Origin: Halopelagius inordinatus | GTDB lineage: Archaea > Halobacteriota > Halobacteria > Halobacteriales > Haloferacaceae | Direction of reading: 5' to 3' | DNA: 64,000 nt | Assembly (NCBI RefSeq): GCF_900113245.1 | Contig: NZ_FOOQ01000008.1 | Coordinates: 1-64,000 of the forward strand | Shown: positions 1-64,000 of the stretch, in pieces | How positions within the stretch are numbered: the stretch's first letter is position 1 | How the letters are laid out: the number at the start of each line of letters is the position of its first letter | Position numbers and translations under genes: made by a program | The notes under the pieces: model-generated | Told to the model about the DNA's origin: nothing | What the model saw: the letters and a program-made list of their open reading frames with translations, nothing else | Databases searched by the model: none

Positions 1-332
1 TCGCCCTTCCACGCCTCGTAAGAGCCGAAGTCCTCTTCGATTCGGTCCGCGAGTGCGCCCTCGGGTTCGTCGCCGCCTTCCGGCGACATCGAGTTCCAAA
101 ACAGGTCGTGGAGGATGTGTCCGGACCCGTTGTGGGTGACGTTTCGGATGGCGCCGGGCGACGAGGAGAAGTCGCCGTCCTCGCGGTTGGATTCGAGGGT
201 TTCCTCGGCGGAGTTCCAGCCGTTGACGTAGCCCTGATGGTGGGTATCGTGGTGCCACGTCAGAACCTGTTCGGAGACGTGCGGTTCGAGTGCGTCGTAG
301 TCGTACGGGAGCGGGTCGAGTTCGTAGCTCAT
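1..332 (-). CDS. sod: Superoxide dismutase (Fe/Mn), C-terminus beyond window
   Basis: Only the N-terminal ~110 residues are inside the window; the gene continues past the left edge. The product begins MSYELDPLPYDYDALEPHVS and contains the HHDTHHQGYVNGWN helix of the Fe/Mn superoxide dismutase family, including the first metal-ligand histidine region, and then HNGSGHILHDLFWNSMSP, which holds the second ligand histidine. The enzyme dismutates superoxide to oxygen and hydrogen peroxide in the cytoplasm. The ATG at 332 is the only start that gives the canonical N-terminus. An AT-rich element at about 380-392 on the upstream side (TTACTTAACT read on this strand) could be the TATA box, which would leave a short leader. 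Divergent from the pirin gene. Mn versus Fe specificity cannot be judged. Confidence 0.95.
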   Translation of the reverse strand, partial: MSYELDPLPYDYDALEPHVSEQVLTWHHDTHHQGYVNGWNSAEETLESNREDGDFSSSPGAIRNVTHNGSGHILHDLFWNSMSPEGGDEPEGALADRIEEDFGSYEAWKG

Positions 333-503
333 CTACGTCTTCGAATACGTCCGTTTGGAACATGAACGTTCCCTGAACCGCAGTTAAGTAAGCAACGTTA
401 CCATAGTGAGTCGGTACCTAAGTCGGTCGAGGTGGCCATATATTGGGGATGTGTGGGATCTGTATCTACTACCTGAGTAGTTCTGGCTTCCGCATGCCGA
501 GCG

Positions 504-509
504 TTTATC
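504..509 (+). promoter_or_regulatory. TATA box of pirin gene
   Basis: TTTATC centred 27 nt upstream of the pirin ATG at 534. This is the spacing expected for a leaderless haloarchaeal transcript. A small inverted repeat, ACTAC-CTGA-GTAGT at 468-481, lies just upstream and may bind a regulator. Confidence 0.55.
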
Positions 510-533
510 GGTCGGAACGGCATCGACTCGGGC

Positions 534-1283
534 ATGGAATCAGACGAGCAGACCGAGAGTCGAACCGGCCCGGTTCGGGGAGAGACGGTTCGGCACGGCC
601 CGAGCGTACACGCGAACCGCGCGTTTCCGACGGGCGCGTACCCCGAGAACCTCGACCCGTTCGTCCTCTTCGAACGCTTCTACATCGACCCCGACGAGGG
701 GTTCCCGATGCACCGCCACGAGGGGTTCGAGATAGTCACCTACATGATAGAAGGAGGGATGGACCACGAGGACTCCCTCGGCGTCGCTCACACCGCCTCC
801 GAGGACGAGGCGATGCGCATCACGGCCGGAGGCGGAATCCGCCACTCCGAGTTCGCCGCCGGGGGCGCGGCGTGCAACGGCCTCCAACTCTGGGTGAATC
901 TCCCGCGAGCGAAAAAGGAGGCCGACCCCGACTACGTCGACGCCACCGACGAGCAACTCCCGACCGAGGAACTGGACGGCGCGACGGTGACCACCGTCGT
1001 CGGCGAGGGGTCGCCGGTCGAACTCCAGACGCCGATGGAGTATCTCGACGTCCGCGTCACCGACGCGTGGACGTGGTCGATTCCCGACGGGTGGTCGGGG
1101 TTCCTCTACGGCGTCTCCGGTGGCGGAACCGTGGACGGAGACGACTTCGGCGAGGGCGACGTTCTCCCGGTCACGGACGCCCGTGACGTCGAACTCGGGA
1201 GCGAGACGACCCTCCGTCTCGTCGCAGTCTCTGGCCGACCGCACGGGGAGCCCATCCGCCAGCGCGGCCCGTTCGTTCTCTGA
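534..1283 (+). CDS. Pirin family protein
   Basis: A 249-residue bicupin. The N-terminal cupin carries the pirin signature: MHRHEGFE (H60 and H62) and GGIRHSE (H104 and E106) supply the usual four metal ligands, here with HRHEGFE in place of the common HPHRGFE. The C-terminal half is a second, less conserved cupin. Pirins are non-haem iron proteins; some show quercetin dioxygenase activity and some act as regulatory partners, so the physiological role here is open. The ATG at 534 sits 27 nt downstream of a TATA box, which supports this start and leaderless transcription. It is monocistronic and divergent from superoxide dismutase; a link to oxidative stress is only inferred from that neighbour. 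Confidence 0.9.
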   Translation: MESDEQTESRTGPVRGETVRHGPSVHANRAFPTGAYPENLDPFVLFERFYIDPDEGFPMHRHEGFEIVTYMIEGGMDHEDSLGVAHTASEDEAMRITAGGGIRHSEFAAGGAACNGLQLWVNLPRAKKEADPDYVDATDEQLPTEELDGATVTTVVGEGSPVELQTPMEYLDVRVTDAWTWSIPDGWSGFLYGVSGGGTVDGDDFGEGDVLPVTDARDVELGSETTLRLVAVSGRPHGEPIRQRGPFVL

Positions 1284-1390
1284 CGGGCGTCGGCGCGGAA
1301 CGTCCTCTACTGACAGACGTTCGTCACTTTTCCAAACTCTTTAGGGATCTAACTTTGGTGGCTGGGAGACATTCGAACGAATAGAAACCA

Positions 1391-1735
1391 ATGGCCGTTA
1401 CCCAAAACGACAGCACGCCCGCACGTTCGTCCGACGAGCATCTGGCCGCCCTCGGAGACGAACACCGCCGGGCCGTAGTCGAAGTCCTCGCGGCGGAGGA
1501 CCGCCCGGTTCGACTCTCACGCCTCGCGGAATCCGTCGTCGCGGAGATGCGCGACGACTCGTTCGGGACGCCGTCGCACGACGATATCGACTGCGCGAAA
1601 CTGGAACTGCACCACCACCACCTCCCGAAGTTGGACGCCGCGGGCGTCCTCGACTACGACTACGAGGAGAGCCGCATCGTTCCGACGGACGACATCCACA
1701 CCGTCTACGACATCGTGCGGTCCGTCACGGCGTAA
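1391..1735 (+). CDS. Winged-helix protein, DUF7344-like
   Basis: A 114-residue acidic protein predicted to be a single winged helix-turn-helix domain. The order LGDEHRRAVVEVL, a PVRLSRLAESV helix, then LHHHHLPKLDAAGVLDYD followed by a short wing is the pattern of the haloarchaeal DUF7344-type regulators. No membrane segment and no ligand domain are visible. It stands alone, with intergenic DNA on both sides, so its targets cannot be inferred. Two relatives lie in this window at 16418-16840 (minus) and 41270-41905 (plus). Function as a transcription regulator is inferred from the fold; DNA binding is not shown. Confidence 0.8.
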   Translation: MAVTQNDSTPARSSDEHLAALGDEHRRAVVEVLAAEDRPVRLSRLAESVVAEMRDDSFGTPSHDDIDCAKLELHHHHLPKLDAAGVLDYDYEESRIVPTDDIHTVYDIVRSVTA

Positions 1736-1983
1736 CTTCGCTCGCCCCGAGTCCCCCTCTTCGGCCCCGACAGACCGTTTTCCGCCCGCCCTTTGTTTTC
1801 CGTCCCCCCAAAAGAGCGAAGCGACCGTGACCACCACTCGTCGAGACGGCTACTCCGAATCGCCCTCCGCGGTGAGGGGCGACGAATCGTTCGCCGACGC
1901 CGCCGGGCCACAACGATAAACACCGTCCCGGAGGATTGTACGTTCGAGAAGACGCTGAACCACCACCGTACTCTCACCATGCT

Positions 1984-2535
1984 ATGACATCTGGAAGCGA
2001 AGCCGGCGACGCGCGTGACTCGGCGATACAAGAGCAGTCCGAACGGCCGACCCGCCGTCGCGTGCTGGCGTCCGTCGGTGGGGCGGCGACGGCGATTCTC
2101 GCCGGTTGTGCCGGTTCAGACAGGTCCTCGGACTACGTGGACGGTGAAATCGACGCCTCCGAACTCGACGTTTCGGATAACAGTTCTCGGTCGGCCTCGG
2201 AGATGTCGACGGCGTCGTCTCTGGCCCAAGTCGAAAAGACGGAAGCCGCCAGTTCGCTCGACTCGCTCGAACTCGACGACCACTATTTCACCGTCGTGGA
2301 CGGCTACAAAGGCCCCGTCGTGCGAGGTACCGTCACGAACACGAGCAACGAGACGGTCGCTCTCGCCGAAGTTCGAGTTCGGGTGTTCGACGACACCGGA
2401 ACTTATCTCGGACTGTATCTCGACAGCGTCGGGGAGTTGGGACCGGAGACGACCTGGCAGTTCGAGGCCATCCTGCTCGCTTCGCTCGACGACATCGCCA
2501 CCTACGATATCGCCGTCTTCGGAATTCCCGAGTGA
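1984..2535 (+). CDS. Tat-exported lipoprotein with FxLYD-like domain
   Basis: A 183-residue secreted protein. The N-terminus has a twin-arginine signal (RRRVLASVGGAATAILAGC) ending in a lipobox with the lipidated Cys, as is usual for haloarchaeal lipoproteins. A Ser/Asp-rich spacer of about 70 residues follows, then a C-terminal domain of about 85 residues with VVRGTVTNTSNETVALAEVRVRVFD...GLYLDSVGELGPETTWQFE. That is the FxLYD-type immunoglobulin-like fold found in many archaeal surface proteins. The ATG at 1984 is chosen because it places the RR motif 20-30 residues from the start; the longer reading would add a charged, signal-free extension. Probably anchored to the outer face of the membrane. 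Substrate or partner unknown. Confidence 0.85.
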   Translation: MTSGSEAGDARDSAIQEQSERPTRRRVLASVGGAATAILAGCAGSDRSSDYVDGEIDASELDVSDNSSRSASEMSTASSLAQVEKTEAASSLDSLELDDHYFTVVDGYKGPVVRGTVTNTSNETVALAEVRVRVFDDTGTYLGLYLDSVGELGPETTWQFEAILLASLDDIATYDIAVFGIPE

Positions 2536-2809
2536 GCGTTCGCTCTCCCCTCGAAACCGCACGCGGCCGACTGTCTCCCCCGAGAGACCGACGCCCGGAA
2601 CTCGGCCACGACGGACCGCAGAACGGCCGCTACCGATTCGAATCCTTTTAGTTTCCGTCGCCGCTATCGTTCGGTCCCGAGTTCTCGTCGCCGGCGCCCG
2701 GTCGGTTTCGACTCGACTCCGATCCGGACGCAGTCTCGCGTTCTCCAGTGGAAACGATGGGGTCTACGTATAGGTTCGAAAGCCGGACTCTCCACACGAA
2801 ACGGAGGGC

Positions 2810-3304
2810 TTACTTCTCGACGTTCAGCAGCGCGACCCGTTCGCAGACGAGTGATTCCGCGTCGCCGTCGACGGTGGCCAGTTCGGCGTCGCTCACGTCG
2901 AAGAACTCGCGGACGAGCGATTCGTCGTAGTCGCCGAGCGTCTCTTCGGGTTCGAAGTCGAGTCGCTCGCGGAGACGTTCGACGGCGGCATCCTCGCTTT
3001 CGCCGTCCGCGAGGACGACGACGGGCGTCTCACCGGGGGAGACGCCCATCGCGAGGGCGTCGTCTATCTGTCTTCGCCCGGCGGCGTACAGCAGTATCTC
3101 GACCGCTCTGTCGCGTGCGACGTTCTCACCGCGCTCGAACGCCCGGTCCGCGAGTTCGACGGCGCGACGCAGGTGCAGTTCGCTCACCACGTACCGCGCG
3201 TCGAACGCCTGTACGGTCGTCTCCGTCTCCTCGGCGACGTCGCTCACCGTCGCCACGAACTCGCCCACGTCGGCGACGGACGCGACGCCTTCGAGCAGTC
3301 TCAT
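2810..3304 (-). CDS. cgi121: KEOPS complex subunit Cgi121
   Basis: A 164-residue protein matching archaeal Cgi121: N-terminus [17 protein letters not shown], the conserved central [22 protein letters not shown] helix and [14 protein letters not shown]. In the KEOPS complex (Kae1-Bud32-Pcc1-Cgi121), which makes the t6A modification of ANN-decoding tRNAs, Cgi121 binds the tRNA 3' end. Its start overlaps the end of hel308 by four bases (ATGA), so the two are co-transcribed and probably translationally coupled. The other KEOPS genes are not in the window. Normal length and no missing region. Confidence 0.88.
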
Positions 3305-5778
3305 CCGAAATCACCCAGACTGGCCTGCTCCTGTGGGTCGTTCTCCTCGCGTCGGTCTCTCGCCGTCTCGAACGCCGCGTCCGGCACGTCCTCGTCGTCG
3401 GCCTCTCGAACGCCGTCCATCGAGGGGTCCTGCCGCCCGGCGTTCTCGAGGACGTTCTGGGCCGTCTTCCGACGCCCGCGCAAGGCCGCGAGGACGACGG
3501 ACTTGTCGGCCTCTCTGAGTTCCGCGCGCGTCGCGATACCCGCCTCGAAGAGGCGGCGGGCGCGCTTTCGGCCGACGCCGCGGACGCCCGCGAGGTCCAA
3601 CAGTTCGTCGCGGACGCCGTACTCGACGCGCTTTTTGGCCTCGCGCACGGCGATGGTCGCCGACGCGTCGATTTCGCTCGCCAACTGCTCCGCCGCGCCG
3701 AGCAACCACTCCGCCGTGTCGACTTTCCCGCGGATGTCGCCCGGGCCGACGCCGTAGCGTTCGGTGATTCGGCTCTCGGCTACCTCGTCGGTCCAGTCTT
3801 CGAGCAGGCGCGCCGTCTTCAGCGCCGAGAGCCACTCCTCGAAGCGCACGTCCTCGTACTCCGAGGGGGTGCTCCCGAGCAACTCCGGTTCGCGTTCGTA
3901 ACAGAGTTCGGTGTACTCCTCTCTGTCGCCCGACTTCAGGTAGAGCTGGTACATGTCGGGCGTCCGGCAGACGAGGTGGAACAGTCCGAGTGCGGTCGGA
4001 TACGTCCGGTCCGTCTCGAACTCGTCGTCTCTGTCGCCGTCGCTCTCGCTTTCGCCTTCGCCCGCGTTGCCTCCCTCGGACACCATCTCGCTCGCTCGCT
4101 GAAACCCCGCCGATTCGTCGGGGGAGTCGGCGGCGGCGCGGTCAGGTGCGCTCTCCGTCTCGCCTTCGAGTTCGCGCAGTTTCTCCGTTCTGTGGTCGCT
4201 CGCCCACCGCAGGCCGTCGATAATCTCCGCCGCGCTCATCGGGTCGAGATAGAGGCGAGAGACGGTGTGGCCCACGTTCGTCGCGGTTATCTCGTCGCCG
4301 TCGCGTTCGACGAACCCGTTAGCCTCCAGATAGTCGAGGACGTTGTCGGTCACCCGTTCGAGGCGTCCCGGTTCGTCCGTCTGCGTCGCGTACAGCGTCT
4401 GGTCGAGAAAGTCGAGAAGCCCCTCGCGGGTGCGGGCGAACCCGGAGGCGACGGTAGCGAGCAGGTGCGTCCGAAGCGCGGGTTCGGCGGCGAGTTTCGA
4501 GCGGACGGGTTCGGCGTCGGCCCAGACGTACCGCTCGAACAGTTCGTCGCGTTCGTCGGCGTTCTTCGCGAGGAGGACGGCCTCTCCGTAGGGGTCGAGT
4601 CCCGGCCGTCCGGCGCGGCCCATCATCTGGTGGACTTCGAGCACGTCGAGCGGTTTCATGCCGCCGAAGTCGCCGTCGTAGCGCCGCCAGTCGCGGACGA
4701 CGACGCGCCGACTCGGCGTGTTGACGCCCGCCGCCAGCGTCGGCGTCGCGCTTATGACCTTTATCAGCCTGTCGCGGAACGCGTCTTCCACGAGACTGCG
4801 GTGTTCGGCCGCGAGTCCGGCGTGGTGGAACGCGGACCCCTTCGCCACGCAGTTCGCGAGGGTGTCGCTCGTCTCCGCGTCCGAGACGTCGCGAATCTCG
4901 TGGGCCAACTCGGCGAGTTCACCGCGTTCCGCGTCCGTGAGGCGCGTCTCGGTCACGTCCGCGAGTCGCTTCGCGGACGCCTCGGCGTTGCGACGGGAGT
5001 TGACGAAGACGAGGCTCGACCCGCCGTCACCGTCGCCGTCGCCCTCGTCTAAGATGTCCGCGACGAGTGCGGCCGTCTGCCTGTCGCCCTTCTCGACGGG
5101 CACCTCTCGTTGGCTGCCGTCGTCGAAGGTGATGGCGTTGCCGTAGTGGACGCCCATCTTCAGGTCGATGGGCCGCCAGTCGGACTGGACGAGTTCGGCG
5201 TCCAACCACTCCGCCACCTCGTCGGCGTTACCCACCGTCGCGGAGAGGGCGACGACCTGCAGGCCGGGGTTTATCTTCCGGAGTTTTCCGAGGGTCACTT
5301 CGAGCGTCGGGCCGCGGTGGCTGTCGTCTACGAGGTGGACTTCGTCGGCGACGACGCAGGAGAGTTCGTCCACCCACGGCGCGTTGTTGCGGACGAGCGA
5401 GTCCACCTTCTCGCTGGTGGCGACGATGATGTCTCTGGACGCCAACCACTCGCCGTCGGAGTCGTAGTTCCCCGTGGAGACGCCGACATCGACGCCGTAC
5501 TCTTCCCAGCGTTCGAACTCGGCTTTTTTCTCCGACGCCAGCGCTCTGAGGGGGACGATGTAGAGCGCCTTCCCGCCGCGTTCGACGGCCGAAAGCATCG
5601 CCAACTCCGCGATGAGCGTCTTTCCGCTCGCCGTCGGAACGCTCGCGACGAGGCTCTCGCCCGCCGTCACGCCCGCCTCGACGGCGTCGGCCTGCGGCGG
5701 ATACAGCTCCTCGATACCCTCGTCGCGGAGGTGTTCGGGGACGCCCGGCGGTAACCCCGCGAGGTCCGCTGTCTTCAT
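3301..5778 (-). CDS. hel308: ATP-dependent DNA helicase Hel308
   Basis: An 825-residue superfamily 2 helicase. Walker A is VPTASGKT (residues 47-54), the DEVH box is at 145-148, and motif VI is [10 protein letters not shown] in the middle of the protein. A winged-helix/ratchet region follows, then the terminal helix-hairpin-helix segment [20 protein letters not shown]. Hel308 unwinds lagging-strand forks and removes bound proteins, and in haloarchaea influences recombination. A haloarchaeal acidic insertion of about 60 residues (around 545-605) precedes the C-terminal third. The protein ends QASLGDFG, resembling a PCNA-interaction (PIP) peptide and closely like QAGLTEFG inside Hef in this window. 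Followed by cgi121 with a 4-nt overlap. Full length. Confidence 0.97.
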
Positions 5779-5862
5779 CGTGTTCGGTTGGCGCGTCGTC
5801 CGGTTTAAACTGTCGGGTCGCGGCTCTGCGGCCGTCTCCCCGCCGTCGGCTCGGAACGCGAT

Positions 5863-7122
5863 TCAGGGACGGTCCAGGAACAAAGAGAGGTGGCGAACGA
5901 CCGTCCGACTCTCCAACCCGCCGGCTATCGCGCCGGTGACGACGCCGATGGTGCTGATAAAGCCCGCCGTCCGGACGAGGTCGACGATGCTCACCGCGGG
6001 GTTCTGGAGAGAGGGCCACGTGCTGATGAGGTCCGGCGGGAAGACGAACAGTTCGATGACGAGCATCAGGAGGGCGACGAGCGTGAACAGACCGAGGACG
6101 GCCGAGAACATCGTCGCCAACACGACGACGTTCACCACGGCCATGTGTTCGGTCATCACCTGGTGGGGGTCCCGCGGGAAAAAGAGGCTCTGTGCGAACG
6201 CGAGGTACAGCGTCGCCGCGACGATGCTGAGCGACGCGAACCCCGCCGCCGTCGCGTCGCCCATGTGTATCCCCACGTCCCACGTCTCCGCGCTGAACAC
6301 CAGAACCAGCGTCGGCGCGACGGCGGCGGTGGTCAACCCCGGCAACGAGAGAGGGAGAAGCGGCGCTCGGTTCCGAACCAGAGAGCGGAGGACGTACCCG
6401 GCGTTGCCGACGGCGCTCTCGGCGTGGAACGCCGCCCGTCCGAGCGGGTTCCGGACGCCGTCTACGTCCGCCGATTCGGGAACGCTCGGGGCGACTCGGC
6501 GGAGTCGTTCTCGCGTCTTTGGGGCGAACGACCCGACGCTCCGACGCTCCGGGTCGAACCGGAACGGTCGCATCACGGCGCAGTCGGCGTCGTGTCCCGC
6601 GTCGAGGACGTGTCCGGCGAGATGCAACAGGAGGTGTGCGGCGTTCCACCGCACCGGTTCCGAGTCCAGAGCGCGAATCGGTTGGTCCCGCGGCGAGGTG
6701 AGCAGTCGCCGCGTCGAGACGACGATGACTCGGCTCACCGGCGACGCCAGACCCGGAACGACCCGTTTCCGGTTCGATATCAGCGGGACGTCGGTCACCA
6801 CGACCACCGCGTCGTACGGGCCGTCGACCATCCGGAGCGTCGCTTCGTCGAGGAAGTCCGAGGGTCGGCGGGAGTGCCCGTCGTCGAGTCGGTCGGGCTC
6901 TTCCTCGTAGAACGCCCACTCCACGCCGGTTCCGCGACAAAGCTCGTCGCGGGCGTCCGAGACCATCCGGTTCGCGAACCCGCGGAACGGTTCCACCTCG
7001 GCCGTCGGCGAGTGAGAGACGACGACTCCGACGTCTATCGTCTCGCCGCCCTCGTTCGAGTTCGAGACGGACGTTCGACCGTCGGCGCGGGAGTCGGACG
7101 CTGTTCGGTCCACGCCGTACAC
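5863..7122 (-). CDS. Membrane protein with degenerate archaemetzincin-like domain
   Basis: About 419 residues. The first ~210 resemble an archaemetzincin: YDAVVVVTDVPLISNRKRVV, PGLASPVSRVIVVSTRRL, then HLLLHLAGHVLDAGHDADCAVM. In that motif the metzincin spacing H-x3-H-x2-G and a downstream C-x2-M are present, but the catalytic Glu after the first His is Leu (H163-L164 counted from GTG 7122), so peptidase activity is unlikely. The second half has about five hydrophobic segments and ends in FLDRP, so the domain is membrane-tethered. The start is uncertain: a GTG at 7122 keeps the gene clear of the divergent ferredoxin promoter. It could be a sensor, a zinc-binding scaffold or an inactive protease. 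Divergent from the ferredoxin gene at 7237. Confidence 0.75.
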   Translation of the reverse strand: MYGVDRTASDSRADGRTSVSNSNEGGETIDVGVVVSHSPTAEVEPFRGFANRMVSDARDELCRGTGVEWAFYEEEPDRLDDGHSRRPSDFLDEATLRMVDGPYDAVVVVTDVPLISNRKRVVPGLASPVSRVIVVSTRRLLTSPRDQPIRALDSEPVRWNAAHLLLHLAGHVLDAGHDADCAVMRPFRFDPERRSVGSFAPKTRERLRRVAPSVPESADVDGVRNPLGRAAFHAESAVGNAGYVLRSLVRNRAPLLPLSLPGLTTAAVAPTLVLVFSAETWDVGIHMGDATAAGFASLSIVAATLYLAFAQSLFFPRDPHQVMTEHMAVVNVVVLATMFSAVLGLFTLVALLMLVIELFVFPPDLISTWPSLQNPAVSIVDLVRTAGFISTIGVVTGAIAGGLESRTVVRHLSLFLDRP

Positions 7123-7206
7123 GTCGGCCCTCCGGCGGTAAAGTGACGGGGCCGATTCGGACGCTCGCGGCGGGTCGTCGTCGGGCGACGCGGCGGCGTC
7201 GCCACC

Positions 7207-7213
7207 GATATGT
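7207..7213 (+). promoter_or_regulatory. TATA-like element of ferredoxin gene
   Basis: GATATGT centred 27 nt before the ATG at 7237, the spacing expected for leaderless transcription. It supports ATG 7237 over an upstream in-frame ATG at 7210, which lies inside this element. Confidence 0.4.
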
Positions 7214-7236
7214 ACGCCCTCGCCGAACGTCCGGCC

Positions 7237-7479
7237 ATGAAGATTCGATACGACCGCGACACCTGCATCGGGATGTTCCAGTGCGTCGACGAGTGGGACG
7301 CCTTCGAGAAGAACCTCGACGACGGGAAAGCCGACTTGGACCGAGCGGAGGAGGTCGAACCCGACGTCTTCGAACTCGAAGTCCCCGAGGACGAGGAGTT
7401 CGACGCCGAGTTCGCCGCCCGCGTCTGTCCCGTCGACGCCATCGAACTGTACGACGACGACGGCGAACAGGTCGTCTGA
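7237..7479 (+). CDS. Small [3Fe-4S]-type ferredoxin
   Basis: An 80-residue acidic ferredoxin beginning MKIRYDRDTCIGMFQC. The cluster-binding loop is C10-x5-C16 with the usual middle cysteine replaced by Met13, and a single C-terminal Cys-Pro (VCPVDAIELYDD) supplies the third ligand. Three ligands instead of four point to a [3Fe-4S] cluster. Such proteins are cytoplasmic one-electron carriers; the partner is unknown. In related bacterial systems they often serve P450s or oxidoreductases, but no such gene is nearby. Monocistronic. The start at 7237 is supported by a TATA-like element 27 nt upstream. Confidence 0.88.
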   Translation: MKIRYDRDTCIGMFQCVDEWDAFEKNLDDGKADLDRAEEVEPDVFELEVPEDEEFDAEFAARVCPVDAIELYDDDGEQVV

Positions 7480-7548
7480 CCTTCCCCGTCCGCGAAGTAG
7501 GCACAACCGTTATGTACGCTCGTTGAGATTCGTACGCCTAAGAGGACC

Positions 7549-7707
7549 ATGAGCCACCGAAGTCACAACACACGCCTCTCGGAGTGGGCCGACCTCGTCG
7601 GAGCGTCGCTCCCCGATTCGCTCGCGGAGGTCGAAGACGTAGAGGAGACGGCGCGCGACGCCGCCGACATCGCTCCCGGAGACGGCGAGCGCGGACGCCC
7701 GAACTGA
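7549..7707 (+). CDS. Small hypothetical protein, 52 aa
   Basis: A 52-residue protein beginning MSHRSHNTRLSEWADLVG and ending in an acidic tail. I do not recognise a family. It has G/C-rich third positions like the neighbouring genes. A TTATGTA element at 7509-7515 is a plausible TATA box with a roughly 10-nt leader. The predicted structure is a short amphipathic helix (SEWADLVGASLPDSLAEVED) followed by a disordered tail. It lies 72 bp upstream of hef and in the same direction, so it may share transcripts with hef, although hef has its own TATA-like sequence. The function is unknown and it may be an unrecognised partner of its neighbours. Confidence 0.6.
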   Translation: MSHRSHNTRLSEWADLVGASLPDSLAEVEDVEETARDAADIAPGDGERGRPN

Positions 7708-7779
7708 GGGTCGAGCGCCCCGTTTCAGTTCCACCGCGGTTCGCGAACGCTTATTCGCGACGACGCCGAAGCGCCTACG

Positions 7780-10260
7780 ATGGCGGCCACCGACGACCCC
7801 GCATACGTCGATCACCCCCTTTTGACTCCCGAGTTCATCGAACGCCGACTCTACCAGATTCGGCTGGCGGGCTCCGCGCGCGACGCGCACACGCTCGTCT
7901 GTCTGCCGACGGGTCTCGGCAAGACGACGGTGAGTCTGTTGGTCACCGCGGATAGACTCCGGAACGTCGGCGGGAAAGCGCTGTTTCTCGCGCCGACGAA
8001 ACCGCTGGTGCAACAGCACGCCGACTTCTACCGCGAGGCGCTTTCGATACCCGACGACGAGATAGTCGTCTTCACGGGCGACGTTCGCCCCGACGACAGG
8101 GCGTCACTCTGGGAGGACGCCCGGATAGTCATCGCCACGCCGCAAGTCGTGGAGAACGACCTCATCGGCAACCGCGTCTCCCTGCGCGACGTGACGCACC
8201 TCACCTTCGACGAGTGCCACCGCGCGTCGGGCGACTACGCCTACGTCTACATCGCCGAACGCTACCACGCCGACGCCGAAACCCCGCTCGTCACGGGGAT
8301 GAGTGCGTCGCCGGGCGGCGACGAGGAGGCCATCCTCGAAGTCTGCGAGAACCTCGGTATCACCGAAGTCGAGGTGATGACCGAGGAGGACGCGGACGTG
8401 GCGGAGTACACCCACGACACCGACGTCGAGTGGGAGCGAATCGACCTCCCCGACGAGATTCTGGAGATGCGAGACGCCCTCAACGAGGTCATCAAAGACC
8501 GCTTAGAGAAGCTGAAATCGCTCGGCGTCTCGAACACGACACAGCCCGACGTCTCCCAAAAACAGCTGAACGGGATGCGCGCGGAACTCCAGAAACTGAT
8601 GAACGCCGACAAGTCGGACGGCTACAAGGGGATGTCCACCCACGCCGAGGTGATGAAACTCCGGCGCGCCGTCGAACTCGTCGAGACGCAGTCCGTCGAG
8701 TCCGTCCGCCGGTACTTCGAACGCCAGCGAAACGCCGCGCGGTCCTCCGGGGCGTCGAAGGCGAGTCAGCGTCTCGTCGCCGAACCGAAAGTCCGCGAGG
8801 CGATGCGGAAAGCCGAGTCGTTCGACGGGACCCATCCGAAGTTCTCCCGGGCGCGCATCCTGTTGGCGCAGACGCTCGGCATCGAAGACGGCGAACGCGT
8901 CATCGTCTTCACCGAGTCCCGCGACACCGCCGAGGCGTTGACTGAGTTTCTCGGTCAGAGCTTCGACACCCACCGCTTCGTCGGGCAGGGCGACGCCGAC
9001 GGCTCCGAGGGGATGACCCAAAAAGAGCAACAGGAGACGCTCGACCGGTTCAGAAACGGCGAGTTCGAGGTGCTCGTCTCCACCTCCGTCGCGGAGGAGG
9101 GTCTGGACGTCCCGGAGGTGGACCTCGTTTTGTTCTTCGAACCCGTCCCCACGGCCATCCGCTCCATCCAGCGGAAGGGTCGGACCGGCAGGCAGGCGAA
9201 GGGCCGCGTCGTCGTCTTGCTGGCCGAGGACACCCGCGACGAGGCGTACTTCTGGATATCTCGCCGACGCGAGAAGGAGATGGAGTCGGAGTTACGCGAG
9301 TTGAAGGGCGTCGCAGACGAGGTGGAAGACGAACTCGACGACGCCCAGACCGGTCTCGAAGCGTTCTCCGGCGCGGAGGGGGTCGAATCCGACTCCGCTG
9401 CCGCCGAGAACGGAGCGGCGACGAACGGCGGTGTGACGGCCGAGGGCGCGTCGTCGGACGCCGACGGGGACGGTCAAGCCGGACTGACGGAGTTCGGCCC
9501 GACGGACGAGGAGGTTGCCCGCGCCGACGAGGACGAAGAGAGCCAAGACCCGGAGGCGGACGGACTCGCCGACGGCGACGGGGTGGTCGCCACCGCCGGA
9601 CGCGAGGACGACTCCGTGGAGATAGTCGTCGACCAACGCGAACTCGACTCCTCTATCGCGAAGGACCTCTCGACGCGCGACGGTATCGAGACGCGATTGG
9701 AGACGCTCGCAGTCGGCGACTACGTCCTCTCGGACCGCGTCGCGGTGGAGCGAAAGTCCGTCGCCGACTTCCTCGATACCCTCGTCGGCGGCGACCGGTC
9801 GCTCTTCGAGCAGGTGGGTGACCTCTCGCGGGCGTACGCCCGCCCCATCCTGATTCTCGAAGGCGAGGGACTGTACGAGGAGCGAAACATCCACCCCGGC
9901 GCGATTCGCGGCGCTCTCGCGTCTCTCGCGGTCGATTTCGACGTGAGCGTCCTCCAGACGCGCGACGAGGAGGACACCGCCGAACTCCTCTCGACTATCG
10001 CCTCCCGCGAACAGACCGAACGCGAACGCTCCGTGAGCGTCCACGGCGGAAAGAGCGCAAAGACGCTGACCGAACAACAGGAGTACGTCGTGTCGGCCAT
10101 CGCCGACATCGGACCCGTCACCGCGGAGAACCTCTTGGCGGAGTTCGGCACCGTCGAAGCCGTCATGACCGCGCGCGAAGACGACTTGCTCGACGTGCCG
10201 GGCGTCGGCGAGGTGACGGCGTCTCGAATCCGCGAAGTTGTCGGATCCGATTACGAGTAA
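7780..10260 (+). CDS. hef: Hef helicase-nuclease (FANCM/XPF-type)
   Basis: An 826-residue fusion of a superfamily 2 helicase and an XPF-family nuclease. Walker A is LPTGLGKTT (42-50), the DECH box is at 144-147, and motif VI is RSIQRKGRTGRQAKGRV. After an acidic, disordered linker (about 515-620) comes the nuclease with the catalytic ERK-x3-D motif (E657, R658, K659, D663) and a C-terminal (HhH)2 domain ending VPGVGEVTASRIREVVG. Hef processes stalled replication forks and is the archaeal relative of FANCM and XPF. The linker contains QAGLTEFG (from Q566), a PIP-like peptide resembling the C-terminus of Hel308. All helicase and nuclease residues are intact. TTATTC at 7750-7755 is a plausible TATA box. 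Confidence 0.97.
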   Translation: MAATDDPAYVDHPLLTPEFIERRLYQIRLAGSARDAHTLVCLPTGLGKTTVSLLVTADRLRNVGGKALFLAPTKPLVQQHADFYREALSIPDDEIVVFTGDVRPDDRASLWEDARIVIATPQVVENDLIGNRVSLRDVTHLTFDECHRASGDYAYVYIAERYHADAETPLVTGMSASPGGDEEAILEVCENLGITEVEVMTEEDADVAEYTHDTDVEWERIDLPDEILEMRDALNEVIKDRLEKLKSLGVSNTTQPDVSQKQLNGMRAELQKLMNADKSDGYKGMSTHAEVMKLRRAVELVETQSVESVRRYFERQRNAARSSGASKASQRLVAEPKVREAMRKAESFDGTHPKFSRARILLAQTLGIEDGERVIVFTESRDTAEALTEFLGQSFDTHRFVGQGDADGSEGMTQKEQQETLDRFRNGEFEVLVSTSVAEEGLDVPEVDLVLFFEPVPTAIRSIQRKGRTGRQAKGRVVVLLAEDTRDEAYFWISRRREKEMESELRELKGVADEVEDELDDAQTGLEAFSGAEGVESDSAAAENGAATNGGVTAEGASSDADGDGQAGLTEFGPTDEEVARADEDEESQDPEADGLADGDGVVATAGREDDSVEIVVDQRELDSSIAKDLSTRDGIETRLETLAVGDYVLSDRVAVERKSVADFLDTLVGGDRSLFEQVGDLSRAYARPILILEGEGLYEERNIHPGAIRGALASLAVDFDVSVLQTRDEEDTAELLSTIASREQTERERSVSVHGGKSAKTLTEQQEYVVSAIADIGPVTAENLLAEFGTVEAVMTAREDDLLDVPGVGEVTASRIREVVGSDYE

Positions 10261-10413
10261 TCCTGCCTCGTCGTTCACGTCTTCTTTCGGACATCTGTGC
10301 GGTTTGACTTGTATGACGTAGTGGATAGTATATTAATCGAACGAGTTTATGCAATATTTATTCGATTTAGGAGAAACGGCTATATGGGAAGACGGTAGAC
10401 ATGTAATCCGAAG

Positions 10414-10692
10414 ATGAGTACCTCTTCCGCGGAAGACGAACGGTCCGTCCGCCGTTCTCCCTCGGACTCCGTAGACTTCCGACACAGCGCGCTCTACGGA
10501 GCCCCGCAACACGAGACGGACGTCCCCGAAGACCCCTACCGCGAGATGTTCGACGTGAACGACGACGCACTCCCCCGAGAACGCGACCTGTTCACGTCGT
10601 TCGAGCATTTCAGCGTCGACGAACCCGAGGACGAAGACGACCACCCCTCGACAGTCGGCGTCGGCCCGATACTGGGCCCGCAGACGGCGTAA
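10414..10692 (+). CDS. Acidic hypothetical protein
   Basis: A 92-residue, strongly acidic protein (MSTSSAEDERSVRRSPSDSV start; VDEPEDEDDHPSTVG near the end) without a recognised domain, signal peptide or membrane segment; probably largely disordered. It contains a short conserved-looking core, EDPYREMFDVNDDALPRERD. Codon use fits real haloarchaeal genes better on this strand than the overlapping minus-strand reading. The upstream gap (10261-10413) is unusually AT-rich, with AATATTTATTCG around 10355-10366, which can provide the promoter. Isolated from neighbours in its own transcription unit. Function unknown. Confidence 0.65.
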   Translation: MSTSSAEDERSVRRSPSDSVDFRHSALYGAPQHETDVPEDPYREMFDVNDDALPRERDLFTSFEHFSVDEPEDEDDHPSTVGVGPILGPQTA

Positions 10693-10822
10693 CTACCCGA
10701 CGACTCCGGCCTCTTCCGGTCGGCCCACCCGCGCACTCCCCCCCACCGTTGCGCGGCCCGTCGTCGGACCTTCCCCTTTCTCGTTTCTTCGATACCGCCG
10801 AGCGCCGCTTTCGGCCTCCGAT

Positions 10823-11479
10823 TCAGCGGTCGAGCGCGGAGAGCGCTTCGGCGGCCTCTCGCGCGGCGGCGAGATGGTCGCGCGCCCGCCGCGGGTCGTC
10901 GGCCGTCTCACCACGCGTCGCGTGCGTCGTCACCGCTCTGAGCAAGGCCTCTCGCGCGTCCGTCGCGGTGGCGCCCGCCGACCTACCGGACGCGGCCGAC
11001 GAGGCCGGTGAGGGCGACGAAGTCGGCGAGGACGAGGAAGCCGACGGCGACGCTCCCGACGGCTCCGCGGCGTCCGCCGAGTCGCTGGCTCGCGTGCTGG
11101 TGACCGCCTCTCGGTCGACGTCGGACCCCTGTTCGCTCGGCACCGTCGCCTCGCCGTTCGCGGGACGGTCGCTCTCGGGCGTGACCGCCTCGGCCGACCC
11201 GCCCGCAGTCGCCGACGCGTCCGCTTCGCCCGTCGCCGCCGGTTCGGCCGCGTCGGCGCTTTCGGCGTCCGCCGACTCGCCGCCTTGACAGTTCGGACAG
11301 AACTCCTGTCCGTCGTACCGGAAGACGGGCGCGCCGCAGTCGTCGCAGTGTTTGTTCGTCATCGTCGCGCCCTTCAACAGCAGTTCGCTCATCCGAGCCG
11401 TCTCCTGTCGGCGAGGCCCGTCGTCGTCGTACTTCTCGCGGAGTCGCTGTCGCTCCGCTTCCTTGTCGAAGTCGCTCAT
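10823..11479 (-). CDS. Sjogren's/scleroderma autoantigen 1 (ZNRD2/p27) family protein
   Basis: A 218-residue protein. The N-terminal 65 residues are the family domain: [55 protein letters not shown], with two CxxC pairs forming a zinc ribbon. A ~90-residue Ala/Ser/Glu-rich, probably disordered linker follows, then a C-terminal helical segment [20 protein letters not shown]. The archaeal members (UPF0148) have no assigned biochemical role. It is monocistronic and divergent from malate dehydrogenase. The long low-complexity linker is rich in alanine and is typical of haloarchaeal versions. Confidence 0.85.
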
Positions 11480-11588
11480 ACCGCTACGAAGGCGACGTGC
11501 GTCGAAAAACCCACCGGGACCGCCGGAGTTCGACGAACGACGAACCGTAATTCGACGCGAGAAGGCGAGATGCGGCTGTTCCGAAGCG

Positions 11589-11595
11589 TTTAATC
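11589..11595 (+). promoter_or_regulatory. TATA box of mdh
   Basis: TTTAATC about 30 nt upstream of the ATG at 11622, consistent with leaderless transcription. It decides between this ATG and longer upstream readings that lack the [11 protein letters not shown] Rossmann start. Confidence 0.6.
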
Positions 11596-11621
11596 GGAAT
11601 CCGGCGCGTCGTTTACGTGGT

Positions 11622-12533
11622 ATGACGAAAGTTAGCGTGGTCGGGGCCGCCGGAACGGTCGGCGCTGCCGCGGGCTACAACATCGCGCTTCGGGACATCG
11701 CCGACGAACTGGTCTTCGTCGACATCCCGGACAAAGAGGACGAGACGGTCGGTCAGGCGGCCGACACGAACCACGGCGTCGCGTACGACTCCAACACGGA
11801 GGTGTACCAAGGCGGGTACGAGGACACCGCCGGGTCGGACGTCGTCGTCATCACCGCGGGCATCCCGCGGTCCCCGGGACAGTCCCGGACCGACCTCGCG
11901 GGCGACAACGCTCCCATCATGGAGGATATCGGCGCTTCGCTCGCGGAACACAACGACGACTTCGTCTCCATCACCACGTCGAACCCGGTCGACCTCCTGA
12001 ACCGTCACCTCTACGAGGCGGGCGACAGAGACCGACAGAAGGTCATCGGCTTCGGCGGCCGACTCGACTCCGCGCGCTTCCGGTACGTTCTCGGTCAGCG
12101 TTTCGACGTGCCCGTCAAGAACGTCGAAGCGACTATCCTCGGCGAACACGGCGACGCGCAGGTGCCCGTCTTCTCGAAAGTCCGCGTCGACGGCCGTGAC
12201 CCCTCGTTCGACGACGAACGCGACGAGATTCTCGAAGACCTACAGGAGTCCGCGATGGACGTCATCGAACGCAAGGGCGCGACCCAGTGGGGTCCGGCCA
12301 CCGGCGTCGCCCACATGGTCGAAGCGGTCCTCCGCGACACGGGTGCGGTCCTTCCGGGCTCTATCAAACTCGACGGCGAGTTCGGGTACGAGGACACCGC
12401 CTTCGGCGTCCCCGTCAAACTCGGTTCGGACGGCGTCGAAGAAGTCGTCGAGTGGGACCTCGACGACTACGAACAGGGTCTGATGGACGACGCCGCCGAG
12501 AAACTCCGAGACCAGTACGACGAAATAGCGTAA
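11622..12533 (+). CDS. mdh: Malate dehydrogenase (LDH-like)
   Basis: A 303-residue NAD(P)-dependent dehydrogenase of the LDH-like malate dehydrogenase type, interconverting malate and oxaloacetate in the citric acid cycle. The Rossmann loop is [13 protein letters not shown] (residues 6-18), and the acidic D34 that follows the second strand favours NAD. The substrate loop IPRSPGQSR carries R83, which marks malate rather than lactate specificity. The catalytic pair is D149 (GGRLDSAR) with H176 (GEHGD). The length agrees with haloarchaeal malate dehydrogenases. Transcribed alone from a promoter with TTTAATC 30 nt upstream of the ATG. Complete, no anomalies. Confidence 0.97.
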
Positions 12534-12569
12534 CCGGGCCGCTTCGGCCGCCGTTTCTCTCTCTCCGCC

Positions 12570-12974
12570 TCACGACGGCGTCGGCTTCTCCACGTGAGAG
12601 ATGTACGCGGTGAGGTCCGTCGTCGTTATCATCCCGATGACGGTGTCGTCGTCGTCGACGACGGGGACGTGGTGGACGCCGCGTTCGACCATCGTGTCCG
12701 CCGCGGCGGTGATGGGTTCTTGCGCCGTCGTCACGACGACGTCCGTGCTCATGTACTCGGAGACTGGCGTCTCGTCTTTCGGGCGGCGTTCGGCGACGAT
12801 TCGGACGAAGTCCGTCGAGGTGAGAATCCCTTCGAGACGTCCTGCCTCGTCGGTGACGACCACCGACCCGATTCCCGCTTCGAGCATCCTCTGTGCCGCC
12901 GTCTCCACTAACGTGTCCGGCGAAACCGACCGCACCGGTGAAGACATGAGTCGCGCGACGAATATGTCGTCCAT
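12570..12974 (-). CDS. CBS-domain pair protein
   Basis: A 134-residue protein made of two CBS motifs: VARLMSSPVRSVSPDTLVET...GIGSVVVTDEAGRLEGILTSTDF and SEYMSTDVVVTTAQEPITAA...GVHHVPVVDDDDTVIGMITTTDL. Such stand-alone CBS pairs bind adenine nucleotides and usually modulate a partner enzyme or transporter. The ATG at 12974 gives the usual MDDIFVARLMS start; an in-frame ATG nine codons upstream is less likely. An AT-rich stretch (TAACAATTGTTG on the plus strand around 13000-13012) lies upstream and contains the palindrome AACAATTGTT. Convergent with mdh. The partner is unknown. Confidence 0.9.
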   Translation of the reverse strand: MDDIFVARLMSSPVRSVSPDTLVETAAQRMLEAGIGSVVVTDEAGRLEGILTSTDFVRIVAERRPKDETPVSEYMSTDVVVTTAQEPITAAADTMVERGVHHVPVVDDDDTVIGMITTTDLTAYISHVEKPTPS

Positions 12975-13105
12975 GCTACTTGATAGCGCTCGACAGAACA
13001 TAACAATTGTTGTTCCGGTATCGTGCGACGCCCGCGGGAACTGCGTCACCGGACCGCCGGAAGAAAAACGCGGCGCGGTGGCGGCGTCGGTTCGCCGCGA
13101 GCGGA

Positions 13106-14452
13106 TTACTCGCTCGACGACTCGGCGGCGGTACCGTCCGTCGATTCGCTCGTCTCGTCGTCGCTCGACTCCTCGCGGACGAGTTCGTAGCTGAATCCGA
13201 TGGCGTTGTGCGGCGTTATCTTCACGTCCCACGTCCCCGCTTCGGGGTCGTCGACGCGGTAGACGAACTCCGTGCCGCCGTCTCGAACGGCGTACTCGCC
13301 GTCGTTCGTCGCCCGAGGCTGACTCCGGCCGAGGTCGACGTGGCCGTTGTCGCTCACGCGGACGCGTTCGGCGTCGACTGTCTCTCCGCTCGGACTCACG
13401 AACTGCACGTCGAACGCCGCGGCATCGCCGTCGTCCGCGCCGGTCGAGTAATGCGCGGACCGCGGCGAGAGGGTCAGCGTGAGGTCGTCCGCTCGCTCAC
13501 TCACCTCGACGCTCGTCTCGAACGGTTCGGAGGGCTGCCTCCAGACCACGTAGTTGAGGTCCACCTCCTGCCAGTGGGTGTTCCGCTCGTCGCGCGCGGG
13601 GTCCTTCAGACCGAGGTCAACTTGCGTGTCGTACCGACCGCGCTCTGCGTCCGCCGGGGGCGATAGCGTGATACTCACGGTCGCCGTCTCGCCGGGCGAG
13701 AGTTCGCTCGGGGCATCGATGTCGACCCACGAGGGGTCGAGCGCCAGCGGGCACCCGCTCCCGCGGCAGTGACTGCGTTCGTCCGCGAGTTCCGGGCTCA
13801 GCGGGACCGCGGAGTCGCCGGTGTTCTCCACCACTATCTCGTTCGTGATGCTATCGCCGGCCTCGACCTGTCCGCGGACGTAGGTCTCCGAGCGTATCCG
13901 CACGGTCGGCTCCTTCCAGACTTCGACGCCGACCTGGGCCGCGTGGACCGGACGCGGCGGGCGACCGGGGTAGGTGATGCGCTCGTCGGTGAACGCTATC
14001 ATCCCGCTGTAACGGCCTATCTCGGCGTCCTCGGGGACCGATACCGTCACCGTGAACTCGGCTTCCTCGCCGGCGGCGATGTCGGTGTCGCCGTCGATCT
14101 CTACCCACGAGTCGTCGAGTTCGTCCTGACTCGTCGGCGGGACGTACAGGTGCGGGTCCACCGTGACCGAGTCGTTCTCCTCGTTCTCGACGACGACGGA
14201 GAACTCCTCGCTCTCGCCGGGTTTCAGGTCGAGATAGCCGTTCTCGCTATCGACGTACAGATTCGTGTAGTTCCACTCCGCGTCGTCGCTCGACGCGGAC
14301 CCGGCCGCGGATTCGGAGGCGACGGCCGTCGTCTGGGCCGCCGCGTCCGTATCGACGGCGGGCGCGTCGAGACTGTTCGACTGGGTCTGGGCCGCGACGA
14401 CCGGTAGCGCGCTCAGCACTACCAGTGCCGCTATCAGGAGTTCCTTTTTCAT
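13106..14452 (-). CDS. Secreted protein with NEW3/CARDB-like beta-sandwich repeats
   Basis: A 448-residue exported protein. Residues 1-20 (MKKELLIAALVVLSALPVVA) form a Sec signal peptide. Two or three immunoglobulin-like modules follow, each with the NEW3-type phrase pattern LKPGESEEFSVVVENEENDSVTVDP and LSPGETATVSITLSPPADAERGRYD. A cysteine pair, SHCRGSGC, lies between modules. The tail is Asp/Glu/Ser-rich and there is no C-terminal membrane segment. This type is common among haloarchaeal surface proteins and may bind sugars or other surface polymers. A palindrome, GATTCATTCAGTCGAATC (14521-14538), followed by a TATA-like ATATACTTT element, lies upstream. Monocistronic. No enzyme motif seen. 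Confidence 0.8.
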   Translation of the reverse strand: MKKELLIAALVVLSALPVVAAQTQSNSLDAPAVDTDAAAQTTAVASESAAGSASSDDAEWNYTNLYVDSENGYLDLKPGESEEFSVVVENEENDSVTVDPHLYVPPTSQDELDDSWVEIDGDTDIAAGEEAEFTVTVSVPEDAEIGRYSGMIAFTDERITYPGRPPRPVHAAQVGVEVWKEPTVRIRSETYVRGQVEAGDSITNEIVVENTGDSAVPLSPELADERSHCRGSGCPLALDPSWVDIDAPSELSPGETATVSITLSPPADAERGRYDTQVDLGLKDPARDERNTHWQEVDLNYVVWRQPSEPFETSVEVSERADDLTLTLSPRSAHYSTGADDGDAAAFDVQFVSPSGETVDAERVRVSDNGHVDLGRSQPRATNDGEYAVRDGGTEFVYRVDDPEAGTWDVKITPHNAIGFSYELVREESSDDETSESTDGTAAESSSE

Positions 14453-14520
14453 GGTTCGCGTAGCCGCCGCTCGGGCGCAGCGATGGAGGGCTGGCGGCTG
14501 GAGGGCGTGCTACAGCAGTT

Positions 14521-14538
14521 GATTCATTCAGTCGAATC
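14521..14538. promoter_or_regulatory. Inverted repeat upstream of secreted-protein gene
   Basis: GATTCATTCAGTCGAATC has 5-bp perfect arms (GATTC/GAATC). It lies about 70 bp upstream of the start at 14452 and directly beside a TATA-like AAGTATATG element on the minus strand (about 14538-14547). The position suits an operator; the function is inferred. Confidence 0.3.
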
Positions 14539-14588
14539 ATATACTTTCTGGTTGACACGATGGCAACCAATCGGAAAGAACCCGGCCG

Positions 14589-16322
14589 TTACAGCCGTTG
14601 CTTCAGCGTCTCGGCCGTCTTCGCGCCGACACCCGGCACGTCCGCCAGGTCGCTCACCGACGCGCCGCGGACGTTCTCGACGCTCCCGAACCGTCGGAGA
14701 AGGGCCCGCCTCGTCTTCGTGCCGACGCCCGGCACGTCGTCTAACACCGTCTTCACCTCGTCGCGGAGAGTCTGGTGGTACTGGACGGCAAAGCGGTGCG
14801 CCTCGTCGCGCACGCGTTGGAGGACGTGCAGATGCGGCGCGTTCGCCGGCCAGTCGTACACCCTGTCTTCGGTGATGACGAGTTCCTCCTCTTTCGCGAG
14901 GGCGACGGCGGGCACGTCCCATCCGACTTCCCCGATGGCGTCGAGTGCCGCGCCGAGTTGGCCGTCGCCGCCGTCTATCAGGAGGAGGTCTGGGTCCGGC
15001 CTGTCGTCGCGGCCGGAGACGGCGCGTTCGGCCCGCCAGCGGACGAGTTCGCGCATGTTCGCGTAGTCGTCGTTCCGGTCCGGGAGTTTCTTTCGGCGGT
15101 AGTCGGACTTCTCTGCGGACCCCTCGACGAAGCAGACGTCGCTTCCGACGACGGCGGTGCCTTGGGCGTGACTCACGTCGAACCCCTCGATGCGCGAAAC
15201 CGACGAGAGCCCGAGTGCGTCCGCGAGTGCGCCGAGTTCGTCGTTTCGATTCGGCCCGCGTCTGGCGTTCTTCAGCGCGAGTTCGACCAGTTTCGCCTCG
15301 CGTCCGGCCCCCGGAACCCGGACGGAGACGCCCTCGGCGTTCAACCACGCCGTCACGTCGTCGTCGTCGGGGCGTTCCGAGAGCAAGACGGCGTCCGGTA
15401 GCGTCCGTTCGGCGTAGTACTGCGTGAGAAACGCCGAGAGGACGGCGGCGCTTCTGTCCCCGCCCTCGGGCGCGTCGAGGCGGTGGCTCGACCGGTCGAC
15501 GAGTTGCCCACGTTCGCTGTGCAGGCGGGCCACCGTCGCCGAGTCGCCCTCGACTGCGACGCCGAGAACGTCCACGGCGCGTTCGTCCGTCCGCGCGGCC
15601 ACCGCCTCCTCGCCCGCGCCGTGAAACGACTCGACCGCGTCGAGTTTGTCGCGCAGGTTCGCCGCGCGTTCGAAGTTTTCCTCCTGTGCTGCGGATTCCA
15701 TCGCCCGGCGCAGGGGGTCCGCGAGGATACCCGTCTCGCCCTCGAAGAACCGGACGACCGAGGACACGTCCTCGCGGTAGTCCGCCTCCGAAATCTCGCC
15801 CGTACAGGGGGCGGTACAGAGACCCATCTCGTAGTCGAGACACGGCCTCGCGCGGTTCGCGTACTTGTGGTCCGAACACCCGCGGACGCCGTACGTCTCT
15901 CGGAGGGCTTTCACCACCGTCTCGACTCTTCCCTTGTCGGTGAACGGGCCGAACACCGTCGCGCCCTCTTGGGGGTCTCGGGTCACCTCGATTCGCGGCA
16001 CGGGGTGGTCCGTCAACTGGACGAGCGGATACGACTTGTCGTCCTTCAGGCGGACGTTGTACCGCGGTTGGTGACGCTTTATCAGGTTCGCTTCGAGGAG
16101 AAGCGCCTGCGTCTCGGTGTCGGTGACGGCGAAGTCGATCCGGTCGGCGCGTTCGACCATCTGGCCGATTCGCGCCCCGCGGGGGTCGGCGTACGACCGC
16201 ACCCTGTCGCGGACGTTCACGGCCTTTCCGACGTAGAGGACGGTGTCGTCCTCGTAGAACTGGTAGACCCCCGGCTCCGTCGGGAGGTCGTTCGCGCGCG
16301 TTCTGACGCGACTTCGGTCCAT
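14589..16322 (-). CDS. uvrC: Excinuclease ABC subunit C
   Basis: A 577-residue UvrC. The GIY-YIG nuclease domain is at the N-terminus ([29 protein letters not shown]), followed by a Cys cluster ([27 protein letters not shown] region). The UvrB-interacting UVR helix pair is at about residues 195-230 ([20 protein letters not shown]). The RNase H-like C-terminal endonuclease domain ([22 protein letters not shown]) and a terminal double HhH ([25 protein letters not shown]) complete it. UvrC makes both incisions in nucleotide excision repair with UvrA and UvrB, which are outside this window. Haloarchaea acquired UvrABC from bacteria, which is established for the group. Full length. Confidence 0.97.
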
Positions 16323-16417
16323 CTACTCTGCGGTACGTTCCGACGGGCTTTGAGGCTGACGCGAGGCGTCTCGGCGGGACGAGGCGTTCGCCCGCGCCGT
16401 CGCCCGCGACGGCCCGG

Positions 16418-16840
16418 TCACCGGTCGGGGTTTCGACGGACCGACGACCCGAGTTCCTCGACGTCGTCGGACCGCATCTGGCGGCCCGTCCGGCCGTCTC
16501 CCGCGGCGTCGCCGAGGGCCGCCCTGAACGCGCGTTCGGCCCGGTGGAGGCCACGCCCCGCCTCCGTCGCGGCGAATCGGTCGTTCTCGCGTTTCGCGAC
16601 CACGCCCGCGTCGAGTAACGGCGGAAGGTGGCGGTGGTGGAGGGCTACCTCCGCCTCGTCGACCGGTCGGTCGGAGTGGTCGTCCGGGGACGCCCCGTCG
16701 TCTCTCGTCCGCGTGACCACGCGACGAGCGAGTTCCCGCCGCGTCAACGGACGGTCCGAGTCGGCCAGAACCGCGAGGACGTCGCGCCGCCTGTCGGCCG
16801 CGAGCAGTCTGTGGGGACTTTCGGCTGTGGAGGGGACCAT
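16418..16840 (-). CDS. Winged-helix protein, DUF7344-like
   Basis: A 140-residue predicted DNA-binding protein with one winged-helix domain: LLAADRRRDVLAVLADSDRPLTRRELARRV, then VALHHRHLPPLLDAGVVAKR and the wing ENDRFAAT. About 40 charged residues follow with no fold seen. It is related in pattern to the protein at 1391-1735 (LHHRHLPPLLDAGV against LHHHHLPKLDAAGV). A TATA-like AAACTAAACG element on this strand lies at about 16866-16876, close to 30 nt upstream of the ATG at 16840. It is in the same orientation as uvrC, 95 bp away, but a regulatory link is not supported. Confidence 0.78.
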   Translation of the reverse strand: MVPSTAESPHRLLAADRRRDVLAVLADSDRPLTRRELARRVVTRTRDDGASPDDHSDRPVDEAEVALHHRHLPPLLDAGVVAKRENDRFAATEAGRGLHRAERAFRAALGDAAGDGRTGRQMRSDDVEELGSSVRRNPDR

Positions 16841-16961
16841 TTGCTGTCTGTCTATCCCGGTCGACGTTTAGTTTTTGCGCACCCGTGTCGGGTCGTTCAG
16901 GGGTTCCAACACGTCGCCGTCGGTCGGTAGCTACAAGCGGCGTCTGGCCGAACGCCGACGC

Positions 16962-17246
16962 ATGGCGGATTCAGAGGACGACGACACCGTCCGCGCGTGG
17001 TTGGTCGAACGCTCGTACGACGACCGCGGCCTCATCGTCATGGTGTACGCGACTCCCGACGGCGAACGCGCCCGACGGAAGGAACTGTCCGCGACGGTGA
17101 TGAACCAACGCGGCGTCGCCCCCACCGCCGCCACGGCGATAGCGGCGGCGGACTTAGACGAGGTGACGGACGACGAGACGCGCGAACGGTACGCCGCGGA
17201 GGTGGCCCGGATGCGGGAGAAACACGACCCGGACGACGAAGTGTAA
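16962..17246 (+). CDS. Conserved-looking hypothetical protein, 94 aa
   Basis: A 94-residue soluble protein: RAWLVERSYDDRGLIVMVYATPDGERARRKELSA followed by helical segments with several charged pairs and the tail EKHDPDDEV. It has good haloarchaeal codon use. The N-terminal half reads as a small beta-sheet (WLVERSYDDRGLIVMVYATPDG), the C-terminal half as two helices. I do not recognise a family with a known function. It is followed at once by CCCACCTTTTT and a chain of hairpins, which likely ends its transcript. Confidence 0.7.
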   Translation: MADSEDDDTVRAWLVERSYDDRGLIVMVYATPDGERARRKELSATVMNQRGVAPTAATAIAAADLDEVTDDETRERYAAEVARMREKHDPDDEV

Positions 17247-17248
17247 TC

Positions 17249-17258
17249 CCACCTTTTT
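17249..17258 (+). terminator. T-tract terminator
   Basis: CCACCTTTTT directly after the stop codon of the 94-aa gene. The same CCCACCTTTTT string follows the stop of the ABC permease at 19387-19397, and in both places a hairpin array comes next. T-rich tracts are the usual archaeal terminators. Confidence 0.5.
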
Positions 17259-17266
17259 CCGGTTCG

Positions 17267-17380
17267 GGTCGCGCGGAGCGCGACCACTCACCGTCATCAG
17301 AACGCGGAGCGTTCTGATTGGCTAACGAGACGCGAAGCGTTCTGGCGACAAAAAAATCCGACTCCGCCGTCGAAGACGGC
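17267..17380. repeat. GC-rich hairpin array A
   Basis: A chain of short perfect inverted repeats with triplet loops: GGTCGCGC-GGA-GCGCGACC (17267-17285), ATCAGAACGC-GGA-GCGTTCTGAT (17296-17318), an imperfect AGACGC-GAA-GCGTTCT (17328-17343) and GCCGTC-GAA-GACGGC (17366-17380). The string GCGTTCTGGCGACAAAAA at 17337-17354 is shared with array B at 19553-19570. No ORF with haloarchaeal codon use covers the stretch. Confidence 0.75.
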
Positions 17381-17495
17381 TCCGTCGGTGAACCACTCGC
17401 TTCGATACAGACCGCCGAGTAGTGATATCGAGTTGACGAAACCCGCCGACCGGCGGTCGATAGCCGAGTCTCAGCCCTGATTTTTGCACCAAACC

Positions 17496-17503
17496 CTTTA
17501 TCG
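17496..17503 (+). promoter_or_regulatory. TATA box of ABC exporter operon
   Basis: CTTTATCG centred about 27 nt before the ATG at 17526, preceded by an AT-rich stretch (TTTTTGCACCAAACC). Indicates leaderless transcription of the two-gene ABC operon. Confidence 0.6.
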
Positions 17504-17525
17504 GATGACCTGACTACCCTCGGGC

Positions 17526-18464
17526 ATGGCCGCCATCGAACTACACGGGGTGACGAAGCGGTACGAAGACGTCACCGCCGTCTCTGATCTCTCTCTCACG
17601 GTCGAAGAAGGGGAGGTATTCGGCTTTCTCGGGCCGAACGGAGCGGGAAAATCGACCACTATCAACGTCCTCTTGGACTTCGTCCGCGCGACGGAGGGGA
17701 CGGTTCGCGTCCTCGGACACGACGCTCACGCCGAGAGCGTCGCGGTCAGGTCGCGCACGGGCGTCCTCCCCGAGGGGTTCGACGTCTACGACCGCCTCAC
17801 CGGTCGGGCGCACATAGAGTTCGCGATAGACTCGAAGGAAGTCGAAGCCGACCCGGACGCCGTCCTCGAACGCGTCGGCATCGCCGACGCGGCGGACAGG
17901 AAGGCCGGGGGGTACTCGAAGGGGATGCGGCAACGCCTCGCTCTCGGGATGGCTCTCGTCGGCGACCCCGACCTCCTCGTGTTGGACGAACCCTCCTCGG
18001 GTCTCGACCCCGCCGGAGCGAAGGAGATGCGCGACATCGTCTCGGAGGAGGCCGAACGCGGTACGACGGTGTTTTTCTCCAGTCACGTCCTCGAACAGGT
18101 CGAAGCCGTCTGCGACCGCGTCGGCATCATGCGCGAAGGCGAACTCGTCGCAGAAGACACCATCGAGGGGCTTCGCGAGGCGGTCGGAACGGAGTCGACG
18201 CTCCGGGTCACCACCGCGGGCGATGCCATCCCCGACACCGACGCTCTCACCGCCCTCGACGGCGTCAGTTCGGTCTCCACCGACGGCGAGACGCTCTTGG
18301 TCTCCTGTGACAGCGACGCGAAGACGGCCGTCATCGGCGAACTGGAATCCCAAGGCGTCGAAGTGACCGACTTCGAGACGCGCGAGGCGTCGCTCGAAGA
18401 CCTCTTTCTCGCCTACACCGGACAAGACGACGAGACGGCCGACGGCGCGGAGGTTCGCGCATGA
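17526..18464 (+). CDS. ABC-2 type transporter, ATP-binding protein
   Basis: A 312-residue ATPase. Walker A is GPNGAGKST, the signature is YSKGMRQRL, Walker B is LLVLDEPSSGLDP and the H-loop is SSHVLEQV. It belongs to the drug/polymer exporter (CcmA/NatA-like) class, with a C-terminal domain of about 90 residues after the H-loop, typical of ATPases paired with ABC-2 permeases. Its last four bases overlap the start of the permease gene (ATGA at 18461), so the two form one complex and are translationally coupled. The substrate cannot be told from sequence: lipid, drug, copper-related (NosF-like) or peptide export are all possible. The operon is flanked by two hairpin arrays. Confidence 0.93.
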   Translation: MAAIELHGVTKRYEDVTAVSDLSLTVEEGEVFGFLGPNGAGKSTTINVLLDFVRATEGTVRVLGHDAHAESVAVRSRTGVLPEGFDVYDRLTGRAHIEFAIDSKEVEADPDAVLERVGIADAADRKAGGYSKGMRQRLALGMALVGDPDLLVLDEPSSGLDPAGAKEMRDIVSEEAERGTTVFFSSHVLEQVEAVCDRVGIMREGELVAEDTIEGLREAVGTESTLRVTTAGDAIPDTDALTALDGVSSVSTDGETLLVSCDSDAKTAVIGELESQGVEVTDFETREASLEDLFLAYTGQDDETADGAEVRA

Positions 18465-19384
18465 CGTGGCGCGCAGTCGCGCGAAAGGACTTCCAAGACG
18501 CCATCCGGTCGCGGTGGCTGTTCGGCGCGACGGCGTTCTTCGTGCTCTTCGTCGGCGGGGCCACCGCCCTGTTCTTCGGTCTACTCCTCCCTCCGGGGGC
18601 GCGGGACGCGTCGAACCTGTTCGGCTTCTTCGCGAACCTCGGCGTCTTCAGCCTCTCGTTCCCCGGTCTGCTGGCACTCATCCTCGGGTTCATCGGTCTC
18701 TCTACGTCCTACGGCGCTGTCATCGACGAACGCGAGTCGGGCTCTCTGAAGCTGATGCTCTCGCTTCCGAACTCGCGGCGTGACGTCGTCGTCGGCAAAC
18801 TCCTCGGTCGGAGCGCCGTCGTCGCCGTCGCCTTGCTCGCGGGCTTTCTCGCCGCCTTCGTCGGCTTCGTAGCGACCGGAACCACGGTCGATTACGGCGC
18901 GTTCGTCCCGCACGTCGCTTTGACCGTCCTCCTCGGCGTCGCCTTCGTCTCCATCGGCCTCGGCATCTCCGCCGCTGCCGACTCCGGACGGGAGGCGACG
19001 TTGGCGACGCTCGGTCTCTACCTCATCTTCGGCATCCTCTGGTCGTCGATCGCGGAGGGTATCCCGAAACTCCTCAACTACGCTGCGACGGAGGCCCCCT
19101 TCCTCTCGCCTCTCGAAAATCTCACGCGGGTTAAAATCGGCCTGTTCCTGAAGTACGTCAACCCGCTGAAGACGTACGAGACGCTCGCTGCGCAGGTGTA
19201 CTACGGTGCCGAGCAGGCGCGTCTCGTCTCGGCGGCCTTCGGCGAACAGGCCGTTCTCGGCCCACTGTTCCAAGAGAGCATGCCGTTTTACTTCACCGGG
19301 TGGTTCCTGATGCTCGTCCTGTTGGCGTGGATCGTGGTCCCGGTCGCTCTCGGCTACCTCGTCTTCGAGAGACAGGACCTCTGA
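18461..19384 (+). CDS. ABC-2 type transporter, permease protein
   Basis: A 307-residue membrane protein with about six transmembrane segments, opening MTWRAVARKDFQDAIRSRW, the usual amphipathic elbow helix of ABC-2/NosY-type permeases. It carries GAVIDERESGSLKLMLSLPNSRRDVVVGKLLGR, the conserved cytoplasmic EXE-like loop that contacts the ATPase. It pairs with the preceding ATPase through a 4-nt overlap. The large extracellular loop between the fifth and sixth segments (about residues 205-270) contains no cysteine. A CCACCTTTTT tract and hairpin array follow directly. Substrate unknown. Confidence 0.9.
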   Translation: MTWRAVARKDFQDAIRSRWLFGATAFFVLFVGGATALFFGLLLPPGARDASNLFGFFANLGVFSLSFPGLLALILGFIGLSTSYGAVIDERESGSLKLMLSLPNSRRDVVVGKLLGRSAVVAVALLAGFLAAFVGFVATGTTVDYGAFVPHVALTVLLGVAFVSIGLGISAAADSGREATLATLGLYLIFGILWSSIAEGIPKLLNYAATEAPFLSPLENLTRVKIGLFLKYVNPLKTYETLAAQVYYGAEQARLVSAAFGEQAVLGPLFQESMPFYFTGWFLMLVLLAWIVVPVALGYLVFERQDL

Positions 19385-19386
19385 CA

Positions 19387-19397
19387 CCCACCTTTTT
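19387..19397 (+). terminator. T-tract terminator after ABC permease
   Basis: CCCACCTTTTT beginning two bases after the permease stop codon, identical to the string at 17248-17258. Followed by hairpin array B. Confidence 0.5.
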
Positions 19398-19406
19398 ACT
19401 TCGTCG

Positions 19407-19640
19407 GGTCGCGCTCCGCGCGACCGCTCTCCACGGGCGACCTGCAAGTCGCCCGTGCGGAAGCGAGACGGCTCTGCCGTCTCGCCCTCCTCGCAAAAAT
19501 CTGGACCATCGCCAGAAATCTCCGATTTCTGGCTATTCAGCCAGAACGCTGCGCGTTCTGGCGACAAAAAGGGCCGCCGACGAGCGGCCTTTGGCCGCGA
19601 TTTCGGCGGTGAACCGCTCGCTTCGCTCGCGGACGGTCGA
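19407..19640. repeat. GC-rich hairpin array B
   Basis: This is the main content of the 353-bp gap between the convergent ABC operon and ligA. It contains six perfect hairpins. Five have triplet loops: GGTCGCGC/GCGCGACC (19407-19425), GCGAGACGGC/GCCGTCTCGC (19463-19485), GCCAGAAATC/GATTTCTGGC (19511-19533), GCCAGAACGC/GCGTTCTGGC (19540-19562) and GCGGCC/GGCCGC (19584-19598). The sixth, CACGGGCGAC/GTCGCCCGTG (19432-19457), has a six-base loop. Stems are 6-10 bp. It shares the GGTCGCGC stem and the GCGTTCTGGCGACAAAAA string with array A. The remainder, 19641-19737, shows nothing I can name. Confidence 0.75.
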
Positions 19641-19737
19641 TACGACTGAAACGCTTCTCGAAGTCGCTACCGACGGACGCTCGCCGAACCGAAGAGAAGG
19701 GGCGTGGAACCGACCGCCTCCTCCGTGAACCGCCGCC

Positions 19738-21921
<2,184 letters not shown>

Positions 21922-24237
21922 CTACTCCAGTCCGGTCTTCGCCCGTTCGCGGACGGACTCGCTCGGGTCGTTCTCCGCCGCCTCGCGGAGCAGTCGGCGC
22001 GCCTTCGGCCCGCCCAGGCGGCCGAGTGCGGTCACCGCCGCGCGGCGAAGCGGCGTCGGAGCGTCGCCCAACACCGACTCCATCGCCGTCACGACGCGCG
22101 CGTCCGCCTCGCCCAGACGTCCGAGAGCGTCGATGGCCTCGCGGCGAACGTCGGCGCTCGGGTCCGTCGTCGCGCGGTCACAGAGCGGTGACGTCGCCGC
22201 CGTCGTTTCGAGTCTCGCGCTCGCGCGACACGCCCGCCGTCGGACGCTCGGGTCGTCGTCGTCGAGGGCGGCGACCACCGTCGGAATCGCTCTCGGGTCG
22301 CCGATGCGGCCGAGTGCCGCGACGGCGTTCCACCGGAGTTCGGACTCCTCGCCGTACGCCGCACAGAGCGGACCGACCGCGTTCGGATGCGCCTGCGCGC
22401 CGAGCGCTTCCATCGCCCACGACCGGACGGCGGAGACGGGGTCGTCCAATCGCCGGATGAGCGCCTCCACCACGCGTTCCCGCGTCGCCTCGGACAGTTC
22501 CGCGCCGTCTTGGAAGTGTTCGGCCCGCGCGCCGAGTTCGGCGAACGCCCCGGCGGCCTCCTGTCGGACGTCGGGGTCGTCGTCGGTCAACCGCCGGAGC
22601 AGTCCCGGGACGGCGCGTTCGTCGTCGTCCCAGCGGACCACCGAGATGGCCTCGCGGACCACCGACGGGTCGTCGTCGCCCAACGCTTCGACGACGAGTT
22701 CGTGCGCGCGGTCCCCGTCGGTGACGCGGAGGACGCGCACCACAGTCTCTCTGAGTCTCGGGTCGTCGCTCGTTCGGAGCACGTCCGCAAAGCGGTCCAT
22801 CGCCGCCGTCGGGTCCACCTCGCGCGCCGCGCGGACGACGGCGTCTCTCGTCGCCCCGTCCGTCTCGGCGCTCGCGGCGTCGAAGAGAGCGTCGAGTGCG
22901 TCGGGGTCGCCGATGGTCGAGAGGGCCGTCGCGGCGGCCCGCCGAACCGCCTCGTCGTCGTCCGCGAGTCTGGCGACGAGGGCGTCGACCGCTCTGGGGT
23001 CCGAGAGAACGTCGAGTGCGCGGACGACCGCTCGCCGGTCCGACGCCGAGAGCGGGTCGTCCAACGCCTCGACGAGGGCGGGCACCGCCGACCGAACGCC
23101 GCGTCGGGCGAGTTCCGCCGCCGCGTCGGCGCGGTTCTCGCGGTCCGATAGCGCCCCCCGGAGGCGGTCCTCCGACCAGTCTCCGGCCGACGGCCCAGTC
23201 ACCACGTCGAGACCGCGGAGGTCCGTCCGTCCGGCGCGGACGGTGAGTCTGTCGCCGACGGCGACCGTCGGGAGGTCGCTCGGGTCGAACGCGACGGTTC
23301 CCTCGCCCACGTCGAGTATCGCGCGGCCGTCGGCGACCGAGACCACCTCGCCGCGAAAGCGGGTTCCGCTCCACTCGAAGGCCTCTGCGCCGGAGTCGAT
23401 GCCGACGCTCACGTCCGAGAGCGTCGCCCGCCGGTCCGCCTCGCCAACGGCGCTGCCGACCGTCGGCTCTGCGAGCCAGATTCGCGCGACGGCGCGCGAC
23501 CCTCTTTCGGCGGCCTCAGCGCGTCCGTCCGGGTCGTAGACGCCGACTCTCGCGCCCCCGGACGTGACGAGGGTCCGGCGGCGCTCTCGGCTCTCGTCGG
23601 GCGTCGCGGCGACGTTTCCGCCCCGCGTCTCGCGGGCCGCCGAACCCGGTTCGGCGACCGTATCGAGGAGGCGAACGGGGAGGCCCCACGCGTCGAACTC
23701 CGCGGCGGCGAGGTGGAGCGACTGCGTCTCCGCGCGGAGGTCGGCGACGCTCTCTGCGAGGGTCGGGTTCGTCTCGGCCACCGCGTCGCAGAACGTCTCG
23801 ACGACCGAGAGAATCTCGGCGACGAGTGCGCGCCGGTCCGCGAGCACCCGTTCGGAGCGGTCCGGTTCGGTCGCCGCGTCGTCGCCGACGGCGTCCGGGA
23901 CCGTTCCGTCGGGGTACGTCAACTCCGGTTTCTCGGGTCCGGGGTCGGAGGCGAACCACGTCTCGACGGCGTCGCCGTCGGGTTCGAAGCGGAACTCCTC
24001 GCTCTCCTCGAAGAACTCGACGACCGCCGACTCGCCGTCGAGGAGGGCCGACGCCGCGGACATCAGTTGACCGAGATGCCACCGGAGGTGGTCTCTCCCG
24101 CGCCCCACCTCCCGTCCCCCGACGACGAGGCAAACGCTCGTCGGCGGGTCTGCGTCTCCCCCGCGGATTCGGTCGTACACCGTGGCGTCGTACGCGATAC
24201 CGATGCGCACGTCCGTCTCACCGGACCCCTTCGGCAT
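21922..24237 (-). CDS. HEAT-repeat protein with unrecognised N-terminal domain
   Basis: A 771-residue acidic protein. Residues 1 to about 130 (MPKGSGETDVRIGIAYDATV start) and a helical stretch to ~230 match no family I know. An OB/S1-like beta segment follows (FRGEVVSVADGRAILDVGEGTVAF, then VAVGDRLTVRAG). From about 350 to the end there are a dozen or so HEAT/PBS-lyase repeats of ~31 residues with the pattern DDPSVRRRACRASARLE and ADVRREAIDALGRLG. Such repeats form solenoids for protein binding. ATG 24237 is chosen because the extra 11 upstream residues look non-coding. It lies just upstream of ligA on the same strand (75 bp), so co-transcription is possible. Partner unknown. Confidence 0.85.
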   Translation of the reverse strand: MPKGSGETDVRIGIAYDATVYDRIRGGDADPPTSVCLVVGGREVGRGRDHLRWHLGQLMSAASALLDGESAVVEFFEESEEFRFEPDGDAVETWFASDPGPEKPELTYPDGTVPDAVGDDAATEPDRSERVLADRRALVAEILSVVETFCDAVAETNPTLAESVADLRAETQSLHLAAAEFDAWGLPVRLLDTVAEPGSAARETRGGNVAATPDESRERRRTLVTSGGARVGVYDPDGRAEAAERGSRAVARIWLAEPTVGSAVGEADRRATLSDVSVGIDSGAEAFEWSGTRFRGEVVSVADGRAILDVGEGTVAFDPSDLPTVAVGDRLTVRAGRTDLRGLDVVTGPSAGDWSEDRLRGALSDRENRADAAAELARRGVRSAVPALVEALDDPLSASDRRAVVRALDVLSDPRAVDALVARLADDDEAVRRAAATALSTIGDPDALDALFDAASAETDGATRDAVVRAAREVDPTAAMDRFADVLRTSDDPRLRETVVRVLRVTDGDRAHELVVEALGDDDPSVVREAISVVRWDDDERAVPGLLRRLTDDDPDVRQEAAGAFAELGARAEHFQDGAELSEATRERVVEALIRRLDDPVSAVRSWAMEALGAQAHPNAVGPLCAAYGEESELRWNAVAALGRIGDPRAIPTVVAALDDDDPSVRRRACRASARLETTAATSPLCDRATTDPSADVRREAIDALGRLGEADARVVTAMESVLGDAPTPLRRAAVTALGRLGGPKARRLLREAAENDPSESVRERAKTGLE

Positions 24238-24333
24238 GCGTCCGAGAGGGCCGTAGTGCGAAAAAAGCACTTCGGTGCGACTCCGGTCCGGGTTTGTCGC
24301 CTCGACAGATTCGCCGGATGCCGTAACCGCCGG

Positions 24334-24340
24334 TTATAAG
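24334..24340 (+). promoter_or_regulatory. TATA box of metY (first copy)
   Basis: TTATAAG centred about 30 nt upstream of the metY ATG at 24367; one of the best TATA boxes in the window. Confidence 0.65.
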
Positions 24341-24366
24341 ACGACGCGGTAATATGCGTGTGATAC

Positions 24367-25704
24367 ATGAACGACGGTTTCCACACCCGGAGTCTGCACG
24401 CCGGGCAGAAACCGGACTCGGCGACGGGTGCCCGCGCCCCGCCCCTCTATCAGACCACCTCATACGCGTTCGAGGACGCGGACCACGCCGCGGACCTGTA
24501 CGCTCTCGACGCCGAGGGCGACGTCTACTCCCGCATCTCGAACCCGACGACGCGCGTCCTCGAAGACAGGTTGGCGGCGTTGGAGGCGGGCGCCGGGGCA
24601 GTCGCCACCGCGTCCGGGATGGCCGCACTCGACGCCGCGACGAGCATCCTCGCTCGCGCGGGCGACAACATCGTCGCGAGCGCCGATATGTACGGCGGCA
24701 CCTCCACGTACTTCACCAAGATGGCGACTCGACGCGGCGTGGACATCCGCGTCGTGGACACCCTCGATTACGACGCCTACGCGGACGCGGTAGACGAACG
24801 CACCGCGTTCGTCCACGCCGAGACCATCGCGAACCCCTCGCTGAAGACGCCCGACTTCGAGCGTCTGGCCGACATCGCACACGAGGCGAAAGCGCCCTTG
24901 GTCGTCGACAACACCTTCGCGACGCCGTATCTCTGCCGACCCATCGAACACGGCGCGGACATCGTCTGGGAGTCGACGACGAAGTGGATTCACGGTTCCG
25001 GCACCACCGTCGGCGGCGTCCTCGTCGACGGCGGCGCGTTCCCGTGGGAACACGCCGACTACGACGAACTCTCCGGCGAGAACCCGGCGTTCGGCGTGAA
25101 CTTCGTCGAACGGTTCGGCGACCGGGCGTTCGCCGTCGCCGCCCGCCAGCGTTCGCTCAGAACGCTCGGCAGCCAACAGTCGCCGTTCGACGCGTGGCAG
25201 ACGATTCAGGGGCTCGAAACGCTCCCGCTTCGGATGGAGAAACACTGCGAGAACGCCCGCGAGGTGGCGACGTTCCTCCGCGACCACGACGACGTGGCGT
25301 GGGTGTCGTACCCCGGGTTCGAGGACCACGAGACCCACGAGAACGCCTCGAAGTATCTCGACCACGGTCCCGCGAGCGAAGCGAGTGAGACCTCGGCGGA
25401 CGGAACGTCCGCCGGTGGGTTCGGCGGCATGGTGACGTTCGGCCTCGAAGCCGGGTTCGAGGCGGCGAAAGCCACCTGCGAGAACGTCGAACTCGCCTCC
25501 TTCCTCGCGAACATCGGCGACGCGAAGACGCTCATCATCCACCCCGCCTCCACCACCCACGCGCAGTTGAGCGCCGACGAACAACGCGCCGCGGGCGTCG
25601 GCCCGGACCTGCTTCGCCTCTCCGTCGGTATCGAGGACGCGAGCGACGTCATCGCGGACTTGGACGGGGCCATCCGACGCGCGACGGAGGACGCCACGAG
25701 ATGA
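24367..25704 (+). CDS. metY: O-acetylhomoserine sulfhydrylase (first copy)
   Basis: A 445-residue PLP enzyme of the Cys/Met metabolism family, O-acetylhomoserine aminocarboxypropyltransferase type. The start is [20 protein letters not shown], the PLP lysine is K206 in [11 protein letters not shown], and the tail contains the typical [20 protein letters not shown]. It makes homocysteine (or methionine) from O-acetylhomoserine and sulfide (or methanethiol). It overlaps metX by ATGA, so substrate production and use are coupled. A short Ser/Ala-rich insertion ([19 protein letters not shown], near residue 335) is absent from the second copy at 27544. The two copies share a 59-nt identical stretch. 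Confidence 0.95.
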
Positions 25705-26957
25705 AGACCGACAGCGGAACCGTCGACGTGGGGACGTTCGACTTCGAGTGCGGCGAGGAGATACCGAACCTCCGCGTCGCCTACGAGTCCTACGGCGAGT
25801 TCGACGGTGACAACGCCGTCCTCGTCTGTCACGCCCTCACCGGCAGTCAGAACGTCGCGGGCTACGGCTCCGAGACGACCGGACAGGCCCGCGCGTGGTG
25901 GAACGACATCGTCGGCCCGGGGAAGGCGATCGACACGAACGACTACTTCGTCGTCTGCGCGAACGTCCCCGGGTCGTGTTACGGCACCTCCGGCCCGCCG
26001 AGCGACGGCCCCGACGGCGACCCGTACGGCACCGACTTCCCGCCCGTCACCGTCGGCGACTGGACCCGGTCCCAGCGACTCCTGTTGGACGAACTCGGCG
26101 TCGGCCGCCTGCACGCCGTCGTCGGCGGGAGCGTCGGCGGCATGAACGCCCTCGACTGGGCGAAGCGCTACCCCGACGACGTCCGCCGCGTCGCCTCCGT
26201 CGCCGCCGCGCCCCGCCTCGACCCGCAGTGTCTCGCTCTCGACGCCATCGCCCGCCGCGCCATCACCACGGACCCCGGCTGGAACGGCGGCGACTACTAC
26301 GACATCGACGAGCAACGCGGCGAGGGCGACGAGTCTCGGAACCCCTCCGACGGCGCGCAGGGACCGAAAAACGGCCTCGCCCTCGCGCGGCAACTCGGGC
26401 ACGTGATGTATCTCTCGAAGTCGTCGATGGAGCAGAAGTTCGGCCGCCGCGCCGCCGGACGCGACGCCACGCGGGACACGTTCCCCGCGGACCCCGCGGC
26501 CTCTTTCTTCCCGTACCGCGACGTGGAGTCGTACCTCGACTACCAAGCCGAGAAGTTCGTCGAACGGTTCGACGCCAACTCCTACCTCTATCTCACCCGC
26601 GCGATGGACGACTACGACCTCTCGGAGGGGTACGAGGACGACACGCACGCCGTCGCCGCCTACGAGGGCCAGACGCTGTTGATGTCCTTCACCGGCGATT
26701 GGCACTTCACCACCGAGCAATCGGAAGCCCTCGCGGAGTCGTTCCGCGACGCCGAGGTGCCCGTCGCCCACCACGTCGTCGAATCCGACCACGGCCACGA
26801 CGCGTTCCTCGTGGAACCGGAGAAGGTCGGCCCGCCCCTCCGTGACTTCCTCGATACGGGTATCTCGGGTCGGTCGATTCACGACACCGACGAGGAAGCG
26901 GAGGGAGACGACGGCCAGCAGTTCGCGCCCGTCCACAACAGTCTGTTTTCGGGGTGA
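25701..26957 (+). CDS. metX: Homoserine O-acetyltransferase
   Basis: A 418-residue alpha/beta-hydrolase-fold acyltransferase. The nucleophile is S144 in [14 protein letters not shown], and the catalytic Asp and His lie in the C-terminal part ([23 protein letters not shown]). It transfers acetyl from acetyl-CoA to L-homoserine, giving the substrate of the adjacent metY products. A negatively charged insertion ([20 protein letters not shown], about residues 200-220) is a haloarchaeal feature. The start overlaps metY by four bases. Acetyl rather than succinyl specificity is inferred from the family and the metY neighbour. Confidence 0.95.
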
Positions 26958-27059
26958 CGCCGTCGTTCTGCTCCTCGCGGCGGTGCTGACCCCCGACGAC
27001 CGGCCGAGTTCTCGCCTCCGACCCGAAGGAATTTGTCCGTCTCGGACGACGACTCGGGT

Positions 27060-27416
27060 ATGTCTACGCTCCGACTCGCCGGTCGAATCGCGGCGCTCGC
27101 GGCCGCGGTACCGGCTTACTACGTCGCGTACATCTTGCTCGCGGAGACTGTCCCCGCCGACGCCGTTCTCGCCGCGGGCGGCGCGTCCCTCGTCGTCGCT
27201 CTCGGTGCGACGTACGTGGCCCTCATCCCCGACGGACTGGGCGCACGAACCGTCGGCGTCTCGTTCGGCGGCCTGTTGCTCGTCGTCGCCGTCGTCACCC
27301 TCGCCGCACCGCTTTTCACGACGCTCACCCGATTCGGACTCGGACTCGGCGTCGGCGCGGTGGGTCTCGTTCTCCTGTTTGCGGGCGCGTCCGTCGCGGA
27401 GACGCACGCCGTCTGA
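27060..27416 (+). CDS. Small membrane protein, four predicted TM segments
   Basis: A 118-residue hydrophobic protein with four predicted membrane spans: IAALAAAVPAYYVAYILLA, VLAAGGASLVVALGATYVAL, VGVSFGGLLLVVAVVTLAAP and LGLGVGAVGLVLLFAGASVA. Family not recognised. The ATG at 27060 is preferred to a TTG nine codons upstream. It sits between metX and the second metY gene in the same orientation, but separated from both by about 100 bp, so co-transcription is possible but not evident. The function is unknown. Confidence 0.7.
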   Translation: MSTLRLAGRIAALAAAVPAYYVAYILLAETVPADAVLAAGGASLVVALGATYVALIPDGLGARTVGVSFGGLLLVVAVVTLAAPLFTTLTRFGLGLGVGAVGLVLLFAGASVAETHAV

Positions 27417-27509
27417 GTGCGAATTTCCGTCGTATCGACGGACGACCGAACTGATTTCGCGGCGAGAGTCGATTGCTCGCGGACCCCGGCGTATTTTGTA
27501 ACGACGGGG

Positions 27510-27527
27510 GTATTTACCACGGGGTAA
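27510..27527 (+). promoter_or_regulatory. TATA box with overlapping palindrome, second metY
   Basis: GTATTTACCACGGGGTAA: the TATA-like GTATTTA (27510-27516) overlaps the inverted repeat TTACC-ACGG-GGTAA (27514-27527). It lies 17-34 nt upstream of the ATG at 27544. A protein bound here would occlude TBP/TFB, so a repressor site is plausible. Confidence 0.4.
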
Positions 27528-27543
27528 GACTAACCAGTTCGGT

Positions 27544-28851
27544 ATGTCAGACGGGAACGACGAGGAGAGGACGCTCGGATTCGACACGCGAAGTCTGCAC
27601 GCCGGACAGGAACCCGACTCGGCGACGGGCGCGCGCGCACCGCCAATCTACCAGACCACGTCGTACGTCTTCGACGACGCCGACGACGCGGCCAGCCAGT
27701 TCGCCTTAGAGAGCGAGGGCTACATCTACTCGCGGTTGATGAACCCGACCATCGCGATGCTGCAAGAACGCCTCGCCTCTCTCGAAGGCGGTATCGGCGC
27801 GGCGGCGACGGCGTCGGGGATGGCGGCGTTCGACCTGGCGAACTTCCTGCTCGCGTCGGCGGGCGACAACGTCGTCTCCGCGTCGTCGCTGTACGGCGGG
27901 ACGTACACCTACCTGACCCACACCGTCGAACGGCGCGGCGTGACGACGAAGTTCGTCGATACGCTCGACTACGACGCCTACGAGGAGGCCATCGACGACG
28001 ACACCGCCTACGTCCACCTCGAAACCATCGGGAACCCCGCGTTGGTGACGCCGGACATAGAGCGAATCGCCGACATCGCCCACGACAACGGCGTCCCCCT
28101 GTTCGTCGACAACACCTTCGCGACGCCGTATCTCTGCCGACCCATCGAACACGGCGCGGACCTCGTGTGGAACTCCACGACGAAGTGGATTCACGGCGCG
28201 GGGACGACCATCGGCGGCGTCCTCGTCGACGGCGGGACGTTCCCGTGGGCCGACCACGCCGAGAAGTATCCCGAGATAGCGCAGGACAACCCCGCCTACC
28301 ACGGCGTGAACTTCTCCGAACGGTTCGGCGACGCGGCGTTCACCTACGCCGCCATCGCCCGCGGACTGCGGGACTTGGGCAACGCCCAGTCGCCGTTCGA
28401 CGCGTGGACGACGATAGAGAAACTGGAATCGCTCCCGATGCGGATGGACCGCCACTGCGAGAACGCACAGACCGTCGCGGAGTTCTTAGACGACCACGAC
28501 GCCGTCTCGTGGGTCAACTACCCCGGCTTGGAGAGCCACGAGACGCACGAGGAGGCCTCGAAGTACTTAGACGGGGGCTACGGCGGCATGATAACGTTCG
28601 GTCTGGCGGAAGGATACGAGGCGGCGAAGGCGACGGTCAACAACGTGGAACTCGCGTCGCTACTGGCGAACGTCGGCGACGCGAAGACGCTCGTCATCCA
28701 CCCCGCCTCGACGACGCACCAGCAACTCACAGAAGACGAACAGGCTGCGGCGGGCGTCACGCCCGACATGGTCCGTCTCTCTGTCGGTATCGAGGACGCC
28801 GACGACATCGTCGCCGACTTGCGGCAGGCCATCGAGTCGGCGTCGAACTGA
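27544..28851 (+). CDS. O-acetylhomoserine sulfhydrylase (second copy)
   Basis: A 435-residue paralogue of the enzyme at 24367, with [20 protein letters not shown] at the start, PLP lysine K214 in [11 protein letters not shown] and the tail HPASTTHQQLTEDEQAAAGV. It belongs to the same O-acetylhomoserine aminocarboxypropyltransferase family; one copy may prefer sulfide and the other methanethiol or O-acetylserine, but the sequence does not decide. It lacks the Ser/Ala-rich insertion of the first copy. Both active-site regions are intact. The upstream palindrome over the TATA box suggests control different from the metY-metX operon. It is followed 42 bp downstream by the PiT permease genes. Confidence 0.93.
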   Translation: MSDGNDEERTLGFDTRSLHAGQEPDSATGARAPPIYQTTSYVFDDADDAASQFALESEGYIYSRLMNPTIAMLQERLASLEGGIGAAATASGMAAFDLANFLLASAGDNVVSASSLYGGTYTYLTHTVERRGVTTKFVDTLDYDAYEEAIDDDTAYVHLETIGNPALVTPDIERIADIAHDNGVPLFVDNTFATPYLCRPIEHGADLVWNSTTKWIHGAGTTIGGVLVDGGTFPWADHAEKYPEIAQDNPAYHGVNFSERFGDAAFTYAAIARGLRDLGNAQSPFDAWTTIEKLESLPMRMDRHCENAQTVAEFLDDHDAVSWVNYPGLESHETHEEASKYLDGGYGGMITFGLAEGYEAAKATVNNVELASLLANVGDAKTLVIHPASTTHQQLTEDEQAAAGVTPDMVRLSVGIEDADDIVADLRQAIESASN

Positions 28852-28863
28852 GGGTAGCGGGTG

Positions 28864-28870
28864 ATTTAAC
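28864..28870 (+). promoter_or_regulatory. TATA box of first PiT gene
   Basis: ATTTAAC centred 27 nt upstream of the GTG at 28894; supports that GTG as the start and a promoter separate from metY. Confidence 0.55.
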
Positions 28871-28893
28871 GCACCCGCCCGCGCAGTCAGACC

Positions 28894-30021
28894 GTGGTCG
28901 ATTCGCTCCTCGTAGTCGGACTCGTCGTCGCGGCGTTCGTCGGATTCAACATCGGCGGGTCGAACACCGGCGTCGCCTTCGGTCCCGCCGTCGGCAGCGG
29001 TACCGTCTCCAAAGTCGGGGCCGGCGTTCTCATGGGGATTTTCGCCCTCCTCGGCGGGTGGACCGTCGGGCGCAGAGTGGTCACGACGCTCGGTTCCGAC
29101 CTCGTCACGGGCGACCCCTTCTCGGCGACGGCGAGCGTCGTCGTCCTGCTTTTCGTCGGGTTCGCCCTGTTCGCCTCGAACGTCTTCGGCGTCCCCGCAT
29201 CCACCTCGATGACCGCTGTCGGGGCCGTCGCCGGATACGGGGTGGCGACCGACCGTCTCGCGGTCGATTTGGCGATGGAGATCGTCTCGTGGTGGTTAGT
29301 CGCGCCAATCCTCGGCTTCTGGGTCAGCGCCGTCGTCGGACGCTACTGGTACGACGACGTCGCCGCGTGGGTCGCAATCGACCGCTCCGAGGGCGGCCTC
29401 CTTCGTCTCCGCCGCGACGGCCTCGTCCCGCGACCCGCACTCGCCGAGGGGACGACGCGCCGCGAACTCGTCGGCTCGGTCCTCGTCGTCGGCATCGCCT
29501 GTTACATGGCGTTCTCCGCCGGGGCGTCGAACGTCGCAAACGCCGTCGCGCCACTCGTCGGCAACGGGTCGCTGTCGATGGACGCGGGCATCCTGTTGGC
29601 GGGCGGTGCCATCGCCGTCGGCGCGGTAACCATCGCTCGCAGGACGTTGGAGACGATGGGCAACGACCTGACCGAACTGCCTCTCACCGCCGCCCTCGTC
29701 GTCGCGTCGGTGAGTGCGACGGTCGTCACGTTCCTCTCTTGGCTCGGCATCCCGGCGAGTTTCGTCGTCATCGCCACGATGTGCATCGTCGGCCTCGGGT
29801 GGGGGCGCGCGACCACCCGCAGACCCGACCCGACGAACCCGGCGGCGGACCTCACCGACCCGCCCGCGGACGTGGCCGCCGAACCCGGCCTCGAGACGGA
29901 CTCGCTGTTTCGGCCGCGGGCGACGGCCCGCGTCGTCTTCATGCAGAACCTCGTCCCGTTTGCCGCCACCGTCGGCGCGTATCTCGTGTTCTCGCTTTTC
30001 GGCCCGGCGGTCGGCGTCTGA
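28894..30021 (+). CDS. PiT family inorganic phosphate permease (copy 1)
   Basis: A 375-residue permease with about ten membrane spans and the duplicated PiT signature: [17 protein letters not shown] near the N-terminus and [19 protein letters not shown] in the middle. It imports inorganic phosphate (as metal phosphate or with H+/Na+). A hydrophilic loop of about 40 residues (RPDPTNPAADLTDPPADVAA) lies before the last span. The GTG start is supported by a TATA box 27 nt upstream. A second copy follows in tandem. No phosphate-responsive element was recognised. Confidence 0.93.
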   Translation: MVDSLLVVGLVVAAFVGFNIGGSNTGVAFGPAVGSGTVSKVGAGVLMGIFALLGGWTVGRRVVTTLGSDLVTGDPFSATASVVVLLFVGFALFASNVFGVPASTSMTAVGAVAGYGVATDRLAVDLAMEIVSWWLVAPILGFWVSAVVGRYWYDDVAAWVAIDRSEGGLLRLRRDGLVPRPALAEGTTRRELVGSVLVVGIACYMAFSAGASNVANAVAPLVGNGSLSMDAGILLAGGAIAVGAVTIARRTLETMGNDLTELPLTAALVVASVSATVVTFLSWLGIPASFVVIATMCIVGLGWGRATTRRPDPTNPAADLTDPPADVAAEPGLETDSLFRPRATARVVFMQNLVPFAATVGAYLVFSLFGPAVGV

Positions 30022-30078
30022 CGCCCGACCGGTCCGCGGGCGGCCGAACGCGCCGGTCTCGACGCCGGATGATGAGGC

Positions 30079-30085
30079 TTTATCC
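30079..30085 (+). promoter_or_regulatory. TATA box of second PiT gene
   Basis: CTTTATC centred about 27 nt upstream of the GTG at 30109, so the second permease has its own promoter. Confidence 0.55.
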
Positions 30086-30108
30086 ACGCGACCGCCGAAC
30101 GTCGTTCC

Positions 30109-31266
30109 GTGGTCGAAGTACTCCTCGTTATCGGTCTCGTAGTCGCCGCGTTCGTCGGATTCAACATCGGCGGTTCTTCGACCGGTGTCGCGTTCGGCCC
30201 GGCGGTCGGCAGCGACATCGTCTCGAAACTCACCGCCGCGGCGTTGATGACCGGGTTCGCGTTCCTCGGGGCGTGGACCGCCGGGCGGAACGTCATCGAG
30301 ACGATGGGCGGGCAGATAGTTCCGGAAGACCAGTTCACGCTCGGAGCCAGCGTCGCCGTCCTCTTTTTCGTCGGACTGGCGCTTCTCATCTCGAACACGT
30401 TCGGTGTCCCGGCCTCCACGTCCATGACCGCCGTCGGCGCCATCGCCGGACTCGGCGTCGCAACCGGAACGCTCGACGCGGCGGTCATGCTCGAAATCAT
30501 CTCGTGGTGGATCGTCGCACCCGTCATCGCCTTCTGGATCTGCGCCGTCGTCGGACGATACATCTACCCGTACCTCGACGCCAAACTGAAACTCGACCAG
30601 TCGCCAGGCGCGCTACTGACGGTGGACCGGTCGGGTGCGATTCCCCGCCCCGCGTTCGGCCCCAACACGACGATTCGAGAGTTCGGTAGCATCGTGCTCG
30701 TCGTCGTCATCGCCTGTTACATGGCGTTCTCCGCCGGGGCGTCGAACGCCGCAAACGCCGTCGCGCCACTCGTCGGTAACGGGGCGGTCGGCATCGACGC
30801 GGCGATTCTGCTCGCGTCGGCCACCATCGGCCTCGGCGCGTTCACCATCGCCCGGCGGACGCTCGACACCGTCGGCAACGACCTGACGGAACTGCCGATT
30901 CTCGCCGCACTCATCGTCGAGACGGTGTCCGCGTCGCTCATCGCGATGCTGTCGTGGTTGGGTATCCCGGCGAGTCTCGCCGTCTCGGCGACGATGTGCA
31001 TCGTCGGCCTCGGATGGGGACGCGCGACTCGCACCGTCACCATCGGCCAAGCCCTCGGCGGGAAGTCGCCGGGGATGTCCGTCAACGCACTCACCACGGA
31101 GACCGACGAGAACGTCCCGCGAGTCGGCGAGGAGTCCGAAACCGACCTCGCGGGCCGGAATCTCTTCGACCCCGGGACCACCGGCCGGGTCATCTTCTTT
31201 TGGCTCTTGACCCCCTCGCTTTCGGCTGCGGCGTCGTACGCGCTGTTTGCGGTCACCTCGCTTTGA
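30109..31266 (+). CDS. PiT family inorganic phosphate permease (copy 2)
   Basis: A 385-residue tandem paralogue of the preceding gene with the same span pattern and signatures ([36 protein letters not shown]). Over the central signature the two genes agree at 68 of 69 nt (29493-29561 against 30708-30776), which points to a recent duplication, gene conversion or very strong constraint. The loop before the last span differs from copy 1 ([20 protein letters not shown]), so the copies may differ in regulation or affinity. GTG start with its own TATA box. Confidence 0.93.
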
Positions 31267-31378
31267 CCCGGTTCGGTCGGACGGCGCGCGCGCACGTCCG
31301 CCGACGGCGTGGGAATTTACTATCACACGGCGAGAGGAACAGCAAAGTCTAATGGTGTGGCTTCCGAACCGTGTGCTG

Positions 31379-31768
31379 ATGCCCACGGTAGAATACCTCA
31401 ACTACGAAGTACTCGACGACAACGGCTGGGACATGGACGACGACGACCTCTTCGACAACGCTGCAGACGCTGGTCTCGACGACGAGGACTACGGTTCCCT
31501 CGAAGTCAACCAGGGCGAATACATTCTCGAAGCCGCCGAGGCGCAGGGCTACGACTGGCCCTTCTCGTGCCGCGCCGGTGCCTGCGCGAACTGCGCGGCC
31601 ATCGTCAAGGAAGGCGACATCGAGATGGACATGCAGCAGATTCTCTCGGACGAGGAAGTCTCCGAGAAAAACGTCCGGCTGACCTGCATCGGGTCGCCGG
31701 AGACCGACGAGGTCAAAATCGTCTACAACGCCAAGCACCTCGACTACCTCCAGAACCGCGTCATCTGA
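31379..31768 (+). CDS. fdx: Halophilic [2Fe-2S] ferredoxin
   Basis: A 129-residue plant-type ferredoxin of the well-known haloarchaeal form, with its acidic N-terminal insertion ([18 protein letters not shown]) before the beta-grasp domain. Cluster ligands are C64, C69, C72 ([11 protein letters not shown]) and C103 (LTCIGSP). It is the main electron carrier for the archaeal 2-oxoacid:ferredoxin oxidoreductases in the cytoplasm. The start [11 protein letters not shown] at 31379 matches the mature N-terminus known for this protein family; a longer reading from upstream is not needed. TATA-like AATTTACTAT lies at about 31313-31322. Complete. Confidence 0.97.
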
Positions 31769-31931
31769 GGCTCCACTCGGACACTTTCTTTCGGCCGTAG
31801 GAGACGTCTCGTCGGCGACGCGGTTCTCGGGGGCCCCGTGGGTGAGACATTCTCTCCCAAAACCTCTCCGGTCGTGTTTCTCGACTTTCAGGATACCAAA
31901 ACGATAACTCCCCCCGGGTCAGTTCGCCTGT

Positions 31932-32948
31932 ATGTTCGCCACCGTACCCGACCTGCTCCGACTCCTCGTCGTTCCGGTGTTGGGGTGGGCAGCATGGCGC
32001 GACGTCGAGACGCGACGGGTTCCGAGCGTCGCGTGGTATCCGCTCGTCGCACTCGGCGTCGTCCTCCTCGCGTGGGACGCCGTCGGCCACCTGTCGCTCT
32101 CGACGCTGGCCGATCGGCTGTTTTTCGTCCGCGTCGGCGTGAGTCTGCTCTTCGTCGCACCGCTTTCGTACGCCTTCTGGTATCTCGGCGGGTTCGGCGG
32201 CGCGGACGCGAAAGCGCTCATCACGTTCTCGATACTGCTGCCGACGTTCCCGACGTACTACCTGCCGGGCATCGCGCTTCCGGCCGAAGCGACGACGCTC
32301 GGCGTGTTCTCGATGACCATCCTCACGAACACGGTCATCTTCGCCGCCGGCTACCCTCTCGCGATGGCCGCCCGGAACCTCCTCGACGGCGACACGGAGG
32401 TTCCGCTGCTGTTTTTCGGGCGGCGCATCCCGACCGCCGACCTCTCGACGGCGCACGGCCGCCTGTTCGAGACGCCCGACGGGCACAGTCGGAACGGACT
32501 CGACATAGACGCCCTCCGGATGTACCTGCGGTGGCGCGGGACGACGCTCGCGGCACTCAGAGACGACCCGGAGACCCACCGCGACCCCTCTAGCATCGTC
32601 GAGACGCACGACCCGACCGACGGCGCAGTCGTCGCGGACGCGGCCACCACCGACAGCGCTTCGCGGCCCGCGTCGGAGGCGCACTCGGACGGCGGCGTCG
32701 TCGCGGACGCAGTCGCCGACGACGGCGACGAGTGGGGTGCGGAGGCGTTCATGGACTCCATCGAGGGGTCGGCGTACGGCACGACGCCGGAGAAACTCCG
32801 CGGCGGCCTCGACGTCGTGACGACGACGGACGCTCTCTGGATTTCGCCGGGCATCCCGTTTCTCGTTCCGATGTTCTTCGGAACCGTCGTCGCGTTCGTC
32901 TACGGCGACGTGCTGTTCGGCGTCGTCGGGATGCTCGGACTGGTCTGA
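31932..32948 (+). CDS. pibD: Prepilin/prearchaellin peptidase (A24 family)
   Basis: A 338-residue membrane aspartyl peptidase. The two catalytic aspartates are D24 in AAWRDVETRRVP and D92 in GGFGGADAKAL, the A24 family pattern. There are about six membrane spans, and a long cytoplasmic acidic loop (about residues 170-290) interrupts the last two. PibD/FlaK cleaves class III signal peptides of archaellins and type IV pilins at the cytoplasmic face. No pilin genes are nearby; in haloarchaea this gene is normally stand-alone. A T7 tract downstream is a likely terminator. Confidence 0.93.
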   Translation: MFATVPDLLRLLVVPVLGWAAWRDVETRRVPSVAWYPLVALGVVLLAWDAVGHLSLSTLADRLFFVRVGVSLLFVAPLSYAFWYLGGFGGADAKALITFSILLPTFPTYYLPGIALPAEATTLGVFSMTILTNTVIFAAGYPLAMAARNLLDGDTEVPLLFFGRRIPTADLSTAHGRLFETPDGHSRNGLDIDALRMYLRWRGTTLAALRDDPETHRDPSSIVETHDPTDGAVVADAATTDSASRPASEAHSDGGVVADAVADDGDEWGAEAFMDSIEGSAYGTTPEKLRGGLDVVTTTDALWISPGIPFLVPMFFGTVVAFVYGDVLFGVVGMLGLV

Positions 32949-32955
32949 CGCGTCG

Positions 32956-32962
32956 TTTTTTT
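32956..32962 (+). terminator. T7 tract after pibD
   Basis: Seven consecutive T beginning seven bases after the pibD stop codon; a T-rich archaeal terminator. Leaky termination into the next gene (GTG at 32988) remains possible. Confidence 0.45.
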
Positions 32963-32987
32963 CACCGACGGTGACGAACGCCCGACC

Positions 32988-33341
32988 GTGCCCGCCCGAA
33001 GGCCGTTCGCCGCCGGCGTCGTCGGCACACTCTTCGGCGGTATCGTCCCGTACCTGCTGTTTCCGGACGCTCTCCTCGCCGCAACGAGCGCCGCAGTGTG
33101 GGGTCTCGGTGCCGGTCTGACGGTCACAGAGGGGGCGGCGTGGGTCGGCGACCCGGGGACGGGCGGGTTCGAAGACGCCCTCCCGGGCGTCGTGTTGCTC
33201 CTCGTCGGTCTCTTCGGGTTCCACGACGGACTGCCCGTCGCCGACTCGCTTCGGATAGCGCTCGTCTTCCTCGCGGCCGGCGCGCTCTCGGTCTGTACCA
33301 ACGCCGGCGTTCGCTTCGGCCGGCGGATGGCGTCGGAGTGA
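32988..33341 (+). CDS. Small membrane protein
   Basis: A 117-residue protein with about four predicted membrane spans (GVVGTLFGGIVPYLLF, ATSAAVWGLGAGLTV, LPGVVLLLVGLFGF, LRIALVFLAAGALSVC) and an arginine-rich C-terminus (RFGRRMASE). I do not recognise a family. GTG start. It ends four bases upstream of the hisI GTG start, so it is probably co-transcribed with hisI and the two genes that follow. A metabolic connection with histidine synthesis is not implied by the sequence. Confidence 0.72.
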   Translation: MPARRPFAAGVVGTLFGGIVPYLLFPDALLAATSAAVWGLGAGLTVTEGAAWVGDPGTGGFEDALPGVVLLLVGLFGFHDGLPVADSLRIALVFLAAGALSVCTNAGVRFGRRMASE

Positions 33342-33344
33342 CCC

Positions 33345-33761
33345 GTGAGTACAAAAGACATATCGGCGGGCACCGCATGGTTCGACGCGATGACCGAGGA
33401 CGTAACGGTGGACTTCGGCGAGGACGGACTCGTGCCCGCCGTCGCACAGGACGCCGAGTCCGGCGAGGTGTTGATGCTCGCGTACGTCTCGCCCGAAGCC
33501 CTCGAACGGACCCGCGAGACGGGACGCGCGCACTACTACTCGCGGAGTCGGGACGAACTCTGGGAGAAAGGCGCGACAAGCGGACACACCCAAGCCGTCG
33601 AGGAGGTACGCGTCGACTGCGACGCCGACACGCTCCTGTACGTCGTCGAACAGACCGGCGGCGCGTGCCACACGGGCCACCGGTCGTGTTTCTACCGCAC
33701 CATCGACGGCGAGGCGGACGGCGAACGCGTCTTCGACCCCGACGAGGTGTACGACGACTGA
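33345..33761 (+). CDS. hisI: Phosphoribosyl-AMP cyclohydrolase
   Basis: A 138-residue HisI, the third step of histidine biosynthesis, opening the adenine ring of PR-AMP. Family motifs: [41 protein letters not shown] and the metal-binding [12 protein letters not shown]...[14 protein letters not shown]. An alternative start, ATG at 33390 ([13 protein letters not shown]), gives the more usual N-terminus; the GTG at 33345 adds 15 residues and abuts the preceding gene. Other histidine genes in the window (hisA 36831, hisB 42909) are on separate transcripts, as usual in haloarchaea. Confidence 0.95.
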
Positions 33762-33771
33762 GAGACACACG

Positions 33772-34938
33772 ATGACAGACGCCACACCGGCAGACGCGAG
33801 CGAACCGGCCGATTCCGACGTCTCCGACCTCGTGCGACGGCTTCGCGAGGCCAGAGACGCCGTCGACGACGCCGACTCCGCTATCGCCGACCACGGGAGA
33901 GACGAGGTGCATCGCGCCGTCAACGCGCACCGACGGGCGACGAAACTACTCGACGACTACGAGGACTCCGCGACGGGGACGGGCGACTTTCAGGCGTACG
34001 TCCGGTTCCAAGAGGAGTTCATCGGCCTCGTCGAGGACCTCCCCGAGGACGTGCCCGTCCGAGAGGCGTTCGAAGACGCCGCAGAGCGGATGGACCGCAG
34101 ACGCCTCCGCGAACGCGACTTCGTCGGCGCGCGCGAGGACCTCGAACCGGCGGCCCGACTCAAAGACCTCCTCGACCGGCGGGAGTCCGCCCGCGACGAA
34201 CTCGCGGCCGCGCGCCGCGACGCCGCCCTCCGACTGACGGAATTAGAGGATGCCGCCGACGAACTCGCCGACCTCGTCGCGTTGGGAGCGGCCGACCTCG
34301 ACGCGCCGGTCGATATCCTCAGAGAACCGATAGCGACCTACGCCGAGGCGGTCCGCGAGGAGTTCCGACGGTGGAAAGCCGAAGCGCCCGCCCGCGACGT
34401 GCTCGAACTCCCGGCGGCGGCGACGGCGTTTCCGCTGGTCGACTACCGGCCGCCGCCGCGCGACGTTCTCGACTACGTCCGCGAGCGACGCGGCGGCGAC
34501 CACCCGATACCGAAACTGCTCGAGTACACCGGCTACTCGGGGTCGAAACTCGACCACTACGTCGACGACGCCGCGGCGCTTCAGACCTCGGTCGCCGTCC
34601 ACCGGACCTACCTCGAACGGCTCGATGCCGACCCCCTCGTCGTCTCGTGGCCGCCGCCGCAGGCGGGGGTACTCCGCCGCCGCGCGGACGAGATAATCTC
34701 GCTTCTGAACCGCTTTGCCTCCGAGGAGACGGTCGCGACGCTGCGGCGCGTTCGGGACCTGACGTACCGCGACGACTACGAGAGTCTCCGGACCGCCGCG
34801 CGCGCCCGCAACGAGGTTACCGAGGACCAACTCGCGCGTCTCCGTTCCGGCACCGTCGAGGCGGAACTCGACGCGGTTCGGGACGCGCACGACCGTCTCG
34901 CGGCGGTCCTCGAAGAGACCGACGACGAGGACGCCTGA
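33772..34938 (+). CDS. Helical hypothetical protein, DUF7118-like
   Basis: A 388-residue, highly charged, mainly alpha-helical protein with heptad-rich segments (about residues 15-60, 125-170 and 330-380) that may form coiled coils. Recognisable spots are YVRFQEEFIGLVEDLPEDVP, WPPPQAGVLRRRADEIISL and the GYSGSKLDHYVDD segment, which resemble a haloarchaeal family of unknown function; the DUF7118 label is from memory. No signal or membrane segment. It lies 10 bp after hisI and 3 bp before a small membrane protein, so it is part of the hisI transcript. The role is unknown; an SMC-like or DNA-associated function is only a guess. Confidence 0.75.
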   Translation: MTDATPADASEPADSDVSDLVRRLREARDAVDDADSAIADHGRDEVHRAVNAHRRATKLLDDYEDSATGTGDFQAYVRFQEEFIGLVEDLPEDVPVREAFEDAAERMDRRRLRERDFVGAREDLEPAARLKDLLDRRESARDELAAARRDAALRLTELEDAADELADLVALGAADLDAPVDILREPIATYAEAVREEFRRWKAEAPARDVLELPAAATAFPLVDYRPPPRDVLDYVRERRGGDHPIPKLLEYTGYSGSKLDHYVDDAAALQTSVAVHRTYLERLDADPLVVSWPPPQAGVLRRRADEIISLLNRFASEETVATLRRVRDLTYRDDYESLRTAARARNEVTEDQLARLRSGTVEAELDAVRDAHDRLAAVLEETDDEDA

Positions 34939-34941
34939 CAG

Positions 34942-35190
34942 ATGGTCGTCGTCGCCGCCACCGCGTTCGTGGCGGGGGCGGTCTGTCTGTTCTACGCGAG
35001 CAAAGCCCTGCGGACGCGGCGGGCGGCCGCCCGCTTGGAGGTCGAAGACGACCCCACGGCGTGGCTTCTCCCGCCCGACGAACGCGAGGACGCGCCCGAG
35101 GACCCGGTCGAGGACGTCTCGATAGAACGCGGGGCCGTCCTCCTGTTTCTCGGCCTACTCTGTTTCCTGTTCGGTATCCTCAGCGTCTGA
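34942..35190 (+). CDS. Small two-span membrane protein
   Basis: An 82-residue protein with one span at each end (VVVAATAFVAGAVCLFYA and GAVLLFLGLLCFLFGILSV) and a cytoplasmic acidic middle (EDDPTAWLLPPDEREDAPED). Family not recognised. It starts three bases after the stop of the preceding coiled-coil protein and is therefore the last gene of the 32988-35190 unit. It could anchor the preceding soluble protein to the membrane; that is inference from adjacency only. Confidence 0.7.
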   Translation: MVVVAATAFVAGAVCLFYASKALRTRRAAARLEVEDDPTAWLLPPDEREDAPEDPVEDVSIERGAVLLFLGLLCFLFGILSV

Positions 35191-35267
35191 CTTCCGGCGA
35201 GTCGGCGCGGGCGTCCGTCGTTGAAGAGAAGCGAATCGAGCGGGGTCGTTCGTCCCGTCGGAGCGGG

Positions 35268-36635
35268 TCAGTTCAGCGAGTCCAGAGCGACGCGAAGCGC
35301 GGACTCCGCGCCGTCGGCGAGTTCCTGCGCCCGTTCGTACTCGCTCGACTCCGCGTAGACGCGGACTTTCGGTTCGGTCCCCGAGGGGCGGACCAACACC
35401 CACGCGTCGCCGTAGTCGAGGCGGTAGCCGTCCGTGGTGTTCGGCGTCGCAGCCGAGTTCTCGGCGTACTCGCGGGCGGCGTCGAGCATCGCCTCTAACT
35501 CCGCTTCCGAGTCGTACTCGATGTTCACCCGGACGTTGTGGTAGTCGGCGTACGGCGCGGCCAGTTCGCTCGCGGGGCGGTCGGCGACGAGTTCGAGGAA
35601 CTTCGCGCCGACGAACGCGCCGTCGCGGACGAGACGGAAGTTCGGGAAGAATATCCCCCCGTTGCCCTCGCCCGCGATGGGGACGGACTCCCCTCGCGCC
35701 CACAGTTCGCGGATGCGCGTGATGATGTTCGTCGCGCCGATGGGCGTCAGTTCGAGGTCGGCGCCCACGTCGTCGCAGACGTCCACGAGTCGTTGCGAGA
35801 CGTTGACGGCGGCCACCGTGGTGTCGCCCGGAGAGAGGTTCGCGGCCGCGAGTGCCGCGAGCGACGACTCGCCGGGGATGAACTCGCCGTCCTCGTCGAC
35901 GAAGACGGCCCTGTCGGCGTCGCCGTCGTGGGCGACGCCGACGTCGGCGTCCGCGGCCTTCACGAGACGGCAGAGGTCTTCGAGTTCGCTCCCGACCGGT
36001 TCGGAGTTGCGTCCGGGGAACGTCCCGTCGGGCGTGGCGTTGACCGTGACGACGTCACAGCCGAGTTCGCGGAAGAACTGGGGACTCGTGAGTGCGCCCG
36101 CGCCGTGACCCGGGTCGAGGGCGACGGTCAGGTTCGCGTCGGCTATCTTCTCTCGGTCCACCGCAGAGAGCAGGTTCTCGACGTAGTCTCGGTTCGCCGA
36201 TTCGACGTTTCGGACGCGGCCGACGTCGTCCCACGTCGCCGTCGCGAACTGCTCGGAGAGGATGTGGTCCTCGATGCGTTCGAGTTCGGAGATGGAGAGT
36301 TCGACGCCGTCGGACCCGACCAACTTCACGCCGTTGTACTCGGGCGGGTTGTGCGAGGCGGTGATGACGAGGGCGGGCACCGCTTCGACTTCGCAGTACC
36401 GGACGACGCCCGGCGTCGGAGTGACGCCGAGTCGGTCCACGTTCACTCCGACGCTGGCTAACCCGCTTTCGGCGGCGTTCGAGAGCATCTCGCCCGTCGT
36501 CCGGGTGTCGCGCGCCACCACGACGCGGTCGGTGTCCCAGACGGTCCCCGCCGCCTTCGCGACCCGGAGGACGAACTCCGGGGAGAGGCCGTCGCCGACC
36601 ACCCCTCTCGTCCCACTCGATCCGAACAGTTTCAT
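35268..36635 (-). CDS. glmM: Phosphohexomutase, GlmM-like
   Basis: A 455-residue alpha-D-phosphohexomutase. The phosphoserine loop is ITASHNPPEYNG (S94), the metal loop is DGDADRAV, the sugar loop is GEGNGG and the phosphate loop is RPSGTEPKVRVYAE. The GEGNGG sugar loop is the archaeal form seen in phosphoglucosamine mutases and some phosphomannomutases, so GlcN-6-P to GlcN-1-P conversion for UDP-GlcNAc is the favoured but not certain reaction. The ATG at 36635 (MKLFGSSGTRG) is the canonical start; a weak TATA-like GGCTTTGTCG lies about 27 nt upstream. Divergent from hisA. Confidence 0.92.
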   Translation of the reverse strand: MKLFGSSGTRGVVGDGLSPEFVLRVAKAAGTVWDTDRVVVARDTRTTGEMLSNAAESGLASVGVNVDRLGVTPTPGVVRYCEVEAVPALVITASHNPPEYNGVKLVGSDGVELSISELERIEDHILSEQFATATWDDVGRVRNVESANRDYVENLLSAVDREKIADANLTVALDPGHGAGALTSPQFFRELGCDVVTVNATPDGTFPGRNSEPVGSELEDLCRLVKAADADVGVAHDGDADRAVFVDEDGEFIPGESSLAALAAANLSPGDTTVAAVNVSQRLVDVCDDVGADLELTPIGATNIITRIRELWARGESVPIAGEGNGGIFFPNFRLVRDGAFVGAKFLELVADRPASELAAPYADYHNVRVNIEYDSEAELEAMLDAAREYAENSAATPNTTDGYRLDYGDAWVLVRPSGTEPKVRVYAESSEYERAQELADGAESALRVALDSLN

Positions 36636-36799
36636 TGTGGGGTACTGGTTCGTCCGGCGACAAAGCCGTTCCGAACCACAGTTCCGGTTTTTCGCATCCG
36701 AGTTATCGTTTCGCCCACCGGAATCGACTCCGGGCGGGTAACGCCGAACCGACGCCGGAGAAAAGTGGACGACTCTCCGCGCGGCGTCGCCTCCGGAGC

Positions 36800-36806
36800 C
36801 TTTAGG
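36800..36806 (+). promoter_or_regulatory. TATA box of hisA
   Basis: CTTTAGG centred 28 nt upstream of the hisA ATG at 36831, the spacing for leaderless transcription. Confidence 0.5.
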
Positions 36807-36830
36807 CGCGACGCGCGAGGAGAGGTCACC

Positions 36831-37556
36831 ATGAGCGACGCGTTTCGGACCTTCGAAGTCGTCCCCGCAGTCGACATGCAGGACGGGGAAGTGGTGCAGT
36901 TGGTGCAGGGCGAACGCGGCACCGAACGACGGTACGGCGACCCGGTCGAGGCGGCCGAACGCTGGGTCGGCGAAGGCGCGGAGACGCTCCACCTCGTCGA
37001 CTTAGACGGGGCGTTCGAGGGCGACCGCAAGAACGCCGACGCGGTGGAAGCGGTCGTCGACGCGGTGGACGTGCCGGTCCAACTCGGCGGCGGCATCCGA
37101 ACCGCCGCGGACGCGGCCGACCTCCTCGAACGGGGCGTCGAACGCGTCATCCTCGGCACCGCGGCGGTGGAGAACCCCGAGTTGGTCGAAGAGATAAGCG
37201 CGGAGTATCCCGGCCGCGTGATGGTGAGTCTCGACGCGAGAGACGGCGAAGTGCTCGTCTCGGGGTGGACAGAGAGCACCGGCCTCGACCCCGCGGAGGC
37301 CGCCGCCCGGTACGAGGAACTCGGCGCGGGCGCGATTCTGTTCACCGACGTGGACGTGGAAGGCCAGATGGAAGGCGTCCAGACGGACGTGACGAAACGC
37401 GTCGTCGACGCGGTGGACGTGCCGGTGGTCGCGTCCGGCGGCGTCGCCTCTCTCGACGACGTGCGCGCACTCCGAGACGCCGGGGCCGCCGCCGTCGTCG
37501 TCGGAACGGCGCTGTACGAGGGGACGTTCACGCTCGAAGACGCCAGACGCGTCTGA
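36831..37556 (+). CDS. hisA: Phosphoribosylformimino-AICAR-phosphate isomerase (HisA)
   Basis: A 241-residue (beta/alpha)8 barrel catalysing the Amadori rearrangement of ProFAR to PRFAR in histidine biosynthesis. Catalytic acid/base aspartates sit in VVPAVDMQDGEVVQLVQG (strand 1) and ILFTDVDVEGQMEG (strand 5). The two phosphate sites are QLGGGIRT and ASGGVASLDD/VVVGTALYEG. The start MSDAFRTFEVVPAVDM at 36831 follows a TATA box 28 nt upstream. Monocistronic, convergent with the DUF5305 gene. Confidence 0.96.
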   Translation: MSDAFRTFEVVPAVDMQDGEVVQLVQGERGTERRYGDPVEAAERWVGEGAETLHLVDLDGAFEGDRKNADAVEAVVDAVDVPVQLGGGIRTAADAADLLERGVERVILGTAAVENPELVEEISAEYPGRVMVSLDARDGEVLVSGWTESTGLDPAEAAARYEELGAGAILFTDVDVEGQMEGVQTDVTKRVVDAVDVPVVASGGVASLDDVRALRDAGAAAVVVGTALYEGTFTLEDARRV

Positions 37557-37569
37557 GCGGACGACCGAC

Positions 37570-38766
37570 CTACTCGCCGGTCGGCGCGTCTCCCGCGTCC
37601 GGTCCGCTTCGGCCGTCCGCGGCGTCTCCGTCGCCGCCGTCTTCTAGCTCCCCGTCGTAGGTGAACGCGGTAGCGTCCGCGCTCTGCCCGACCGGTGCGT
37701 CCGTCGGCGGCGAGTACGAGTAGAGGTGCTCGCCGTGGACGACGTAGTACGTCCCGTCGTCGGGGTCTTCGACGACGCTGCTGTTCGTGTCGATGGCGAA
37801 ATCCACGAGTGCCGACAGCGACTCGGCCTCCGCGCGCGGGCGGTCGAACGTCGACGGCGGGAGGCGAATGGGGTGTATCCACTCGTCGAACTCGGACCGA
37901 GCCTCGTCGAACGCGAGGCGTTCTCGCTCTGCCTCCGTAAGCGTCGAGAGGCGACCGCTCCGACGCGCCCACAGGAGGCCGACCGCCCCGCCGAGACCGG
38001 AGAAGAGCAGTAGCGGCCCGCCTATCCGTCGGATAGGCCCGTACTGGTTGGTGACGGTGACCGTCCGAGTCGAGGTGTGCGGGTCGGTCACGACGCCGGG
38101 GTCCTCGACGGTGTACGCGGTGCCCAACCCGACCGGCAGTACGTATCTCTCCGTTCGTTCGACGGACTCGCCGTTCACCGTCCCCGAGAGCGAAACGGTG
38201 ACGCGGACGAGAGCCTCGGTCTCTCCCAACGAGGCCCCGAGGTCCGATTCGATTCGTTCCGTCTCGTTGGCGAGGGCTCTCGCGTCGAACGAGAACGGGA
38301 CGCGGACGGATTCGCCCGGTTCGACGCCGCTCTCTGTCATCTCGCCCGCGTCTCGCGTCCTCTGCCAGTGTCGGGTCCGGACCGCGCCGGTCTGATTCCG
38401 CTCGACGGACCGGAGGACGATATCGGCGTCCGTGCCGATACTCAACGACCCGCCTTCGCTCGCGGTGTATCCGTAGGTGAAGTTCCCGTCCAGTACCGGT
38501 GCGACGGTCCCGAAGTACGCCGACCGGTTCTCGAGCGTCGTCCCGACGGGAAACACCGAGTTCGGCTCTCTGACCGTCGCCGCGTGCCCGAACTCTGCGG
38601 TCGTCTCCCACGACGCCCCCGCCCGTTCCTCGGTGTGCGCCCCCGGTTCGACGTACGCCGTGTAGGCGAGTCCACCACCGACGGCGGCGAGGACGAGAAA
38701 GCAGGCGACGACGACCGCGACGTTGCCAGCCACCGTCTCTCGTGCTCGAAGCGTCCACGTAGCCAT
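37570..38766 (-). CDS. DUF5305 membrane protein
   Basis: A 398-residue protein with one N-terminal span (VAVVVACFLVLAAVGGGLAYTAYV), an extracytoplasmic beta-rich domain of about 170 residues containing NGNFTYGYTASEGG-like and PFSFDARALANETERIE phrases, a second span (IGGPLLLFSGLGGAVGLLW) and a cytoplasmic domain of about 130 residues (EFDEWIHPIRLPPSTF...YYVVHGEHLYSYSP). This is the DUF5305 architecture. The family is known to me only from haloarchaeal gene clusters that include SipW-type signal peptidases, as here. It may be an assembly or anchoring component for the camelysin-like protein. It has its own TATA-like promoter with a palindrome (38796-38809). Confidence 0.82.
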   Translation of the reverse strand: MATWTLRARETVAGNVAVVVACFLVLAAVGGGLAYTAYVEPGAHTEERAGASWETTAEFGHAATVREPNSVFPVGTTLENRSAYFGTVAPVLDGNFTYGYTASEGGSLSIGTDADIVLRSVERNQTGAVRTRHWQRTRDAGEMTESGVEPGESVRVPFSFDARALANETERIESDLGASLGETEALVRVTVSLSGTVNGESVERTERYVLPVGLGTAYTVEDPGVVTDPHTSTRTVTVTNQYGPIRRIGGPLLLFSGLGGAVGLLWARRSGRLSTLTEAERERLAFDEARSEFDEWIHPIRLPPSTFDRPRAEAESLSALVDFAIDTNSSVVEDPDDGTYYVVHGEHLYSYSPPTDAPVGQSADATAFTYDGELEDGGDGDAADGRSGPDAGDAPTGE

Positions 38767-38787
38767 TACCCTCTCTCCAAGACGTAT

Positions 38788-38809
38788 CTAAATAGTAACT
38801 AGTCAGTTA
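38788..38809 (-). promoter_or_regulatory. Promoter and palindrome of DUF5305 gene
   Basis: On the minus strand a TATA-like ACTATTTAG (about 38788-38797) lies 22-31 nt before the ATG at 38766. It overlaps the inverted repeat TAACT-GACT-AGTTA (38796-38809). The arrangement suits a regulator that competes with TBP; function inferred. Confidence 0.4.
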
Positions 38810-38879
38810 ACGATACTATACATCTTTAACGACCGGTTCAGGGTTCGAACGCCGCCGTATCGGGCCGACCGTTCGCCGC

Positions 38880-40052
38880 TCAGGAGTTCCGGTCGCGGAG
38901 CGTTCGCTTCAGACGGGTAGTCGGCGAGATATCGCGTCCCCGACTTCGGGTTCGGACCCGCCCCGTACCGACGAGAGCGATGCTGACGGCGTAGAACAGT
39001 CCGCCGAGTAGCGAGTCGATGACGACGACGGGCGCCCACGGGTGAAGCTGATAGAGTCCCCGAGTAACGGGAGTCGGGAGGACGGCGAGGTAGCGGTGTT
39101 CGGTGAGGAACATCCGGTAGTACCCCGTCTCCGGAGGAACAGAGAGCGTGACGGTGGCGTCGGCGGTGCTTCCGGGCCCCACGGACAGTTCGCCCGGTTC
39201 GACGGCGACGCCGTCGCTTCGCGGTTCGAGGAAGACGTCGACGGGGACGAGGCCGCCGTTGCCGACGGGGTACGCGACGTCGGACGACTCGCCCGCCGGA
39301 ATCACCGTCGGTCGGTCTGACTCGAACTCCGCGCTGACGACGCCGTACTCCTGCGTCCCGGCGGGACCGACCATCGCCGCCGTCGCGCCCGCGACGAGGA
39401 GGAGTGCGAACCCGGCGGCTATCAACCGCACGTCCGTGCCCGTCTCTCGGTTTCGGGACGTCTCGCGACTTCGACGCTCTCTGTTCTCCTCGCGTAGTTC
39501 GCCGAGGACGTAGTACACCATCGTCGCGCCGAAGAAGAGGTAGGCGAGTCCCTGCGGACCGAGGAACGCTCTCGACCCGAAGAGTGCGGCGACGTGTCGC
39601 TGAACGACGGAGACCGCCCCCTGTACGGCGAGCACTGCGGTTCCGAGTTCGGGAATCACGACCACCTCGCCGCCGACCTGTAGCGCCTGCGCGACGACTT
39701 GAGCGTCTTGCACCGGGGGTTCGGAGCCACCCTGGTCGGTGAACGGGTTGGCGTCGCCTCTCGTGACGTAGCCCCGGTCGGTCTCTTCGACGACGCGGTG
39801 CGTCGTCAGGTCGCCGCCGTGGAGTTCTTGCGCGCGGAAGACGACCACGTCACCCTCCTCTACGGGACCGACGAGGTCCGCGGGGACGGCGACGAATCCG
39901 TCGCCGGGTTCCATCGTCGGGGCCATGCTTCCGGTTTCGACGAAACCGAGCAACACGGGGTAGCCGAGGGCTTGGCCCGCTAAGAGGGAGACGACGGCGA
40001 GTAGGACGACGAGTTCGAGTGCGCGTACGAGTGCGGTTTGTGCGTTTTCCAT
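38880..40052 (-). CDS. SipW-type signal peptidase I with extracellular C-terminal domain
   Basis: A 390-residue S26B (archaeal/ER-type) signal peptidase. The catalytic Ser is S42 in FVETGSMAPTMEPGD, and the catalytic His is H85 in LTTHRVVEE, replacing the Lys of bacterial enzymes. The acidic residue is in YVTRGDANPFTD (D100 or D106). Beyond the ~190-residue peptidase there are further spans (LAYLFFGATMVYYVLG; VRLIAAGFALLLVAGATAAM). An extracellular beta-sandwich of about 110 residues follows (TVIPAGESSDVAYPVGNGGL, DATVTLSVPPETGYYRMF), then a final span and a basic tail. SipW-type enzymes in Bacillus process the TasA/camelysin fibre proteins; the camelysin-like gene lies directly upstream. Confidence 0.9.
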   Translation of the reverse strand: MENAQTALVRALELVVLLAVVSLLAGQALGYPVLLGFVETGSMAPTMEPGDGFVAVPADLVGPVEEGDVVVFRAQELHGGDLTTHRVVEETDRGYVTRGDANPFTDQGGSEPPVQDAQVVAQALQVGGEVVVIPELGTAVLAVQGAVSVVQRHVAALFGSRAFLGPQGLAYLFFGATMVYYVLGELREENRERRSRETSRNRETGTDVRLIAAGFALLLVAGATAAMVGPAGTQEYGVVSAEFESDRPTVIPAGESSDVAYPVGNGGLVPVDVFLEPRSDGVAVEPGELSVGPGSTADATVTLSVPPETGYYRMFLTEHRYLAVLPTPVTRGLYQLHPWAPVVVIDSLLGGLFYAVSIALVGTGRVRTRSRGRDISPTTRLKRTLRDRNS

Positions 40053-40110
40053 CTCTCTCGGCTACCTTCTCGGTACGGTGAAAGTCCACATAGTTACCCA
40101 CTCCGTTCGA

Positions 40111-40124
40111 CACCGCGAATAATA
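40111..40124 (-). promoter_or_regulatory. TATA-like element upstream of signal peptidase gene
   Basis: On the minus strand CATATTATTCGCGG lies about 60-70 nt upstream of the ATG at 40052. It would give a leader of some 40 nt, unlike the leaderless genes around it. The rest of the 196-bp gap shows nothing else. Confidence 0.35.
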
Positions 40125-40248
40125 TGAAGTCCGCGTGACGCGTTGCCTGAGCGCCACGTGCGGTTCTCGTTCTCGGACGGACCCGAGTCGCTTCGGTCCC
40201 CCGGTACCGACCCCGGTGGAGCGAGTGACGTACGCCCTCTCTGACCGA

Positions 40249-40920
40249 TTACGGTCCCTTTCCGGCGTCGACGTAGTCTTGCGAGTAGGCCAGAACGACT
40301 ATCTTTCCGGTGATATCGAGGTCCGACGGGTCCGCCGGCGTATCGAAGAGATACCAGTCCGGACTGAGGGATTCGCCGACGTCGAGGACGTGGTCGTAGC
40401 TACCGGGGTCGAGCGACGGGCGGTTAGTTCCGTTCGAACTCGACGACCGGTATGCGCTCGGAAGCGCCTTCGGACCGTTGATATCCTCCGTGTCGTTGTC
40501 GTCGTCGTACCAGCCGTTCTGGTTCAGTCCCGCGTCGGCGAGCACGTTGTACATGCCGTCCGAACCGGCCTTCGATGCCACCTCCGCCGGTCCGTTACCT
40601 TGCTGGAACGCGTAACTCTGGCTCCCTTCGTCGATGAAGATGCCGACCGGGTCGGTCCCTTGGTTCTTGATGCCGAACACGTCCGTGATCTCTATGTCCG
40701 CGTTCGCGTTCAGCCCGTCGAACTCGATTTCGAGGACGCCGTTACCGTTGTAACTCGCGTACTTCGAACCGGTCAGCTTGAGGTTCGCGGCCGCGTCACC
40801 GGCAGCACTGACAGAAACGCTTCGCGTAGCACTGGTCTGACTGAACGCACCAGTTCCCATTGCGGCCGCCCCACCGGCGGCGAGCGATCCGATCGTCGCG
40901 AGATATTTTCGTCGTTGCAT
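40249..40920 (-). CDS. Camelysin/TasA-like exported protein (DUF1102)
   Basis: A 223-residue exported protein starting MQRRKYLATIGSLAAGGAAA, a Tat-type signal (RRKYL). It is followed by GTGAFSQTSATRSVSVSAAG and then ANLKLTGS. This closely parallels the camelysin/TasA N-terminus (AFSDTE...F..GTLDL), where SipW cleaves. The mature protein is beta-rich with long Gly/Asn/Asp loops (SKYASYNGNGVLEIEFDGLN; DNDTEDINGP) and ends in ITGKIVVLAYSQDYVDAGKG. No cysteines were seen. In Bacillus such proteins polymerise into biofilm-matrix fibres. The gene is immediately upstream of the SipW-type peptidase on the same strand, which strengthens the assignment. Polymerisation is inferred. Confidence 0.82.
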   Translation of the reverse strand: MQRRKYLATIGSLAAGGAAAMGTGAFSQTSATRSVSVSAAGDAAANLKLTGSKYASYNGNGVLEIEFDGLNANADIEITDVFGIKNQGTDPVGIFIDEGSQSYAFQQGNGPAEVASKAGSDGMYNVLADAGLNQNGWYDDDNDTEDINGPKALPSAYRSSSSNGTNRPSLDPGSYDHVLDVGESLSPDWYLFDTPADPSDLDITGKIVVLAYSQDYVDAGKGP

Positions 40921-41072
40921 AGTTGGTCTCTCCGTCGGCGCCGCGGCCCGTCACGACCCGCGACGCACACTTACCACACGGACCGACAGCCCCATTGTTA
41001 CAGTTCGGAGAGATGCTGACGAACGAACCCCGTCGCCGACGCAATCCGACCTAGCGGTGGACGCAACGGGTC

Positions 41073-41099
41073 GTTTGCGCCGACACGGTCGGCACAAAC
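41073..41099. promoter_or_regulatory. Long imperfect palindrome in divergent promoter region
   Basis: GTTTGCGCCGAC-ACG-GTCGGCACAAAC: 12-bp arms with one mismatch and a three-base centre. It sits in the 349-bp divergent gap (40921-41269), directly downstream of a TATA-like CCCTAAACG (about 41105-41113, minus strand), so it overlaps or follows the probable start of transcription of the camelysin-like gene. It is either an operator or a leader-RNA hairpin. The plus-strand promoter for 41270 is probably among TTTATCATCG (41166) and the AT-rich 41201-41230; nothing else was recognised in the gap. Confidence 0.45.
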
Positions 41100-41269
41100 C
41101 CTCGTTTAGGGTCCCTTCACCACTGATTAAACTTCTGGCCGGTGGCCGCCGGCGTATACCGACAGTTTATCATCGACCTTACTGCTCTTGTTCCGGTCGG
41201 TAACTAAGTCATCAAAAAGTTGTTATTCTACGTGAACGATGGACAGGTGGCTCTACGGGGGGGTCGACG

Positions 41270-41905
41270 GTGAGTGAGGTGTCCTCGCTCGGAGGCTCCG
41301 CAGCAGAGACTGAGGTATCGGCGGAGGACGACCAGTGGGGTTCTCGGCCGCCGACGGGAGCGGAACTCTCTCACGACGCGTTCTTCGAGGCGCTGAGCAA
41401 CCGTCGGCGGCGATACGTGCTTCACTACCTGAAACAGCGAACCGGCGAAGACACCGTCGATTTAGCCGACCTCTCGGCGCAGATTACCGCGTGGGAACGG
41501 GGCGTCGAGGCGGACGGCCTCTCGTACGCCGACCGAAAGAGCGTCCACACGTCGCTGTCGCAGTTCCACGTGCCGAAACTCGACGAACTCGGGTTCGTCC
41601 GGTACGACCGCGAGCGGAGTTCGGTCGAACTCACCGACCGGGCGGCGGACGTGAACGTGTACTTGGAGACGGTCTCCGGACGAGAGTTGCCGTGGGGACC
41701 GTATCTGCTCTTTCTCGCGTCCGTGCTCTCCGCCGCGGTTCTCGGGTCGATGGCTGGCGTTCCGGTCTTGACCGGGCTTCCGAAGGAGTCGCTTCTGGTG
41801 TTCGTCGCCGTGACGTTCCTCTCGTCCAGCGCCGTCTTCACCTACGACACGTGGACGAAGATGCGCGTCGGCGCGGACGGCCCGCCGCCGGAGGTGGACG
41901 GATGA
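41270..41905 (+). CDS. Membrane-bound winged-helix protein, DUF7344-like
   Basis: A 211-residue protein with a DUF7344-like winged helix: HDAFFEALSNRRRRYVLHYL, an extended middle helix, then SVHTSLSQFHVPKLDELGFV and the wing RYDRERSSVELT. Two C-terminal membrane spans follow (GPYLLFLASVLSAAVLGSMA; LLVFVAVTFLSSSAVFTYDT). A DNA-binding domain tethered to the membrane suggests sensing at the envelope. It is coupled by ATGA to a secreted protein and is divergent from the camelysin-like gene, so it is a good candidate for that cluster's regulator. The GTG start at 41270 is probable; a 12-codon ORF (ATG 41239 to TGA 41277) overlaps it and may couple its translation. Confidence 0.82.
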   Translation: MSEVSSLGGSAAETEVSAEDDQWGSRPPTGAELSHDAFFEALSNRRRRYVLHYLKQRTGEDTVDLADLSAQITAWERGVEADGLSYADRKSVHTSLSQFHVPKLDELGFVRYDRERSSVELTDRAADVNVYLETVSGRELPWGPYLLFLASVLSAAVLGSMAGVPVLTGLPKESLLVFVAVTFLSSSAVFTYDTWTKMRVGADGPPPEVDG

Positions 41906-42459
41906 GGCGGGCTCTGCTCGTTCTCGCCGCCGTTGCGGTTCTCCTGACGACGTCGCTTCCCACGGGTGGATTCACCGCCGCACAGGCCGACCGAAGCGTC
42001 TCCGTGGCCGTCGTGGACGACTCGAAGGCTCTCCTCGGTGTCGAACTGCGGGCAGAGCGACGACCGCCCGAATCCGCACCGAACTCCGAGGCGGCGACCG
42101 GAGCGACGACGGCCACCGAACGTCGACCGAAAGCCGGAACGGCCGCGGCCGGGCGGGCAACCGCTTCGCCCGCCGGTCGAGAGGGGCCCTCCGATGCACC
42201 GCGGACGGTACTCTCCGTGACGCTTCGGAACCGCCTCCCGGACGCCGACAGCCTCCGCGCTTCCGTCCACCTCGTAGACGACGGGGTCCGTTCCGACGCC
42301 TCGACGTCGCTGGTCGTGCGCGACGAGGCGACGACTCGGCTCTCGAACGTCGACTGCGAGGATACGGTCCGTATCGTCGCTCGGGCGGGGGGGACGCGCA
42401 TCGAACTCGACCGAGAGGTTCCCTGCGAGAGAGGACGCTCGATAGCGCCGGGGCGGTGA
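41902..42459 (+). CDS. Secreted protein coupled to membrane winged-helix protein
   Basis: A 185-residue exported protein. Residues 1-30 (MRRALLVLAAVAVLLTTSLP start) are a Sec signal. Next come a short strand (RSVSVAVVDDSKALLGVELR), a Pro/Ala/Arg/Thr-rich disordered stretch of about 60 residues, and a small beta domain (TVLSVTLRNRLPDADSLRAS...TTRLSNVDCEDTVRIVAR) with a cysteine pair (VDCEDT, VPCERG) that could form a disulfide. The opening SVSVAVVDDSKALLGVEL resembles the start of mature camelysin-type proteins after cleavage, though weakly. The start overlaps the stop of the winged-helix gene (ATGA), implying a joint function. No family recognised. Confidence 0.72.
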   Translation: MRRALLVLAAVAVLLTTSLPTGGFTAAQADRSVSVAVVDDSKALLGVELRAERRPPESAPNSEAATGATTATERRPKAGTAAAGRATASPAGREGPSDAPRTVLSVTLRNRLPDADSLRASVHLVDDGVRSDASTSLVVRDEATTRLSNVDCEDTVRIVARAGGTRIELDREVPCERGRSIAPGR

Positions 42460-42513
42460 CGAACGGGACTCTCGCGTCGCCGTCGTCCGACCGGAGTCGA
42501 GAGGGGCGATAGA

Positions 42514-42720
42514 TCAGTCGCGCCGCGGTCCGCGTCCGCCTCGCTTGCGGCGCGTCGACTTCCCGGACCCACTCGTCACCGCCGTCACCACCGAGAGCGA
42601 CGCGATGACGATGAGCGCGATACCTAGTCCGGTCGCCGTCCCCGACGGAACGAAAAGCAGGAGGCTCCCGAGACAGAGGGTAAAGAGCGCCACCGCCGCC
42701 CCCTTCCAGCGCATGGCCAT
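42514..42720 (-). CDS. Small membrane protein, 68 aa
   Basis: A 68-residue protein with two predicted spans (GAAVALFTLCLGSLLLFV; GLGIALIVIASLSVVTAVTS) and a very basic tail (GKSTRRKRGGRGPRRD). It starts MAMRWKG at 42720; a second ATG two codons in is also possible. Family not recognised. The basic tail would face the cytoplasm and could touch nucleic acid or lipid headgroups. Divergent from hisB and convergent with the secreted protein at 41902. Confidence 0.65.
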   Translation of the reverse strand: MAMRWKGAAVALFTLCLGSLLLFVPSGTATGLGIALIVIASLSVVTAVTSGSGKSTRRKRGGRGPRRD

Positions 42721-42908
42721 ACCCTCCCTCTGTCGTCGTCGCCAATTAATCACCGGCAGACGAACGTCTGACGCCCAGACAGTATCTACCGACAGTAGAT
42801 TCGTCCATTCTCCCGACACAGGCCCCGATACGCTGAACTTACGACGGTCAGCGAACTCCGACGCGCCGCGAGCGCAATCGTGATACGGGAGGGCGAGAAC
42901 TGGGAGGC

Positions 42909-43514
42909 ATGAGCGACGACGCAGACTCCGTCGAACGCAGGGCGGCCGTCTCGCGGGAGACGGCGGAGACGACGATAGATCTGACACTCGCCGTCGACGG
43001 CGACGGCGACGCCGTCGTCGACACCGGAATCGGCTTCTTCGACCACATGCTCGAAGCGTTCGCGAAACACGGCCTGTTCGACCTGACGGTCCAGTGCGAC
43101 GGCGACCTGTCCGTCGACGACCACCACACGGTAGAGGACGTGGCCATCGTCCTCGGCGAGGCGTTCGCGGACGCTCTCGGGGACAAGCGGGGTATCGTCC
43201 GCTACGCCGACCGGAGAGTTCCGCTCGACGAGGCAGTCGCGGGCGTCGTCGTGGACGTGAGCGGTCGTCCGCACTTCGACTTCGAGGGGGCGTTCTCGCA
43301 GGACCGAATCGGGGACTTCACGAGCGACATGGCCCGACACTTCGCGTACTCGCTCTCGATGAACGCCGGTCTGACGCTCCACGCCGACGTTTCGGGCGTG
43401 AACGCCCACCACGAGGTCGAAGCGTTGTTCAAAGCGCTGGCTCGGTCTCTCGACGACGCGACGCGCGTTGACCCGCGCCGAAGCGACACGCCGAGCACCA
43501 AAGGAAAACTGTAG
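42909..43514 (+). CDS. hisB: Imidazoleglycerol-phosphate dehydratase
   Basis: A 201-residue HisB dehydrating imidazole glycerol phosphate to imidazole acetol phosphate. The manganese-binding histidine/glutamate motifs are present twice, as in the family: [12 protein letters not shown] and [17 protein letters not shown] in the first half, then the matching FASNARH-type segment ([15 protein letters not shown]) and [17 protein letters not shown] in the second. Mono-functional and of normal length, without the HisB phosphatase domain of enterobacteria. ATG 42909 gives the canonical start. Transcribed alone. Confidence 0.96.
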
Positions 43515-43536
43515 TCCGCCGGTCTAAAATCCCGAT

Positions 43537-44265
43537 TCAGGGCTTTCTGAGCGTTCCGCCGTCGTCCGCGAGAACGCCGCGTTCGACGGCGTAGTCGATG
43601 ATGTCGCGGACGTGGTCGTCGTCTAAATCGTACGCGCCCGAGGCGAGTTCTTCGACGTCCGTCCGGTCGACGGGGAACTCGCGGTTGTTCAACAGGCGCA
43701 TCACCTTTCTGAACTGCGGCGGTTCCTCGCCCGCGGCGGCGTCGGCATCTGCGCTCTCTCCCCCGGCGTCGGTGCCGTCGCCCGCCGCCTCGCGTTCGCC
43801 CGCGCTTTCGGCGTCCGCCTCCCGAAGGGGTGACCCCGCCTCCTCGTCGGTGGCGTCTGCGATACCGGACGTTTCGGGGTCGGCCGTCCGACCGTGGTCG
43901 TCTCTCTCGCCGCCGGACGCCGGGTCAGACGCCTCCTCTGACAGTCCGCCGTTCGGGTCTCCGCCCGCCATCATCGGGGTGTTCGACCTCTGGGAGTCGG
44001 ACCGCTCCGTCCGTCCGCGTTCGCTACGGCCGCGTTCGATGCAACCACGTTCGCCATCGCCGCTTTCGCCGTCTCCGCCGCTCTCGACGTCCAGACGGTC
44101 GAGAAGCGGTTCCACGACGGTTTCGAGCGTATCGAGACAGTCCGCACAGAGGGCGACCCGACGCTGTTGGCTCTCGGTGGGGGACAGTTGAGGCGGCAAC
44201 ACCTCGTAGACGCCGTCCGAGTCGGCGCCGCAGAAGTCACAGGAACGGAGTTGGCGCATGGGCAT
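43537..44265 (-). CDS. Zinc-ribbon protein with long acidic linker
   Basis: A 242-residue protein. An N-terminal zinc ribbon (RQLRSCDFCGADSDGVYEVL...ALCADCLDTLE) with two CxxC pairs is followed by ~115 residues of Ser/Glu/Arg/Gly-rich low-complexity sequence. A C-terminal helical domain of ~65 residues follows (PPQFRKVMRLLNNREFPVDR, VRDIIDYAVERGVLADDG) that looks like a winged-helix or helical bundle. The start MPMRQL at 44265 is preferred because a TATA box (CTTTAAT, minus strand, 44290-44296) lies 28 nt upstream. Divergent from an ACT-domain gene. A haloarchaeal protein of unknown function. Confidence 0.75.
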   Translation of the reverse strand: MPMRQLRSCDFCGADSDGVYEVLPPQLSPTESQQRRVALCADCLDTLETVVEPLLDRLDVESGGDGESGDGERGCIERGRSERGRTERSDSQRSNTPMMAGGDPNGGLSEEASDPASGGERDDHGRTADPETSGIADATDEEAGSPLREADAESAGEREAAGDGTDAGGESADADAAAGEEPPQFRKVMRLLNNREFPVDRTDVEELASGAYDLDDDHVRDIIDYAVERGVLADDGGTLRKP

Positions 44266-44289
44266 ACCGGATATCTCGGCGTCGGCCGG

Positions 44290-44296
44290 ATTAAAG
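44290..44296 (-). promoter_or_regulatory. TATA box of zinc-ribbon gene
   Basis: CTTTAAT on the minus strand, centred 28 nt upstream of the ATG at 44265. It decides the start: the ATG at 44259 would be 34 nt away. Confidence 0.5.
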
Positions 44297-44378
44297 CCCC
44301 CGCAGACCACGCGTCGTCGCGTCTCGGTGCCGCGGACGTGTACAGTTAAAGCCGTCCGCCGCAAACGTCGGACGACGG

Positions 44379-44882
44379 ATGTTCGACGAAATCATGCAGA
44401 AGTTCGAGGGGAGTCCCAGCCAACAGGCGGTCATCCGCCTCCTCCTCGAACGGGGGTTCTCGGTCAACGACGAGGGGCGCGTCGTCTCCGGTGGCATCGA
44501 GATTCCGAACACCGGCATCGCTCGGGAGATAGACGTCGACCGGCGCGTCGTCGATTCGACGACGAGCGCGATTCTCGACGACGAGGAACTCAGACGAATC
44601 TTTCAGAACATCTCCTCGATCCCGAGTCTGATGGACCTCGCGCCGGTTTTGGACCTCTCGGTTCTCACCGTCGAAGTCGGCGACGCCGACGAACCCGGCA
44701 TCGTCGCCGAGGTGACATCCAGAGTCGCGGCGCACGACATCTCCATCCGCCAGACGATAAGCGAAGACCCCGAGTTCACGGACGACCCGAGACTCTACCT
44801 CGTCACCGACGAACCCCTGCCGGGCGACCTGTTGAACGAACTCTCCGCGTTGGAGTTCGTCCGGAAGATAACCCTCGCGTGA
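44379..44882 (+). CDS. ACT-domain amino-acid-binding regulator
   Basis: A 167-residue protein with an N-terminal helical/HTH-like part (SPSQQAVIRLLLERGFSVND, GIAREIDVDRRVVDSTTSAI) and a C-terminal ACT domain (LSVLTVEVGDADEPGIVAEVTSRVAAHDISIRQTIS). The pattern matches the archaeal COG2061-type regulators of amino-acid metabolism, in which the ACT domain binds an amino acid. The target genes are unknown. Adjacency to hisB (865 bp upstream) is loose and does not establish control of histidine genes. ATG 44379 is preceded by a TATA-like GTTAAAGCC at about 44345-44353. Confidence 0.85.
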   Translation: MFDEIMQKFEGSPSQQAVIRLLLERGFSVNDEGRVVSGGIEIPNTGIAREIDVDRRVVDSTTSAILDDEELRRIFQNISSIPSLMDLAPVLDLSVLTVEVGDADEPGIVAEVTSRVAAHDISIRQTISEDPEFTDDPRLYLVTDEPLPGDLLNELSALEFVRKITLA

Positions 44883-44940
44883 CGCCGATTTCCGCGGGCG
44901 TCGCACCGACGGTTTCGCACTCTCGATTGCCGGACGTACG

Positions 44941-44951
44941 AACCCTTTTGG
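44941..44951 (+). promoter_or_regulatory. TATA-like element of YigZ gene
   Basis: AACCCTTTTGG about 30 nt upstream of the ATG at 44976; a weak box that nevertheless favours 44976 over an ATG seven codons upstream. Confidence 0.35.
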
Positions 44952-44975
44952 CCGATGGCGGGCCTACACTCCGAC

Positions 44976-45599
44976 ATGACCGACGACGCCTACCGAACCG
45001 TCGCCGGGCGCGGCGAGGCTAGCTTCGAGGTGCGAGGCTCGGAGTTCATAGGCTACGTCGCGCCGGTGAACACCGTCGAGGAGGCGGAGGCGTTCGTCGC
45101 CGACGTCGAAGCGAACCATCCGGACGCCACCCACAACGTCCCGGCGTACCGCGTTCCCGCGGGCGGGGCGTCCGCGGGCGCGGGGACGTTGCTCAGAGAG
45201 TACTCTTCGGACGACGGCGAACCCTCCGGGTCGTCGGGTGACCCCGCGTTGAACGTCCTCGTCCAACGGGAGATTCGGAACGTCGCCGCCGTCGTCACCC
45301 GCTACTACGGCGGGACGAACCTCGGCGTCGGCGGACTCGCGCGGGCGTACTCGCGAGGGGTCAAAGAGGCCATCGAGGACGCGGGCGTCGTCGAGGAACT
45401 CCCCCACGAGACGTTCTCCGTCGTCGTCGCGTACGACGACTCCGGCACGGTCCGCGGCCTGTTGGAGAGCGCCGGTGTCGAGTTCGACGCGGCCTACGAG
45501 GAAGACGTCTCGTTCGAGGTTCGGGTGCCCGTCCCGGACGCCGCGGGACTCAGAGACCGAATTCGAAGTGCGACGAGCGGTCGGGCCGAAATCGAGTAG
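44976..45599 (+). CDS. YigZ/IMPACT family protein
   Basis: A 207-residue UPF0029 (YigZ/IMPACT) protein: TVAGRGEASFEVRGSEFIGYVAPV, SSDDGEPSGSSGDPALNVL and NVAAVVTRYYGGTNLGVGGLARAYS are the family signatures, followed by the DUF1949-like C-terminal ferredoxin fold (VVVAYDDSGTVRGLLESAGV). Bacterial YigZ binds nucleic acid and eukaryotic IMPACT regulates the GCN2 translation-stress kinase; the archaeal role is unknown. The start at 44976 (MTDDAYRTVAGRG) is favoured by promoter spacing. Normal length. Confidence 0.9.
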   Translation: MTDDAYRTVAGRGEASFEVRGSEFIGYVAPVNTVEEAEAFVADVEANHPDATHNVPAYRVPAGGASAGAGTLLREYSSDDGEPSGSSGDPALNVLVQREIRNVAAVVTRYYGGTNLGVGGLARAYSRGVKEAIEDAGVVEELPHETFSVVVAYDDSGTVRGLLESAGVEFDAAYEEDVSFEVRVPVPDAAGLRDRIRSATSGRAEIE

Positions 45600-45713
45600 T
45601 CTCCCCGCTCGAACCGCCGGAAAAAGTCGGTTCGCGTCGCCGCGGCGGTTCGCGGCGAGACGCCGGACCCCGACCTCCCGAAATTCAGTTCCGAGAGGTG
45701 CTGACGACTCGGT

Positions 45714-48584
45714 TCAGTCGGTGGCCGAGACGGTGGTCGGCTCCGCCTTCTCGTCGGAACTCCGCCGGTTCTGGGCGACGAGAGCGCCGAAGAGGAGGGC
45801 ACCGACGGTTCGCATCGCGATGTCGATGACGACGGGGCTTCCGAGGTTCTCCAAGAGACCGACAGCGCCCGTCAGGTCCGTGAACGTGGTGAGAACCAGC
45901 ATCGGAGCCATGAGCAAGAACGCCGCGACGGCGAACAGGGCACGCTCCCACCTGTCCACCGAGGTGTACAGGTGGCCGATGACGGTGACGCCGAGTGCGA
46001 CGACGCCGACGAACACGCCCGCGACGGGTATCATCACCTCCGGAACGAGCCATCCGAAGTCCGTGAGGTCCGCGGACGTTATGACTCTCGCGTCGGACCC
46101 CCGCCCGCGGATGAGCAGGATGCCGGGCGTGAGTGCGAACGCGAACGGCACGATGGCCTTGTTGAGCGACAGCGAGAACGCCTCGATGCCCGTCTGGAAC
46201 GGGTCGGACCGGGCGATACCGGACGCGGCGTAGGCCGCCACCGCGACCGGCGGGGTGATGTCGGCGATGACGCCGAAGTAGAGGATGAACAGGTGCGCCG
46301 CGAGTAGCGGGATGTCGCTCGCCTGCGCGATGGCCGGGCCGAGAAGCGAGACGAGGATGATGTACGTCACCGTCGTCGGCATCCCCATCCCGAGGATGAT
46401 GGAGGCGACGGCGGTGAAGAACAGAAGCAGGACGATAGAGCCTCCGGCGACATTCGTGATGAGCGACGTGAGATTCGGACCGAGACCCGTCGCGCTCACG
46501 ACGCCGGGGATGATGCCTGCGGCGGCGACGGCGACGACCACTTCCGTCGCCGTTCGCGCGCCGGAGTCCATCGACTTCCCGAGGAACGTCACGTACCGGA
46601 AGGCGCCGAAGTCGGCCAGTTTCGGCCGGCGCACGGCACCCGCGATTCGCTCGCTCGCGGTATCGACCGCGGGGTCGAGGTCCAAGAGCGGCGATTCGGT
46701 CCGACGACCGAAGACGAGGAACGCGAGACTGACCAAGATGACGATCGTCCCGAGACTGCCCGCGGCGGCCGAGGCGGCGGCGAGAGGTGCGAGTCCGCCG
46801 CCGCCCCCGCCCGTCGCCGCGGCGACGACGCCCGCGCCGGTCAAGAGGAACGAGACGAACTGCGCGAGCAAGAGTGCGGCGACGCTCCCCACGAGGGGGA
46901 CGCGCGTCTGTCTGTCGTACGCGGCGACGGCGGCGATGAGCGCCATGATGGCGACGAGCGTGTACCACGCCGAGCGAGCGACGGTCAGACGTTCGACGAG
47001 GAGGAAGTACAGAAGCAGTACGATTGGGACGAGGTAGAACCACCCCTGTCGGAGGTGCTTCGGTATCGCGACGACTTCGCTCCGGTCTAACCCGCCGATA
47101 TCGACGCGGACGGCTTCGAGGTGGACCATCACCCAGACGCCGAAGAAGAACACGATGGCCGGGATGGTGGCCGCGATGATGATGTCCGAGAAGGGGACGC
47201 CGATGAACTCTATCATCAGGAACGCCGCCGCGCCCATCACGGGCGGGAGAATCTGCCCGCCCGAGGACGCGGAGGCTTCGACGCCGCCCGCGAACTCGGG
47301 GCGGTAGCCCGACTTCTTCATCAGCGGAATCGTGAACGCGCCGGTGGTGACGGTGTTCGCGATGGACGACCCGGAGATGGTGCCCATGAAGCCCGACGCG
47401 AGGATGGACGCCTTCGCGGGGCCGCCGCGCCGCGTTCCGGTCGCCGCGTACGCGAGGTCTATGAACCACTGTCCCGCGCCGGACATCTCTAAGAACGCCC
47501 CGAAGAGGATGAAGATGTAGATGAACTGCACGGACACCGTCACCGGGATGCCGAACACCCCGTTTTCGGTGTTGTACCAGAGGTTCTGGACGATGTTCGC
47601 CCACGTCCCCTCGGGGATGGAGAGCACGCCGATGATGGGCATGCTCCCCGAGATGAGGTAGCCGTACCGCGCGTAGACGATGAACGACGCGACGATGAGC
47701 ATCAGGTAGACGCCGAGCGACCGGCGAGTCGCTTCGAGGACGAGGAGGACCCCGACGGCCCCGAGGAAGAACGGGTACGCCACGTCCGCAAACGGCACTC
47801 CGAGCGCGCTCACCGCCTCGGCCAGGAAGCCGAGCGGTCCGAGATACTCCGCGACGGTTCGGCCCGCTTCGAGGCCGAGGACGCGCAGTCGCTGAATCTC
47901 TTGGAACTCGAACACCATGTACACCGCCGTCGCCACCGAGAGGAGGACGAACACGAGGTCCAGCGGCGTCACGCGCTCTCGTTCCGCGTCGACCGCGAAC
48001 CACCGGACGCCGCGGCGGACGCCGACGGCCCCCCGAGTGAGGGCGCTATCGTCGCCGAACCGGCCTCGAACCGCGGGGACGACGGCACCGAGTCTGCGCG
48101 CTATCGCGCCGTCACCGGTCGTCGGGGGAAAGAGCAGAAACGCCAACACGAGAGCGAAGGCGACGTGGACGGCGTTGACCTGCAGGAGTTGGAGCGCGCC
48201 GAATCCGACTTCGCCGACTATCGGCAGGTCGGCTTGGAACTCGAATCCGCGGGCGGCCAACCATATCTGAAACAGCGAAAAGGCGATGGCGACGATGGAG
48301 ACGACGATGGCGGCCGGACCGGCCACGGAGCGCTTTCGCTCTATCTCCTCTATGAGCTCTTGGGCTTCCTCTTCGGACATCTCGTCGGCGTCGACGTCCG
48401 ATTCGGGGTCCGATCCGCCGTCCTCGATGGGTTCGTCTCGCCCGCCGTCCGTCGCGACGCGACGGTCCGTCTCCGCGTCCGGCGTCGAGGCGTCGGCGCC
48501 CTCGACCGAACGGTAGTCGCGCGCTCGTACTCCGTCGTCGGCCTGTCGGTCGGCGGACCGACCGTCGTGGTTTGAGTCACTCAT
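45714..48584 (-). CDS. TRAP transporter fused permease (TAXI type)
   Basis: A 956-residue polytopic membrane protein of the TRAP 4TM/12TM fused permease family, which combines the small (DctQ-like) and large (DctM-like) subunits. A cytoplasmic acidic N-terminus of ~85 residues precedes the first span. Conserved DctM-like patches include SGSMPIIGVLSIPEGTWANI, SGAGQWFIDLAYAATGTRRG, PAKASILASGFMGTISGSSI and ILGMGMPTTVTYIILVSLLG. It imports an organic acid or amino acid using an ion gradient with the TAXI binding protein at 49114. It overlaps the DUF1850 gene by ATGA. A glycine run (TGGGGGGLAPL) marks an insertion between two spans. Confidence 0.93.
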   Translation of the reverse strand: MSDSNHDGRSADRQADDGVRARDYRSVEGADASTPDAETDRRVATDGGRDEPIEDGGSDPESDVDADEMSEEEAQELIEEIERKRSVAGPAAIVVSIVAIAFSLFQIWLAARGFEFQADLPIVGEVGFGALQLLQVNAVHVAFALVLAFLLFPPTTGDGAIARRLGAVVPAVRGRFGDDSALTRGAVGVRRGVRWFAVDAERERVTPLDLVFVLLSVATAVYMVFEFQEIQRLRVLGLEAGRTVAEYLGPLGFLAEAVSALGVPFADVAYPFFLGAVGVLLVLEATRRSLGVYLMLIVASFIVYARYGYLISGSMPIIGVLSIPEGTWANIVQNLWYNTENGVFGIPVTVSVQFIYIFILFGAFLEMSGAGQWFIDLAYAATGTRRGGPAKASILASGFMGTISGSSIANTVTTGAFTIPLMKKSGYRPEFAGGVEASASSGGQILPPVMGAAAFLMIEFIGVPFSDIIIAATIPAIVFFFGVWVMVHLEAVRVDIGGLDRSEVVAIPKHLRQGWFYLVPIVLLLYFLLVERLTVARSAWYTLVAIMALIAAVAAYDRQTRVPLVGSVAALLLAQFVSFLLTGAGVVAAATGGGGGGLAPLAAASAAAGSLGTIVILVSLAFLVFGRRTESPLLDLDPAVDTASERIAGAVRRPKLADFGAFRYVTFLGKSMDSGARTATEVVVAVAAAGIIPGVVSATGLGPNLTSLITNVAGGSIVLLLFFTAVASIILGMGMPTTVTYIILVSLLGPAIAQASDIPLLAAHLFILYFGVIADITPPVAVAAYAASGIARSDPFQTGIEAFSLSLNKAIVPFAFALTPGILLIRGRGSDARVITSADLTDFGWLVPEVMIPVAGVFVGVVALGVTVIGHLYTSVDRWERALFAVAAFLLMAPMLVLTTFTDLTGAVGLLENLGSPVVIDIAMRTVGALLFGALVAQNRRSSDEKAEPTTVSATD

Positions 48585-49081
48585 TGTCGTGTGAAAGCGG
48601 GGAGGGCTCGGTCCAAAAGCGAGCGGCTCTCGATGCTGAGGCGGACGCTCCGGGCGTCGGAGAGTTCGACGAGGTCGTACGTCTCGTCGCCGACGTGGAG
48701 TTCGTGCCCGGCGACGTGACCGGGCTTGACGAATATCTCCTCGTAGGAGCCGCCGGGGTCGAAGACGAACGACCCGTTCACCTTTTCGACGTCCGCGCGG
48801 GCGGGGAGTCCGGCGCCGTAGGAGTGAAACACCATCCGGGTCATGTTGAGTCGGTCGTCGCGGACGGTGTACTCGTCTACGACCGTGGTCTTCTCTACGC
48901 TGTGGGTGTATTCGAGCGCGACGGTCGTCCCCTCCGAGACGGGAACCGTCAACAGTTCTTCGCCGGTTTCGGCGTCGCTGACGACGAGCGCGTTACCTCC
49001 CGGTACCGCCGCACTCGCCCCCACCGTTAGGACGAGTACGAGAAAGACGGCTGCGAGTCGACCGAGCGTTCGTCCGTTCAT
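48581..49081 (-). CDS. DUF1850 protein of TRAP operon
   Basis: A 166-residue exported protein: an N-terminal signal or anchor (LAAVFLVLVLTVGASAAVPG) and one DUF1850 domain (TTVALEYTHSVEKTTVVDEY, MVFHSYGAGLPA, then LVELSDARSVRLSIES). DUF1850 genes are regularly found between TAXI-type binding proteins and fused TRAP permeases, as here; a structural or regulatory accessory role is inferred. Its stop overlaps the permease start (ATGA) and its own start lies 32 bp after the binding-protein stop, so all three form one operon. Confidence 0.88.
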   Translation of the reverse strand: MNGRTLGRLAAVFLVLVLTVGASAAVPGGNALVVSDAETGEELLTVPVSEGTTVALEYTHSVEKTTVVDEYTVRDDRLNMTRMVFHSYGAGLPARADVEKVNGSFVFDPGGSYEEIFVKPGHVAGHELHVGDETYDLVELSDARSVRLSIESRSLLDRALPAFTRQ

Positions 49082-49113
49082 GATACGTTCGTGAGGCGGT
49101 GGGGCAGGCCCGA

Positions 49114-50163
49114 TTAGCTATCGAAGTACGCCTGCGCCCCGGGATGGAGGTCGATGGACATGCCGTCCTGTGCGGTGTCCCGACTGATGAAGTCCGTCTT
49201 GATGGTCAGCTGGTCCGTGTTGTCGAAGATGGCCGAGGTGACCTCTTGGACGGTCTCTTCGGGCTGTTCGGCGTTCGTCGCGATCATCGCCTGCACCGAC
49301 ACCGTCGGGGCGGGCTCGTCGAGGCCGTACGTTCCGGACGGAATCTCGTCGTCGGCGTAGAAGTCCGCGGCGTCCTTTACGGCCTGTCGGTTCTCGCCCT
49401 CGATGGGGACGACGACCACGTCTTCGGTCGCCGCGAGTTCCTCGATAGCGCCGACGGGCCATCCGCCGACGACGAACGCGGCGTCGATGTCGCCGTTCTT
49501 GAGTTGGTCCGACGCCTGCGAGAAGCCGGTGTTCTGCTCGGAGTAGTCCTCGATGCCGAGGGCTTCGAGAATCTGGACCGCGTTCACCTGCGTCCCCGAA
49601 CCGAGGTCACCGGTGTTGATGGTCGCGCCTTCGAGGTCCGACGGTTGCTCGATGCCCGTGCCGGCCAGCGTGACGATGGTGATGGTCTCCGGATAGAGCG
49701 TCGCGACGCCGCGGAGGTTCTCTACTGCGTTCCCCTCGAAGGCGTCGATGCCCTCGCCGTTGGCGGCGAAAGAGGCGACGTCGTTCTGGATGAGAGCGAA
49801 GTCGGCGTCGCCGCGGGCCAGACTCCCGACGTTCTCGACGGACGCGCCGGTGGACTGGACCTGAAGCGTGTAGTCGGTGTTGTCCTCGACGACCGACTTG
49901 AACTCGTTCGAGAGGGGGAAGTACGTCCCGCCCGTCCCGCCTGCGTGCCACGAGAGGCGCGATTCGGTGTCGCCGCCCCCGTCGCCTTCGGTCGTCTCCT
50001 CGCCCGCGGTGGTTTCCTCGCTTGCAGTCGTCTCCTCGCCTGCGGTCGTCTCCTCTCCTTCTGTACCGTCACCGCCGCCGTTACCGGAACATCCGGCGAG
50101 TCCGGCGATTCCAGTGAGGCCTGCGGCCGCAACGAATTCACGTCGGTTTAGCTTTCGCGACAT
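49114..50163 (-). CDS. TAXI family TRAP substrate-binding lipoprotein
   Basis: A 349-residue binding protein. The N-terminus has a Tat signal with lipobox (RREFVAAAGLTGIAGLAGC). A spacer of EETTAG/EETTAS repeats follows, encoded by near-identical 18-nt DNA repeats at about 49990-50060. The TAXI domain then starts LSWHAGGTGGTYFPLSNEF and continues through ALIQNDVASFAANG, INTGDLGSGTQVNAVQILEA and AAFVVGGWPVGAIEELA. It captures the ligand outside the cell for the fused permease. TAXI ligands are usually carboxylates such as glutamate or malate, but the ligand cannot be read from sequence. First gene of the operon; the 163-bp upstream gap is AT-rich. Confidence 0.94.
   Translation of the reverse strand: MSRKLNRREFVAAAGLTGIAGLAGCSGNGGGDGTEGEETTAGEETTASEETTAGEETTEGDGGGDTESRLSWHAGGTGGTYFPLSNEFKSVVEDNTDYTLQVQSTGASVENVGSLARGDADFALIQNDVASFAANGEGIDAFEGNAVENLRGVATLYPETITIVTLAGTGIEQPSDLEGATINTGDLGSGTQVNAVQILEALGIEDYSEQNTGFSQASDQLKNGDIDAAFVVGGWPVGAIEELAATEDVVVVPIEGENRQAVKDAADFYADDEIPSGTYGLDEPAPTVSVQAMIATNAEQPEETVQEVTSAIFDNTDQLTIKTDFISRDTAQDGMSIDLHPGAQAYFDS
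49991..50058. repeat. Short direct repeats in binding-protein linker
   Basis: About four copies of an 18-nt unit encoding GEETTA/SEETTA in the lipoprotein spacer. Such units change copy number by slippage, so linker length is likely to vary between strains. Confidence 0.6.
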
Positions 50164-50326
50164 GACTGCCAGATGAGTATCCGGACATAATACTATTACT
50201 AATTTTGTTCAGAATTTACCCTTAGATACAATGTTATTCAGGCATATCCGTGTTATTTGTTGACTATCATCTCTCCCCCTTCGCCGGGGGGCGCACATCT
50301 ATCACCGGCGGCGGTCAACGCGGTGT

Positions 50327-52453
50327 GTGACCCGCATCTCGGCGACGGACTACCACGACATCGCGCAGGTGGAAGACCCGCAGGTCTCGCCCGACGGCGA
50401 CAGGGTCGCGTTCGTCCGGAAGATTCCGGACGGCGACGACTCCTACGAACAGACCGTCTACCTCGTCTCGACCGACGGGGACGGCGACATCAGGCGGTTC
50501 ACCGTCGCGGAGGGCGTCGATTCGCACCCGCGGTGGAGTCCCTCCGGCGACCGACTCGCGTTCGTCTCGACGCGCGGCGCGGACGACGAGAGGCCGCAAC
50601 TGTGGGTCCTGCCCGTTTCGGGCGGCGAGGCCGAACGGGTGACGGACGTTCCCGGCGGCGTCTCCGACGTCGCGTGGAGTCCCGACGGGTCGAAGATAGC
50701 CTTCCAGCAGTCGACGACGGCGTCCGAACGCGAGGAGGGAATCGACTGCGAGGTCGACGACGAGGAGTACGAACGGGAGACGCCGGACCCGCGCGTCGTG
50801 GACCGACTCGTCTACCGACAGCACGGACGCTACAGGGACGGCGCGGAACCGCACGTCTACGTCGTCCGCCTCGACGAGGAGAGTCCGAGCGGCGACGCAG
50901 ACGAGAGCGACGCCCCTCGCGTCGAACGACTCACCGACGGGGAGTACGGGCACGTCTCACCGACGTGGGGCGACCGCGAGACGCTCTACTTCGGCGTGAA
51001 GCGCCACCAAGGCGACACCGAACCCGACGACAGCGCCGTCATCGACATCGTGGCGCACGACCTCTCGACGGGCGAGACCGAAGACGTGGCGCGGACGACG
51101 GCGTGGGGACTCGCCCTCGACGCGACGGCCGACGGCCGTCTCGCATTCGGTCGGACGCCGGAAGAGCGCATCTCGATGCGGAACTCCGACGTGGTCGTGT
51201 ACGACCGAGAGAGCGGACGAGAGGCAATCCCGACGGAGGGATTGGACCGAGACGTCGCCCTCGAAGCGGGCCTCTCGTGGGGTCCGAACGACGAAGACGT
51301 CTACTTTCTCACGCCCGACGAGGGCGAGTACGTGGCCCGGCGCGTTTCGGGGGAGGGTGCCGAATCCCCTTCGGCGAACGACGGGACGCGGTCAGGTGAC
51401 GCCCCGACGGACTCCGAACTCCTCGTCGGCGGGGGTCACGTCACCGCCCTGTCCGTCGGCGGCCCCGGGAACGACCCGGTCGTCGCGGTCGCAAAGAGCG
51501 AGTGGGACCACCCCGGCGACGTGTTCTGCCTCCGCGGCGGAACGGAACGGCGACTGACGAACGTCAACGCGGCGTACCTCGACGACGCGGACGTACAGAA
51601 ACCCGAGGAGGTTCGGTTCGAGTCCGACGTCGAGGTGCAGGGATGGGTGCTGACGCCGCCGGAGTTCGACTCCGAGGAGACCTACCCCCTCGTCGTCGAA
51701 GTCCACGGCGGCCCGCACGCGATGTGGTCTACGTCGGGGACGATGTGGCGCGAGTTCCAACTCCTGGCCGCCCGCGGGTACGTCGTCTTCTGGTCGAACC
51801 CGCGAGGCTCCGTCGGATACGGCGAGGAGTTCGCCACCGCCATCGAACGGAACTGGGGCGAGGTGACGATGACGGACGTGATGGCCGGCGTCGAACTCGT
51901 CTGCGACCGCGACTACGTCGACGAGGAGAACGTCTTTCTCACCGGCGGGTCCTTCGGCGGGTACGTGACCGGATGGATGGTCGGAAAGACCGACCGGTTC
52001 CGCGGCGCGGTGGCCCAACGCGGCGTCTACGACCTCTCGTCGTTCTACGGGTCCACGGACGCGTTCAAGCTAATCGAGGGCGACTTCGACACGACGCCGT
52101 GGGAGGACCCGCAGTTCCTCTGGGAACAGTCGCCCGTCGCCTACGCCGCCGACGTGACGACGCCGACACTCGTGATGCACTCGGAGAACGACTTTCGCGT
52201 CCCCGTCAACAACGGCGAGATGTTCTACCTCTTCTTGCGGAAGAACGGCGTCGAGACGCGGTTCGTTCGGTACCCCCGAGAGGGCCACGGACTCTCGCGT
52301 TCCGGCGAACCGGCCCACGTCGTCGATAGACTCGAACGCATCGTTCGCTGGTTCGACGGCTACTCGGACCACCACGACGTCCCGCCGGCCCTCGAACGCG
52401 GCGACGACGGCCTGTCCGCGGCCGATGACGGGAGCGAAACGGGAGACGACTGA
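50327..52453 (+). CDS. S9 family prolyl oligopeptidase-like serine peptidase
   Basis: A 708-residue cytoplasmic peptidase. The N-terminal two-thirds form a beta-propeller with WD40-like/TolB-like blades (QVSPDGDRVAFVRKI, HPRWSPSGDRLAFVST, DVAWSPDGSKIAFQQS). The C-terminal alpha/beta-hydrolase domain has the nucleophile in LTGGSFGGYVTGWM, the Asp in MHSENDFRVPVNN and the His in YPREGHGLSR. Acylaminoacyl-peptidase or dipeptidyl-peptidase activity is likely. No signal peptide. The GTG at 50327 (MTRISATDYHDIAQ) is the best start; the upstream 163 bp shared with the TRAP operon is AT-rich and holds divergent promoters. Confidence 0.93.
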   Translation: MTRISATDYHDIAQVEDPQVSPDGDRVAFVRKIPDGDDSYEQTVYLVSTDGDGDIRRFTVAEGVDSHPRWSPSGDRLAFVSTRGADDERPQLWVLPVSGGEAERVTDVPGGVSDVAWSPDGSKIAFQQSTTASEREEGIDCEVDDEEYERETPDPRVVDRLVYRQHGRYRDGAEPHVYVVRLDEESPSGDADESDAPRVERLTDGEYGHVSPTWGDRETLYFGVKRHQGDTEPDDSAVIDIVAHDLSTGETEDVARTTAWGLALDATADGRLAFGRTPEERISMRNSDVVVYDRESGREAIPTEGLDRDVALEAGLSWGPNDEDVYFLTPDEGEYVARRVSGEGAESPSANDGTRSGDAPTDSELLVGGGHVTALSVGGPGNDPVVAVAKSEWDHPGDVFCLRGGTERRLTNVNAAYLDDADVQKPEEVRFESDVEVQGWVLTPPEFDSEETYPLVVEVHGGPHAMWSTSGTMWREFQLLAARGYVVFWSNPRGSVGYGEEFATAIERNWGEVTMTDVMAGVELVCDRDYVDEENVFLTGGSFGGYVTGWMVGKTDRFRGAVAQRGVYDLSSFYGSTDAFKLIEGDFDTTPWEDPQFLWEQSPVAYAADVTTPTLVMHSENDFRVPVNNGEMFYLFLRKNGVETRFVRYPREGHGLSRSGEPAHVVDRLERIVRWFDGYSDHHDVPPALERGDDGLSAADDGSETGDD

Positions 52454-52609
52454 CCGAGAACCGAGACGCCGACCGAAGCGCGCGTCTCCGGAGTCTATAG
52501 CGGTCTCGGTTCCCCTCCGGGGGTCGGTTTCGTCCGCACTCGCTCGGCCGGTAACCCCGCTCTCGTTCTGCGTTTTTCGACCGGAAGCGAAGGGGTTCGG
52601 CGGGGGGAC

Positions 52610-53971
52610 TCACGGCGTCTCGACTGCGGCGGCGAGGCCGGTCAATCGGTCGGCGAGAGTCCCCGCGTCGGCGGCGACGACGCGCGCCGACGGTTCTCTG
52701 CCGACCGCGCCGCCGTCTACGACCGCCGCGGGCGTCTCCTCGTCGGGTTCGAGCGCATTCAGAACCGCCTCCCGCGCGGCGGTTTCGGCCTCCGAGTCCG
52801 CCTCGTCGTCCCTCGCGGGTTCGACGCGGACGACGGACCACCCGAGCGAATCCATCGCCGCCTCCACGTCGCCGTCGAACCGGCAGTTCGCCGCGAACCG
52901 GACGGTCGAATCGACTTCGCGGACGGCGAGCAGAAACTCGGCGAGGCGACTCGACGCGCCGACGCGGACGCCCCGGTTCGGTCGCACGCCCGACCGCGTG
53001 CGGGCGATGCGGCCTTCGACCGCCGCCAGTTCGTCCGGGCGTTCGGCGTACGGCGTCGCGCCGACGACGTTCAGGCCGACTTCCGGGACGAGTCCCCGCG
53101 CGTCGGCGGCGACGACCGCGTCCACGACGCTCTCGACCGATTCGACCGCGTCCGTCCGCGCCGCCCGGTCGCGAATCTCCGCGAGGTGGTGGACCGCCCC
53201 CGGCCCCTCGCCGACGTCGAGGGGGTACCGGACGGCGCGTTGGAGGAACGACACGCCCGCCTCCACCGCCGCGACGGTGTCCGTCCCCCGCGCGAGGTGC
53301 GCGGCGATGGCGCTCGAAAGCGTGCATCCGGACCCGTGCGTCGCCTCGGTGTCCACGCGCGGGTGGACGAACACGGCTTCCGTCTCCGCCGTCACGAGGA
53401 CGTCCGCCACCTCCTCGCCGGGGGCGTGGCCGCCTTTGACGAGTGCGGCCGCCGCGCCCATCTCGACTAACTCCGCGCCCGCCTCGCGTGCCGTCGACTC
53501 GTCTGTCGGTTCGGTACCGGTGAGGACGGCCGCCTCGTCGGTGTTGGGCGTCACCACCGCCGACGCGGCGACGAGGTCCTCGTAGGCGCGTTCGGCGTCT
53601 CTGTCGAGCAGTCTGTCGCCCGAGGTAGCGACCATGACCGGGTCCACGACGACCGGAAACGGCGCGTCTTCGACGCAGTCGGTCACCGTCTCGACCATCT
53701 CCGCGGTGCCGAGCATCCCCGTCTTCGCCGCGCGCACGTCGAAATCCCCGGCGACGGCGTCGTACTGCGCCCGCACCTCCTCTGTCGGAACCGGATGTAT
53801 CGAGGAGACGCCGCGGGTGTTCTGGGCCGTGACGCTCGTGATAACGCTCGTCCCGAACGCGCCGCGGGCCTCCATTGTCTTCAGGTCCGCTTGGATGCCG
53901 GCCCCGCCACCGGAGTCGCTTCCGGCGACGGTCAGTGCCACGGGTCGCGCGTCGGGTACCGGCGTCCGCAT
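52610..53971 (-). CDS. thiD: ThiD-ThiN fusion: HMP(-P) kinase / thiamine-phosphate synthase
   Basis: A 453-residue bifunctional enzyme. Residues ~1-260 are the HMP/HMP-P kinase Thi[37 protein letters not shown] and the anion hole [17 protein letters not shown]. The rest is a ThiN domain ([40 protein letters not shown]), the archaeal thiamine-phosphate synthase or, in ThiR proteins, a thiamine-phosphate sensor. Together they phosphorylate HMP twice and join it to the thiazole phosphate. The start at 53971 overlaps the stop of a 23-codon upstream ORF by one base (TGATG). Divergent from tenA with a shared promoter region. Confidence 0.94.
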
Positions 53972-54042
53972 CACGTCTCACCTCGCGCCGACGGGTCGGT
54001 ATCGGTCGCGCGGTACGGGGTGCCACGAGCGCGTTCGTTCAT
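53971..54042 (-). CDS. 23-codon leader ORF upstream of thiD
   Basis: An ATG at 54042 opens 23 sense codons ([14 protein letters not shown] start, SARGET end) whose TGA overlaps the ATG of thiD in TGATG. A minus-strand TATA-like AATTATTA lies at about 54066-54073, close to 27 nt upstream, so a leaderless transcript would begin at this ATG. That suggests thiD is translated by coupling from the leader. No cysteine or membrane segment. Whether the peptide matters or only its translation is unknown. It is similar in size and position to the leader at 54823. Confidence 0.5.
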
Positions 54043-54051
54043 ATTTAGAAG

Positions 54052-54069
54052 TTGTACTACTCGGTAATA
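54052..54069 (+). promoter_or_regulatory. Thiamine-cluster operator motif, thiD/tenA divergent promoter
   Basis: TTGTACTACTCGGTAATA, ending 29 nt before the tenA ATG and overlapping the TATA boxes of both divergent genes. Near-identical sites lie at 54778-54795 (symporter) and 56457-56474 (Nramp-like). Consensus TnnTACnACTnGGTnnnA with a weak dyad (TAnTAC...GTAnTA in this copy). Inferred binding site of the thiamine regulator. Confidence 0.6.
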
Positions 54070-54098
54070 ATTTTGTACCTCCCTTCCGTCTCCAAGAT

Positions 54099-54764
54099 AT
54101 GGCGTTCACCGACGAACTCGAACCCGAGGCCGACCGGGTCTGGACCGCTATCGTCGACCACCCGATGGTTCGGCGGTTGGGCGAGGGGACCTTGGACGAA
54201 GACCCGTTTCGAGAGTGGGTGCGACAGGACTACTACTATCTGCGAGAGTACAGTCGGACCTTCGCACTCGCCGCCTCCTCTGCGGGGACTCTCGACCGGA
54301 TGGGGACGTTCGCCGAACTCCTCGACTCGACGCTGAACACGGAGATGGATCTCCACCGGTCGTACGCCGCGGAGTTCGGTATCACCGCCGAGGAACTGGC
54401 GGCGACCGAACCGTCGCCGACGACGCGGGCGTACACGGACTTTCTCGTCAGGACGGCGGCCGTCGGGACGTTCGGCGACACCGTCGCCGCCCTCCTCCCC
54501 TGCATGTGGGGGTTCAACGAGACGGCGCGCCGACTCGCGGAAGACGGCACGCCGGACCACGACCAGTACGAGGCGTGGGTCGAGATGTACGCGGGCGAGG
54601 AGTTCACCGAACTCACGGAGTGGTGTCTCGACCTGATGGACGAGGTGGCCGCGGAATCGACGGCGGCCGACAGAAACCGGTACCGAGAGCGATTTCTCAC
54701 CTCCGCGCGGTACGAGTACCGCTTTTGGGACGCCGCGTGGCGAGGAGAGACGTGGGAGGTCTAG
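54099..54764 (+). CDS. tenA: TenA family aminopyrimidine aminohydrolase (thiaminase II)
   Basis: A 221-residue all-helical TenA protein. Residues matching the Bacillus enzyme are D44 ([19 protein letters not shown]), the catalytic C135 ([13 protein letters not shown]) and E206 ([13 protein letters not shown]), so this is the Cys-containing class. TenA hydrolyses aminopyrimidine products of thiamine breakdown, salvaging HMP for ThiD, whose gene lies divergently across the shared promoter. ATG 54099 is 29 nt from the operator/TATA element. Complete. Confidence 0.94.
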
Positions 54765-54777
54765 TCTGATAACTCGA

Positions 54778-54795
54778 TTGTACCACTCGGTTTTA
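54778..54795 (+). promoter_or_regulatory. Thiamine-cluster operator motif, symporter promoter
   Basis: TTGTACCACTCGGTTTTA, matching 15 of 18 bases of the tenA site and including the TATA-like GGTTTTA. It ends 27 nt before the ATG of the leader ORF at 54823. Confidence 0.6.
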
Positions 54796-54822
54796 TCACG
54801 GGTGTCCCGCGTACACACCCGT

Positions 54823-54894
54823 ATGAGACGAGTGCACGCGAGACGGGTCGTTCGACGCTCGAAATCGGCCGCAGTGAGGTGGTTCACGTGGTGA
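54823..54894 (+). CDS. 23-codon basic leader ORF upstream of symporter
   Basis: An ATG at 54823, 27 nt after the operator/TATA motif, opens 23 sense codons for a very basic peptide (MRRVHARRVVRRSKS start; seven Arg, one Lys) ending WFTW. Its TGA overlaps the symporter's GTG at 54891 (GTGA). As the predicted leaderless start of the transcript, it would make symporter translation depend on leader translation. It has no similarity to the thiD leader except size, arginine content and overlap. Confidence 0.5.
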   Translation: MRRVHARRVVRRSKSAAVRWFTW

Positions 54895-56423
54895 GTTCGG
54901 CGACGGCGCTCGGACTGACCGTCGCGACGCTTGCGGCGTTCAGCGCGCTCGGGTTCTGGTACTCGCGCGGCAGAGTCCGGAGCGTCGAGGACTTTCTCAC
55001 GGCGCGCAACAGCACCGGTCCGAGAACCACGACGGCGACGCTCGTCGCCTCGGTGATGGGCGTGTGGATTCTCCTGAGTCCGGCGGAGGCGGGGGCGGCG
55101 TTCGGCGGCGTCACCGCCGTCGCGGGCTACGCCGTCGGCGAGGCGATTCCGATGCTCGCGTACGCCCGCCTCGGCCCGCGAATCCGTGAACTGCTCCCCG
55201 AGGGCCACTCGCTGACGGAGTACGCACTCGCGCGATACGGCCCCGCCGTCTACCTCCTCGTGTTCGTCGTCAGCGTCTCCTACATGTTCGTCTTCCTCGC
55301 CGCCGAACTGACCGGCATCACGAGCGCACTCGAACTCGTCGCCGGAGTCCCGCGGTGGCAGACGGCGGTGCTCGTCGGCGGATTCGTCCTCCTCTACACC
55401 GGCTACGGCGGACTCCGCGCGAGCATCTTCACGGACACCGTCCAGGCCGCCCTCGTGATTCCGCTCCTCGTGGGTACCGCCGTCGCCGCACTCGTGACTC
55501 TCGGCGGCCCCGCGGCGGTCCACCGAAACGTCGTCGCCGCGGACCCCTCTCTTTTGGACCCCGGCTTTCTCACCGGCCTCCAGTTCGGGTTCTGGGTGGC
55601 TATCGCCGTCCTCGGCGCGGAACTCGTCAACCAGACGTGGTGGCAGCGAATCTACGCCGCCCGCGACAGCGAGACGCTCAAAGCGGGGTTCCGTCGGGCG
55701 GCGGCTCTCAACTTCGTCCTCGTCTTCGTCGCGGGCCTGTTCGGCGTCGCCGCCCGCGGATACGTGGACGTCGTGACAGACTCGACGAGCGCTCAGTACG
55801 ACGCGAGCGTCGCCTTCTTCGTCCTCATCACGGAGGCGTTCTCCGAGACGTTCGCGCTCGCCGTCGCCCTCGTCGCCCTTCTGTTGGTGATGAGTACCGC
55901 AGACTCCCTGTTCAACGCCCTCGCGAGTCTCGTCACGACGGACCTACCGAGGATACTCGACGACCCGAACGACCGCACGCTGACGCTGTCGGCGCGCGCA
56001 CTCACCGTCGTCGTCGCCGTCGCGGCCATCTACGTCAGCCTCCGCGCGCGGAGCGTCCTCGAACTGTTCTTGCTCGCGGACCTGTTCGGCGTCGCCGTCG
56101 CGGTTCCCCTCCTCTCGGGACTGTACTCCGAACGCGTGACGGGCGGGGGCGCGCTCTTGGCCGGGGTGTCGAGTCTCGCCGTCGGACTCGCGTTCTTCCC
56201 GAACCAACTCGTCCGCGGCCTCCTCACGTCGCTCCCCGTCGTCGGCGAACTCCTCCCGACGCCGGCGTTTCTCACCGCTTTCGTCGGAACCGCCGCCGTC
56301 TCGGCGTCCGTCACCGCCCTCTCGGCGCGGATGTCGTCCTCGCGGTTCGACCACCGCCGCCTCGCGGAGACGGTTCACAGCCTCGACGACTCCTCGTCGG
56401 GCTATCGCGACGGCGACGACTGA
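54891..56423 (+). CDS. Sodium:solute symporter (SSS family), probable thiamine-precursor transporter
   Basis: A 510-residue SSS-family symporter with about 13 membrane spans: GLTVATLAAFSALGFWYSRG, then SVEDFLTARNSTGPRTTTAT and the family-typical core (FVVSVSYMFVFLAAELTG; VLGAELVNQTWWQRIYAARD). The conserved Na2-site region is present (VALLLVMSTADSLFNALASL). Substrate specificity is inferred from context: it lies between tenA and an Nramp-like gene and shares their operator, so HMP, thiazole or thiamine is likely; a ThiV-type thiamine-linked SSS transporter has been proposed in the literature (from memory). GTG codons at 54879, 54888 and 54891 are possible starts; 54891 overlaps the leader stop. 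Confidence 0.88.
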   Translation: MSSATALGLTVATLAAFSALGFWYSRGRVRSVEDFLTARNSTGPRTTTATLVASVMGVWILLSPAEAGAAFGGVTAVAGYAVGEAIPMLAYARLGPRIRELLPEGHSLTEYALARYGPAVYLLVFVVSVSYMFVFLAAELTGITSALELVAGVPRWQTAVLVGGFVLLYTGYGGLRASIFTDTVQAALVIPLLVGTAVAALVTLGGPAAVHRNVVAADPSLLDPGFLTGLQFGFWVAIAVLGAELVNQTWWQRIYAARDSETLKAGFRRAAALNFVLVFVAGLFGVAARGYVDVVTDSTSAQYDASVAFFVLITEAFSETFALAVALVALLLVMSTADSLFNALASLVTTDLPRILDDPNDRTLTLSARALTVVVAVAAIYVSLRARSVLELFLLADLFGVAVAVPLLSGLYSERVTGGGALLAGVSSLAVGLAFFPNQLVRGLLTSLPVVGELLPTPAFLTAFVGTAAVSASVTALSARMSSSRFDHRRLAETVHSLDDSSSGYRDGDD

Positions 56424-56456
56424 GACGGACCGGCCGTCCGCGTTGTTATTCTCTGG

Positions 56457-56474
56457 TAATACAACTGGGTAAAA
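56457..56474 (+). promoter_or_regulatory. Thiamine-cluster operator motif, Nramp-like promoter
   Basis: TAATACAACTGGGTAAAA, third copy of the motif, ending 30 nt before the ATG at 56505. Eleven of 18 positions are invariant in all three copies. Confidence 0.5.
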
Positions 56475-56504
56475 CTCTTACGTCGGTGCCGCGACCCACC
56501 GGCT

Positions 56505-57881
56505 ATGGGTCGCACGGACGAGGCTGTGACGAACGTCACCGCCGTCGATACGGGACAGTTCGGAACGTACGTTCGCGAGATGGGGCCGTCGTGGGTCGCG
56601 GGCGCCATCGCCGCGGGACCGGCGACGATGGCCAGCGTCCTCACCGCGGGCGCGGCGTTCGGGTACGCCCTCCTGTGGATCGTCGTCCTCTCTGCGGTTC
56701 TCGGCGCACTCGCGCAGTACCTCTCGATGCGACTCGGTCTGCTCACCGAGGACGGCATCGTCTCCGTCGTCGAACGGCATCTCGGCGACTCGTGGGCGTG
56801 GATACTCGTCGTCGACGCCGTCCTCGCGGCGGGCCTCGCGCAACTCGTCATCATGAAGGGGTTGGCCGACGTGTCGGCGGCGGTCACCGGCGTGGACGCC
56901 CGCGCTTGGGGCGTCGCGTGGGCCGTCGTCCTCGCGGCCGGACTGGCGGGGCGCGGCTACCGATTCGTCGAGATGGCCGCGAAACTCCTCGTCTCGGCCG
57001 TCGTCCTCGCCTTCCTCGCGTCGCTTCTCGTCGTCCCGGTGGACCCCGCGGCGGCCGCCTCGGGACTCGTGCCGCGGATTCCCGCCGGGGTCGACGGCGC
57101 TCTCGTCGCCGCGGGCGTCCTCGGCGGCGCGGTTCACATCACCCTCGTCACCATGCACTCCTACACGATGCGCGCTCGGGGGTGGACGGCCGACGACTAC
57201 GGGTTGGCGACGTTCGACGTGGCCGTCTCGATTTTCGGCGCGTTCGGCGCGTTCAGCGTCGCTATCTTCCTCGTCGCCGCGGGCGTCCTCCACGACCCGA
57301 CCGTCGCGGCGGACGAACTCACCGCCGTCGCGGCGGCGCGGACGCTCGGTCCCTTGGTCGGTCCCTACGCGGAGTGGCTGTTCTTGCTCGGCCTGTGGGG
57401 GGCGGCCGTCTCGACGCTCGGCGGCAACACCGTCGTCCCGCCCTTCCTCGTCGCGGACAAACTCGGGTGGGAGACGGACATCTCCGATAGCCGGTACCGG
57501 GCGGCGCTGGTCGCGATGGCGCTCGTCTCCGCGGCGGGCGCGTTCGTCGGCGGGGCGTTCTTCCCCCTCCTCGTTCTCGTCCTCGCGTTCGGCCTCGTCG
57601 GGACGCCGTTCGTCCTCGTCGTCGTCCTCTATCTTCTGAACTCCGAGGCCGTCCCCGAACGCAACTCCGCGTCGGCGAACCTCGGCGGCGTCGCCCTCCT
57701 CGCCGTCGCCGTCGTGACGGCGGGGTCGTTCGTCCGAGAGCAGATTGCGGGCGGCCTGACCGACCCGACGACCGTCTTCGTCGCGGCGTTCTCCGCGTTC
57801 GTGGGCGTCGCGACTGTCGCACTCGTCGGCCGGTACCTCCGGGAACGCGTCACCGCCCTCGGGAGGGGCGTCGAGGGGTAG
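56505..57881 (+). CDS. Nramp-family-like transporter lacking canonical metal ligands
   Basis: A 458-residue membrane protein with about eleven spans and overall Nramp organisation: MGPSWVAGAIAAGPATMASVLTAGAAFGYALLW in two parts corresponds to the first span, and LAQYLSMRLGLLTEDGIV follows. The canonical DPGN of span 1 is replaced by an AGPA-type sequence (about residues 37-40), and the span 6 MPHN is replaced by TMHS (VHITLVTMHSYTM). The Asp, Asn and Met that coordinate Mn2+/Fe2+ in Nramps are therefore missing, so the substrate is probably not those ions. It shares the operator of tenA and the symporter, so a thiamine-related substrate or Mg2+-like cofactor is proposed. Confidence 0.85.
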   Translation: MGRTDEAVTNVTAVDTGQFGTYVREMGPSWVAGAIAAGPATMASVLTAGAAFGYALLWIVVLSAVLGALAQYLSMRLGLLTEDGIVSVVERHLGDSWAWILVVDAVLAAGLAQLVIMKGLADVSAAVTGVDARAWGVAWAVVLAAGLAGRGYRFVEMAAKLLVSAVVLAFLASLLVVPVDPAAAASGLVPRIPAGVDGALVAAGVLGGAVHITLVTMHSYTMRARGWTADDYGLATFDVAVSIFGAFGAFSVAIFLVAAGVLHDPTVAADELTAVAAARTLGPLVGPYAEWLFLLGLWGAAVSTLGGNTVVPPFLVADKLGWETDISDSRYRAALVAMALVSAAGAFVGGAFFPLLVLVLAFGLVGTPFVLVVVLYLLNSEAVPERNSASANLGGVALLAVAVVTAGSFVREQIAGGLTDPTTVFVAAFSAFVGVATVALVGRYLRERVTALGRGVEG

Positions 57882-57999
57882 CCGTCGGACCGCCCGTGAC
57901 TATAGTCCACACAACACGAGTATGCGGTACGTTTCCACTCGGTTCGATTCGAAGACTAACCGCACGACGCGAGGCGATCTCTACCCGAAGCGAGGGGGT

Positions 58000-59097
58000 T
58001 CAGAAGTCGCCGCGGAACTCCGCGTCGGTGAGGTTCCGCGCGCTCTTCGGGTGCGGTCCCAGCACGCCCGGCCGGTTCAGCGCCCTCCGATACGCGCCGT
58101 ACGCGCGTATCGACTCGCCGTCTATCCGGACCGTCTCCGTCCCGCGTTCTCCGCCGAAGACGCTCCAGTCCGTCTCCTTTTCGTGGTTGAACCAACAGAC
58201 CATCTTTATCTCCGTCGCGGCGGCGAAGTCGTAGAGGTCGGTTATCCACCGGTCCTTTCGCTCGGGGTCGAACCCGCCTTCGACGGCCGACGAACAGCCC
58301 ATCTCGGTCAACGCGAGGGGTTTGTCCGTCACCTCTCGGACCTTCTCTACGGCCGCCGCGTAGAGGTCCTCGGGGTCCGACCACGTTCCCCACCGACTCC
58401 AGTTGTAGCCGTTGATACCGACCCAGTCGGCGTTCGCGTCGCCGGGGTAGTATCGAGAGAGGGGAATCCCGCCGCGGCCGGTCACGTTCGGCGACCATAT
58501 CCACTGTAGTTCGTCCGGTCCCAGCCCCTGTTTTTCGAACCGGCGGCGGACGCGACGCCACATCGCCACGTACTCCTCGGGCGTCGTCTCGTTCGCTGGC
58601 GGTGCCCACGGGACCCAGTCGCCGTTCATCTCCGGCGCGAACGTGAGGTAGAGTCGGCGGTTCGGCCGCCCCAGCCCCCTATTTGCCCACGCTCCGAGTC
58701 GTTCGGCCCACGCGTCGATCCTGTCGTCGTGGTCTCCGGCGGCGATCTCCGCGGCGATTCGGTCGGACGTCTCCGCGACGGTGTCGAACAGTGGTTGGAG
58801 GACGAGTTGCGGGACGGCCCCCGCGTTCCACCGTTCGGTCAGTGCCTCGCACGTCGCGGCGATGTCGTCGTCGCCCCCGCCGAGCGTCGCGTACCGCACG
58901 ACCACCGCGTGCGACGCCCCCGCCCACCGTCTCAACCGTTCGAGGCGTCCGGTCTCCTCGGGTCCGACCGATATCCCCGCGAGGATGTCGCCCGTTCGCG
59001 GCCGGGCGGCGCCTTCGGCACTGCGATAGAGCCCCGTCGAACCGAACGCCGTGCCCGCCGACGCCCCCACCACTCCGAGAAAGGTTCGCCTCTCCAT
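58000..59097 (-). CDS. GH26-like glycoside hydrolase, exported
   Basis: A 365-residue protein starting MERRTFLGVVGASAGTAFGS, a signal with an ERR twin-arginine-like motif. A TIM barrel follows with the GH26-type motifs: the acid/base in LYLTFAPEMNGDWVPW (E156; the usual His before Glu is Pro), YPGDANADWVGINGYNWSRW, the nucleophile in PLALTEMGCSS (E265) and the end strand MVCWFNHEKETDW. Family relatives cut beta-mannans or related beta-glycans. Divergent from a zinc ribbon-glycosyltransferase pair, which suggests trimming of the polymer they make. A minus-strand TATA-like GATAACAAAC lies at about 59124-59135. Confidence 0.85.
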   Translation of the reverse strand: MERRTFLGVVGASAGTAFGSTGLYRSAEGAARPRTGDILAGISVGPEETGRLERLRRWAGASHAVVVRYATLGGGDDDIAATCEALTERWNAGAVPQLVLQPLFDTVAETSDRIAAEIAAGDHDDRIDAWAERLGAWANRGLGRPNRRLYLTFAPEMNGDWVPWAPPANETTPEEYVAMWRRVRRRFEKQGLGPDELQWIWSPNVTGRGGIPLSRYYPGDANADWVGINGYNWSRWGTWSDPEDLYAAAVEKVREVTDKPLALTEMGCSSAVEGGFDPERKDRWITDLYDFAAATEIKMVCWFNHEKETDWSVFGGERGTETVRIDGESIRAYGAYRRALNRPGVLGPHPKSARNLTDAEFRGDF

Positions 59098-59231
59098 GAG
59101 TGACTCTCCGCTCTCGGAGACGTTTGTTATCGCGGCGGTAATCGGCGTCAGACGGGTTCAACGACCGGTTAGTATCCACGACTGAACTGTATCTATATCA
59201 TAACTATCTGTGGTGGCTACCAACTACTGGT

Positions 59232-59564
59232 ATGTCCCGACAGAGCCGAAGAACGTCGAGTTCGACGCGCGTCGTTTCCTGTCCCGACTGCGAGACCGGA
59301 GCAGTCGAACGGACGGGCGTCTTCGAACATCTCTCCTGTGGGTACGTCGACGTAGCCGCGGCGTTCGGCGATACCCCTCCTGCCCCCGGTCGCTGTCCGA
59401 AGTGCACAGAACGCCTCTCGCTGGGCGGAGACGGCGTTCCACGAGTCGCCACCGTCTACCGCTGTGCGGACTGTGACCGACGGTTCGACTCGCCCGAATC
59501 GGTGCGAATCGAACGGACCCCGCCCCGGCCGGGGGCGACGGGCGTCGTCGCGAACGAGCGATGA
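59232..59564 (+). CDS. Zinc-ribbon protein coupled to glycosyltransferase
   Basis: A 110-residue soluble protein with two CxxC-type zinc ribbons: VVSCPDCETGAVERTGVFEHLSCGYVDVA, and CPKCTERLSLGG with YRCADCDRRF. Between them is an aromatic core (YVDVAAAFGD). The stop overlaps the start of the glycosyltransferase (ATGA), so the two are translated together. A cytoplasmic adaptor or regulator of the synthase is possible; no DNA-binding motif is obvious. TATA-like CATAACTA lies at about 59198-59206, and the upstream gap is AT-rich. Family not recognised. Confidence 0.78.
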   Translation: MSRQSRRTSSSTRVVSCPDCETGAVERTGVFEHLSCGYVDVAAAFGDTPPAPGRCPKCTERLSLGGDGVPRVATVYRCADCDRRFDSPESVRIERTPPRPGATGVVANER

Positions 59565-61258
59565 CCGACGGTCGGACGCCTGCTCCGTCCTCGGACGCGT
59601 CGGACGCGTGGACCTCTCGAGCGCCGTCTCAGATCGTTCTCCTCCTCGTCGTCTACTTTCTGGGCGTCTTCGTCTTCCCCGCTCGGTTCGTCCTCGCGGC
59701 GTTTCTCACCTCCCTCGCGGCCGCAATCGTCCTGTTCGGCTCCGACCGCTGGTCGTCGCAGTTCGACGCGCTGTTCGGTGCGAGACTCCCGCTTCCGGGG
59801 TGGGCCGTTTCGACTGCGGCCGTCTCCTGTCTGCTGTTCGGTGCGCTCGTGTTCACGGAGCGGTTCACTCCGGCGGGCGCTCTCTACGCCGTCGTTACGG
59901 GGTTCTCCGCGACGTGGCTCGTCGGTCTCGCCGTCGGCGGCGACGCCCGCCGCCTCGTCTCCGCGCGGCGGCGCGTCCCGCTTTGGCTCGGCGGCCCCAC
60001 CGTGCTCCTCGTCGCGGCGGCGTCATACGCCTTCGCGGGCCACCTCCCTTCGGTGTTCGACGCCGCCGTCTTCTTCGGACTGCTCATGGTCAGCGCCATC
60101 GTCGTCGTCGTCCTCCCGCTCACGTTCGTCCAGCGGCGTCGGTTCGACGAACGGGACGTCGAACCGCCGTGTCCCTCGGTGAGCGTCCTCGTTCCGGCCT
60201 ACAACGAGGAGGGGTACGTCGGGCAGTGTATCGAAGCCGTCCTCGAAAGCGACTACCCGACCGACGCGCTCGAAGTCGTCGTGGTAGACGACGGGAGCAC
60301 CGACGGCACGTACGAGGAAGCCGCCGCCTACCGCGGCGAGAACGTCACCGTTCTCAGCCGGACGAACGGCGGCAAGCACGGCGCGCTGAACTTCGCGCTC
60401 TCGTGTGCGCGCGGCGACGTCGTCGTCGCCGTCGACGCCGACAGCGTCGTCGAACCGACGGCAATCAGTCGCGCGGTCGGCGCGCTTCAGTCCGACGACG
60501 ACGTCGGGGCCGTCGCGGGCACGGTGAAAGTCGGCAACCGCGACGGACATCTCGCCCGGATGCAGGCCTTAGAGTACGCCGTCGGGATCAACACGCTCAG
60601 ACGGGCGTTCGCGCTCTTCGACTCCGTGATGGTCGTTCCCGGCTGTTTCGGCGCGTTCCGACGCGAAGCGCTCGACGACGTCGGCGGCTACGACCCCGAC
60701 ACCGTCGCCGAGGACTTCGACCTCACCGTCCGCCTCCTCCAGGCGGGGTGGCACGTCCGCACCACGGAGGGCGTCGTCACCACCGAAGCCCCGTTCTCGC
60801 TCGGGGACCTCTACCGCCAGCGACTCCGCTGGACGCGCGGGAACATCCAATCGCTGGTCAAACACCGCGACGTCTTCTTCGACCCAGACTGCGGCTACCT
60901 CCACCGGTTCGCCTTCCCGTGGTTCGCGCTGTCTCTCGTGTTCGTCCCGCTATCGAGCGCCGTCGTCACCGTCGCTATCGGCCTCGCGATTCTCGACGGT
61001 CGATTGCTTTCGGTTCTGGCCGCGACGCTGTACTTCGTCTCTCTTTTCGCGCTCATCGCCGCCGTGGCCATCGACATCTCCGGCGAAGACTGGAGCCTCC
61101 TCGCGTACGTCCCGGTGCATCTCGTCGGCTACAGGCAGTTTCTCGACGTCGTCGTGTTCAGTTCGGTCCTCGACGCCGTCCGACGGACCGACGACGGGTG
61201 GGAGTCCGTGACGCGCCTGCGACAGACCGGCTTCGGTGACTCCGCGGCCGACGACTGA
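59561..61258 (+). CDS. Membrane glycosyltransferase family 2 (polysaccharide synthase type)
   Basis: A 565-residue processive-type glycosyltransferase. There are about six spans at the N-terminus, then a cytoplasmic GT-A domain (SVSVLVPAYNEEGYVGQCIE; VVVVDDGSTDGTYEE; VVAVDADSVVEP; the catalytic TVAEDFDL; the QRLRW motif in YRQRLRWTRGNIQSL), and three to four C-terminal spans. The D-DxD-D-QxxRW set is complete, so polymer synthesis with transfer across the membrane is likely, as in hyaluronan, cellulose or poly-GlcNAc synthases. The sugar is unknown. Together with the adjoining GH26-like hydrolase it forms an exopolysaccharide module. Confidence 0.9.
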   Translation: MTDGRTPAPSSDASDAWTSRAPSQIVLLLVVYFLGVFVFPARFVLAAFLTSLAAAIVLFGSDRWSSQFDALFGARLPLPGWAVSTAAVSCLLFGALVFTERFTPAGALYAVVTGFSATWLVGLAVGGDARRLVSARRRVPLWLGGPTVLLVAAASYAFAGHLPSVFDAAVFFGLLMVSAIVVVVLPLTFVQRRRFDERDVEPPCPSVSVLVPAYNEEGYVGQCIEAVLESDYPTDALEVVVVDDGSTDGTYEEAAAYRGENVTVLSRTNGGKHGALNFALSCARGDVVVAVDADSVVEPTAISRAVGALQSDDDVGAVAGTVKVGNRDGHLARMQALEYAVGINTLRRAFALFDSVMVVPGCFGAFRREALDDVGGYDPDTVAEDFDLTVRLLQAGWHVRTTEGVVTTEAPFSLGDLYRQRLRWTRGNIQSLVKHRDVFFDPDCGYLHRFAFPWFALSLVFVPLSSAVVTVAIGLAILDGRLLSVLAATLYFVSLFALIAAVAIDISGEDWSLLAYVPVHLVGYRQFLDVVVFSSVLDAVRRTDDGWESVTRLRQTGFGDSAADD

Positions 61259-61288
61259 CGCGAGAGAGTCGGAGAAGACAGAGCGGAG

Positions 61289-61969
61289 TTACTTCGTCCG
61301 AAAGGCGCGGTCACCGGCGTCGCCCAGTCCCGGAATGATGTAGCCGTCGTCGTCGAGGTGGTCGTCGATGGAGACGGTGAGCAGGTCGGCTTCGGGGAAC
61401 TGGTCGCCGACGCGCAGGAGTCCGTCGGGCGCGGAGACCGCAGAGAGGACGAACAGGTCCGTCGGATCGGCTTTCGAGTTCTCGAGGACGTGATCTAAGA
61501 CGGCGCACATCGTCGACCCGGTCGCGAGCATCGGGTCCGCCACGATGACGGTGTCTTTCTCGGTTATCTCGGGCAGTTTCACGTAGTCGATGGTGATGGG
61601 GAACTCGCCGTCGTCGTTCATCCCCGCCTCCTCGTCGCGTCCGGCGCTGATGACGCCCTGTTTCGCCCGCGGGAACGCCTTCAACAGTCCCTCGACGAAC
61701 GGCGTCGCCGCCCGGAGGACGTTGATGATGACGACGTCGTCGAGTCCTTTGACGCGTTCGCCGGTCGTCTCGGTCAACGGCGTCTGGACGGTGACGTACT
61801 CCGTCTCCATCGCGCCGTCGATTATCTCGTAGCCGCAGATGCGGCCGAGTTTCACGAGGCCTTTCCGGAAGGCGACCTGCTCCGTCTCGACGTCTCGCAG
61901 GCGCAACAGGGTGTCTTTGGCGAGAGCGTGGGTGATGAGGTAGGCGTCGTCTCGGTCTTCGATGGGCAT
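61289..61969 (-). CDS. upp: Uracil phosphoribosyltransferase
   Basis: A 226-residue Upp converting uracil and PRPP to UMP (pyrimidine salvage). The PRPP loop is [20 protein letters not shown], and family motifs include [20 protein letters not shown] and [20 protein letters not shown]. The start at 61969 is selected because a TATA box (ATTTATG, minus strand, about 61998-62004) within the palindrome GACAT-AA-ATGTC lies ~32 nt upstream; a start ten codons earlier would fall inside the promoter. Complete. Confidence 0.95.
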
Positions 61970-61994
61970 CTTGTTCGAAACGCGGAACGCCGTG

Positions 61995-62006
61995 GACATA
62001 AATGTC
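61995..62006. promoter_or_regulatory. TATA palindrome upstream of upp
   Basis: GACATAAATGTC, with 5-bp arms around AA, contains the minus-strand TATA box of upp. Possible operator; it also decides the start at 61969. Confidence 0.4.
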
Positions 62007-62084
62007 GATGAATCGCGGCCCAGACGTCGCCTGCCGTGGGTTCACGCCGCACGGTACGGACCACCGCTCGGCCCCGACTCCCCG

Positions 62085-62267
62085 TCAGTACGTCACGACG
62101 TACGTCACCGCCATCAACACCACCGCGAGGGACGCGACGTTTATCACCGTAAAATCGGCGATATCGACGTAGCTCACCCCCCAAACGACGATGGATGCAA
62201 ACAGCGTCGAGAGGACGAGATTCATGACGAAGAGCACCCGCGGGTCCCCCTGTGAGTCGGTCTCCAT
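62085..62267 (-). CDS. Small membrane protein, 60 aa
   Basis: A 60-residue protein with two spans (VLFVMNLVLSTLFASIVVWG and VINVASLAVVLMAVTYVVTY), family unrecognised. ATG 62267 (METDSQGDPR) is preferred over a codon eight residues upstream because an AACCTAAG TATA-like element lies about 25 nt before it. Divergent from the gene at 62326 with a very short shared promoter region (58 bp). Function unknown. Confidence 0.68.
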   Translation of the reverse strand: METDSQGDPRVLFVMNLVLSTLFASIVVWGVSYVDIADFTVINVASLAVVLMAVTYVVTY

Positions 62268-62325
62268 ACCTCTGGGTCCGACCTCCGCCACTTAGGTTCT
62301 TTGCGGTTCGCCCGCAAGCGACGCT

Positions 62326-62640
62326 ATGCGACTCCGAAACCGCCGCGGCGAGGCCGTCGATTCGGTTCCGTTTCTCGTCGTCTCGGGGTTGGGACTGCTT
62401 CTCTGCGTCTCGTTCGGCCCCCTCTACGTCGCGGCACTCGGACTCTCGTGGGCAGTCGCCGTCGCCGCGTCCGCCGCGGCGTTCGTCGCCGTGGCGGCCG
62501 GCGCGTACCACCGACTGGTCTGGACCGCGACGCCCCTCGACACCGCGGAGATTCCGCCGGGACTCCGCCTCCGACGCCTCCTGTACGCCGGTATCGCGCT
62601 CGGACTTCTCCTCTGTCTCCTCTCGCTGCCTCTTTTGTGA
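62326..62640 (+). CDS. Small membrane protein, 104 aa
   Basis: A 104-residue protein with three to four predicted spans (VPFLVVSGLGLLLCVSFG, VAALGLSWAVAVAASAAA, LLYAGIALGLLLCLLSLPLL) and a basic N-terminus (MRLRNRRGEAV). No family recognised. Followed 20 bp later by an SRPBCC protein in the same orientation, so the two are probably co-transcribed. Confidence 0.68.
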   Translation: MRLRNRRGEAVDSVPFLVVSGLGLLLCVSFGPLYVAALGLSWAVAVAASAAAFVAVAAGAYHRLVWTATPLDTAEIPPGLRLRRLLYAGIALGLLLCLLSLPLL

Positions 62641-62660
62641 CCCGACTCGAACCACCGGCT

Positions 62661-63068
62661 ATGCGAGAAGTGACGGTCTCTCGATTCGTCCCGCGGTCAC
62701 CGCCGACGCTCGCTCGGATGCTGACGCCCGAGGCGATGGTGGAGTACGAGGGGAGTTTCGAGGTGCGCGACGTGCAGGACCGAACGGACGGAACGTTCGT
62801 CACCGTCGGCGGACGCGGGGTCGAGTTCGTCCTGCGGTTCGAGGAGACGGACGACGGCCTGCGCTACGAACAGGCGGGCCAAGCGGGGCCGTTCGATGCG
62901 ATGGAGACGGCCGTCACCGTCGACGCCGACTCGGACGGGTCGACCGTCACCGCCCGGTCGTCGGTGAGTCTCGGCCTCCCTCTTCCGTCTCTCACCGATC
63001 GCGTCGCCGCGTGGAAACGGCGCGGCGAACTCGAACGCGCACTCGACGCCGTCGTCGAAGACTGCTGA
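62661..63068 (+). CDS. SRPBCC family protein
   Basis: A 135-residue protein of the START/polyketide-cyclase (SRPBCC) fold: VTVSRFVPRSPPTLARMLTP opens with the typical helix-strand, ending with the long C-terminal helix GELERALDAVVEDC. It has a hydrophobic cavity of unknown ligand. ATG 62661 follows the preceding membrane protein by 20 bp. Members bind lipids or hydrophobic cofactors; no catalytic residue identifies a reaction here. Confidence 0.8.
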   Translation: MREVTVSRFVPRSPPTLARMLTPEAMVEYEGSFEVRDVQDRTDGTFVTVGGRGVEFVLRFEETDDGLRYEQAGQAGPFDAMETAVTVDADSDGSTVTARSSVSLGLPLPSLTDRVAAWKRRGELERALDAVVEDC

Positions 63069-63167
63069 CGCGCCTCGTGGGGGTCAGAACCCCTCGAACG
63101 GTCGTGCGTCTCGCTCGAACGACCGACCGGGGATTTAGGCTCTCCCTCCCGTACGGCAGAGTATACC

Positions 63168-63389
63168 ATGGGTATAATCGGCACACTCAAAGAGACGTTC
63201 GAAGCGTCCACACAGTCGGCCGACCGCGGCCGCGGGACCGGCGAACCGGTCGGCGCGTACTGGTGTCACGACTGCGCGGAGCGGATTCCGGTCCGGGAGA
63301 CGGCGGGCGAGGACGCGCCCGACTGCCCGGAGTGCGGCGACGAGATGGAACTGGAGCGTTCGCCCGGTTCGACCGGGTGCGCCTGCTGA
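63168..63389 (+). CDS. Small zinc-ribbon protein
   Basis: A 73-residue protein with one zinc ribbon: YWCHDCAERIPVRETAGEDA then DCPECGDEMELER. Two further cysteines are at the C-terminus (GCAC). Family not recognised; small haloarchaeal zinc-finger proteins of this size are common and often regulatory. A TATA-like GGATTTAGG lies around 63130-63138. Convergent with the CobW gene; the stop codons are adjacent (63389 and 63390). Confidence 0.72.
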   Translation: MGIIGTLKETFEASTQSADRGRGTGEPVGAYWCHDCAERIPVRETAGEDAPDCPECGDEMELERSPGSTGCAC

Positions 63390-64000
63390 CTACGCGTCGG
63401 GCGTCGGTTCCGCGAGGGTCGTCCGGTCGCCGGGAGCGTCCGGAAACCGGGTTTCGGACTCGAACGCGGCCCAGTCGGCGGACATCTCCTCGTCGGTGAG
63501 GAGACAGTCGTCCAACGCCGCGACGAGTTCGTCTTCCTCCACGCCGCGTCCGATGAACACGAGTCCGGTCCGCCTGTCGCCCCACTCGTCGTCCCACTCG
63601 AACCCGAGGTCGGAGCGGTTGCGCCTGTAGGCGTCCTGTTCGAAGTCGGGGAGACTCGCCACCCAGCGACCGCTTCCCTCGACGTACGCCGAGGGACCGG
63701 CCTGACTGTACGTGAGTTGGGTCTCCTCCCGCCCCGCGACCCACATCGTCCCTTTCGACCGAATCACGCTCTCGGGGAGGTCCGAGAGGAGGGCGGCGAT
63801 ACGCTCGGGGTGGAACGGACGTCGCCGCAGGTAGGTGAACGAATCGACGCCGTACGCTTCCTCGGGATGCGCGTGGCCGCCGTGGTCATGGTCGTGCGTC
63901 TCGTCGCCGTGGTCGTGGTCGTGAGTCCCGTCTCCGTGTCCGTCCCCTGCGTCTCGGTCGGCGTCCGCAGTCTCGGCCGTCTCGAGCAACCGCCGCCAGC
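63390..64000 (-). CDS. CobW/G3E family GTPase metallochaperone, start beyond window
   Basis: Partial; the N-terminal GTPase domain is outside the right edge. Visible is the C-terminal part: a His/Asp-rich loop (HDHDHGDETHDHDHGGHAH within about residues 20-40 of the visible part) and the CobW_C domain (GVDSFTYLRRRPFHPERIAA, VIRSKGTMWVAG, RRTGLVFIGRGVEEDELVAA). Such proteins deliver zinc or cobalt to enzymes; the His-rich loop stores or senses metal. The stop codon TAG at 63390 is adjacent to that of the convergent zinc-ribbon gene. The GTPase motifs cannot be checked here. Confidence 0.88.
   Translation of the reverse strand, partial: WRRLLETAETADADRDAGDGHGDGTHDHDHGDETHDHDHGGHAHPEEAYGVDSFTYLRRRPFHPERIAALLSDLPESVIRSKGTMWVAGREETQLTYSQAGPSAYVEGSGRWVASLPDFEQDAYRRNRSDLGFEWDDEWGDRRTGLVFIGRGVEEDELVAALDDCLLTDEEMSADWAAFESETRFPDAPGDRTTLAEPTPDA

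Follow-up and report, generated by a model that had tools for sequence, protein, structure and literature searches.

A compact locus of the Tafi/Taf pilus kind predicted in the haloarchaeon Halopelagius inordinatus

In Bacillus the signal peptidase SipW cleaves both TasA and TapA, and TasA polymerises through an N-terminal donor strand (PMC9674648); TapA shares this N-terminal strand and initiates the fibre, with AFNDI or AFHDI at the mature starts of TasA and TapA (PMC10151520). Among archaea, the bundling pili AbpA of Pyrobaculum calidifontis are cited in PMC9715654 and PMC10151520 as a donor-strand fibre related to TasA, and the Sulfolobus thread filament (Saci_0406) is a further donor-strand fibre, for which processing by signal peptidase I has been proposed (PMC9715654). 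From haloarchaea there is the entry PDB 9p0a of 2025, entitled 'Structure of Natrinema sp. J7-2 Tafi pilus', together with the NCBIfam models TafA, TafC, TafE and TafF for Taf fimbriae. A first-pass annotation of the DNA studied here had outlined a TasA/AbpA-like fibre cluster and implied that such archaeal pili are restricted to another phylum. The outline is right. The restriction does not hold, the Natrinema structure and the Taf models being haloarchaeal, and with it falls the claim of novelty, as the pilus kind is already known in haloarchaea.

The window, that is, the whole stretch of DNA analysed, comprises the first 64,000 nucleotides of contig 8 of the 3.53 Mb genome of Halopelagius inordinatus. 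Five intact open reading frames stand together in it. On the minus strand a Taf-type pilin gene (40249..40920) is followed by that of an S26 signal peptidase of the Ser-His (SipW/archaeal) kind (38880..40052) and then by that of a DUF5305 membrane protein (37570..38766), while on the opposite strand, beyond the divergent promoter region (40921..41269) that separates pilin and regulator, lie the genes of a DUF7344 protein, which we infer to be a membrane-tethered winged-helix regulator (41270..41905), and of a secreted protein that resembles the N-terminus of TafC (41902..42459), the latter two overlapping by 4 bp. We consider it highly probable that this is a compact haloarchaeal pilus locus of the Tafi/Taf type, making a thin fibre related to the TasA-type fibres by which bacterial biofilms are held together.

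The proposal that the five genes belong together is borne out, and they form one unit. In a DNA search of one congener genome approximately 37,536-42,459 is absent as a single block with the hisA/hisB flanks intact; hisA is followed there by a small membrane gene and hisB in the same order, with 286 bp separating the two matches, and neither a DUF5305 nor a TafE-like match is present anywhere in that genome. There are three S26 peptidase matches in the H. inordinatus genome and two in the congener, so that the extra peptidase travels with the cluster. Loss of the whole block, taken with the repetition of the grouping in 57 of 64 full-length loci discussed below, argues that the grouping is not due to chance.

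A bona fide taf cluster (558 bits for TafC, 257 for TafA and 218 for TafE, with a TafF-like gene present) shares its peptidase, DUF7344 and DUF5305 genes with the window locus, and a homologous pilin and a twin-arginine GTGAF signal are likewise common to the locus and to the Tafi pilus and Taf systems. The window locus differs in having one pilin, in that both of its Taf-type proteins fall below the model cut-offs, in a partner protein without LamG, and in that TafF was not found. From these sequence comparisons we place it within the Tafi/Taf kind, but not as an orthologous TafA/C/E/F set.

The 40249 product scores 61 bits (E 9.5e-17) with the TafE model and 34 bits (E 2.4e-8) with TafA, reaching neither of the equivalog cut-offs (155 and 190). 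The solved Tafi pilin, of which 173 of 215 residues were scored, lies under the TafE and TafA cut-offs as well, with 74 and 57 bits, so that the shortfall bars the names TafA and TafE and not the pilus type. By itself the protein matches PDB 9p0a over residues 1-96 (phmmer, E 8.3e-9) and a profile of 40 of its relatives does so over 174 positions (E 8.5e-32), pointing to a Taf-type pilin, the sole full-length one recovered in a search of its own genome. The protein had been described as camelysin-like DUF1102. A Pfam search of the 40249 product gave no DUF1102 (PF06510) match, and a direct assignment is ruled out at the Pfam level, while 19 of 40 pilin homologues do match, with E up to 0.1 and at best 2.4e-8; judged by these profiles the label is valid for the superfamily only and not for the 40249 product itself.

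The pilin model has a mean pLDDT of 60, with 100 residues below 50 and a better core at approximately 40-100 and 175-215; an N-terminal strand is predicted at 32-38, and residues 100-170, an insertion specific to the family, have no fold in the model. Structural re-alignment (VIA) of the core places AbpA (PDB 7ueg) in the top row with Z 6.7, rmsd 3.1 and 104 residues, and gives Z 6.0 over 107 residues for Tafi 9p0a, values of Z below 8 that can reflect a common arrangement and that are similar to those of unrelated Ig-like domains, so that the fold result does no more than agree with that from sequence. AbpA, from another archaeal phylum, has a similar beta-sandwich core but no sequence match with the pilin, and the Sulfolobus thread, alike as a donor-strand fibre with proposed signal peptidase I processing, was recovered neither by sequence nor by fold. 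TasA is not among the matches listed, whether by sequence or by Foldseek/VIA, and its absence from the fold list is no evidence of absence. The anticipated likeness to TasA and AbpA is thus found, at modest Z, for AbpA and for the Tafi pilus, the latter matched by sequence as well, and TasA does not appear among the rows listed.

The signal peptide of the pilin has an RRKYL motif and a weak hydrophobic stretch. Arg 3 and Arg 4 do not vary among the 40 pilins aligned, and behind them stand K and an aromatic or aliphatic residue; a strict twin-arginine motif is found in 164 of 218 Taf-like proteins. The signal is of the twin-arginine type, and export is probably by the Tat route. Mature TasA starts at A/F (PMC9674648, PMC10151520), like the F26 start proposed here. 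Since GTGAF is the signal-region consensus of the aligned Taf-like proteins and both TasA and TapA have 'AF..' starts, cleavage is more likely after GTGA and before F26, correcting the site given in the first-pass annotation and retaining its suggestion of a TasA-like mature N-terminus.

SipW is a Ser-His kind of S26 peptidase. The 38880 product scores 56 bits with TIGR02228, the archaeal S26 signal peptidase model, which is above the cut-off, and 31 bits with the SipW model NF046067, a weak similarity that does not reach the cut-off of 190. The Ser of TGSM, the His of THR and the Asp region GDANPFTD are invariant or nearly so among 14 peptidase relatives, and we predict a dedicated S26 peptidase of the Ser-His (SipW/archaeal) kind, in keeping with the SipW-type enzyme originally suggested. 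No solved relative was found by sequence. At its C-terminus the protein carries, fused to the peptidase, an external domain and additional TM segments, all kept in the family (window 38880-39400), the domain showing weak Cep192_D3/choice-of-anchor similarity and possibly serving as a built-in chaperone or docking domain. A plasmid peptidase of this family in Haloferax mediterranei (pHME505, L193:7920-9071) lacks annotated Taf neighbours on the side that the record covers, the other side being cut off by the start of the record.

The 41902 product carries a signal peptide, so that the earlier description of a secreted protein coupled to the regulator gene stands. It matches TafC (1.3e-6, positions 8-54 only) and TafE (1.4e-4), in each case below all Taf cut-offs, and its gene occupies the position of TafC in the bona fide taf cluster. 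Similarity to the pilin is confined to residues 18-45, where 12 of 28 are identical (pairwise E 0.002); for the mature parts alone the shuffle test is weak, 74 of 2000 shuffles reaching the score. A search of the 41902 product for a LamG domain, which the TafC of locus L112 has, gave none. No TafF match was obtained in the H. inordinatus genome, and the TafF model is silent in control genomes too, yet gives 368 bits for the L112 homologue. The sharing of a strand by the 41902 product and the pilin would mirror the relation between TapA and TasA, and by this analogy the 41902 product may be an initiator, cap or tip of the fibre. A fibre protein, a dedicated SipW-type peptidase and a second protein with a shared N-terminal strand would then be common to the locus and to the Bacillus TasA/camelysin system, whereas no direct sequence or structure match to TasA was found and the twin-arginine signal, DUF5305 and DUF7344 are features of the archaeal locus.

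The 37570 product is a DUF5305 protein (PF17231, 174 bits, E 2.8e-51), as had been annotated. Its AF2 model (pLDDT 90.5) has helices at 16-38 and 244-269 and a beta ectodomain at 43-239, which places an external beta-sandwich between two TM helices, the second of them leading into a cytosolic tail; the outward-facing side is deduced from the charges flanking the helices. Fold comparison returned common Ig-like matches only (top Z 8.6), with transglutaminase, RbmA and arrestin-like rows; these are generic and no function was drawn from them. We suggest that the protein is the base or assembly platform of the fibre.

The 41270 product belongs to DUF7344 (PF24035, E 6.4e-28) and has a hydrophobic C-terminal stretch at 140-193, probably a membrane segment, consistent with the divergent membrane-bound regulator proposed at the outset. 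Because no solved relative of DUF7344 was found by sequence, DNA binding is putative. Two more DUF7344-type ORFs are present in the window, at 1385-1732 and 16421-16867. In the divergent intergenic regions of relatives a 17-bp dyad, TTCAGG-N5-CCTGAA, occurs at 45 sites as against 1.2 in shuffles (up to 2 mismatches, N5 gap fixed, 65 non-redundant regions), and TTCAGGC is found at 1.45 per kb in these regions versus 0.08 per kb in the remainder of these loci. Stricter redundancy removal leaves 21 dyad sites in 49 regions, much of the signal coming from related species. Arrays of up to four dyads with a 32-33 bp spacing lie between the DUF7344 gene and the first Taf pilin gene in loci of Halorubrum, of Halobellus and of an uncultured archaeon (L136:1386-1402 and 1419-1435, and the intergenic regions of L151, L141, L153 and L162), which suggests a candidate operator. 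Scanned over the whole genome with two mismatches allowed, the dyad is no commoner than its reversed control, and so local enrichment alone is claimed. The intergenic region of the window does not contain this dyad; it has at 41073..41099 an inverted repeat of 12 bp with a 3-bp gap, GTTTGCGCCGAC/GTCGGCACAAAC, unlike the Halorubrum dyad and a putative operator in its own right.

The neighbours of the cluster are repeated across 40 same-family genomic regions, of which the majority had been picked around DUF5305 or Taf matches. A peptidase scan of named genomes gave 80 loci across the class Halobacteria, in genera that include Halorubrum, Halorussus, Salinigranum, Natrinema, Halobacterium and Haloarcula. 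For the full-length named loci (n=64), DUF5305 is present in 61, DUF7344 in 60, at least one Taf-like gene in all 64 and the complete set of partners in 57, as expected from the suggestion that gene order is conserved in relatives. DUF5305 occurs in 147 of 170 same-family genomes and TafE-like genes in 133; single-pilin layouts are found in further genera (e.g., L115, L119 and L120), and the pilin is 77% identical to its Salinigranum orthologue and 74% to that of a Haloarculaceae genome. The cluster is a member of a system widespread in haloarchaea and not a new one. In several other genera, too, a Taf cluster is found near hisA/hisB (L083, L090, L091, L110, L119 and L122), which disfavours a recent gain by insertion and makes loss in the congener the simpler explanation.

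The following sequence of events would account for these genes. The pre-pilin and the 41902 protein would be exported, probably by the twin-arginine route, and the dedicated peptidase would cut both signal peptides, freeing in the pilin the N-terminal beta strand F26SQTSATRSVSVSAAGD. Inserted into the next subunit, the freed strand would complete the beta-sandwich there, making pilins polymerise by donor-strand complementation, with the 41902 product, which has only strand and signal in common with the pilin, starting or capping the fibre in the manner of TapA. DUF5305 would hold the fibre at the membrane or help its assembly and the divergent DUF7344 membrane regulator would control transcription and may respond to the envelope in doing so. 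A more elaborate version, in which subunits cross the membrane folded (Tat), cleavage by the peptidase is the switch for polymerisation and the regulator couples assembly to its own promoter via the operator array, is conceivable although we regard it as doubtful.

Three other readings have to be weighed against a Tafi/Taf-type fibre. The product could be a non-fibrous surface or matrix protein, encoded by a reduced or decaying locus with a single pilin and neither TafF nor an adhesive TafC; one pilin and one short partner are indeed all that the genome has, there is no TafF match and no LamG in the 41902 product, and the block is missing from the congener. Yet all of the ORFs are intact, the pilin retains the high identities to its Salinigranum and Haloarculaceae orthologues given above and single-pilin layouts recur in other genera, so that we judge this reading to be decidedly improbable. 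Even less credible, to the point of being very nearly dismissed, is that 38880 encodes a second general signal peptidase that happens to adjoin an unrelated secreted protein and a regulator. It does score as a general archaeal signal peptidase I, and the Haloferax mediterranei plasmid copy lacks annotated Taf neighbours in view, but the genome has two further S26 genes outside the cluster, the congener lacks this third one together with the block, and the partners are kept in those 57 loci.

The remaining reading concerns the DUF7344 protein, whose winged-helix-like part might not bind DNA, the protein being an assembly or membrane partner and not the regulator of the operon. As no solved relative was found by sequence this has some appeal, but the gene is usually divergent to the pilins and the conserved dyads of relatives sit in precisely that intergenic region, and we consider it unlikely.

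Read as a Tafi/Taf-type system, the locus represents, with five genes and a single pilin, a pilus common in haloarchaea but studied in few of them, and it links two families of unknown function, DUF5305 and DUF7344, to pilus biogenesis. Being small, it is well suited to testing the export, cutting, start and anchoring of archaeal TasA-like fibres, with congeners that have or lack the block as a natural comparison pair. Inspection by eye of the Salinigranum salinum locus revealed a PIN-domain-like (VapC-like) ORF at L122:6525-6923 that separates the pilin orthologue from the peptidase.
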